Below, piece by piece: positions 1 through 35,447 of a DNA stretch of 35,447 nt (position 1 is the stretch's first letter; every line of letters starts with the position of its first letter). A program made the position numbers and the translations under genes. The notes beneath the pieces are model-generated. The model did not search any database, had not been told where the DNA came from, and was given only the letters and a program-made list of their open reading frames with translations. This stretch comes from an uncultured Alphaproteobacteria bacterium (lineage in GTDB: Bacteria; Pseudomonadota; Alphaproteobacteria; CAAHEQ01; UBA3637). The stretch spans positions 1 to 35,447 of the forward strand of contig CASDQF010000029.1 in NCBI GenBank assembly GCA_949282845.1, read 5' to 3'.

Positions 1-1725
1 GAAGATTGCAGTTGTGAAGCATCGAGTTGTGAGGATGTATTAGGAGAAGTACCGACGGGGGAAGATCCAGCGTGTTATGAAGTTGTTGTAGGAGGAACGA
101 CGGAGGTCTGTGGTGAAGTCTGTTCTGAGGATGGGTATAAGAAGAAAGTCTGCACGCCATGTTCTGCAGGAGAGGAAGAGACGGGAACGGATGTATGCGG
201 TTGTCCGATATGTGAAGAGAAATGTCCAGAGTTTAATGGCTGTTCTTCATGTGAAATAGAGACGGAAGATGAGAATGGTTGTCCGATTTGTGAGAGCAAT
301 TGCGCTGGTTCCTGTGAGGTGTGCGAGAATGGGAGTTGTGTTGATTATATGACGACGAAGAAAGGAGGGTTCTGTTGTGATGAAGACGTAGCCTGTTGTC
401 CATTAACGGAAGATTGTTCTCCTGTCACCGGTTGTATAGTAGATTCCTCTTGTACAGACTGTGCGAGTAAGGGGGGGACTATGATACCGACTTTAGTGGG
501 TGACTGTTGTGATATGCCCATTATGTGTTGTTCAGCGGATGAGACATGTCAGACTTTACAAGGTTGTCAAGCAGCGGAATGTTGTCCGAGTTGTGGTGCA
601 ACGTTAAACTGTCAGAGTGATTCTGATTGTAATCAAGATCCTGAACGTTGTGAAGAATGTTTTATACATGGGAAGCTGATGAATGGAGAACCAGCGGGTT
701 GGTGTGTTTTAAAGTCATTAAATTTAACGCCTGGGGAGATATCAGCTTGTTTAACGGTTGTAGGATGTGACAAAGTTTCGAAGTGTGATTTAGACACGGA
801 AGCATGTATAGAAGGGAATTGTTGTTTAAAAGATAAAGTATGTGGAGAGATGTGTTGTGGAGATAATTTTACATGTGTTTCCGGCAACTGTTGTTCGATA
901 GAGAAAGCATGTAATGAGAGCTGTTGTGGAGAAACGGAAGCATGTATAGAGGGGATTTGTTGTGCACAAGAGGACATTTGTAGTGCGACTTGTTGTCCAA
1001 CACCGAATAAATGTATAAATGGTCTTTGTTGTGATACACCGAATACAGATGCGACGGAATGTTGTTCATATGGTGTTGGCGTAGATGGAGAATGTTGTCC
1101 AATCGATCCAAATACCTGTACGATTGGAAGCTATTCAGATGAAAATGGTTGTACTGTATGCTGTTTGCCCGTTCAAGATTGTCCAAATGGAACTATAAAA
1201 GATGAAAATGGTTGTGTCGTGTGTAAGGAAGGTTGTGATGAGGATACACAACATTCTTGCACAAATGGAACAGATACTTGGTGTTGTAATAACGGACAAT
1301 CTTGTGGTTCAAATAAAGGAGAATGTAATAGTTGCGGTAATGTATTTAATAATTACTGTTTTAAAAGTCGAGATACGGATTCTTGCACAGCTGAAAATAG
1401 CACAATTTGTCAAAATTGTGGTTATGATTTGGCTCTTGTTGGTGTTTTAGATGACGCCTATCCAGAATATAGAACAGAAATCTATGGGTGTGGTGGACAA
1501 AAAAGTTGTTCTGCTGGAGAAACATGGAAACTAGATAGTAACGAAGGAAAACTTGGCTATGGATGTGTTCCTAATTCTTATGTCGCTTGTTGTGATTACA
1601 GATATAATTGGGATGGTGATAATATAGTATCTGTTACATCCTATGGTTTTAGACACTATGCTCCTTCAGCAGATGACTGTTATTCAGAAGACCCTGACAT
1701 AGGTTATACTGCTGCATGTAATTAA
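1..1725 (+). CDS. Cys-rich secreted-type repeat protein, 5'-truncated by window edge
   Basis: The frame is open from base 1 to the TAA at 1723-1725, so the gene begins outside the window; the first in-frame ATG (319) is probably internal because residues before it are equally Cys-rich. About 574 residues are visible. Cysteines occur as CC pairs and CxxC steps throughout. Around 790-1035 there are tandem units of about 22-24 residues built on ACIEGxCC...C...CC. The last 130 residues, from about 1330, are less repetitive and contain more aromatic residues. The many paired cysteines suggest a disulfide-stabilised extracellular protein; that is inference. Codon use changes along the gene: Thr is ACG at all seven positions in 1-300 but mostly ACA/ACT after about 1080. 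It resembles the Cys-rich middle of the pilin-Hint protein at 28569-30656 in style, not in clear alignment. No function is recognised. Confidence 0.75.
   Translation, partial: EDCSCEASSCEDVLGEVPTGEDPACYEVVVGGTTEVCGEVCSEDGYKKKVCTPCSAGEEETGTDVCGCPICEEKCPEFNGCSSCEIETEDENGCPICESNCAGSCEVCENGSCVDYMTTKKGGFCCDEDVACCPLTEDCSPVTGCIVDSSCTDCASKGGTMIPTLVGDCCDMPIMCCSADETCQTLQGCQAAECCPSCGATLNCQSDSDCNQDPERCEECFIHGKLMNGEPAGWCVLKSLNLTPGEISACLTVVGCDKVSKCDLDTEACIEGNCCLKDKVCGEMCCGDNFTCVSGNCCSIEKACNESCCGETEACIEGICCAQEDICSATCCPTPNKCINGLCCDTPNTDATECCSYGVGVDGECCPIDPNTCTIGSYSDENGCTVCCLPVQDCPNGTIKDENGCVVCKEGCDEDTQHSCTNGTDTWCCNNGQSCGSNKGECNSCGNVFNNYCFKSRDTDSCTAENSTICQNCGYDLALVGVLDDAYPEYRTEIYGCGGQKSCSAGETWKLDSNEGKLGYGCVPNSYVACCDYRYNWDGDNIVSVTSYGFRHYAPSADDCYSEDPDIGYTAACN
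796..962 (+). repeat. Internal near-identical repeat in Cys-rich gene
   Basis: The 29-base segment at 796-824 recurs at 934-962 with only a few substitutions, 138 bases (46 codons) apart. Both encode TEACIEG followed by a CC pair. An intermediate unit near 870-895 encodes FTCVSGNCC and a later one near 1006 encodes NKCINGLCC, so the basic period is about 23 codons. This is consistent with duplication of a Cys-rich module. Confidence 0.7.
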
Positions 1726-1886
1726 TTTACACACTTTTATTTCTGCATAACATTACTTATAAGTACTTCATTGGAAATAAATATACTAGGACAGAGGGTC
1801 ACAATAAACCTATCTTTTAGCAATACAATGAATAGCTTTTATTTATATTTTAATAATTCCGAAGAAATATTCAAAAAATTAACTTC

Positions 1887-2588
1887 TTATTTTTCTGTTT
1901 TCTTTCCCAGCATTTCGGGATCTTGCAACAGATAGCCTCGTCCCCAAATCGTTCCGATATAATCATCGCCGCCTGTTGCTTCTTCTAACTTCTTGCGCAA
2001 CTTACAGATAAACACATCTATAATCTTTAACTCGGGTTCATCCATCCCATTATACAGATGATTTAAAAATTGCTCCTTACTTAACGTTGTCCCTTTACGC
2101 AGAGCTAACAGCTCTAAAATCGCAAATTCTTTCATCGTTAAATGAACAACTTTTCCCCCTACGGATACTGTCTTAGAGTCCAGATTAATTTCCAATTTCC
2201 CTACATTAATAACTGATTTTGCATGTCCTTGAGACCGACGAACAATGGCGCGAATCCGAGCAACCAGTTCCGCCTTATCAAAGGGCTTTGTTAAATAGTC
2301 ATCCGCTCCATCCAAAAAACCTTTCACTTTTTTATCCGAGGCGGACAAACCTGATAGAATTAAAACTGGTGTCATCACTTTGCCTGCACGCAACTTCTTC
2401 AACACCTCAAAACCATCCATGTCAGGCAACATTAAATCCAAAATAATAATGTCGTAATCATATAGTTTCCCTATCTCAATCCCATCTTCCCCAAAATTAG
2501 AAACATCTACAACCATTCCTTCTTTTGATAAAATCAGGTTAATGTTTTGAGCCATTGATTTGTCATCTTCGACCAATAAAACACGCAT
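1887..2588 (-). CDS. ctrA: Cell-cycle response regulator CtrA
   Basis: OmpR-class response regulator of 233 residues. The receiver domain (about 1-115) has the acidic residues E7/D8/D9, phospho-acceptor D51 in IILDLMLPD, and K101 in the LTKPF motif. The winged-helix DNA-binding domain (about 125-225) contains the stretch [20 protein letters not shown], which is characteristic of CtrA. In alphaproteobacteria CtrA controls cell-cycle, motility and chemotaxis genes, and is phosphorylated through CckA and ChpT; a ChpT-like gene lies at 19516. The start ATG follows a purine-rich leader. Upstream is a TTAA-N7-TTAA box, suggesting autoregulation. Caulobacter CtrA ends in two alanines used for ClpXP degradation, whereas this protein ends in KKTEK, so its turnover may differ. 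Confidence 0.95.
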
Positions 2589-2612
2589 GTTTGCCTCGCT
2601 TCCTTTTAGATT

Positions 2613-2637
2613 TTAACAAAGATTAAGATTAGGTTAA
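2613..2637 (-). promoter_or_regulatory. CtrA box upstream of ctrA
   Basis: TTAA-GATTAGG-TTAA at 2623-2637 fits the CtrA consensus TTAA-N7-TTAA exactly. It lies 35-49 bases upstream of the ctrA start. A third TTAA at 2613-2616 precedes it with a 6-base spacing. The box suggests that CtrA regulates its own promoter, as in Caulobacter. Confidence 0.65.
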
Positions 2638-2718
2638 TTTCTTTTTCCATGAAACGCAAGAAAAAAAACTTATTTTCTTTTATTCTTTTTATTTTTATTT
2701 TTAAAATGACTTTTTCTC

Positions 2719-2746
2719 TTGACTCTTTTTCAAACTTGTGTATGAT
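2719..2746 (+). promoter_or_regulatory. Sigma70-type promoter for rpmG
   Basis: TTGACT (2719-2724), a 16-base spacer, and TATGAT (2741-2746). The -10 ends 45 bases before the rpmG ATG. Both hexamers are close to consensus, and the site lies in the divergent ctrA/rpmG gap. Confidence 0.65.
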
Positions 2747-2791
2747 AACACACCTAAGTTTACGAATGTTTATTTTAATAGGGTACATCAA

Positions 2792-2959
2792 ATGGCAAAA
2801 CCGACAACAATTCAAATTAAACTGGAAGCAACCGATGGTTCGGGACATTTCTATGTTGCAAAGAAAAACCCACGCACAAAACCGGAAAAAATGGAAGTAA
2901 ATAAGTATAATCCAAAAACCCGGAAACATGTTAAATACGTGGAAAAGAAGATTAAATAA
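2792..2959 (+). CDS. rpmG: 50S ribosomal protein L33
   Basis: A 55-residue basic protein starting [15 protein letters not shown] and containing [10 protein letters not shown] and the [10 protein letters not shown] motif, typical of bacterial L33 in length and sequence. It has no CxxC pairs, so it is the zinc-independent form. The ATG at 2792 is chosen because it gives the standard L33 N-terminus; upstream in-frame codons belong to the leader. A promoter is seen at 2719-2746, and a strong terminator follows the stop, so the gene is a single transcription unit divergent from ctrA. Confidence 0.95.
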
Positions 2960-2975
2960 TCTCCTTTTATCTTCT

Positions 2976-3007
2976 AAAAGGCGTCTTGAAAATAAGACGC
3001 CTTTTTT
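2976..3007 (+). terminator. Rho-independent terminator after rpmG
   Basis: A perfect 12-bp stem AAAAGGCGTCTT / AAGACGCCTTTT with a 6-base loop (2988-2993), running into T residues to 3007. It begins 16 bases after the rpmG stop. Confidence 0.9.
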
Positions 3008-3012
3008 ATTTC

Positions 3013-3040
3013 TTGCTTTAGAACAAAAAAATCTTATATT
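3013..3040 (+). promoter_or_regulatory. Possible promoter for the Bax inhibitor gene
   Basis: TTGCTT (3013-3018), a 16-base spacer, then TATATT (3035-3040), directly after the rpmG terminator and 37 bases before the next start codon. The surrounding sequence is very AT-rich, so the -10 assignment is uncertain. Confidence 0.35.
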
Positions 3041-3077
3041 ATATTATATTATAAAAGAAAAAAATAAGGAGAAAAGA

Positions 3078-3809
3078 ATGACATTAAAAACTAGACAATT
3101 AGATACTCTTAAAACGACTACAGTTAATCAAGGTTTAAAAGCATATATGCTACGCGTTTACCAACTGATGGCTGGCGGTCTCGCTGTTTCAGGATTAGCT
3201 GCTTGGATTGGCTCTTCACCTACTTTTTTTAAACTGCTCTATCATATAAATATGGCAGAACAAACAATATCACTCTCTTTCTTAGGATGGATTGTGCTTC
3301 TGGCTCCTTTAGCTTTAGTTTTTATGTTTTCTTCAGCCGTAGCAAATCTTAATCCAGCTAAAGCACAAACAATCTTTTGGATTTTCTCGGTTCTCATGGG
3401 ATTGTCTATTTCCAGCATTTTTATTATTTATGCAACAACAAGCATTGCAAAAGTTTTCTTAATTACTGCCGGAACTTTTGCTGCGATGAGTATTTGGGGA
3501 TACACGACGAAACGAGATTTAACAGGTGTTGGCTCTTTTTTAACAATGGGACTATTCGGTTTAATTTTAGCAACTCTTGCTAATTTGCTTATGAAAAGCC
3601 CTGCTCTTGACTATGCGATCTCAATAATTGGTGTAATCGTTTTCGTTGGATTAACTGCTTTTGATACGCAAAAAATCCGAATGATGTATCAAGAGGATGA
3701 TAACGAAAATGTTCAAAAATCAAAAGCTATTTCAGGGGCTTTATCTTTATACTTAGATTTCATCAATTTATTTTTAATGCTCCTTCGTTTGATGGGCGAT
3801 CGTCGTTAA
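3078..3809 (+). CDS. Bax inhibitor-1 / YccA family integral membrane protein
   Basis: A 243-residue protein with about seven hydrophobic segments. The C-terminal end has the family hallmark: an AISGALSLYLDFINLFLMLL segment followed by a short basic tail (RLMGDRR). The FDTQKIR motif before the last helix is also typical of BI-1/YccA. These are inner-membrane proteins linked to ion leak and stress; YccA in E. coli modulates FtsH proteolysis. The ATG at 3078 is preferred because AGGAG lies 6 bases upstream; the longer frame from 2928 overlaps rpmG and its terminator. The gene is convergent with the exported-protein gene, with 3 bases between stop codons. Confidence 0.9.
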   Translation: MTLKTRQLDTLKTTTVNQGLKAYMLRVYQLMAGGLAVSGLAAWIGSSPTFFKLLYHINMAEQTISLSFLGWIVLLAPLALVFMFSSAVANLNPAKAQTIFWIFSVLMGLSISSIFIIYATTSIAKVFLITAGTFAAMSIWGYTTKRDLTGVGSFLTMGLFGLILATLANLLMKSPALDYAISIIGVIVFVGLTAFDTQKIRMMYQEDDNENVQKSKAISGALSLYLDFINLFLMLLRLMGDRR

Positions 3810-3812
3810 GCT

Positions 3813-4592
3813 TTAAGCACCACGAACTGAAGCGCTCTGTAAAAGGGCGCTTTTTTGTTGGGCTAAATGATCTTTGGCTTGCTTTTCCATTACGGCATAG
3901 AAACTTTCTGTTTTTCCGTCAAAATGAGATAGCGCCTGTGCATGAGCTTGTGAAGCATTTGAAAAAGCGCCTCGAAGCTCTATGGCCGCTCGTTCATTCC
4001 CGGGCAAATGCGCCAAATACTGCATTGCTTCCCCGAATTCTACAATAGCAGCGCTAAATTCAAAATTTGATTTCCCTTCAAAAAAATTTTTCCCTGCATT
4101 ATCTGGATTACTTTGGAAAGCCATAAAATCGGCGACTCTATTAAGTCCACACATTTGCATTTGCTCTATTAACGGTTTCTTTGTATCTATAGATGCAACT
4201 GGCCGACCCAAAGCCATAATTTCATTTATCATATTTAATGCGGTCGCTTGCTCAATTGACATTTTACCACCCGGTTGAATACCCAGCATTTTCATTTGCG
4301 CGCGAGCAATCGTTGCATCCCCAGATAGCAAAAGCATTTCTGCTCGCATTCGCCCTCGTTCATCGAAACTTTTCCCTTCATAAGCTTTAAATGCAATCGG
4401 AATAAGTTCATAAGCCTTCTGTAATGATTGTTGACGGAGCGTCGGTTGATGAGAAAACATCCCTTTTTGAACTTGGACAATTTTATTCGAAGCCTCCTTC
4501 AAAGGCTCTGTTTTATCGGTTTGCCCTGCATTCGCACTCAACAAAGTCGCTCCGATTAAACTGACGGCCGCTAGCTTTGATTTTAGTCCCAT
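3813..4592 (-). CDS. Exported protein of unknown function
   Basis: A 259-residue protein. The ATG at 4592 is chosen because AGGAGG lies 5-6 bases upstream; the longer frame to 4664 lacks a good ribosome site. The N-terminus MGLKSKLAAVSLIGATLLSANA is a signal peptide with an Ala-x-Ala cleavage site before GQTDK. The mature protein is mostly predicted helical, rich in Ala, Met and Gln. A single Cys (QMQMCGLNRV) suggests no disulfides. One segment (SNFEFSAAIVEFGEAMQYLA) looks amphipathic. The family is not recognised. It is convergent with BI-1 and divergent from rpoH, so it is probably monocistronic. Confidence 0.75.
   Translation of the reverse strand: MGLKSKLAAVSLIGATLLSANAGQTDKTEPLKEASNKIVQVQKGMFSHQPTLRQQSLQKAYELIPIAFKAYEGKSFDERGRMRAEMLLLSGDATIARAQMKMLGIQPGGKMSIEQATALNMINEIMALGRPVASIDTKKPLIEQMQMCGLNRVADFMAFQSNPDNAGKNFFEGKSNFEFSAAIVEFGEAMQYLAHLPGNERAAIELRGAFSNASQAHAQALSHFDGKTESFYAVMEKQAKDHLAQQKSALLQSASVRGA
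3830..3856 (+). terminator. Terminator of the Bax inhibitor gene, inside the convergent gene
   Basis: An 8-bp stem AAGCGCTC / GGGCGCTT (one G-T pair) with a 7-base loop, followed by a T6 run. It lies 21 bases after the BI-1 stop, within the 3' end of the opposite-strand gene. Confidence 0.75.
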
Positions 4593-4671
4593 AACAACCT
4601 CCTCTTTTAAGTTTAACATAACACCTTCTAAAAAACAAGAAGGGCTCATCTTTCGTATTTTCATTTTTTTC

Positions 4672-4702
4672 TTGACGAAAGAAGATAAAAAGCATTATCC
4701 TT
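4672..4702 (+). promoter_or_regulatory. Possible promoter of rpoH
   Basis: TTGACG at 4672-4677 is preceded by C, giving CTTGAC, which also fits a sigma32-type -35. Candidate -10 elements are CATTAT (4693-4698, 15-base spacer) and TATCCT (4697-4702, 19-base spacer). Neither spacing is ideal, so the exact promoter is unclear. Confidence 0.35.
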
Positions 4703-4707
4703 ATTCT

Positions 4708-4788
4708 GTTTAATGCTTTAAAAGGTTAAACACGTTTGTACCTGCCGGTTGGGGGTACGCGTCATGTAGCTTAATGAAAGGATATGAC
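4708..4788 (+). promoter_or_regulatory. Dyads in the rpoH leader
   Basis: Three inverted repeats lie before the rpoH start. GTTTAA (4708-4713) pairs with TTAAAC (4726-4731). GTACC (4738-4742) pairs with GGTAC (4754-4758). GTCAT (4761-4765) pairs with ATGAC (4784-4788) and would enclose the ribosome site AAAGGA (4777-4782). The first could be an operator; the other two could fold in the mRNA leader. Structured leaders controlling rpoH translation are known in E. coli, but the stems here are only 5 bp. Confidence 0.35.
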
Positions 4789-4790
4789 AA

Positions 4791-5645
4791 ATGACAACAA
4801 CTGCTTTAATTCCTGTCGTTCAGGAAAATTCTCTTGCTCTTTATCTAAAAGAAATTACAAAATTCCCAATGCTAGATCCGGAACGTGAATATATGCTCGC
4901 TCGTCGTTATCATGACTATAATGACTTAGAAGCAGCTCATGAACTAACAACTTCACATTTAAGACTTGCTGCAAAAGTTGCTTTAACTTTCCGCCATTAT
5001 GGATTACCTTTAGCTGATTTAATTTCCGAAGCAAATATTGGCTTAATGCAAGCTATTAAAAAATTTGACCCGGAAAAAGGTTTTCGCTTATCAACCTATG
5101 CTATTTGGTGGATTAAAGCTGCAATCTCTGACTTTATTTTAAAATCTTGGTCTCTGGTTAAAATCGGGACGGTCGCAACTCAAAAAAGATTGTTTTACAA
5201 TCTGGGTAAAATCAAAGCAAAATTAGGTTTATACCACAATACCGCCTTAGATAGCGAAACCGTTCAAAATATCTCAAATCAACTGGGCGTATCTGAACAA
5301 GACATATGGGATATGGAACAACGCTTACACGGAGATGCTTCTTTAAATGAAATGACATTCGAAGACTCTGATGTCGAAAGACAAGCTTTATTAACAGATG
5401 GCTCTGCCAATGCTGAAGAAGTTCTCATAGAAACACAAGAACGTACAATAAAAAATAAAAAATTAGCTGCTGCAATTGCAACGCTTTCTGAAAGAGAGCA
5501 AGAAATTGTTCATGCTCGTTTTTTGACTGATGATCCGATAACTCTGGAAGATTTAGGCAAAAAATTCAATGTCAGTCGTGAACGCATCCGTCAAATTGAA
5601 AATAAAGCTTTTCAAAAAATTTCTGCTTTCATGAAGGCTGCTTAG
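4791..5645 (+). CDS. rpoH: RNA polymerase sigma-32 (heat-shock) factor RpoH
   Basis: A 284-residue sigma factor. Region 2 includes ADLISEANIGLMQAIKKFD and STYAIWWIKAAI. The RpoH-specific box appears as QKRLFYNLGK, and region 4.2 as TLEDLGKKFNVSRERIRQIE. Length and motifs match alphaproteobacterial RpoH. It directs RNA polymerase to heat-shock promoters. The start is supported by AAAGGA 8 bases upstream. The gene stands alone, divergent from the exported-protein gene; the leader holds several dyads that may matter for control. Confidence 0.95.
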   Translation: MTTTALIPVVQENSLALYLKEITKFPMLDPEREYMLARRYHDYNDLEAAHELTTSHLRLAAKVALTFRHYGLPLADLISEANIGLMQAIKKFDPEKGFRLSTYAIWWIKAAISDFILKSWSLVKIGTVATQKRLFYNLGKIKAKLGLYHNTALDSETVQNISNQLGVSEQDIWDMEQRLHGDASLNEMTFEDSDVERQALLTDGSANAEEVLIETQERTIKNKKLAAAIATLSEREQEIVHARFLTDDPITLEDLGKKFNVSRERIRQIENKAFQKISAFMKAA

Positions 5646-5797
5646 CTTAATATGAATATTTTATGACTTAAAAAGTTATTTTACTGTTTCTTTTTTGAAT
5701 AGAACAATTCTAAAAGTAGAAAATGTATTATTTTATAGACAAAAAAATAAAAAATATATATTAAAATATATGTATGAAATGTATTGGAGGATTTTTC

Positions 5798-6376
5798 ATG
5801 TTTGAATTTATTCGAAAACAATTTTTCATAATATTGTTTCTATTCTTTTCTTTCACCTTTCCTCTTCAAGCTGAAACGATACAAAGAAAAGCTTACAGGG
5901 TTTGTCAAGCGAACGAAGAAGCTTACTGGAATGGCTCTTCTGCGGAATGCTGTGATACACGAGGAGGAGAATATCAACTTGTAAAGAACTATATCAATAG
6001 TACAGGTGAGATAGTATATGCTTGCTGTAAAATACAAGCAGATTCTACATCTTCTTCTGATTATCAAACACAAACGTTTTCACAATATAGTATAGCAGGT
6101 GCTATAGATGGTTCTTGCTGTGGAGGATATACTAGTCAAACAGTTCAATCGGGTGGAACTACAACAAATATTACTTTTTCTAATACTATCCGACAAAATG
6201 GTGGAATCTATTATTGCGCAAATAATTCTACCAAAGCAACTCCTATGAGTTCAGATTCTTATTATTATGAAAGTGATCAAAAATTCTGTCATAAATTTGT
6301 TGTTGAAGGACAAACAATATACTATGATTGTTATTGCAGTACAGAAGGGGATCCACGTTATGGAAGTAGTTGCTAA
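5798..6376 (+). CDS. Small Cys-rich exported protein
   Basis: A 192-residue protein. The ATG at 5798 is chosen because TGGAGG lies 7 bases upstream; the ATG at 5774 would place that site inside the gene. The N-terminus MFEFIRKQFFIILFLFFSF and PLQA form a signal peptide, probably cleaved before ETIQRK. The mature part has about a dozen cysteines, with CC pairs (AECCDT, ACCK, SCCGG) and a terminal CYCS...SSC pattern, and is rich in Ser, Thr and Tyr. The CC-pair style recalls the C-terminal part of the gene at 1-1725, so both may belong to one expanded class of extracellular proteins. The family is not recognised. AT-rich sequence lies between rpoH and this gene. Confidence 0.75.
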   Translation: MFEFIRKQFFIILFLFFSFTFPLQAETIQRKAYRVCQANEEAYWNGSSAECCDTRGGEYQLVKNYINSTGEIVYACCKIQADSTSSSDYQTQTFSQYSIAGAIDGSCCGGYTSQTVQSGGTTTNITFSNTIRQNGGIYYCANNSTKATPMSSDSYYYESDQKFCHKFVVEGQTIYYDCYCSTEGDPRYGSSC

Positions 6377-6379
6377 ACG

Positions 6380-7561
6380 TTACCGACTCTTATGTGCTTT
6401 TGGATTTTGATATAATAATTTTTGAATATAATATCCTTGGAAAAGAGAAAGTCCTATAGCTTGTCCCAATTCGACAGCAACTTTATCATCTATACGGCAT
6501 AAAACAACACGACTTGGATCATTCTGTTTTAGCGCCTGAATAAATGCTTTATCTTCCGCCAAGCTCACCAAATCTTGATTCCAAATCAATTTAATAAAAT
6601 CAGCCCCCAATTTTTCTCGGTTCAAAAAAAGAAGAGAATCAGCTGTCACAGTATCGATACAAATACGATAACCTTTATTAGCTGCAAAAGAACGAGCCGC
6701 CAAATAAGCTGAAACATCCGTAAAAATATCACTTTGTTTTATCTCTAAAAGAACTGTTTCTTTCAAAGCCGGATTAAGTGTTTCATCAAATTTCTGAAAA
6801 TCAGGTCCTAAAATAGTTTTGACCGTTAAGTTAAGACTAAAATTTTTATTAAATGAACCCGCGTCATGGTGAATGATACTTTCCAAAACACGACGATCCA
6901 ATGTTTCCAATAACCGTCCCAACAACCAAGGAGATTCATAAATATCAACATTAGGACACAAAGCTTTACGCAAATCAGACAAAGCAACATATATTTCTTC
7001 AAACAACTCTAAAGGAGGTGACTTTCCGACAATCGCACATACCGGTTGTCGACGAGTAATATTAGATAAATCCGCATGTTGCAAAGCTCTTTCCAACTGT
7101 CCTAATAAAGCCGGCGTAAAAGGCATGGAATCTGTATGCGTTTGGAAAACTTGTGTCAAAGGAGATGCAGATGTTAAAACTGGCTTTTCCGAAATAACTG
7201 TCTGTCCCTTTAAAATATTCATTAACTTATCAAAATCTTGCGTCAGATGGAAAATTGCATAAGTCTCTCCCTCTTTACGCGTTGTGTTTTGCATTCCGGA
7301 TATAAAACGGATTTTAATTAAAAGTGCTTTTAAATCATCCGGCCTTGTCTCGGAAACGAAAAGAAAAGCCTCCTGTTCTGATAAAAATAAACGGCACAAA
7401 CGCTCATTTTCAAAAGTTTTTAAGTTATCTACAATAACTTTCAATTTTTCTTCTGTTAAAGCTGAAGAAATTTTATCAAAAAATAATCCTAAAACCCATC
7501 CTTTAGGATCATCTTGAAACTTCTCTAAAAATTGAATTAAATCTCCAAGTGTCCCTGACAT
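6380..7561 (-). CDS. Degenerate EAL-domain protein (second of tandem pair)
   Basis: 393 residues. The C-terminal half (about 160-385) follows the EAL phosphodiesterase fold. RRQPV (170-174) stands where YQPIV is usual, FSLNLTV where vNlS is usual, LLEIKQSDIF (271-280) where LEiTEs is usual, and the end has FQGYYIQ. Catalytic features are lost: the EAL triad region reads FEEIY, the DDFG motif reads IDTVTADS (301-308), and the IKID motif reads IKLIW. It is therefore unlikely to hydrolyse c-di-GMP, but may bind it or act through protein contacts, as known for YdiV/FimX-like proteins. The N-terminal 150 residues show no recognised domain. Its ATG is 1 base after the stop of the upstream paralogue (TGA-T-ATG), so translation is probably coupled. 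Confidence 0.7.
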   Translation of the reverse strand: MSGTLGDLIQFLEKFQDDPKGWVLGLFFDKISSALTEEKLKVIVDNLKTFENERLCRLFLSEQEAFLFVSETRPDDLKALLIKIRFISGMQNTTRKEGETYAIFHLTQDFDKLMNILKGQTVISEKPVLTSASPLTQVFQTHTDSMPFTPALLGQLERALQHADLSNITRRQPVCAIVGKSPPLELFEEIYVALSDLRKALCPNVDIYESPWLLGRLLETLDRRVLESIIHHDAGSFNKNFSLNLTVKTILGPDFQKFDETLNPALKETVLLEIKQSDIFTDVSAYLAARSFAANKGYRICIDTVTADSLLFLNREKLGADFIKLIWNQDLVSLAEDKAFIQALKQNDPSRVVLCRIDDKVAVELGQAIGLSLFQGYYIQKLLYQNPKAHKSR

Positions 7562-7562
7562 A

Positions 7563-8846
7563 TCACTTCACCTTAATTTCAAGCGGCGCATCTAAATGCC
7601 GCTGATGAACACATTGCTGACGCAATTTGCCGGATAAAACACTTCGGCAAATTAAACATGTTGATAAGCTACATTCTTGTCCGAAAGTGCAACTATTCTT
7701 TGCAAGTGCCGCTAAAATTGCATCGATAAAACGACCTTGGAAATAATGCAACCCAACTTTTTTCCCCCATTGTAAAGCGTCTTCCGAACCACATCTGGAT
7801 AAAATAAGGCCTACTTTCGGATTACTTTTAATAAGAGCATAAAGTTGCCGTTCATACTCTGGTTGCGCCCACTTGGGTGACCAAAATAATTTAATAAAAT
7901 CAGCTTTCAAACCTAAAACATCCAAATATTGGAAATCTAAAGCCGTAATATTATCTAATGCGACTAAATGACCTTTATCATGCAATATTTTAACAGCCTG
8001 ATGATAGCCTTTTAAATTAGTAAAAATATCAGATAATTGAAACTCTACGATTAAACGAGTCGGCCAGCTTTTCGCCAGCTTTTCAAAAATAGGTGTTGAT
8101 AAAGAAGAGATATTTAAATTCAAACTGATTGCTGACGGATAATCATAAAGAGAAACATGGCTCAACGCTCCCAACATCCGTCTGTCTAATGTTTCTGTCA
8201 ATTGATGGAACAAGGCTTTTTCCGTCAACAAGTCTGTTGAAGGACACAAAGCCTTTTGAAGATTAAGAATAGAGGTATAATATTCATGAAAAAAAACTTT
8301 ATTTTGTCCCTTTGAAGACAACTTAACGACTGCTTGCCGACGAATAAAATCCAAAGTATCCATGTGTTCCAAAGAGGATAATATTTTTTCTAAAATCTCA
8401 GGCGTAAAAGCTTCTACCAGCGACGGCGTTGAAGGTGTCTGAACATTGGTCGATATCTTTTGACGATGAGCTTCAATTAATGCTTTCAGACGATCCATTT
8501 CTCTATCTAAAAAGAAAATTTGCTCAAAATCAGAAGGCTTTTGAAGTGAAATTAAAACATCGTCCTGAAAAAGACTTTTAATTTGATATAAAACATCATC
8601 TATCGTCTCCAAAGAAGGATGAGCTGTAATCAGTAAGAAATCATGATTACTCAACAAAAAAAGCCGGCTTTGTGCATGATTCAACAAAGGCTCAAACAGC
8701 TTAGAAACAATCTCTAATTGCCGATAACCACGATTTTCTGAAGACAATCGGCTCATTGCAACATAAACAGCACAAAAAGAAGACTCCATGCCGCTTAAGC
8801 GATCCAAAGTTTCTAATACTTGTTCTTCCGGCGTTTGTTTTTGCAT
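7563..8846 (-). CDS. Degenerate EAL-domain protein with Cys-rich tail (first of tandem pair)
   Basis: 427 residues, paralogous to the following gene. Shared stretches include RRQAV/RRQPV, ALCPSTD/ALCPNVD, LTETLDRRML/LLETLDRRVL, SDIFTN/SDIFTD and ADFIKL. The EAL core lacks the catalytic motifs (VEFQLSDIF, ALDNITALDF, IKLFWS). Unlike its paralogue it ends in about 40 residues with five Cys and two His (CTFGQEC, CLICR, QQCVHQRH), a possible metal site or disulfide cluster. Its ATG lies only 13 bases after the CCA end of tRNA-Arg, with AAAGAGG in that gap as ribosome site. It is probably transcribed with the tRNA and with the downstream paralogue. Confidence 0.7.
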   Translation of the reverse strand: MQKQTPEEQVLETLDRLSGMESSFCAVYVAMSRLSSENRGYRQLEIVSKLFEPLLNHAQSRLFLLSNHDFLLITAHPSLETIDDVLYQIKSLFQDDVLISLQKPSDFEQIFFLDREMDRLKALIEAHRQKISTNVQTPSTPSLVEAFTPEILEKILSSLEHMDTLDFIRRQAVVKLSSKGQNKVFFHEYYTSILNLQKALCPSTDLLTEKALFHQLTETLDRRMLGALSHVSLYDYPSAISLNLNISSLSTPIFEKLAKSWPTRLIVEFQLSDIFTNLKGYHQAVKILHDKGHLVALDNITALDFQYLDVLGLKADFIKLFWSPKWAQPEYERQLYALIKSNPKVGLILSRCGSEDALQWGKKVGLHYFQGRFIDAILAALAKNSCTFGQECSLSTCLICRSVLSGKLRQQCVHQRHLDAPLEIKVK

Positions 8847-8859
8847 ATTGCCTCTTTCT

Positions 8860-8936
8860 TGGTGACCTTGGCGGGAGTCGAACCCACGACCCCGGGATTA
8901 GGAATCCCGTGCTCTATCCTGCTGAGCTACAAGGCC
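8860..8936 (-). tRNA. tRNA-Arg (anticodon CCT)
   Basis: Cloverleaf read on the minus strand. The acceptor stem GGCCTTG pairs with CAAGGTC (one G-U pair). The D arm is GCTCAGCAGGATAGAGC, and the anticodon stem CGGGA/TCCCG encloses the loop TTCCTAA, giving anticodon CCT for AGG. The T arm contains GGTTCGACTCC. Discriminator A is followed by an encoded CCA (8860-8862). A promoter is seen just upstream. Confidence 0.95.
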
Positions 8937-8954
8937 ACTTTTTCCCACCGTTTA

Positions 8955-8983
8955 AAGATACTCAAAAAGATATGCTTTGACAA
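8955..8983 (-). promoter_or_regulatory. Promoter of tRNA-Arg
   Basis: Minus strand TTGTCA (8983-8978), a 17-base spacer, and TATCTT (8960-8955). The -10 ends 18 bases before the tRNA 5' end. The -35 overlaps the -35 of the divergent hprK promoter. Confidence 0.6.
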
Positions 8984-9005
8984 GTTTTTTTATCCTGTTT
9001 ATCCT
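8977..9005 (+). promoter_or_regulatory. Promoter of the hprK operon
   Basis: TTGACA (8977-8982, perfect -35), a 17-base spacer, TATCCT (9000-9005). The start codon of hprK lies 18 bases further, so the leader is very short, with GGAGG at 9013-9017. Confidence 0.6.
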
Positions 9006-9023
9006 AAAAAACGGAGGCTTAAA

Positions 9024-9446
9024 ATGTATTGTCACGCATCTTGTGTCGATTTAAATGGAAAAGGTATTTTATTATTGGGACCATCCGGTTCAGGTAAGTC
9101 AGATGCAGCTTTACGATTGATGGAAATAGGAGCTCAATTGGTTTCTGATGACCAGGTTATTTTAGATAACATGAACGGAGCTTTGGTTGCCTCTCCCCCA
9201 TCTCAAATACAAGGAATGATGGAAGTCAGAGGAATCGGGCTTATTCATTGCGCTTTTAAACCTCAAACATATCTGACTTTGGCAATTGACTTAACACCCC
9301 CCGTTTCTGTTCCTCGAATGCCTGAAATAGGCTATTTTGAAGCTCTAAAAGTGCGCATTCCGCAATTAGTCTTAAATCCGTTTGAAGCGAGTTTTACGGC
9401 AAAAGTCAAAGTCGCCTTAGAACAAGATTTTTCCTTTTTCCCTTGA
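9024..9446 (+). CDS. hprK: HPr kinase/phosphorylase, short alphaproteobacterial form
   Basis: A 140-residue protein that corresponds to the C-terminal catalytic domain only, as is usual in alphaproteobacteria. Walker A GPSGSGKS is at 19-26, followed by LVSDDQV and the HPrK signature region MMEVRGIGLI. It phosphorylates or dephosphorylates a Ser of HPr, encoded two genes downstream. The ATG at 9024 follows GGAGG by 6 bases; the longer frame from 8820 runs through the tRNA antisense and is not credible. It heads an hprK / EIIA-Man / HPr operon. Confidence 0.9.
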   Translation: MYCHASCVDLNGKGILLLGPSGSGKSDAALRLMEIGAQLVSDDQVILDNMNGALVASPPSQIQGMMEVRGIGLIHCAFKPQTYLTLAIDLTPPVSVPRMPEIGYFEALKVRIPQLVLNPFEASFTAKVKVALEQDFSFFP

Positions 9447-9498
9447 ACTTTTCAGAAAAAGTGTTAAAACAAAAAAAGCAAAACGGAAGGATAAGAAG

Positions 9499-9894
9499 AT
9501 GATTGGAATTTTGTTGGTGACACATGGCAATTTGGCCAAGGAAATGATTGCTGCAATGGAACATATTGTTGGTCCGCAACAAAATGTTAAAGCTGTGTGC
9601 ATTGACGCCTGTGAAGATATGGAAATCTGCCGAACACACATTTTAGAAGAAGTTGAAGCTTTGGAAAATGGCGATGGTGTCTGTATCGCAACTGATATGT
9701 TCGGAGGAACTCCTTCAAATTTAGCTATTTCCGTTATGAACGGACGGAAAGTTGAAGTCATTGCCGGTTTAAATTTGCCCATGCTCATTAAGCTCGTTCG
9801 CGAACGAGATAATGTATCTCTCAAAGAACTTGTCAACTTAGGTGCCGAAGCCGGACGTAAGTACATTAATGTCGCTTCCGAATTATTACTGTAG
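9499..9894 (+). CDS. PTS EIIA component, mannose family
   Basis: A 131-residue EIIA-Man fold protein. The phospho-acceptor is His9 in ILLVTHG, and DMFGGTPSN is a family hallmark. No EIIB, EIIC or EIID genes lie nearby, so it is probably a regulatory EIIA that accepts phosphate from HPr, as in the alphaproteobacterial regulatory PTS. An AAGGA ribosome site precedes the ATG. The HPr gene starts 8 bases after its stop. Confidence 0.9.
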   Translation: MIGILLVTHGNLAKEMIAAMEHIVGPQQNVKAVCIDACEDMEICRTHILEEVEALENGDGVCIATDMFGGTPSNLAISVMNGRKVEVIAGLNLPMLIKLVRERDNVSLKELVNLGAEAGRKYINVASELLL

Positions 9895-9902
9895 GTGTCC
9901 AA

Positions 9903-10181
9903 ATGTGTGCTGAAGTTTCCGTCATCACCCTGCATATCCAGAATAAAAAGGGGCTCCATGCCAGAGCTGCGTCAGCTTTTGTAAAAGAAGCCGATAAATA
10001 TCAGGCCGAAATTTGGGTTGAAAAAGATGGACAACGGGTATCCGGTCATTCAATTATGGGATTAATGATGCTGGCGGCGGCTCAAGGAACATCTATTAAG
10101 GTTTTAACAAGCGGAATCGATGCCAAAGAGGCTCAAGAAGGTTTAGCGGCTCTTGTTAACGCTAAGTTCTTTGAAGAATAA
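9903..10181 (+). CDS. ptsH: Phosphocarrier protein HPr
   Basis: A 92-residue HPr. The active-site His19 lies in KKGLHARAA, and the regulatory Ser50 in GHSIMGLMML, which is the target of HPr kinase. Length and both motifs are normal. It carries phosphate from enzyme I (not in this window) to EIIA. It is the last gene of the hprK operon. ptsH and the npr paralogue cannot be separated by eye, so the symbol is tentative. Confidence 0.9.
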   Translation: MCAEVSVITLHIQNKKGLHARAASAFVKEADKYQAEIWVEKDGQRVSGHSIMGLMMLAAAQGTSIKVLTSGIDAKEAQEGLAALVNAKFFEE

Positions 10182-10253
10182 ATTTAAATAATTTTTTCTT
10201 TTTATGCTTTAAAAATCCTTTAAAACTCCTTATATTTGGAAAAAGGAGAAAAA

Positions 10254-11222
10254 ATGTTTGAATTTGTCTGGCTCTATGTTCTTTTAATACTACCATTACC
10301 ATTTGTTGTCGCCTGGCTCATCAAGCCCCTGACAAATGGTGAAGGACAAGATGCTCTCCGAGTTCCTTTTTTCCATGCTTTCAGTGAAACAATGGGACCC
10401 GTGTTTCATGTTTCTCCTTTTTTTCTAAAAAGTCTTTTTTTCTTCGCCTGGTGTTTCCTTGTTATTGCAGGAATGCGTCCCGTTTGGTTGGGCGAAGCTC
10501 ATTATATGCCTTCCGAAGCACGCCAAGTGATGCTCGTCCTTGATATTTCCGGGTCGATGTTAGAAAGAGATTTTATGCTTAATAATAAACGCATGACACG
10601 TGTTGAAGCCGTTCGACAAATGGCTGATGACTTTCTTCAAAAAAGAACCGGAGACGCTATCGGCATTATCTTATTCGGAACAGAAGCGTATCAATATGTC
10701 CCTTTAACAATGGATATGACAACTGTGCGTACTATGTTAAAAGAAGCAACGGTCGGTCTTGCCGGAGAACAAACAGCGATCGGAGATGCTCTGGGGTTGG
10801 CATTAAAAAATATGAAAGATTTACCTCAAGAAGCAAAAGTGATTATTTTTCTATCTGACGGCGTCGCTAATGCAGGTGTCTTACAACCACAAAAGGCTAT
10901 TGATTTAGCTCAAAGCATGGGAGTGAAAGTATATAGTATCGGGCTTGGACCTGATTTCGTCGGTTCTTTCTTCGGACAACCCATTCCTAATAATTTAGAT
11001 GAAGAGTTATTAAAAAACATGGCTCAAAAAACCGGAGGCGCTTATTTTAGAGTTCGTTCGACAGAAGAACTCAAACAAGTTTATGACCAAATTAATCGTT
11101 TAGAACCCATTGAAATTGAACAGCTTCAAATTCGACCAATTCAAGAATTATTTTGGATACCCTTATTATGTTCTCTTTCTTTATTCTTAATAGGTTTTAT
11201 CCTGAAAGGACGGGTATCTTGA
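10254..11222 (+). CDS. BatA-like von Willebrand factor A membrane protein
   Basis: 322 residues. Hydrophobic helices lie near residues 3-22 and 60-80, followed by a vWA domain (about 90-285) and a C-terminal helix. The MIDAS metal site is intact: DISGSM, a Thr in QTAIGDAL, and LSDGVANAG. BatA proteins occur with BatB, BatC and BatD (Bacteroides aerotolerance operon) and are thought to act in envelope or stress functions; the molecular role is not settled. The ATG at 10254 has AGGAG 5 bases upstream and is preferred over the TTG at 10236. The stop overlaps the TTG start of the next gene. Confidence 0.85.
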   Translation: MFEFVWLYVLLILPLPFVVAWLIKPLTNGEGQDALRVPFFHAFSETMGPVFHVSPFFLKSLFFFAWCFLVIAGMRPVWLGEAHYMPSEARQVMLVLDISGSMLERDFMLNNKRMTRVEAVRQMADDFLQKRTGDAIGIILFGTEAYQYVPLTMDMTTVRTMLKEATVGLAGEQTAIGDALGLALKNMKDLPQEAKVIIFLSDGVANAGVLQPQKAIDLAQSMGVKVYSIGLGPDFVGSFFGQPIPNNLDEELLKNMAQKTGGAYFRVRSTEELKQVYDQINRLEPIEIEQLQIRPIQELFWIPLLCSLSLFLIGFILKGRVS

Positions 11223-12922
11223 TTTTTTTAAGACCTTGGTTTCTTTTATTGCTGCTTGCACCTATTGTTCTCTTTTGGATACGACGTCATCACCAAAGCG
11301 GAGGAACATGGAAAAATGTGTGTGATCCTCATCTTTTACCCTATCTAATCGTGCGCTTCAAAGATAAAAAATGGCACTTGTATACTTGGTTTATGCTCCT
11401 TTTATGGGCTTTGGCTGTTCTCTGTGCTGCTGGACCGGCTTTAGAAAAAAAGCCAATTGAGACAGGAATTGCTCGAAAAGGAATTGCTGTTGTCGTAGAT
11501 ATGTCTCCGGCAATGACACCAGAAAAATTATTTCAAGCACGATTAAAACTTTATGATTTGCTACAACTACAAAAAGATGCTGACTTTGGCCTCGTTTTAA
11601 CAGATGAAAAAGCTTATACGGTTTTACCGATGACTTCTGATAAAAAAATCTTTGAAAATATTCTGCCTTCTTTAACGAAAAAAGTTATGCCGGTTCAAGG
11701 AGAAAATCCTTCCATCGGTATCAAACGTGCTGCCTCGCTTCTTAAACAAGCCGGTTTTGAAAAAGGACAAATCCTTCTGTTAACCGGAGGACTTTCTGAG
11801 CCCGAAAAACTTATGTCGACTGTTCGTAATACCCCCTATCCGGTTTCTATCTTAGGTTTTGGAAATGAAACAGAACCTAAACCCGTGCAGCTTTCTTCCG
11901 GAAAATTTTGGGAAAAAACACCCGGCATACCTGTTTTATCTGGATTAAACAGCAGCTTATTAAAACAAGGGGCTCAATATGAAACAGCTTCTCTCGGAGA
12001 ACAGGATTTAAAGCGACTTTTGGCAAATGTTCAGTTGGAAAAACAAAAAGCTCCAACGACTTCTTTGAACCTATATCAAGATTTCGGTATTTATGGCCTT
12101 ATTCTTTTATTGCCATTAACGGCTTTATTATTTCGACACGGGATTCTATTTCTTTTTACTATCTGTTTATTACTTCCCTCGCAAACTTGGGCAAGCCCTT
12201 GGAAACGTTCTGAACAAGTTGACTTTGATATTCAACAACAAGCAGTTGACGCTTACCGAGCCGGAGCCTATGACAAAGCTGCTCAACTTTTTAGTCAAGG
12301 AATAGGAACAGATGCATTATATAATCTAGGAAATGCTCTTGCTTTCCAAGTAAAAATAGATGAAGCAATTCAAACTTATGAAGCTGTTTTAAAACAAAAT
12401 CCTCAACATGAAGATGCTGCTTTTAATTTAGATTATCTCAAAAAACAACAACAGCAGGCCCAACAAAATCAGTCGCAAGATTCTCAAACCGACAATCAAA
12501 ACAATGATGCAGAAAATCAAAAGAATACATCTTCCGATACAACGGAAAATGAACAACAAAGTGCATCCCAAAATGAATCTCCTAACGAAGGAACAGAAAA
12601 TCAAAAAAATACCTCTTCTGAAACAAACTCTTCCGATAGAGAAAACGAAAGCAATATTCAAGAAAATCAGAAAAACACGGAAAAAGAAGATAATAAGCAA
12701 TCTGGAAAAAGCAAAGATTCTCAATCTGCTCAAGGAGAAAAGGAAAAACAAGAACAAAAAGTTGAACTTTCTGAAAAAAACGCAGCTCCTTCTTCAGAGC
12801 AAAAAGGCCCCACCATCTCCGGAGCTAATCAACAGCAAGAAGAATGGTTGGAACGGATTGATTCTGACCCTGGCCGTCTCCTTCGAATTCGGCTTTTAAG
12901 ACAATATGAGGCACAAAAATGA
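11219..12922 (+). CDS. BatB-BatC fusion: degenerate vWA domain plus TPR and Q/N/E-rich tail
   Basis: 567 residues, starting at a TTG that overlaps the batA stop (TTGA). AAAGGA lies upstream, and the encoded N-terminus, a hydrophobic helix beginning IFLRPWF, fits BatB. Two helices are followed by a vWA domain (about 85-265) whose metal site is weakened: DMSPA replaces DxSxS and LTGGLS replaces LSDG. Two more hydrophobic segments come next, then a TPR region (about 335-405). A long low-complexity tail of Gln, Asn, Glu, Ser and Lys follows. The end, EEWLERIDSDPGRLLRIRLL, is the usual BatC tail motif. BatB and BatC are often separate genes. The last codons overlap batD by 4 bases (ATGA). Confidence 0.8.
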   Translation: MIFLRPWFLLLLLAPIVLFWIRRHHQSGGTWKNVCDPHLLPYLIVRFKDKKWHLYTWFMLLLWALAVLCAAGPALEKKPIETGIARKGIAVVVDMSPAMTPEKLFQARLKLYDLLQLQKDADFGLVLTDEKAYTVLPMTSDKKIFENILPSLTKKVMPVQGENPSIGIKRAASLLKQAGFEKGQILLLTGGLSEPEKLMSTVRNTPYPVSILGFGNETEPKPVQLSSGKFWEKTPGIPVLSGLNSSLLKQGAQYETASLGEQDLKRLLANVQLEKQKAPTTSLNLYQDFGIYGLILLLPLTALLFRHGILFLFTICLLLPSQTWASPWKRSEQVDFDIQQQAVDAYRAGAYDKAAQLFSQGIGTDALYNLGNALAFQVKIDEAIQTYEAVLKQNPQHEDAAFNLDYLKKQQQQAQQNQSQDSQTDNQNNDAENQKNTSSDTTENEQQSASQNESPNEGTENQKNTSSETNSSDRENESNIQENQKNTEKEDNKQSGKSKDSQSAQGEKEKQEQKVELSEKNAAPSSEQKGPTISGANQQQEEWLERIDSDPGRLLRIRLLRQYEAQK

Positions 12923-14322
12923 TAAAAAAACTGTTTTATCTTTCTATCATGTGGGTATGGGCCAACTTGGCTTATGCAACTGTTTCTGCAACATTAAATC
13001 GTTCCCAAATAAACGAAGGGCAAAGTGTTGAACTTATTCTTTCTTCTTCAGATAAAAAAACAACAGCGCCTGATTTAAGCTCTCTAAAAGAAAACTTCGA
13101 ATTAGCCGGTCAAGCAACAAGTCAACGCACCTCTATTATCAACGGTGTTCTTTCCTCTCAATATGAAATGCGCATTAACTTAATTCCGTTAAAGGTAGGA
13201 ACACTAACTATTCCTTCTCTAAACTGGGAAGGAGAAACGACAAAACCCGTCACTTTAACTGTTGCCTCCGCTTCTTCTGCTATCAAGCAAGAAAACAAAG
13301 AAGATGGTTTATTTATTGAAGGCTCTCTTTCAGCCTCAGAAGTCTATGAAAATAGCGAACTCATTTACACCGTACGTCTTTATGATCGAATGGGAATTGT
13401 AGATGGCGAGATTTTACCTCCGCAACTTGAAGGAGCAGAAATCCAAGCTATCGGGAATGATCGAGCTTACACGGATGAAAGAAATGGACAAACTTATCAA
13501 GTTATTGAAAAACAGTTTGTTATTTTTCCAAAAGAAGCCGGAACAAATTTAAGTGTAAAACCGGCGGCTTTTAGAGGATTTATTTTCTCTCCTCGCACAT
13601 CCGGAACAGACAGAAGCCTGTTAGACCCTTTTGGTTTTCCCGGAGATATTATCTATCGAGGTTTATCCTCCATGCAAGAAGAAGTTTTTGTTCGTGCCGA
13701 GCCTCTTTCTCTGACAGTTTTGCCAAAGCCGCAAGAATTAGTCGGACAATGGTGGCTACCGGCTCGTCATTTAACAATGACAGAAGCCTTTCAACCTAAT
13801 CGACAAGAAATTCAAGTAGGTGCTCCGTTAACAAGAACAATTCGCATAGAAGCAAAAGGTGTTCTCGGAACACAACTCCCCGATATCACAATGCCAGATG
13901 GTCCGAACTTTAAAGTCTATCCAGAAGCTCCTCAAAAAAATAATGCTTATGCGCCAAATGAAGGGCTTATCGGAATTGAAGAACGTTCCTTTGTCATTAT
14001 TCCTTTAACTGCAGGTTCGATTAATCTGCCTCCAGTTTCTTTAAGTTGGTTTAATGTGACAACAGGAAAACAAGAAACAACAGCTCTTTCTTCAACACAA
14101 TTTCAAGCATTTGGGAATTCAAATATTGTTCAACCCATTGAAACAATAGAAGCTCCGATACCGGAAATATCTCCCTCCCCTTATGCGGAAGAAAATGCTT
14201 GGTTGTTCTTCTTAGGTGGTTTATGCATCGGTTTAGCCGGAACATTTTTATTGTTCTTCTTCTTAATGCATCAAAAAAGACACAAGAAAAAACATTTACC
14301 CGACTTATATCCTAAAAGGTAA
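12919..14322 (+). CDS. BatD family protein
   Basis: 467 residues. A signal peptide (about 1-20, ending AYA before TVSAT) is followed by Ig-like beta-rich domains with the BatD openings INEGQSVELIL and GLFIEGSLSASEVYENSELIYTV split over the first 150 residues. A C-terminal transmembrane helix (about 430-450) and a basic cytoplasmic end (HQKRHKKKH) follow. It is thus periplasmic and anchored at its C-terminus. It overlaps the preceding gene by 4 bases and ends the three-gene Bat operon. MoxR and DUF58 genes, often found with this operon, are absent here. Confidence 0.85.
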   Translation: MIKKLFYLSIMWVWANLAYATVSATLNRSQINEGQSVELILSSSDKKTTAPDLSSLKENFELAGQATSQRTSIINGVLSSQYEMRINLIPLKVGTLTIPSLNWEGETTKPVTLTVASASSAIKQENKEDGLFIEGSLSASEVYENSELIYTVRLYDRMGIVDGEILPPQLEGAEIQAIGNDRAYTDERNGQTYQVIEKQFVIFPKEAGTNLSVKPAAFRGFIFSPRTSGTDRSLLDPFGFPGDIIYRGLSSMQEEVFVRAEPLSLTVLPKPQELVGQWWLPARHLTMTEAFQPNRQEIQVGAPLTRTIRIEAKGVLGTQLPDITMPDGPNFKVYPEAPQKNNAYAPNEGLIGIEERSFVIIPLTAGSINLPPVSLSWFNVTTGKQETTALSSTQFQAFGNSNIVQPIETIEAPIPEISPSPYAEENAWLFFLGGLCIGLAGTFLLFFFLMHQKRHKKKHLPDLYPKR

Positions 14323-14380
14323 AAAAACTTTGTAACTATAATAAAAATTATAACGCTTTTTAACGTCATTATAAAATATA

Positions 14381-14404
14381 ATTGATATAAAAAAATATAT
14401 CAAT
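14381..14404. repeat. Inverted repeat between batD and a lipoprotein gene
   Basis: Perfect 9-bp arms ATTGATATA / TATATCAAT around an A6 loop, in the gap between two convergent genes. It could act as a weak terminator or an RNA 3'-end hairpin; the arms contain only one G-C pair each and no long T run follows on the plus strand. Confidence 0.45.
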
Positions 14405-14430
14405 AACTTTCAATTTTTAAAATATTTTCC

Positions 14431-14730
14431 TTATTTATACGCACAACAATCATTTCCTTTATATGTCCATTTATCAACCTTACCATCTTTAATCATATAT
14501 TGTGTTGTACACCAACTTGTAAAACATCCATATTGAGTACAATAGGTGTCACTTATTTTATATTCTAACGATCTCTTTTCTGGAGTATCATATACAGATG
14601 TTGGGTTTCCAATTTCTTCTATTAATGTATTTTCATCCATATTTAATCTTGAATTTAATATTTGCTGATAATTTTTTTCTGTACAACACCCAGACATAAA
14701 CATTATTAAAAGAAATAATAATACTTTCAT
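14431..14730 (-). CDS. Small Cys-rich lipoprotein
   Basis: 99 residues. The N-terminus MKVLLFLLIMFMSGC is a lipoprotein signal with lipobox MSGC (Cys15). The segment LNMDENTLIEEIGNPTSVYD resembles the SmpA/OmlA (BamE-like) fold, in which a helix pair precedes GxPxxv. Further cysteines (YCTQYGCFTSWCTTQY, DCC) suggest disulfides. AAGGAA lies about 9 bases upstream of the ATG. The gene is alone on its strand. Function is unknown; the BamE-like fold is a suggestion only. Confidence 0.65.
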   Translation of the reverse strand: MKVLLFLLIMFMSGCCTEKNYQQILNSRLNMDENTLIEEIGNPTSVYDTPEKRSLEYKISDTYCTQYGCFTSWCTTQYMIKDGKVDKWTYKGNDCCAYK

Positions 14731-14983
14731 TCTACAAATTCCTTATTTCTTATTCCAAATATATTATTGAACAATAACAAAATCAACTAAAAAACAATAA
14801 CAATAAATTAATAATAATCATCTAAAAAGTAAAAATATCTTTCCTTATCGAACCATGAATACTACAATTTCACCAATTGTAATAATACTTTGAAAAATAA
14901 TACTTAACAAAATCTCAAATGACAAACCGCTTGCCCTTTTAATAAAATAACCGTAAAATGAACGAGCAAACAGGAAAGGAACA

Positions 14984-16129
14984 ATGATGCGAAAAAAAAC
15001 AAATAAATGGGAAATCAAAGAAGAAACCTTTTTAGCTAAATTATCAGCTTTTTGGGATCTTTTATTAGTCGGAGTTGTCATTGCTCTTATCTACCTAAAC
15101 CAAGATATCAATTATGATGATTTCTCTAATAACTTACTAATGGCTTTTGGCTCTGTTGCTATTCTTTATATTGTATATCGGATGATTAAACGTTTTTCTC
15201 GACTTTTGGATGAACCTGGTTTTGATTATGAAGGAAATATTGTTTCTCATCGAGAAAATTGGCTATTAAAGTATATAATTATGCCTTTGTTTTTCTTCTG
15301 TGCTTTTATGATTTTAGTCAGTTTATTTCATATCCAATCACCTTTTATTTCTCAGCTAAATGAGGGAGTTGCTATTACCGGTTTAGTTATTTCAACTCGA
15401 AATTTGATTTTAGCTGGTTTTGTTTTTATCGCTATTATGCTTGTCACCCGTTTTTTACAACGTGTCACTTTATCCAAGCTTAAAGAACATGTTGAATTAG
15501 GAATCACTTTTAAAAACTCACTTCTTGGCGGAATGGGCTATTTGGGCATCATCTTAGCCTTTTGCGGTCTATTTGCTTTCTTGGGAGCGAACATATTGCC
15601 CATCATTCTATTATGTGCTGCTCTTTTAATCGGTATCGCTTTTGGTTTCAAAGATATGTTTCAGAACTTCGTTGCTGGGTTGATCATTTTAATGGAGCGT
15701 CCTATTAAAATTGGAGACTGGATTATCGTAGAGGAAACAGAGGGATTTGTTCGTAAAATTAACCTCTGCTCTACAGAAATCGAAACCTTTGATAAAGCTT
15801 CTGTTTTACTTCCGAATACTGATATTACTCAAAAGAAAATCATCAACTGGACACATGTCGATACAATCGGTCGAACAGAAGTCAAAATTTCAGTTGCTTA
15901 TGGAACAAATATTGAAAAAGTGCGTAGCCTTTTATTGAAAATTGCCCAAAATCATCCCAGCGTTTTGGATGATCCTATTCCTTCTGTCATTATTACAGAT
16001 ATTGCAAATGGGCATGTAGAAATGGAATTACGTTGTTTTATCCCTAATAAAGTTCAAATCTTTTCAATAGCCAATACACTTCGAGAAGAAATTTACGAAG
16101 CCTTACAAAAAGCAAAAATAAAAAACTAA
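14984..16129 (+). CDS. MscS family mechanosensitive channel
   Basis: 381 residues. Four or five hydrophobic helices occupy about residues 20-215. The pore-lining TM3 and start of the beta domain read AALLIGIAFGFKDMFQNFVAG followed by LILMERPIKIGDWIIV, which is diagnostic of MscS. The C-terminal cytosolic alpha/beta domain follows (PNTDITQKKIINW). It probably releases solutes on osmotic down-shock. Two adjacent ATG codons (14984, 14987) share an AAAGGA site; 14987 has the better spacing. The stop overlaps the convergent lipoprotein gene by 4 bases. Confidence 0.9.
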   Translation: MMRKKTNKWEIKEETFLAKLSAFWDLLLVGVVIALIYLNQDINYDDFSNNLLMAFGSVAILYIVYRMIKRFSRLLDEPGFDYEGNIVSHRENWLLKYIIMPLFFFCAFMILVSLFHIQSPFISQLNEGVAITGLVISTRNLILAGFVFIAIMLVTRFLQRVTLSKLKEHVELGITFKNSLLGGMGYLGIILAFCGLFAFLGANILPIILLCAALLIGIAFGFKDMFQNFVAGLIILMERPIKIGDWIIVEETEGFVRKINLCSTEIETFDKASVLLPNTDITQKKIINWTHVDTIGRTEVKISVAYGTNIEKVRSLLLKIAQNHPSVLDDPIPSVIITDIANGHVEMELRCFIPNKVQIFSIANTLREEIYEALQKAKIKN

Positions 16130-16413
16130 TTCTTTGCTTTACAATCAAAAAAAGCCGTCGATGGCCAAAAAAGAGTACAGTTAAAATACGCATCTGCTGA
16201 ACGAACGGCTTTATGGTTTGTCGCTGCACAAGCCTCATCGGCTATCTTTTGTAACTCTTCCGGCTCCGTAAAAAAGCCATTATAACAAATTGCTATTCGA
16301 TTAGGACGAGACTGTCCGACATTTCCGATTTTACCAGCCTCTCGCCGACTATCAATAAACGGCGTACATCCAACAATCCACAAGATTCCCAAAAAAAGAT
16401 AAAAATACTTCAT
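16126..16413 (-). CDS. Small lipoprotein of unknown function
   Basis: 95 residues from the ATG at 16413 (MKYFYLFLGILWIVGC), a lipoprotein signal with lipobox IVGC. The upstream in-frame TTG at 16425 would sit directly on the AGGAG site, so it is not preferred. The mature protein contains RPNRIAICYNGFFTEPEELQ and a few further cysteines (EACAAT, FNCTLF, FDCKAK). The style recalls hypothetical lipoproteins seen in alphaproteobacteria, but no function is known to me. It overlaps mscS at the 3' end. Confidence 0.7.
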   Translation of the reverse strand: MKYFYLFLGILWIVGCTPFIDSRREAGKIGNVGQSRPNRIAICYNGFFTEPEELQKIADEACAATNHKAVRSADAYFNCTLFWPSTAFFDCKAKN

Positions 16414-16500
16414 AAGACTAGACAACTCCTACATATTTATGTCATGATATCAGAAGCTTCTTTCTTTATAACCTAAAATAAGTATCAAGGGAAGGTTTAT

Positions 16501-17514
16501 ATGGAAAAAAAATATCGTTTAATTACACGAAATGATTTCGATGGATTAGCATGTGCCATTCTATTAAAAAAACTGGACTTAATAGAAGACATCTTATTCG
16601 TTCACCCTCGAGATATGCAACATGGCCGTGTTCCCGTAACAATACAAGATATTTCCGTAAATTTACCTTATGTAACCGGTATCTATATGGCTTTTGATCA
16701 TCACGAAAGTGAAACAAAACGAATCGGTGACACTCGTAAAAACTTTATTTGCGATAGTAAGTCGCCTTCAGCTGCCCGTGTTATTTATGATTATTTTCAT
16801 TTAGATGAAAAATTCCCCGGTGAGTTTGAAGAATTGTTGGCCGCCGTTGATAAGGCAGATACCGCAGATTTTACGAAAGAAGAAATTTTATCACCAACCG
16901 GCTGGGTTCTTTTCAACTTTATCATAGATCCTAAAACAGGTTTTTATCGTTTCCATGATTTTCAAAAAAATCATAATGAATTAGTATCCTATTTAATTGA
17001 CAATTGGGAAGGAAAATCAATAGATGAAATACTCAACCTTCCTGACATGCAAGAACGAATTCATTTCTATGAAACCTATCGTCAACATTTTATTGATCAA
17101 ATCAATCGATGTGCATTTGTATGTCAAAACTTAGTCACTGTTGATTTAAGAGATGAAGAAATTTTATATCCTGGTAATCGATTTATGGTATATGCTCTTT
17201 ATCCTCATTGTGATTTATCACTTCTTATTCAAAAAGACACACAAAGTGATCGCATTACATTCTCGGCTGGAAAATCTATTTTAAAAACAACTTGCCCTTT
17301 GGATGTCGGAGAACTAATGCTAAAATATCATGGCGGAGGACATGCAGGTGCAGGGACTTGCCAAAGTGCAGATTTTGATGTAGAAAAAATAAAGACAGAT
17401 TTAATCGCCGATATTTTATTAGGCTATCAGGAAAGCAAAAATGAAAACACACATGGACATTCACGAGTATCAAGCAAAAAAAATATTTCGCCATGTGGGA
17501 ATCCCCATTCTTAA
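16501..17514 (+). CDS. DHH family phosphoesterase
   Basis: 337 residues. The N-terminal metal site reads TRNDFDGLACAI (about 9-20), and the DHH motif occurs as AFDHHES. The DHHA1-like C-terminal glycine motif is KYHGGGHAGAGTC. Members include RecJ, NrnA and exopolyphosphatases; which substrate this one uses cannot be told. AAGGGAAGG precedes the ATG. The last 25 codons overlap the start of the SucC-like gene by 74 bases, so the polar tail after LLGYQ is probably not conserved. Confidence 0.85.
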   Translation: MEKKYRLITRNDFDGLACAILLKKLDLIEDILFVHPRDMQHGRVPVTIQDISVNLPYVTGIYMAFDHHESETKRIGDTRKNFICDSKSPSAARVIYDYFHLDEKFPGEFEELLAAVDKADTADFTKEEILSPTGWVLFNFIIDPKTGFYRFHDFQKNHNELVSYLIDNWEGKSIDEILNLPDMQERIHFYETYRQHFIDQINRCAFVCQNLVTVDLRDEEILYPGNRFMVYALYPHCDLSLLIQKDTQSDRITFSAGKSILKTTCPLDVGELMLKYHGGGHAGAGTCQSADFDVEKIKTDLIADILLGYQESKNENTHGHSRVSSKKNISPCGNPHS

Positions 17515-18631
17515 AGGGGGTGTCGCCTATACAGGCGCAGAAGCTGTTCGTGTAGCGAATAAGTTTGAAACACCTAATGGCTGGGTTGTCAAAGCACAAA
17601 TTTATACGCCAATGCGTGGTCAAGGTTTTTTTCGTGAAAAAGAAGCTGGCTCTAAAAGTGGTATCCGTTATGCCAAAACACGTAAAGCTGTTCAAAAAGA
17701 AACAGAGGCCATGTTAGGAAAGCATTTAATTACACCTTTAACAAGTATCGGCGGCCAAGAAGTTAAAAAAGTTTACATTGAAGAAAAAGTGAATATTAGT
17801 GAAACTTATGCCTTAGAAATTTATATTGATTTTTCAGCAGAAAAAGTTTTTGTAACGGCACAAAATACAACACCTGGTATCAAAGCTCGGTCAATTAAGC
17901 AGGAATTGGATTTACAGAAAAATCTAACACCTTCTCGCGCAACCAAAATAGCCACAAGAATTGGCATGAAAAGAGGACACATCAAAAAGACTGCTAAAAT
18001 CCTTCAAGCTATGTATGAAATCTTTAAAAATTATGCCGCTTTTCGTGTTGAAATCAATCCCTTAGTCATTACGTCAACAAACAGCTTAGTTGCCTTAGAC
18101 GGAAAAATAGTATTTGATCCAGATGCAGTTGGAAATTATAAAGAAATTGCAGAAATGCATGATCGAGAAGATGAAAGTTTAAATGAAATCAAAGCGCGCT
18201 TAAATAATTTTCGTTATGTTAAGTTGAATGGTAATATTGGTTGTATTACAAATGGTTCAGGCTTATCGATGGCCACATTAGATTTACTTCATGCTTACGG
18301 AGGAACACCATCCTGTATTTTAGACTTAGGAGGAGAACCTACAAAAGAGATTGTATCAAATGCCTTAAAAACGATTTTATCCGAACCAGATATTGAGGGC
18401 GTTTTAATTAACATTTTTGGTGGCAGCGCAAGATGTGATATTGTTGCAGAAGGCTTAGTTGCTGCTGCTAAAGAAATCAGTGACGGAATTCCAATTGTTG
18501 TTCGAATAGAAGGGACAAATGATCAAATAGGCTGTCGCATTCTGTTTGAATCAGGATTACCTTTTATTGTAAAACAAAGCATGGATGATGCTGTTCGAAC
18601 AATTATTCAATCGGTGCAGGAGATTATGTAA
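17441..18631 (+). CDS. Divergent succinyl-CoA synthetase beta-like (ATP-grasp) subunit
   Basis: 396 residues, SucC-like. It starts MKTHMDIHEYQAKKIF; the ATG at 17441 has AGGAA upstream, while 17453 would give the standard SucC N-terminus. Mg/ATP ligands are kept in VEINPLVIT and LDGKIVFDPDA. The C-terminal CoA-ligase domain has NGSGLSMATLDLLHAYGG and LINIFGGSARCDIVAEG. The glycine-rich loop usual as AGGRGKAGG is replaced by TPMRGQGFFREKEAG, and the conserved EGG..IEEV region is absent. It is thus a diverged paralogue rather than a standard citric-acid-cycle enzyme. Its stop overlaps the SucD-like ATG by one base (TAATG). Confidence 0.8.
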   Translation: MKTHMDIHEYQAKKIFRHVGIPILKGGVAYTGAEAVRVANKFETPNGWVVKAQIYTPMRGQGFFREKEAGSKSGIRYAKTRKAVQKETEAMLGKHLITPLTSIGGQEVKKVYIEEKVNISETYALEIYIDFSAEKVFVTAQNTTPGIKARSIKQELDLQKNLTPSRATKIATRIGMKRGHIKKTAKILQAMYEIFKNYAAFRVEINPLVITSTNSLVALDGKIVFDPDAVGNYKEIAEMHDREDESLNEIKARLNNFRYVKLNGNIGCITNGSGLSMATLDLLHAYGGTPSCILDLGGEPTKEIVSNALKTILSEPDIEGVLINIFGGSARCDIVAEGLVAAAKEISDGIPIVVRIEGTNDQIGCRILFESGLPFIVKQSMDDAVRTIIQSVQEIM

Positions 18632-19512
18632 TGAGCATTATTGCAAATCAAAAGACAAAAGTCATCTGCCAAGGTATTTTAACACCTCAAGGGTTACATC
18701 ATACAGAACAAGCTTTAGCTTATGGGACGAATATTATTGCAGGAATTGCGACAGGACGTGGTGGTGAGGAAATTTTAAAAGTTCCGTTATTCAACTCTTT
18801 AACGGAAGCTGTTTTTTATCAAAAACCTGATGTCAGTGTCATTTATGCTTCTCCCTCGCAGGCTCCTGTTGAAATTAAAGCAGCTATCGAAGCAGAAATT
18901 CCATGGATTATCTGCACAACGGAACGTATCCCTGTCCATGAAATTTTAAAAATCAAAAGCATATTAAAAAAATCTAAAAGCCGTCTCATTGGCCCCGCTG
19001 CTCCGGGCATTATCACTGCCGGAGAATGCAAATTAGGTACAATGCCTGCTCACTTGTTTGAAACAGGTTCTGTCGGAATCATGTCTCGTTCAAGTTCTGT
19101 TATGTATGAAGCTTTACAACAGCTCAAGAAAAAAGGTCTCGGCGTCTCCACTTGTGTTGCTTTAGGAGCTTACCCTATTTTAGGAACAAGCTTCGTTGAT
19201 ATCATGGAACTATTTGGTCGAGATAAGAAAACAAAAGCGGTTCTTCTTATCGGAGAAATCGGCGGGATGTTTGAGCAAAATCTTGCAGCTTATTATGCAA
19301 AATTAAAACGACGCAAGCCGTTGATTAGTTATGTTGCCGGTTCTTTCGTACCCGAAAAAACATATATGGGCAATATTGGTGCTATTGTTTTATCTGAAGA
19401 GGAAAAAACCTCTTATAAAAACAAAGTTCTGCGAGAAGCCGGCTCCGTCATCATCAACAGTCCCAATCGAATCGGTGACGTTGTCTTCAAAACCCTTTCA
19501 AAAATAGGATAA
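18631..19512 (+). CDS. SucD-like alpha subunit lacking the catalytic histidine
   Basis: 293 residues. It opens with TKVICQGILTPQGLHHTEQALAYGT split as in SucD and keeps GECKLGTMP and IGEIGG with E209. The phospho-acceptor motif MGHAGAI of SucD reads MGNIGAI, so His is replaced by Asn248 (codon 19372-19374). Other conserved segments are also changed: IGPNCPG to IGPAAPG, SRSGTLTYE to SRSSSVMYE. A phosphohistidine mechanism is therefore not possible as usual. It may still bind CoA and nucleotide with its SucC-like partner. It lies 3 bases before the ChpT-like gene, which suggests a link to signalling; this is inference. Confidence 0.8.
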   Translation: MSIIANQKTKVICQGILTPQGLHHTEQALAYGTNIIAGIATGRGGEEILKVPLFNSLTEAVFYQKPDVSVIYASPSQAPVEIKAAIEAEIPWIICTTERIPVHEILKIKSILKKSKSRLIGPAAPGIITAGECKLGTMPAHLFETGSVGIMSRSSSVMYEALQQLKKKGLGVSTCVALGAYPILGTSFVDIMELFGRDKKTKAVLLIGEIGGMFEQNLAAYYAKLKRRKPLISYVAGSFVPEKTYMGNIGAIVLSEEEKTSYKNKVLREAGSVIINSPNRIGDVVFKTLSKIG

Positions 19513-19515
19513 CAT

Positions 19516-20064
19516 ATGACAGATTTAATGCTTTTAAACTTGATTTATACACGTATCAGCCATGATTTATCTAATTTAGCCGGTGCACTTTACAACGGAA
19601 CGGAGCTTTTAGCCGAGGACCCTCTTGGCGTCAAAGAAACTTCTGCTCTTTTAACACAAAGTTCAACAGCATTAATGTATCGATTGCAATTTTTCCGACA
19701 AACTTTTGGAATGCCAATTGAAAGTACCGAAGATAAAACTGCCCAATATCTTTCTACACTTTCTGTTTCTATTGAATGGAAAGATTGCTGTGAAAACGCT
19801 TTAGAGCGAGCTATTGTTATGGTATTAGCAGATCAACTAACTCGAGGCGGAAAAATTATAAAAAACGAACAAACATTCCATGCAATCGGAGAAAAACTAA
19901 AAGAAAACACTTACTTGTCAGAAAGACTTATCGGAAACGAAAAAAATGCGAAACCCGAAGAAGCTCCAGCATTAATGGCTGCTCACTTAGCCGCTACCCT
20001 AGGAAAAAAATTAACTTTACAACAAGACCAACAGGAACTAAGAATTAAAATTGAAAATCTTTAA
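19516..20064 (+). CDS. chpT: ChpT-like histidine phosphotransferase
   Basis: 182 residues. The first helix YTRISHDLSNLAGALYNGTE carries the phospho-acceptor His16 in a histidine-kinase-like HDL motif followed by GA..NG.ELL, as in ChpT proteins. The C-terminal part is a degenerate ATPase-like fold without a nucleotide-binding motif. In alphaproteobacteria ChpT passes phosphate from CckA to CtrA and CpdR. The ctrA gene is at 1887 in the same window. The gene follows the SucD-like gene by 3 bases and precedes CheY-like and cheR genes. The symbol is based on family resemblance and context. Confidence 0.75.
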   Translation: MTDLMLLNLIYTRISHDLSNLAGALYNGTELLAEDPLGVKETSALLTQSSTALMYRLQFFRQTFGMPIESTEDKTAQYLSTLSVSIEWKDCCENALERAIVMVLADQLTRGGKIIKNEQTFHAIGEKLKENTYLSERLIGNEKNAKPEEAPALMAAHLAATLGKKLTLQQDQQELRIKIENL

Positions 20065-20121
20065 AGCTTTTTGTTGTTTTTTTTCAAACTTTATGACATC
20101 TTAAAAGAAAAGAGGTTCGAG

Positions 20122-20472
20122 ATGAAAACGGCATTAATTGTTTTAGATTCAAAAGCGATGACATTTATTCTACAAAAAATGTTGGAAGATTTAGGCTTTT
20201 CCGTTTTTGTCCGTTCTGATTTAGAAACAGCTCATGATTTATTAGGACAAGAAAATTCTCCGGATGTTGTTTTCTTAGACAAAACCATTCATGAAGAACC
20301 TACAGCTTCCTTAATACAGACATTTCCAAATATAAAATTTATTTATGTTTCAAAAGAAACGGCTCCGGAACAAATTCAAGCTGCTTTAGATTTGGGAGCA
20401 ACTGAATATATTATGAAACCATTTGATCATGATATTTTACAAAGTAAACTTTCTTTGGTGGGGCTCTTATGA
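20122..20472 (+). CDS. CheY-like single-domain response regulator
   Basis: 116 residues, receiver domain only. Phospho-acceptor D53 lies in DVVFLDKTI, a Ser occupies the switch position in IYVSKE, and the conserved Lys is in YIMKPFD. The N-terminal acidic pair, normally DD or ED, reads LD (IVLDS), so one Mg ligand is missing. The ATG at 20122 follows AGAGG by 6 bases; the longer frame from 20071 is leader. The stop overlaps the cheR start (ATGA). It may relay signals between ChpT or chemotaxis kinases and the motor. Confidence 0.85.
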   Translation: MKTALIVLDSKAMTFILQKMLEDLGFSVFVRSDLETAHDLLGQENSPDVVFLDKTIHEEPTASLIQTFPNIKFIYVSKETAPEQIQAALDLGATEYIMKPFDHDILQSKLSLVGLL

Positions 20473-21359
20473 CACCAAATGATTTTAAATTTATCGCAGA
20501 ACTATTAAAAGAAAAATCCGGTTTTTCTTTAACCGCAAATCAAATTTATCTATTAGAGAGTAGATTAGGTCCGATTTTAAGACAAAATAATTTAATCAGC
20601 TTGGAAGATTTAATTAACTCTTTAAGGCTTAATAATGTAGAACTACGGGATTCTGTTATAGAAGCCGTAAGTATTAATAATACTCGCTTCTTTCGAAATA
20701 AGTATGTTTTTACTGCGATTGAAGGTTTTGTAAAAGCTTGCTTAGAAGAAAAACCGCTCACGAAAAAAATCAAGATTCTCTCTGCCGGATGTGCCAGCGG
20801 ACAAGAACCTGTTTCTATCGCCATTTTATTACAAGAAATGAATTTGCCAAGTGATGTCAAAATAGATGTTTATGCATTGGATATGTCTAAACAAATTATT
20901 GCACGAGCAAAACAAGGAACTTATACTCATTATGAGGTTCAGAAGGGATTGTCCATTCAATCACTGCTTAAATATTTTATACAACAAGAAGAAGCTTGGA
21001 AATTAAAACCTGAGATTTTAAAAAACATTCATTATCAAGTTCACAATATGATGAAACCTTTATATGAAAAAAATTTTGATGTTGTTTTATGTCGCAATAT
21101 GCTCTCTTATATGACAGAGACGGCTCAAAAAACCGCAATTTCACATATTGAAAATAGCTTGGAAGAAGGAGGATTATTGATTATTGGAGCTTCTGAAACT
21201 TTACATGACAATCCTAATTTTGAAAAAATTCCGGGACAACTCGGATGTTATCGTTTTATCGGAACTCCATCAATGCCGCAAAAAGAACAAAATACAGCTT
21301 GGACTTTAATCAAAAAGCCGCTTTTTAAACCAGCTGTTCCCAACAGAAAAATACCTTAA
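20469..21359 (+). CDS. cheR: Chemotaxis protein methyltransferase CheR
   Basis: 296 residues. The N-terminal helical domain is followed by the SAM-binding methyltransferase domain: NTRFFRNKYVF, SAGCASGQEP (SAM loop), YALDMSKQII and LCRNMLSYM. It uses S-adenosylmethionine to methylate glutamates of chemoreceptors. The last about 25 residues after CYRF are a polar extension. It overlaps the CheY-like gene by 4 bases and ends the DHH-SucCD-ChpT-CheY-CheR run. No CheB, CheA or receptor genes are seen here. Confidence 0.9.
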   Translation: MTPNDFKFIAELLKEKSGFSLTANQIYLLESRLGPILRQNNLISLEDLINSLRLNNVELRDSVIEAVSINNTRFFRNKYVFTAIEGFVKACLEEKPLTKKIKILSAGCASGQEPVSIAILLQEMNLPSDVKIDVYALDMSKQIIARAKQGTYTHYEVQKGLSIQSLLKYFIQQEEAWKLKPEILKNIHYQVHNMMKPLYEKNFDVVLCRNMLSYMTETAQKTAISHIENSLEEGGLLIIGASETLHDNPNFEKIPGQLGCYRFIGTPSMPQKEQNTAWTLIKKPLFKPAVPNRKIP

Positions 21360-21481
21360 CAAAAAAACACCTATAAAGTGTATCATTCAAAAAAATATAA
21401 TCAAAAGGTTGTAATATTATGATAAGCATCTTATAATAAGTGTATATTACGAGTCGTCATGTTAATAAAGGAGGATTTTTT

Positions 21482-21775
21482 ATGAAAATATGTAAAAACG
21501 TGCTAGTAAATGAACGACGGACCAGTATGCGCTTAGATAAAGAAACATGTACCGCTTTATCTGATATCTGTCTGAGAGAAAAGATAACATTAAGTAAACT
21601 CTGCTCACAGATTGATAGCTGTCGAGGAAAAGCTTCTTTAAGTTCTTCTGTTCGCCTATTTGTTTTAATCTACTATCAAAAAATGTTGAGTAGCTTTGAA
21701 AAAAAGATTGGCATTGAACAAAAAGAAAATATTAGCCCTCGTATTACAACAATTTTATCTTCTATTCAGAAATAA
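21482..21775 (+). CDS. Ribbon-helix-helix domain protein
   Basis: 97 residues from the ATG at 21482, supported by AAAGGAGG upstream; an in-frame GTG at 21440 is not needed. The central part RRTSMRLDKETCTALSDICL with ITLSKLCSQID and SSSVRLFVLIYYQ fits the RHH_4 family seen in alphaproteobacteria, which are small proteins with a MetJ/Arc-like DNA-binding fold. A DNA target is unknown. It is a single gene followed by a strong terminator. Confidence 0.75.
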   Translation: MKICKNVLVNERRTSMRLDKETCTALSDICLREKITLSKLCSQIDSCRGKASLSSSVRLFVLIYYQKMLSSFEKKIGIEQKENISPRITTILSSIQK

Positions 21776-21792
21776 TTTTTTGTTTTATAAAA

Positions 21793-21816
21793 AAAAGCCG
21801 CTATTTTGCGGCTTTT
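21793..21816. terminator. Bidirectional terminator
   Basis: A 9-bp stem AAAAGCCGC / GCGGCTTTT with a 6-base loop, lying between the stop of the RHH gene (+) and the stop of the small gene (-). A-rich sequence on one side and T-rich on the other allow it to work in both directions. Confidence 0.85.
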
Positions 21817-21820
21817 AATA

Positions 21821-22009
21821 TCAAAAAGATCTTCTTTGCTCATCTGTTTTCTTTGAAATCAGTTTTTTCTCAGAAGAAGCTTTTTTTTGTTTTTTCTCAA
21901 TACATTTTAATAAAGAAGTATTCTTTTCCGGACAATTTTTTTGTAAAATTTCCGTAAAATTTTGTCCCCAAATGTTCACAATTTTCTTTTTCATAAAATC
22001 TGCATACAT
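21821..22009 (-). CDS. Small basic hypothetical protein
   Basis: 62 residues, opening MYADFMKKKIVNIWGQNF and followed by a lysine-rich C-terminal half (KKQKK, EKKLISKK). GGAAGAG precedes the ATG. Two cysteines lie in the middle (NCPEKN, LKCIEKK). It follows rpmE on the same strand but is separated by a terminator, and ends just before the bidirectional terminator, which supports it being a real gene. Family unknown. Confidence 0.5.
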   Translation of the reverse strand: MYADFMKKKIVNIWGQNFTEILQKNCPEKNTSLLKCIEKKQKKASSEKKLISKKTDEQRRSF

Positions 22010-22025
22010 ATTCTCTTCCTTTTTT

Positions 22026-22055
22026 AAAAAAAAACGCCCCTAAAAATGAGCGTTT
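22026..22055 (-). terminator. Terminator of rpmE
   Basis: On the minus strand, stem AAACGCTC / GGGCGTTT (8 bp with one T-G pair) and an 8-base loop, followed by a T9 run. It starts 6 bases after the rpmE stop. Confidence 0.8.
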
Positions 22056-22060
22056 CTTTT

Positions 22061-22291
22061 TTAGTTATTTTTTTTAGTACCGAATCCAGCAAAACGTTTA
22101 TTAAACTTTGCTAATTGTCCACCAGTATCAATTAAACGATGCACACCTGTCCAAGCTGGATGTGCCAGCGGATCAATATCCAGACGAATAGTATCTCCGG
22201 CTTTACCGGCAGTCGTTCTGGTTTTAAATTCGTCCCCATTTGTCATCACGACAGTGACCTCATGGTAGTCTGGATGAATATCTTTTTTCAT
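22061..22291 (-). CDS. rpmE: 50S ribosomal protein L31
   Basis: A 76-residue L31 with the start [19 protein letters not shown] and the ending [21 protein letters not shown]. The zinc-binding cysteines found in many L31 proteins are absent, so this is the cysteine-free form common in alphaproteobacteria. A single gene with its own terminator. Confidence 0.95.
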
Positions 22292-22358
22292 TTACTTTAC
22301 TCCACTTTAAAATTCGAAGGTCTTTATACATGATTCTTTTTAAAAAATCAAGTCTTTT

Positions 22359-22805
22359 TTATTTTAAGAAAATTTCAACCCGATGCGGTGTAATAACAGG
22401 GTTAACCCGTTGATTAACAGCCCTATATACTTTTACTATGGGATTAATATCATTAATTGTTTGTTGAACAGTTCCTAATCTACCTAAAGGTAAATCAGGA
22501 GACATATCTGGTATAGAATAAGAATACAAATAAATTTCTGCATTTTGTTGCGCAGCTTGAGAAACGACAGATTGTAATGTACCAATATCCTCTTTTTTTA
22601 AAGACCATTGATCAGCTGGGAAATAAATCGTTGCCACTTTTCTTAAAGAAGCTGGTGCATCGTTTTGGAAAGGTGCATCCGCAGTACCAGCGCCACCGGC
22701 TCCATTGGCCTGTAAATAAGGCAAAAAAGGAATTTTACGAACATTTTGTGCTTGAACTGTTACACTAAAGAACAAAAGCAGAAAGCCATAAAAAATCTTT
22801 TTCAT
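22359..22805 (-). CDS. Periplasmic protein, possibly OmpA-C-like
   Basis: 148 residues. Signal peptide MKKIFYGFLLLFFSVTVQAQ, cleaved near AQA. A Gly/Ala-rich linker (ANGAGGAGTADAP) is followed by ATIYFPADQWSLKKEDIGTL, a later IYLYSYSI strand and a final VNPVITPHRVEIFL strand. The pattern of strand, helix, strand with RLGTVQQTI resembles the OmpA C-terminal peptidoglycan-binding fold, but the key Asp/Arg motif is not clear. It starts 5 bases after suhB stops, so it is in the efp-suhB operon. Confidence 0.6.
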   Translation of the reverse strand: MKKIFYGFLLLFFSVTVQAQNVRKIPFLPYLQANGAGGAGTADAPFQNDAPASLRKVATIYFPADQWSLKKEDIGTLQSVVSQAAQQNAEIYLYSYSIPDMSPDLPLGRLGTVQQTINDINPIVKVYRAVNQRVNPVITPHRVEIFLK

Positions 22806-22810
22806 ACATT

Positions 22811-23695
22811 CTATCCTTTCTTTAACAACTCCTTTTGAATAGTCGTAAAGAGCGATAAATTACTTGCGATAACATATTCTCCGCTGGTTAATTCCATAAG
22901 ACCTGTTTTCCCGGAAACTGTTGCTATTGTCCCCCCGGCCTCACGAATAAATAAACTTGCTGCGGCAATATCCCATACGGGTGCTTTTTTAATAATAAAA
23001 GCATCTAATTTCCCTGCGCTGACTTCAGAGAGCTGAAGTGTTGCCGCACCGGAAAAACGAAATCCTGCAATACGACCAGAAAGCTTTTGCAACGCATCTG
23101 TCTGAGCACGTCCAACGGAACCGATAAGGCATTCTGATAAATTTATTCGTCCCGAAACACGAAGACGCTTGCATCCAGACGGCGTCATCAAAAAAGCTCC
23201 CTGTCCTTTTTCAGCATAATACAATTCATTGCTTATAGGATTAAAAACAACTGCAGCAGTAATTGTATCTTGATATTTAAGTGCGACGGAAATTGCAAAA
23301 TACGGAAGAGCATGGATAAAATTTGTTGTCCCATCAATTGGATCAATAATCCAAGTAAAAGGTGAATCATTTTTAGGAGCGATAGGACCTTTTTCCTCAG
23401 AAACGAAACCATAATCCGGTCTATCTTCCGATAACGAGTCGATTAAGATTTGCTCGACCTGAAGATCCGCATTTGAGACAAAATCTCCCGGTCCTTTACG
23501 AGTCACCTGTAACTCACCCAACTCTCCAAAATCACGTATCAAAGAACGACCAGCCTTTTGAACCGCTTTAATCATTACGTTCAAAATAGCTGACAGAGAT
23601 GAAAGACGTTGACGTTCTCTCGTCTCTGCCCGTTCCAATCGTTCTCTGCGACGTTGTATTGGATCAATTTTGCGTTTTTCCGTCGTGAAAGCCAT
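22811..23695 (-). CDS. suhB: Inositol-1-monophosphatase family protein
   Basis: 294 residues. Metal-binding motifs are intact: E100/E101 in VSEEKG, D118/D121 in IIDPIDGTTNF and the second motif VWDIAAASLFIREAGG. The family hydrolyses inositol monophosphate; the bacterial SuhB also assists rRNA transcription. The start overlaps the efp stop (TAATG), so the reading is coupled. This start gives about 34 extra residues rich in Arg and Glu (KIDPIQRRRERLERAETRER) before the usual family start near LSAILNVMIKA. They could form a charged helix, or a later non-ATG start may be used. Confidence 0.9.
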   Translation of the reverse strand: MAFTTEKRKIDPIQRRRERLERAETRERQRLSSLSAILNVMIKAVQKAGRSLIRDFGELGELQVTRKGPGDFVSNADLQVEQILIDSLSEDRPDYGFVSEEKGPIAPKNDSPFTWIIDPIDGTTNFIHALPYFAISVALKYQDTITAAVVFNPISNELYYAEKGQGAFLMTPSGCKRLRVSGRINLSECLIGSVGRAQTDALQKLSGRIAGFRFSGAATLQLSEVSAGKLDAFIIKKAPVWDIAAASLFIREAGGTIATVSGKTGLMELTSGEYVIASNLSLFTTIQKELLKKG

Positions 23696-24258
23696 TATTT
23701 TGCTCTTTCAACATAAGAGTTATCAGCTGTTGCCACAACAATTTTTTCTCCGGCACTGACAAAAGGAGGTATTGTTGTTTTAATACCATTTTCCAATACT
23801 GCCGGTTTATAAGAAGATGTGGCTGTTTGGTTTTTAATAGCTGGTTCTGTCTCCGCAACCGTCAAAATAACATGAGGCGGTAAATTTACAGAAATAGGTT
23901 TTCCTTCAATGAAGTTCACCGTAACAGGCATATTGTCTTGTAAATACAACGCTGAATCACCCATTAAATCTTCAGGAATTTCAAACTGATCATAATTTTC
24001 CGAATTCATAAAAATCAGGTTTTTTCCTTCTTTATACAAATATTGACAATCATGTTCTTCATTCATTAATTTTTCGACTGTATCAGCTGTCCGCCAACGT
24101 TCTTCTGTTTTAATACCATTTGAAACATCACGCATTTCAACTTGAATAAATGCGCCACCTTTACCTGGTTGAATTAAGTTAATTTTTGTAACAAACCATT
24201 GTTTGTTGTTATGTTCAATCACCCAACCTGGGCGAATTTGATTTGCTTGTGCTTTCAT
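23695..24258 (-). CDS. efp: Elongation factor P
   Basis: 187 residues, three-domain EF-P. The KOW-like first domain carries the modified lysine K33 in QPGKGGAFIQVEM. The end AGEKIVVATADNSYVERA is typical. EF-P rescues ribosomes stalled at polyproline. Lysylation at K33 would be done by EpmA, encoded divergently from position 24321. GAGG lies upstream of the ATG. The gene leads the operon efp-suhB-periplasmic protein. Confidence 0.95.
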   Translation of the reverse strand: MKAQANQIRPGWVIEHNNKQWFVTKINLIQPGKGGAFIQVEMRDVSNGIKTEERWRTADTVEKLMNEEHDCQYLYKEGKNLIFMNSENYDQFEIPEDLMGDSALYLQDNMPVTVNFIEGKPISVNLPPHVILTVAETEPAIKNQTATSSYKPAVLENGIKTTIPPFVSAGEKIVVATADNSYVERAK

Positions 24259-24320
24259 TTTATGCTACCTCTATCAATAAATTCGCTTGGAATATAACAT
24301 ATTTTTTAATGAAAGGCAAG

Positions 24321-25385
24321 ATGAAGATGCAAGTTAAGACAGAAAAAAGCTGGTGGAACCCAGAAGAATATCTGCGTAACATGCCTCTGAGAGAGGCTCG
24401 ATTACAAACAATTCGCCAAATTCGTTGTTTTTTTGAAAAACAAGATTTCCTGGAAGTGGATACACCTGCTCTACAAGTTTCCCCGGGGCTAGAAGTTCAT
24501 TTAAAGGCCTTCAAAACGGAATTAGATGAACCTTTCGAGCAAGGGAAGCAAATACGTTACCTACACACCTCTCCGGAATTCACAATGAAGAAATTACTCA
24601 CTGCCGGATTACAGCGCATTTTTCAAATAGCTCATGTTTATCGAAACGAAGAACGTGGGAAAACTCATCATCCAGAGTTTACAATGCTGGAATGGTATCG
24701 CGCCGGCTCGACCTATGAAGCGATGATGCAAGATACTGAGAATTTAGTTAAAGAGTGTGCAAAAGCTCTTAATGTTTCAACGCTTAGCTTTAATGGTCGA
24801 ACATCAAATCCTTTCTCTGCTTGGAAAAGATTAACAGTTCAAGAAGCCTTCTTACAATATACTGGCATTGACATCTTAGCCACCCTTCCTGAAAAAGCCT
24901 CTATGGAACCGAACCCAGAACTTTTACGAAAAGAAGCCCAAAAAAATGATATTATAACCTCTGAAACTGATCGTTGGGAAGATATTTTCTTTCGTATTAT
25001 GTTAGAAAAAATTGAACCCCATTTAGGAGATGAAGTGCCTGTGATTTTATATGAATATCCGACTTGTCTTGGGGCTTTGGCTCGAAAAAAGCCAACAGAT
25101 GAACGAGTTGTCGAACGCTTTGAAGCTTACGTCTGTGGCGTAGAATTATGCAATGCTTTTTCCGAATTAACGGATCCAGTTGAACAGGAAATCCGATTTA
25201 ACTATGACATGTCCATGAAAGAAAAATTATATGGTGAACGCTATCCGATAGATAGAGATTTCTTATCAGCCCTTAGATATGGCATGCCGGAAGCAGCGGG
25301 GAATGCTGTCGGCGTTGATCGACTTGTCATGTTGTTAACCGGAGCAAGCAAAATCGAAGATGTTTTATGGGCTCCGGTTCAATAA
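24321..25385 (+). CDS. epmA: EF-P beta-lysylation ligase EpmA
   Basis: About 354 residues, a class II lysyl-tRNA-synthetase-like protein without the N-terminal anticodon-binding domain. Motif 2 reads VYRNEERGKTHHPEFTMLEW and motif 3 GNAVGVDRLVMLLTG. EpmA activates lysine and attaches it to EF-P. Divergent pairing with efp supports this. Three close ATG codons (24309, 24321, 24327) are possible; AAAGG at 24312-24316 fits 24321 best. A typical EpmA starts near this point. EpmB, which converts alpha- to beta-lysine, is not seen here. Confidence 0.9.
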   Translation: MKMQVKTEKSWWNPEEYLRNMPLREARLQTIRQIRCFFEKQDFLEVDTPALQVSPGLEVHLKAFKTELDEPFEQGKQIRYLHTSPEFTMKKLLTAGLQRIFQIAHVYRNEERGKTHHPEFTMLEWYRAGSTYEAMMQDTENLVKECAKALNVSTLSFNGRTSNPFSAWKRLTVQEAFLQYTGIDILATLPEKASMEPNPELLRKEAQKNDIITSETDRWEDIFFRIMLEKIEPHLGDEVPVILYEYPTCLGALARKKPTDERVVERFEAYVCGVELCNAFSELTDPVEQEIRFNYDMSMKEKLYGERYPIDRDFLSALRYGMPEAAGNAVGVDRLVMLLTGASKIEDVLWAPVQ

Positions 25386-25398
25386 ACTCTGGTCAAAT

Positions 25399-27990
25399 TT
25401 ATGCCAAAGCGCCATGACAGTGTTTAAACTTTTTACCACTCCCGCAAGGACATAAATCATTGCGACCAATTTTTGATAAATCGACTTCTTTGCCTTCCGG
25501 TGTTTTCAAAGGTTCAGGCGGTGCTATTGTCAGCTGAGCATGAGACAATACAACAGTCACCTGCTCTCTGACACGTCCCAACATCGTGTCAAACAGAATA
25601 AATGCTTCACGTTTATACTCGTTCAACGGATCTCGCTGTCCATATGCTCGCCAACCAATAGCCTTTTTTAAAAAGTCTAAAGATTGTAAATGCTCTTTCC
25701 ACATCTGATCTAAGGTTTGAAGCAATATACTCTTTTCTAAATTGCGAACTAACTGAAGATCAAAATCCTTATGCTTTTTCTCAGAAATTTCATCTGAAAC
25801 CTGAGCTGCGCGTTCTGCAACTGCCTCACTTGACAAGCCATCTTTAACCCACTCTTGTACTGGCAAATCAACGGCCAACAAACGACGGAATTCTTGACGC
25901 AATCCATCTAAATCCCACTCATCCGGATGTTGTTTTGGCGGCATATAAACATCCATTGTTTGAGCAATCATCTCATTTCGCATTTCTTTACAAGTAGCCG
26001 ACACATCAGAAGCCTGCATCAATTCGCGACGTTGCTCGTAAATCACATGACGTTGATCATTCATAACATCATCATATTTTAACAGGTTTTTACGCGCATC
26101 AAAATGCATTTGCTCGACTTTTTCTTGCGCTTTTTGAATCGCTTTAGAAATCCAAGGATGAGAAATAACTTCTCCTTCCGGGATACGGAATGTCCTTAAA
26201 ATTCCCTTTAATCTTTCCGAACCAAATATACGCATCAAATCATCTTCCAAAGACACATAAAATTTAGAACGACCTGGATCTCCTTGTCGACCAGAACGTC
26301 CACGCAACTGATTATCAATTCGACGATTTTCATGTCGTTCGGTTCCGATGACATAAAGTCCACCCGCTTCTATGGCTGTTTTTTGTCCTTCTTCAATTTC
26401 GGTTTTTACTCGTTCAATAATCTGTTGCCGCTCTTTTTCATCTTCAACATCTTTAAGTTCTTCTCGAAGGCGCATCTCCAAGTTTCCTCCGAGCTTAATA
26501 TCTGTTCCTCGACCAGCCATATTTGTTGCAATCGTCACTGCTCCCGGAGCGCCGGCTTGAGCTACAATAAGAGCCTCACGTTCGTGATTCTTAGCATTTA
26601 AAACTTCAAATCGAATATTCGTTTTCTTTTGAAGTAAATCTGCTAAAACTTCTGATTTTTCGATTGAAGTTGTCCCGACTAATATCGGCTGCTTCTTTGC
26701 ATGTGCGGCTTCAATTTCTTTTACAATAGCATTTAATTTTTCTTTTTCAGTCGCATAAATCTCATCTTGACAATCTTCTCGAGCCACTGGTTGATTTGTT
26801 GGGATTTCTATAACTTGCAAACCATATGTGCTATCAAACTCACCCGATTCCGTCATCGCCGTCCCAGTCATACCAGACAATTTCGGATACATACGGAAAT
26901 AATTTTGGAATGTAATAGAAGCTAAAGTTTGATTTTCCGGTTGTATTGTCACATTCTCCTTAGCCTCCAACGCTTGATGCAATCCATCCGAATAACGACG
27001 CCCTGCCATCATACGACCGGTAAATTCATCAATAATCACAACCTTGTCATCCCGAACGATATAATCCACATCGCGTGTAAACATTTTATGAGCTCGCAAC
27101 GCTTGCTCTACATAATGCACCAAAGAAGCATTTTCTAAATCATACAAACTGCCCGTTGGCATCAACCCGGCATCCCGCAACCAAGCTTCGACTGCGTCAT
27201 TTCCTGCCTCTGTTAAAGCAATTTGACGATTCTTCTCATCTTTTTCATAATGCTCCGGCTTTAAATTATACATTATTTTATCGACAGCTTTATATTTCTC
27301 GGAAGAATCCTCTGCTGGGCCGGAAATAATCAAAGGCGTCCGAGCCTCATCAATTAAAATGCTATCGACCTCATCCACAATTGCAAAAGAAAAAGGACGC
27401 TGCACCATATCTTCTATCCGATAACGCATATTATCCCGAAGATAGTCAAACCCAAATTCATTATTCGTTCCATAAGTGACATCTGCTGCATAAGCTGCTT
27501 TTCGTCCTTCTGTATCTAAATCATGATAAACACAGCCAACTGTCAAGCCCAAAAAGCGATAAATTTGTCCCATCCATTCCGCATCTCGACGAGCCAAATA
27601 ATCATTGACCGTCACGACATGAACACCTTTACCATTAAGTGCATTCAAGTAAACAGCCAAAGTCGCAACCAAAGTTTTACCTTCTCCGGTTTTCATTTCA
27701 GCTATCTGACCACGATGCAGGACTATACCACCGATCAACTGAACATCAAAATGGCGTTGTCCTAAAGTTCTTTTAGCTGCCTCACGCACCGTCGCAAAAG
27801 CTTCAACTAATAAGTCATCCAAGGTTTCGCCTTTACTTAAGCGCTCCTTAAACCAAGCTGTCCGCGCTTTGAGTTCTTCATCTGAGAGTTGTGATAATTC
27901 TGGCTCTAACGCATTGATTTGTTCAACTGTTTTTTGTAGCTTTTTAATGTATCTTTGGTTGGCTGTACCAAGCAGTTTTTTGAGTAACAC
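25399..27990 (-). CDS. secA: Protein translocase ATPase SecA
   Basis: 863 residues, full length. Walker A is MKTGEGKT, the DEAD-type Walker B region is [17 protein letters not shown], and helicase motif VI lies near [13 protein letters not shown]. The C-terminal zinc motif [13 protein letters not shown] (binding SecB and phospholipids) is complete. SecA drives export through SecYEG. It begins with GTG at 27990, with GAAAGG 9 bases upstream. The gene is monocistronic; upstream sequence contains a promoter-like site with a dyad. Confidence 0.97.
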
Positions 27991-28026
27991 TTTAATTAAC
28001 CTTTCTCTATAAAATATTATTCTTTA

Positions 28027-28055
28027 GAGATAGAAGTTTTATCTCCAAAAGTCAA
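28027..28055 (-). promoter_or_regulatory. Possible secA promoter with dyad
   Basis: Minus strand TTGACT (28055-28050), a 17-base spacer, TATCTC (28032-28027). An inverted repeat GAGATA (28027-28032) / TATCTC (28040-28045) overlaps the -10 and spacer and could be an operator. Confidence 0.4.
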
Positions 28056-28113
28056 GAAAAGACCTCAAAAAAAGAAAAATTAAATGAATACGCTCTTATT
28101 TTTACACGCTGAC

Positions 28114-28569
28114 TTATAAAAAAGGGAAGAGTCTTTTCAACAAAGGAAGCTTACGACCAGAAACAATATCATACTTTTCTGGCATAAGCACTTTTACATT
28201 CACTAATAAGTCTTCATAAGAATTCGTTGAATGCATCAAATTAAAAGGTGTCATTTGAGGGTTACCTTCGACATATTGAGCACGCAACTCCTTTTTTATC
28301 CGCGTCGTTTGATTAATGGCATTTTCTCCATAAAGCAAATAAACATCCGTCGGATGTGATAAATAAGTATAAATAAAAATACGTTGCCATGCTTCCGGCA
28401 TTTTGTTCAAAGCTGGTAGATATGTTCGCATCATTGATTCCGTTAACCACATCCGTTTATGATACTTGACCTTTAAAGCTGATTTTTTACATGTATTTAA
28501 AATCAGCTTTTTAAAACCACCCCGATAAACATCAGGCTTCAGAGAAATCAAACTATATTCTTTAGACAT
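28114..28569 (-). CDS. Nucleoside-diphosphate-kinase-like protein
   Basis: 151 residues, close to the NDK length. YSLISLKPDVYRGGF matches the NDK opening with the conserved Lys and Asp (K11, D13). VYLLYGENAINQTTRIKKEL matches the GENAI region, and NLMHSTNSYED carries His113 at the place of the catalytic histidine (usual N.VHGSDS). The rest, including the Kpn loop and GATNP, is strongly diverged, and the end is basic with LLKRLFPFL. It may have altered specificity or be a pseudoenzyme. Its ATG overlaps the stop of the pilin-Hint gene (TAATG), so the two are translationally coupled. Confidence 0.7.
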   Translation of the reverse strand: MSKEYSLISLKPDVYRGGFKKLILNTCKKSALKVKYHKRMWLTESMMRTYLPALNKMPEAWQRIFIYTYLSHPTDVYLLYGENAINQTTRIKKELRAQYVEGNPQMTPFNLMHSTNSYEDLLVNVKVLMPEKYDIVSGRKLPLLKRLFPFL

Positions 28570-30656
28570 TAAGCAACTCTTTTCTTTAACAGAGAACGTT
28601 TATCCAAAGACAATAATCGTAAAGCATAATCTTGAACAGATAAATCACCATGAAAATCCGCATGATCATGATTGATATCTGCCGGTTGTTCTAACAAGCG
28701 CAAACCATCTATCCATTCTTTAGATAACAAAGGAAAATCACGATAAGATAAAATAGGTTCATGATTTTTAACAAATCTCATATCTTTAATTGTATACATA
28801 TTGTTTAACCGACAAGATGTTAAGATCCCATTTGTAAAACAATTTAAATGCTTACTTGTTATCACATTATAGTATTTTACTTTTTCTCGAATGATTTCTT
28901 TACGAACAAGTTTAACTTCCTTTCCGAAGATGTTAAAAGTTGTTGTTCCCAACGGTGTATCTTCCGTCATCGGATAAGTAAAAGCACTGGCTTCTTTATT
29001 AAAAATACGATGCTGATTGATTGTCTTAAGCTCTGAACCATCATCGAAACAAAGCAAATTATAAGCATCAGCTTCTTGTTCCATTTTGATCCACAAAGGA
29101 TAGGCTTCTGCGAAACAACCCTTATCAAAATCCCAGACTTTTAACAAATCCGCATAATCAATCTCTTCTATACTTTTCAAACTTCCGTCTGCCAGAGCCA
29201 CCTGTGTTCCAGCCGCGCAACACCACCAGCAACCTTCTTTGCCAATTGTACCAGAAGGAATAGAATCTAAATTATCAAATGTAAAACGGCACTTTCCTTC
29301 AGCGGTACACCTACCGAGCTTACCTTTCCAGCTATTGCAGAAATCTCCTTCTTGAGAACAATCACTATAAAATGCCCCACTATCACACCAACAAGATCCG
29401 TTTTCACAAGTATAACCCGTTGTTTCTGACTTACCTTGATCACCAGGTCCAGGAGGAACCGTACATCCTGACAAGCAAGCCTTTGTACACGTACCATAGG
29501 TTGTTCCACAAAATTCATCTAAACATACACAAGTTCCGCTTGAAGAACTCGCCACATCACATCCACTGATAACACAAGGAGAACATGTCCCTGAACCATT
29601 ACACAATCCAGTATCATTGTCACACGGTGTCGTTGTAGAAGCATATGTATAAACAGCTGTTCCGTTTTGATTGGTGCAAGCGGTCACACATTCAGTCGGA
29701 ACAAAATTATAACAAGGATTGACAATACATTGCCCGTTACTGCCACAAACTTCATTTGCCGCACATGTCACTTTCTCTGTCACGATACATCCATTACTGT
29801 CTGTTGTTTCAGAAAGACAGCTTGTTGATGTCGGCGGAGGACAAGCTTCACATTGTCCATCACTTCCACATACAGGCTTTGTCCCAGAACAGGAAATTTT
29901 TTCCTTATCAGGACACCCATTTATATATGTCGGTGTTAAACATGTCGTTCCTGTCGGCGGAATACAATCACATCCATTTAAAGACGAATTGACTGTCTGA
30001 TTATCCGCACACGGATGTGCTCCGGTTGAAGAACAATAACAATTAGGTGTATCTCGGCACAATCCATTAATAATTGCTTCCTCTTGCATACAACCATCCG
30101 ATCCCATTACCAATCGCGTACAATCTCCCGCAGAAACATCCGGACAAGTCGGTTCTCCCGGATCTGGTTCTGGGTCAGGATCTGGCGTCGGAGTAAAAGA
30201 AGAATTTAGCCATTTATCATAAGCAAAAGAAAAAACTAAGTTTTGCTCTCCTTCCAAACATGTCTCACTTCCATCCGTTAAAGTCACTGTTTTTAGTGGA
30301 TAAGAAACATCTTTCATCAATTGAAGACAAACTTTTTCAGGAATATCCTGAACAGTTACATCAATACTACCTTTTTTTTGCTCTACACTGAATGTCTTTC
30401 CCGATTGAGGTTTAAAACTGGAGGGAATCGTTTCTGACTTTGTATCCAATAGCAAAAGCGACAATAGTTTTGCATCTTCTAAAACAGCATTGGCTCGTTG
30501 TTTATTCATAACCGTCGAATACCCCACCAATCCTCCGACAGTCACGACTCCTGTAATTGACAAAACACCTATCATCTCTAACATTGTTCGACCAGATACA
30601 CCGGCATACAGCTCTTGCTTGGTTAAATGGCGAATAGTAAACTTTTCTTCTGACAT
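28569..30656 (-). CDS. Pilin-like N-terminus / Cys-rich / Hint domain fusion
   Basis: 695 residues. A prepilin-like segment at 21-50 (SGRTMLEMIGVLSITG and so on) has a possible cleavage after G22 with Glu27 at +5, followed by a helical stalk to about 150. A Pro/Asp linker (156-169) leads to a Cys-rich region (171-460) with CGSxGQC modules. From C479/C480 a Hint domain (hedgehog/intein type) follows: CCAAGTQVALADGSLKSIEE, a His at 549 in TINQHRIF, and FTNGILTS near 607-614. The usual C-terminal His-Asn of a splicing intein is not seen (CRLNN instead), so N-terminal cleavage rather than splicing is more likely. A 75-residue tail with HDHADFHG follows. AAGGGGG precedes the ATG, 9 bases after flhG. 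Confidence 0.8.
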   Translation of the reverse strand: MSEEKFTIRHLTKQELYAGVSGRTMLEMIGVLSITGVVTVGGLVGYSTVMNKQRANAVLEDAKLLSLLLLDTKSETIPSSFKPQSGKTFSVEQKKGSIDVTVQDIPEKVCLQLMKDVSYPLKTVTLTDGSETCLEGEQNLVFSFAYDKWLNSSFTPTPDPDPEPDPGEPTCPDVSAGDCTRLVMGSDGCMQEEAIINGLCRDTPNCYCSSTGAHPCADNQTVNSSLNGCDCIPPTGTTCLTPTYINGCPDKEKISCSGTKPVCGSDGQCEACPPPTSTSCLSETTDSNGCIVTEKVTCAANEVCGSNGQCIVNPCYNFVPTECVTACTNQNGTAVYTYASTTTPCDNDTGLCNGSGTCSPCVISGCDVASSSSGTCVCLDEFCGTTYGTCTKACLSGCTVPPGPGDQGKSETTGYTCENGSCWCDSGAFYSDCSQEGDFCNSWKGKLGRCTAEGKCRFTFDNLDSIPSGTIGKEGCWWCCAAGTQVALADGSLKSIEEIDYADLLKVWDFDKGCFAEAYPLWIKMEQEADAYNLLCFDDGSELKTINQHRIFNKEASAFTYPMTEDTPLGTTTFNIFGKEVKLVRKEIIREKVKYYNVITSKHLNCFTNGILTSCRLNNMYTIKDMRFVKNHEPILSYRDFPLLSKEWIDGLRLLEQPADINHDHADFHGDLSVQDYALRLLSLDKRSLLKKRVA

Positions 30657-30665
30657 AATTCCCCC

Positions 30666-31469
30666 TTATTTTAATTTTTCAGCTATTTTTAGAGCATCGA
30701 CAGAAGCACTGGCATTAGGATAGCTTGATAAAATAGATGATTGAGAACGAATGGCGTCCCTGACATGAGCATCTCTGCGGATAATTCCGGCCAAATCCGG
30801 TGAAATTTTTAAAAATCCCTGACAGGCTTTTAAAAGTGTCGCATAAGTCCGCTCACCTTCTCGCAGATTATTAACGGCATTCACAACAATGCGAATATCT
30901 ACATTTGGATTTTCCGTCGAAATAATTTTAATAAAAGCATAAGCGTCTGTTAAAGAAGTCGGTTCATCTGAACAAACGACTAAAAGCGTTCCTGCATTTT
31001 GAGCAAACAATCTGACAGCTTTTTCAACTCCGGCACCTAAATCAATAACAACCTTATCATACTGTGAGGCTAATAACTGTAAATCATCAAAAATCATTTG
31101 CAGCCGTGAAAGAGGAATATTAGCAAGACTTCCGGAACCTGAACGCCCTGCGATTACATCAAATCCTAATTCTGATTTCATAACCGCTTGCGTTAATGGC
31201 ACTCGCCCCGTAATAACAGAACCTAAGTCATATTCCGCGACAAGTCCCAACTGAATATCTACATTTGCAAGACCTAAATCACCATCGAATAAAAGCGTTT
31301 TATCCCCTGCTTTGGCTAAAGCATGTGCTAATGTAATTGATAACCATGTCTTTCCAACACCTCCTTTTCCGGAAGCAACCGCAATCATGTTGCGCCCTTT
31401 AATAGCTCCTGCAGGACGCGGTGCCATTTGCAGAGTTTCCGGTAAAGTCAAAATGCGTGAAATATTCAT
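30666..31469 (-). CDS. flhG: Flagellum number regulator FlhG (MinD-like ATPase)
   Basis: 267 residues, MinD/ParA-type ATPase. Deviant Walker A GKGGVGKT is at 34-41, and LLFDGDLGLANVDIQLG and VIDLGAGV are the switch motifs. FlhG works with FlhF to control number and place of flagella. The ATG at 31469 has GAGGGG upstream and overlaps the flhF stop by 4 bases (31466-31469). The N-terminal Gln-containing helix (ETLQMA) resembles the FlhF-activating part of FlhG. It lies in the flagellar operon and is followed 9 bases later by the pilin-Hint gene. Confidence 0.9.
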   Translation of the reverse strand: MNISRILTLPETLQMAPRPAGAIKGRNMIAVASGKGGVGKTWLSITLAHALAKAGDKTLLFDGDLGLANVDIQLGLVAEYDLGSVITGRVPLTQAVMKSELGFDVIAGRSGSGSLANIPLSRLQMIFDDLQLLASQYDKVVIDLGAGVEKAVRLFAQNAGTLLVVCSDEPTSLTDAYAFIKIISTENPNVDIRIVVNAVNNLREGERTYATLLKACQGFLKISPDLAGIIRRDAHVRDAIRSQSSILSSYPNASASVDALKIAEKLK

Positions 31470-32422
31470 GATAACCCCTCTTCCTTCAATAAAATCAATT
31501 CCGCCAAAGCCTTTGGTGTTAAAGGACACAAACCTTCAGAAACATGAGGACTAATGCCAACATCTGACAAACTCAGTCCGTTATTTTGAGCAGCAAATAA
31601 TAAACTGCCAATCCGACGAGACAAATCTAACCTAGTTGCCAAAATGCGTTTACAACCAAGCATTAAAAAGGCTTCTGCAATCTCTGCCGTTTCAAAAGCA
31701 TCTCCACCGGCAGAAAGAACCAAAATCGGCTCTAAGCCATCTATATCTTTTTTCAACTCCTCTAAAAAAGACATATCTGCCCTTAAAAAAGGATTAACGC
31801 CCGGTGTATCTATGATAACTAAATCATTACTTTGACGCAAACTTTCTACGGCTGCTTTTAAAAAAGTCGGTTTACGAATTTTAACTAAATCCAGCTCTAA
31901 AATCTTAGTAAAAGCTTCTAATTGTTCTATGGCCCCTGCTCTTTTCATATCCGTCGTCATAACACCGACTTTTTTTCCCGCCATTTTTGCTTTAACAGCC
32001 ATCTTGGCAACAGCTATTGTTTTTCCGCATCCGGAAGGACCCGTCAACATAAATGCTCGACGCGAGCTGGTTGCAGGCAATGGCATAAAATGGAATGTTC
32101 GCTCTAGCGCATATATCAATAATTCTTTTACCTCTCGTCCCGGAGCTTGTTCAGCGTTTACCAACAATCGGTCAATTAAAATATCCGGAACTCGGTGTTC
32201 TGTCAGAGCTTTTCGAATAATTTGTAAAACTTGCTCTTCTTTCGGACCAAAAAGAGCTTCTTCTATTTCTGCTTCTGAAACTTTTTCCGGGGCTCCGACT
32301 GTCACACGAACGCCATCAGAAACATGCTGATTAGACAATATCAAAGCATCTGAACCAAAATCTCTTCGAATGGCGTCCATTGCTTCAGCAAGACAAGAGG
32401 CTGCATAAGTCTTGATTTTCAT
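31466..32422 (-). CDS. flhF: Flagellar SRP-like GTPase FlhF
   Basis: 318 residues. A short B-like N-terminal region (MKIKTYAASCLAEAMDAIRR...) is followed by N and G domains. Walker A GPSGCGKT is at 128-135, TTDMKRAGAIEQL is the SRP-GTPase motif and VIIDTPG the G3-like motif. FlhF places the flagellum at the cell pole. It lies 6 bases after motA and overlaps flhG by 4 bases. Confidence 0.9.
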   Translation of the reverse strand: MKIKTYAASCLAEAMDAIRRDFGSDALILSNQHVSDGVRVTVGAPEKVSEAEIEEALFGPKEEQVLQIIRKALTEHRVPDILIDRLLVNAEQAPGREVKELLIYALERTFHFMPLPATSSRRAFMLTGPSGCGKTIAVAKMAVKAKMAGKKVGVMTTDMKRAGAIEQLEAFTKILELDLVKIRKPTFLKAAVESLRQSNDLVIIDTPGVNPFLRADMSFLEELKKDIDGLEPILVLSAGGDAFETAEIAEAFLMLGCKRILATRLDLSRRIGSLLFAAQNNGLSLSDVGISPHVSEGLCPLTPKALAELILLKEEGLS

Positions 32423-32428
32423 CCCTTT

Positions 32429-33232
32429 TTATTCCTCAAACAAATGCAGCTGTTTATCTGCCGGCAAAACACTATTCAACTCAATTTCCGTTCGTCTCGG
32501 GTTTTCCGCCGCATCTATAGCCGCGAGGCCGACAAGACATAATTGACTTAATTGTCTTTCTTGCTCTGCTTCTCTTTCCAGTTTCGTCGCTAAAGGCAAA
32601 AAAACAACATAAGCTAATAAAGCTCCATAAAAAGTCGTAATAATGGCTATCGACATGCTGGGACCTATTGTGGTCGGATCTGATAAAGTCGATAACATTT
32701 GAACCAGACCAATTAACGTCCCTATTAACCCCATAGCCGGTGCAATTTCTCCTGCTTTATTCAAAACAGCAACTGCATTCATCTTGGCCTCTAAATTACT
32801 TTGCATTCGACGGCTCATCACCGCTTGACACTCTTTTCCGCTCATCCCGTCAATCAAATAAGAGACTCCTTGGCTCAAAAAAGGAATACGACGAATATCT
32901 CCCGCATAACTCTTTTGAAGAGATAAAACTCCACTGCTGTGTGCAATTTCAGAACCACGCATAATCCATGCCGCAACATTTTCTAAACGCTGTTCACGAC
33001 GAAATAAAGTTTTAAAAATAACAATAAAACTTTGAACAATCTCTGTTAATGAAAAGCTTGCAATACATGCAAATAAGGTCCCTCCAAGCACAATCAAGGC
33101 CGATGGACCGTTCAAAAAAGAAGACAGAGAACCATTTAAAAATATAGCAATACCTATAAATAAAAACGCACCTATTAATCCAATCAAAACTGACGGATCA
33201 AAAAAACGCGAAATATTCTCTGACTTCTTCAT
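32429..33232 (-). CDS. motA: Flagellar motor stator protein, MotA/PomA family
   Basis: 267 residues with four transmembrane segments (about 14-34, 43-63, 160-185, 195-215). The conserved proton-channel region reads LNKAGEIAPAMGLIGTLIGLV, with the prolines typical of MotA/PomA, and the large cytoplasmic loop between TM2 and TM3 is present. It forms the ion channel with MotB, which is not encoded next to it. Proton or sodium coupling cannot be told. SD AAGGAG precedes the start, 9 bases after fliN. Confidence 0.9.
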   Translation of the reverse strand: MKKSENISRFFDPSVLIGLIGAFLFIGIAIFLNGSLSSFLNGPSALIVLGGTLFACIASFSLTEIVQSFIVIFKTLFRREQRLENVAAWIMRGSEIAHSSGVLSLQKSYAGDIRRIPFLSQGVSYLIDGMSGKECQAVMSRRMQSNLEAKMNAVAVLNKAGEIAPAMGLIGTLIGLVQMLSTLSDPTTIGPSMSIAIITTFYGALLAYVVFLPLATKLEREAEQERQLSQLCLVGLAAIDAAENPRRTEIELNSVLPADKQLHLFEE

Positions 33233-33241
33233 CTTTGCTCC

Positions 33242-33559
33242 TTATGACTTAACTATTTCTGTCATGGTAATGCCTAATCTATCTCCTTGTTGAACAAGCT
33301 CACCACGGGCAATCAGATGATTATTTACATAAATATCAACGCTATCCCCCACTTGCTTATCCAACTCTAAAATCGAACCAGGCCCCATTTTCAATAACTG
33401 ACTAACGCTTAAAGTTGTTTTCCCCAAAACAGCCGTTACTTGAACCGGAATATCATATAAAGGCTCCATATTGCTTTCAGATTCGCCAACGCTGTTTTTA
33501 CCGCTTTGCAATGTCCGTTCCGCCATTTTTAAAAATTCAGCTTTTTGTTTTTCATTCAT
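33242..33559 (-). CDS. fliN: Flagellar motor switch protein FliN
   Basis: 105 residues. The C-terminal SpoA domain is clear: DIPVQVTAVLGKTTLSVSQL, GSILELDKQVGDSVDIYVN, ARGELVQ and LGITMTEIV. FliN forms the lower C-ring of the motor. The gene follows fliG by 4 bases. fliH, which lies between fliG and fliN in Caulobacter, is missing here. Confidence 0.95.
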   Translation of the reverse strand: MNEKQKAEFLKMAERTLQSGKNSVGESESNMEPLYDIPVQVTAVLGKTTLSVSQLLKMGPGSILELDKQVGDSVDIYVNNHLIARGELVQQGDRLGITMTEIVKS

Positions 33560-33563
33560 AATT

Positions 33564-34580
33564 TTATCCTATCATTTCTTCTACTTCGCCCGTACCAGGA
33601 ATTTCAATATCGCCACGCATAGCCATTTGCTTAATTAAGCTAACTATCTCTGCCTGAGCTGCATCAACATCTCGCAGTCGAACAGCCCCTAAAGCTTCAA
33701 TATCTTCACTCAACATAACTCGAGCACGCTCTGACATATTTTTAAAAATAACAGACTTAACTTGTTCAGAAGCCCCTTTTAATGCCAAAGCGACCTTACT
33801 GCGTTCTACAGCTCGCAGAACTGTTTGAATTGTCTTATCATCTAATCGAACTAAATCTTCAAAGGTAAACATTAAGGAACGAATGTGTTCTGCTACCTCA
33901 CGATTACGTTCAAATAAACTTGTCATAAGCCGGTTCTCCGTCGTTCGATCCAAATGATTGAAAATCTCGGCAACACGAACTGTTGAATCTTGAACATCTT
34001 GGTTTGTCAGCCCTGTCATAAAATCAGTTTTCAAGGTTTGTTCTATACTATCTAAAACATCTTTCTGAACAGTTTCTAAACGAAGCAACCGCATAATAAC
34101 ATCCATAACAAAATTCTCCGGCAAATATGCTAAAACCTTTGCGGCATGTTCAGCTGATAAACGTGATAAAATAACTGCCACCGTTTGAGGATATTCATTT
34201 TGAAGATAATGAGCTAACACTTCTTCGTTGACATTTTCCAGTTTATCCCACATGGTTCTCCCAGCAGGCCCTCGAATTTCATTGAGAATATTTTTATGTC
34301 GAGCCGTTGGTAGAACTTTTGCAAGAAGCTTTTCTGTCCCTTCAAAAGTTCCAACTAATGTTGAAGGAGCTTTCATATTTTGAGTAAATGCTTTCAACAC
34401 TTGTTCGACCAAATGCGCTTCAATAATACCAAGACTAGCCATGGCAATGGAAATTTCTCGAACTTCTTCATCATCCATTTGAGAAAAAATTTTTTTTATA
34501 TAAGTTTCTCCCATCGCCAACAAAAAAATGGCTGCTTTTTGCGCACCGGTTAAAGCATTAAATGTCAGATTATCAGCCAT
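33564..34580 (-). CDS. fliG: Flagellar motor switch protein FliG
   Basis: 338 residues, normal for FliG. LTGAQKAAIFLLAMGE begins the N-terminal FliF-binding part. NEYPQTVAVILSRL contains the EHPQ-type motif, and the C-terminal motor domain carries the charged helix residues (VRLRDVDAAQAEIVSLIKQM). It transmits torque from the stator. It overlaps the end of fliF by 8 bases. Confidence 0.95.
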   Translation of the reverse strand: MADNLTFNALTGAQKAAIFLLAMGETYIKKIFSQMDDEEVREISIAMASLGIIEAHLVEQVLKAFTQNMKAPSTLVGTFEGTEKLLAKVLPTARHKNILNEIRGPAGRTMWDKLENVNEEVLAHYLQNEYPQTVAVILSRLSAEHAAKVLAYLPENFVMDVIMRLLRLETVQKDVLDSIEQTLKTDFMTGLTNQDVQDSTVRVAEIFNHLDRTTENRLMTSLFERNREVAEHIRSLMFTFEDLVRLDDKTIQTVLRAVERSKVALALKGASEQVKSVIFKNMSERARVMLSEDIEALGAVRLRDVDAAQAEIVSLIKQMAMRGDIEIPGTGEVEEMIG

Positions 34581-35447
34581 TCTGTGCTTCCTCCGTTGAG
34601 GCGCTTTGATACAGCCATCCTCTCAATACCGTCACTGCGTCATCTGTATGAGTATCTATTAACTCATGTGCTTGCGCTAACGCATTTTCAGAAACAGTAC
34701 CATTAATTTGGGAAGAAGAGACTGTCTCTGCCAAAGCGGACGGATTAACAAACGCCGGTAATGTTTCTGAATTTGAATGGGCTTCTTTTTCCTCTCGAAC
34801 CGGTATAAAACTTTTAATAACGATTAGTAAAAAAGCTAAAATAAGGACAATGGACAGGAATATAAATTCTGCCATACGAACCCAATCTTTATCTAACGGA
34901 GAGGAAGAAGGAACCGTGTTAAATGAAGCCTGCACAACTTCTAAAGTATCTCCTCGCTCTTCATCCAAACCAGCTGCTTGTGTCAACAATGTTTCAATTT
35001 TTTCTCGCATACCGGGTGTTAAGCTTGTCTCATCTATCAAAGCAGCCACTCTGATTTTTTGAATAATGCCGCCATTTTGAATAGAACGGATATTTTGCTT
35101 AGAAAACGTATATTCCGTTTCTTCACGACCTAAGCCTGTTTTCTGGGAAGAGATAGCCGGCGCGTCTGTATCTAAAATCTCCCGATTGGTTTGCTGTTGA
35201 GAAAAATCAATATCTGCTCGAACTGTTACTTCTGCACGTCCTAGACCTAAAATTCTTTCCAACATTTGTGTTAATTCATTTGCCAATCGAGCTTCATAAG
35301 CCCGACGAACATTTTCATATTGAGCAAGAGAAGAAGGAGGTAATACACTATCGGAAGAAGATGAAATATCTACAACTTCCTCTAGTTGCGGTAAATCGGT
35401 AGAAATCTTTTGATGTTTTTGAGCATAAAAAGACAGGAAAAAAAGAA
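34573..35447 (-). CDS. fliF: Flagellar MS-ring protein FliF, C-terminal part
   Basis: The frame is open to the right edge, so only the C-terminal 290 or so residues are seen; the TTG at 35286 is not a start. YENVRRAYEARLANEL followed by GRAEVTVRADIDFSQQQ is the second periplasmic ring-building motif of FliF. A transmembrane helix (EFIFLSIVLILAFLLIVI) and a cytoplasmic tail follow, ending VTVLRGWLYQSAS, the FliG-binding end. It forms the MS ring. It heads the visible fliF-fliG-fliN-motA-flhF-flhG run. Confidence 0.93.
   Translation of the reverse strand, partial: LFFLSFYAQKHQKISTDLPQLEEVVDISSSSDSVLPPSSLAQYENVRRAYEARLANELTQMLERILGLGRAEVTVRADIDFSQQQTNREILDTDAPAISSQKTGLGREETEYTFSKQNIRSIQNGGIIQKIRVAALIDETSLTPGMREKIETLLTQAAGLDEERGDTLEVVQASFNTVPSSSPLDKDWVRMAEFIFLSIVLILAFLLIVIKSFIPVREEKEAHSNSETLPAFVNPSALAETVSSSQINGTVSENALAQAHELIDTHTDDAVTVLRGWLYQSASTEEAQNG

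Follow-up and report, generated by a model that had tools for sequence, protein, structure and literature searches.

Minor pilins of type IVb pili with a long adhesin part at the C-terminus, such as CofB, TcpB and PilV, combine a pilin N-terminus with large C-terminal domains, and a terminal Hint domain is not known in any of them. According to the accessible part of PMC8616854, BIL2 of Tetrahymena BUBL1 (6Y75/6TMM) sits between two ubiquitin-like domains, ends in Asn143 and reacts to form an isopeptide bond. B-type BILs, as described in the accessible part of PMC7765530, share the motifs of inteins apart from that at the C-terminus, and undergo N-terminal cleavage; neither an extension of ~80 residues nor pilin or fibre partners appear in that part, whereas both are seen in the protein family described here. 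Hedgehog-type proteins have Hint/SRR and Hint/ARR layouts (PMC2362128, accessible part). The S74 autopeptidase is self-detaching and is known both from phage fibres and from giant viruses, although it uses Ser/Lys chemistry (PMC7824862, accessible part) and the domain described here is a Hint domain.

We analysed a window of 35,447 nt, contig CASDQF010000029.1 (assembly GCA_949282845.1), from an uncultured Alphaproteobacteria bacterium (CAAHEQ01; UBA3637), in which one gene joins a pilin-like domain to a Cys-rich region, a Hint domain and a conserved C-terminal extension. The first-pass annotation of this DNA knew of no described system with such an arrangement. Among the papers listed in searches of mainly open-access literature, judged by title or the start of the abstract, we found neither the pilin-Hint fusion nor a family consisting of Hint and extension, nor a covalent thioester adhesin on a pilus. 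However, the Hint domain with its extension is not confined to this protein, as it recurs on viral fibre-like ORFs and on other bacterial pilin-like proteins.

Architecture and neighbourhood of the pilin-Hint gene

The gene, its parts and the ORF downstream of it are arranged as follows:

28569..30656, minus strand: whole gene (pilin-like part, Cys-rich region, Hint domain and extension), 695 aa, from the ORF call, with intact orthologues in G012 (L022/L031) and G011 (L023/L032)
30192..30656, minus strand: residues 1-155, prepilin leader, hydrophobic helix and globular pilin-like domain, from the motif, other copies of the N-terminus and a weak model
30141..30191, minus strand: residues 156-172, Pro/Asp-rich linker, from the sequence
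29223..30140, minus strand: residues 173-478, Cys-rich region, by count 41 Cys in 306 residues
28809..29222, minus strand: residues 479-616, predicted Hint domain with Cys479 at position 1 and His549 as the block-B His, from the alignment, model and profile
28572..28808, minus strand: residues 617-695, conserved C-terminal extension, from the alignment
28114-28569: NDK-like ORF, 151 aa, downstream of the pilin-Hint gene and overlapping its stop codon by one base

The coordinates, strand and length of the ORF agreed with the first-pass annotation, as did the Pro/Asp linker (at about residues 156-172) and the Cys-rich stretch. The fusion is genuine. Both congeners, G012 (L031) and G011 (L032), encode it intact, with 86% and 63% identity and in the same gene order. 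Because these two other MAGs keep both the gene and its order, a chance ORF fusion or a chimeric assembly was ruled out.

A ParA/FlhG-like gene lies 9 bases upstream of the fusion gene in the same direction, and is preceded by genes read as flhF, motA, fliN, fliG and fliF. The pilin-Hint gene adjoins flagellar genes and lies outside the pilus operon, in which respect it differs from the genes of type IVb minor pilins. As for the earlier placement in a flagellar operon, the names of the upstream flagellar genes were read by eye from the translations, and the gene order is kept in the two congeners. On the other side, the NDK-like ORF is followed by secA (by eye). This ORF scored 21.3 bits against the Pfam NDK model, below the cut-off of 27 bits, and contains an NLMH stretch that we take to resemble the NDK active-site motif. 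It is kept in both congeners, and the one-base overlap with the stop of the fusion gene is found in three genomes; no match to it was found beside the gene at L033, L037 and L038, and the L036 contig ends at that point.

The protein begins with the prepilin-like start reported earlier, SGR-TMLEM, with cleavage expected at G22|R23, a hydrophobic helix and Glu27 at +5. Arg at residue +1 is unusual for a prepilin. The same N-terminus matched 19 other places in the genome (20 rows including the gene itself). In Pfam, N_methyl did not match the window protein, and the other copies L003 and L013 scored 16.1 and 18.8 bits against a cut-off of 21.2. The N-terminus of the window protein also gave DUF1256 (E 0.13) and spore_YyaC (E 0.019) matches, which were far under the cut-off and were set aside. 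The best of five models of residues 1-155 had a mean pLDDT of 61, with residues 1-47 under 50, and the other four models had 30-41. A Foldseek search with the best model gave no match under E 0.001, and its first six rows were TCP and other type IVb pilins (E 0.04-0.15). Among the best 13 VIA rows for this weak model, 12 were type IV pilin subunits and one was PilM, with Z from 8.4 to 6.1, where values near 8 fall in the VIA caution zone; the 12 subunits included TcpA and CofA, as well as the minor pilin PilW. Judging from this model, residues 1-155 probably form a type IVb-like pilin domain.

The genome also encodes an A24 prepilin peptidase, and one stretch of contig C47 contains genes for TcpQ, a secretin, a PilO-type accessory protein, a T2SSE ATPase and T2SSF, with a pilin at the contig end, so that the prepilin peptidase, ATPase, platform and secretin of a type IVb pilus system are all present. 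The TcpQ and PilO-type genes are a further feature shared with the type IVb minor pilins. At L134:1-2418, a VirB4-like ORF (CagE_TrbE_VirB) immediately adjoins the type IVb pilus genes, accompanied by small ORFs that appear VirB3/VirB2-like by eye.

The Hint domain, its active site and its extension

The window protein reaches no Hint cut-off in Pfam, where its best match was Hom_end_hint (E 0.17), and no Hint match was found for it in NCBIfam. Two relatives, L024 (G013) and L025 (G031), passed PT-HINT with 31.0 and 29.6 bits (cut-off 27.7). We aligned 50 rows, comprising the window protein, 7 other bacterial rows and 42 viral rows. Of the 55 viral loci, L099, L104 and L105 (broken or partial ORFs) and 10 exact duplicates were dropped; L037, L039 and L052 were left out of the alignment, and L037 was added for the tree. 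The resulting family profile matched BIL2 chains at E 6e-10, with His549 aligned with the His of the BIL2 motif HRFYD, and matched the Umb toxin protein 8w20 at E 5.7e-07.

Structure prediction, proposed earlier as a check, gave a Hint fold. The AlphaFold2 model of residues 470-695, built with the 50-row alignment, had a mean pLDDT of 91.9 and a pTM of 0.88. Its best solved Foldseek matches were BIL2 of Tetrahymena (6y75, E 1.8e-11) and a BIL from Clostridium thermocellum, as well as inteins and Hedgehog (E 3.8e-07), and VIA-align superposed it on BIL2 6y75 with Z 17.6 (rmsd 1.8 A, 141 residues) and on Hedgehog 1at0 with Z 14.7 (rmsd 1.8 A, 133 residues), these rows mostly spanning model residues 7-148 and not covering the extension. 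The PT-HINT scores of the relatives, the family profile and the model together identify the part from Cys479 onwards as a predicted Hint-superfamily fold, in accordance with the domain named in the first-pass annotation. BIL2 is both the nearest solved fold and the best profile match.

Cys479 and His549 are invariant in the alignment (50/50 rows), with the qualification that His549 lies within one of two bacterial search patterns and was thus partly selected for in the 7 non-window bacterial rows, whereas it lies in neither pattern of the viral scan that supplied all 42 viral rows. Asp503 is also found in 50/50 rows, but it lies in the viral-scan search pattern and was discounted as evidence. 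Cys480, previously assigned as the nucleophile, was excluded, as its column varies (L, F, C, V) while that of Cys479 does not. At the place of the splicing His-Asn, the window protein has Ser614-Cys615-Arg616, and S-x-R is found in 40 of the 50 rows. None of the 50 rows has a terminal His-Asn, and Asn without His is found in 10, confirming the missing splicing end reported earlier. An intein was ruled out on these counts, and an A-type BIL, as defined in the accessible part of PMC7765530, was ruled out by the absent His-Asn.

The window Hint is thus a member of the Hint superfamily that is neither an intein nor an A-type BIL and that, judged by the published description, resembles a B-type BIL in its absent C-terminal motif. 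It differs from BIL2 in being followed by the extension only and in having no His-Asn. With the Hedgehog Hog domain it shares the Hint fold near the C-terminal end, a predicted extracellular protein and an additional conserved region after the Hint; the hosts here are bacterial and viral, the extension occupies the position of SRR or ARR, and the protein is Hog-like in layout only. Because a Hint fold is combined with a conserved Cys/His pair and no His-Asn, the predicted chemistry is N-terminal cleavage or transfer rather than splicing, which fits the cleavage-type outcome favoured in the first reading.

The Hint had been regarded as the last part of the protein, but about 80 conserved residues come after it. 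This extension is common to viral and bacterial rows, and Asn619, Lys630, Arg653 and Glu656 are present in all 49 rows that have it, L038 being the row without it.

The conservation of the region after the Hint also bears on a pretoxin-type reading, in which that region would be a toxin released by the Hint and the NDK-like ORF its partner: despite the PT-HINT scores of the G013/G031 Hints, the profile match to the Umb toxin protein and the one-base overlap in three genomes, this is extremely unlikely, because polymorphic toxin tips vary whereas this region is conserved between viral and bacterial rows, the G013/G031 proteins end within about 11 residues after the Hint, and the NDK-like ORF has no match at L033, L037 and L038. 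A polymorphic pretoxin (PT-HINT) was rejected on that conservation.

Between the congeners, the Hint dN/dS was 0.130 (window-G012), 0.065 (window-G011) and 0.076 (G012-G011); dS was saturated in the latter two comparisons. These values indicate that the Hint is under purifying selection. Most other regions with finite dN/dS also had low values (0.10-0.20), so that the Hint is not singled out by this constraint, whereas the Cys-rich part was looser (0.433, window vs G012). These data weigh against the reading that the Hint is an inactive structural remnant of viral origin, retained as a binding domain only. Such a remnant would fit the divergence of the window Hint from the Pfam models and two residues that depart from the common one, Ala487 (Thr in 41/50) and Thr622 (Pro in 40/50); however, with Cys479 and His549 invariant and selection purifying, we consider it very unlikely.

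Bacterial and viral relatives

Among 43 genomes of the same order, 5, including that of the window, had the Hint, and a pilin-type N-terminus is found in each of the five proteins, the G013 ORF running off the contig start but containing GRSMVEM. The PT-HINT-scoring Hints of G013 and G031 are fused to the same pilin N-terminus as the window protein. As observed at L024/L037 (G013) and L025/L038 (G031), they represent a second, divergent Hint type that lacks the extension, ends in SGNR and, by eye, is close to the Hint pieces of the phage-like locus L039.

A scan of genome contigs gave 9 loci, and at 7 of them a pilin-like N-terminus and the Hint are in one ORF: the two congeners, G013/G031 (L037, L038), L033, L035 and L036. 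Prepilin starts were A|FTLAE at L033, G|FTLTE at L035 and A|FTLAE at L036, so that Hint and extension are found on pilin-like proteins in three unrelated bacterial contigs. The pilin-like and Hint ORFs of L034 overlap in different frames and were not counted as a fusion, and at L039 the Hint is spread over two phage-like ORFs. L033-L036 have 46-57% identity to the window Hint and possess the extension, whereas L037/L038 do not. The pair is rare: of 192 genomes sampled from the order to which G043 belongs, counting G043 itself, one had it. In a sample of the class, 25 of 385 genomes matched the family profile, G011, G012 and G031 being absent from these matches, and among the matches listed only that of the window passed profile position 144 into the extension.

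Two IMG/VR scans yielded 9 and 55 viral loci, and the second recovered all of the first (including L044-L051) except L052. In 52 of 52 usable viral ORFs (42 distinct modules, from the 55 loci), the module starts with Cys and continues for 199-232 aa up to the C-terminus. Pfam searches with seven of the viral Hint ORFs detected Laminin_G_3 (two), SprB or YadA_head above the cut-off in four, one of which also had BppL_N just below it (25.7 vs 25.8), and found no fibre or adhesin domain in the other three. When seven neighbouring viral ORFs were compared with PHROG, three matched tail or virion-structural PHROGs and four matched none. These results suggest that Hint and extension end fibre-like proteins of viral contigs, 'fibre-like' being taken from the seven ORFs scanned, and that the viruses carrying them are probably phages. 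At L044, L047 and L048, runs of ORFs that begin with repeats such as GITIGGGISVG adjoin the Hint ORF and look, by eye, like interchangeable tail-fibre modules.

In BFVD, the model was matched best by a protein of Gaeavirus, with 47% identity across 212 aligned columns and a TM of 0.82 by query, a match that has to include part of the extension. Among 50,697 records of named phages, neither the window Hint (E limit 0.01) nor the viral Hint L044 (E limit 0.001) had a match, and a search of 72,556 plasmid records with the window Hint, at an E limit of 0.001, gave none either. PHROG gave no match for the window protein and one match each for the Hint ORFs of L044 and L045 (E 0.07 and 0.057).

In the tree, 5 changes were required for the rows fused to a pilin, taken as 9 of 51 with L034 included despite the different frame of its pilin-like part. 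Bootstrap trees required 3-5, the shuffled mean was 8.3 and none of 500 shuffles was as low, whereas well supported branches force only 1 change. The tree suggests several independent pilin-Hint fusions. A long branch (2.41) separates the G013/G031 Hints from the rest.

Possible roles of the Hint and its extension

We favour the interpretation that the protein belongs to a type IVb pilus as a minor, adhesin-type pilin and carries a C-terminal autoprocessing module of Hint and extension, which on present evidence seems reasonably probable. Prepilin peptidase would cut after G22, and the N-terminal helix would anchor the protein or enter the pilus, with the Cys-rich stalk and the Hint exported. 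Cys479, aided by His549, would then turn the peptide bond 478-479 into a thioester by an N-S acyl shift. Water might subsequently release the pilin/Cys-rich part from Hint and extension; alternatively, that part might be passed to an external nucleophile (an amine, sugar or lipid), which the extension may help to position. The constant last position of the module on fibre-like proteins suits hydrolysis and transfer alike. By analogy, hydrolysis would make the module a self-removing maturation tag, like S74 on phage fibres (PMC7824862, accessible part). Transfer would be Hedgehog-like, with the extension in place of the adduct recognition region (PMC2362128, accessible part), or it could be a BIL2-like isopeptide formation (PMC8616854, accessible part).

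One alternative is that Hint and extension are disposable, helping to fold or trimerise the fibre-like protein and then cutting themselves off to leave a plain carboxylate end, as the S74 autopeptidase of phage tail spikes does. This would account for a module that forms the last 199-232 residues of all 52 usable viral ORFs, four of seven of which carry LamG, SprB or YadA_head domains, but a long conserved extension is needless for simple hydrolysis, and Hint and S74 differ in chemistry and in fold. The spread of the two is similar, S74 being self-detaching in jumbo phages and NCLDVs (PMC7824862, accessible part) and Hint with extension being found on viral contigs and in Gaeavirus. We regard this alternative as possible but unlikely.

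More speculative, and distinctly unlikely at present, is a mobile covalent-attachment module at filament tips. A nucleophile of the target would attack the Hint-held thioester on pilus adhesins or phage tail fibres, joining the filament covalently to the surface as the Hint is shed; bacteria and phages would adhere by a ligation of the Hedgehog type.

For the favoured autoprocessing pilin, the viral and bacterial sequences suggest a possible common way of trimming or chemically attaching pilus and viral fibres. An active module would mean that extracellular filaments of bacteria and of viruses have a self-processing C-terminal domain in common. It would then be simple to test whether Hint chemistry acts in release, in maturation or in covalent attachment beyond inteins, Hedgehog and toxins, and the module would be a new protein-ligation tool. 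The conserved extension provides a bacterial and viral counterpart for asking how Hog-type adduct domains arose.

The pilin N-terminus was also observed with other cargos and in other settings of this genome. The pilin-like protein of 633 aa encoded at L006 (G000:C64) has Cys-rich stretches as well as a module (YWSAKNFC...) present in duplicate, an example of another large C-terminal cargo on the same N-terminus. The motif ORF was not found at the pilin N-terminus loci L002, L015, L017, L018 and L020. Eleven of the 19 other matches are no more than about 450 bases from the end of a contig (G000 contigs C5, C72, C38, C14, C33, C47, C65, C20, C6, C54 and C17), and nine copies of the pilin repeat that were compared shared 81-99% DNA identity over 116-388 bases. 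This multicopy repeat probably breaks the assembly, and it might serve pilin variation.
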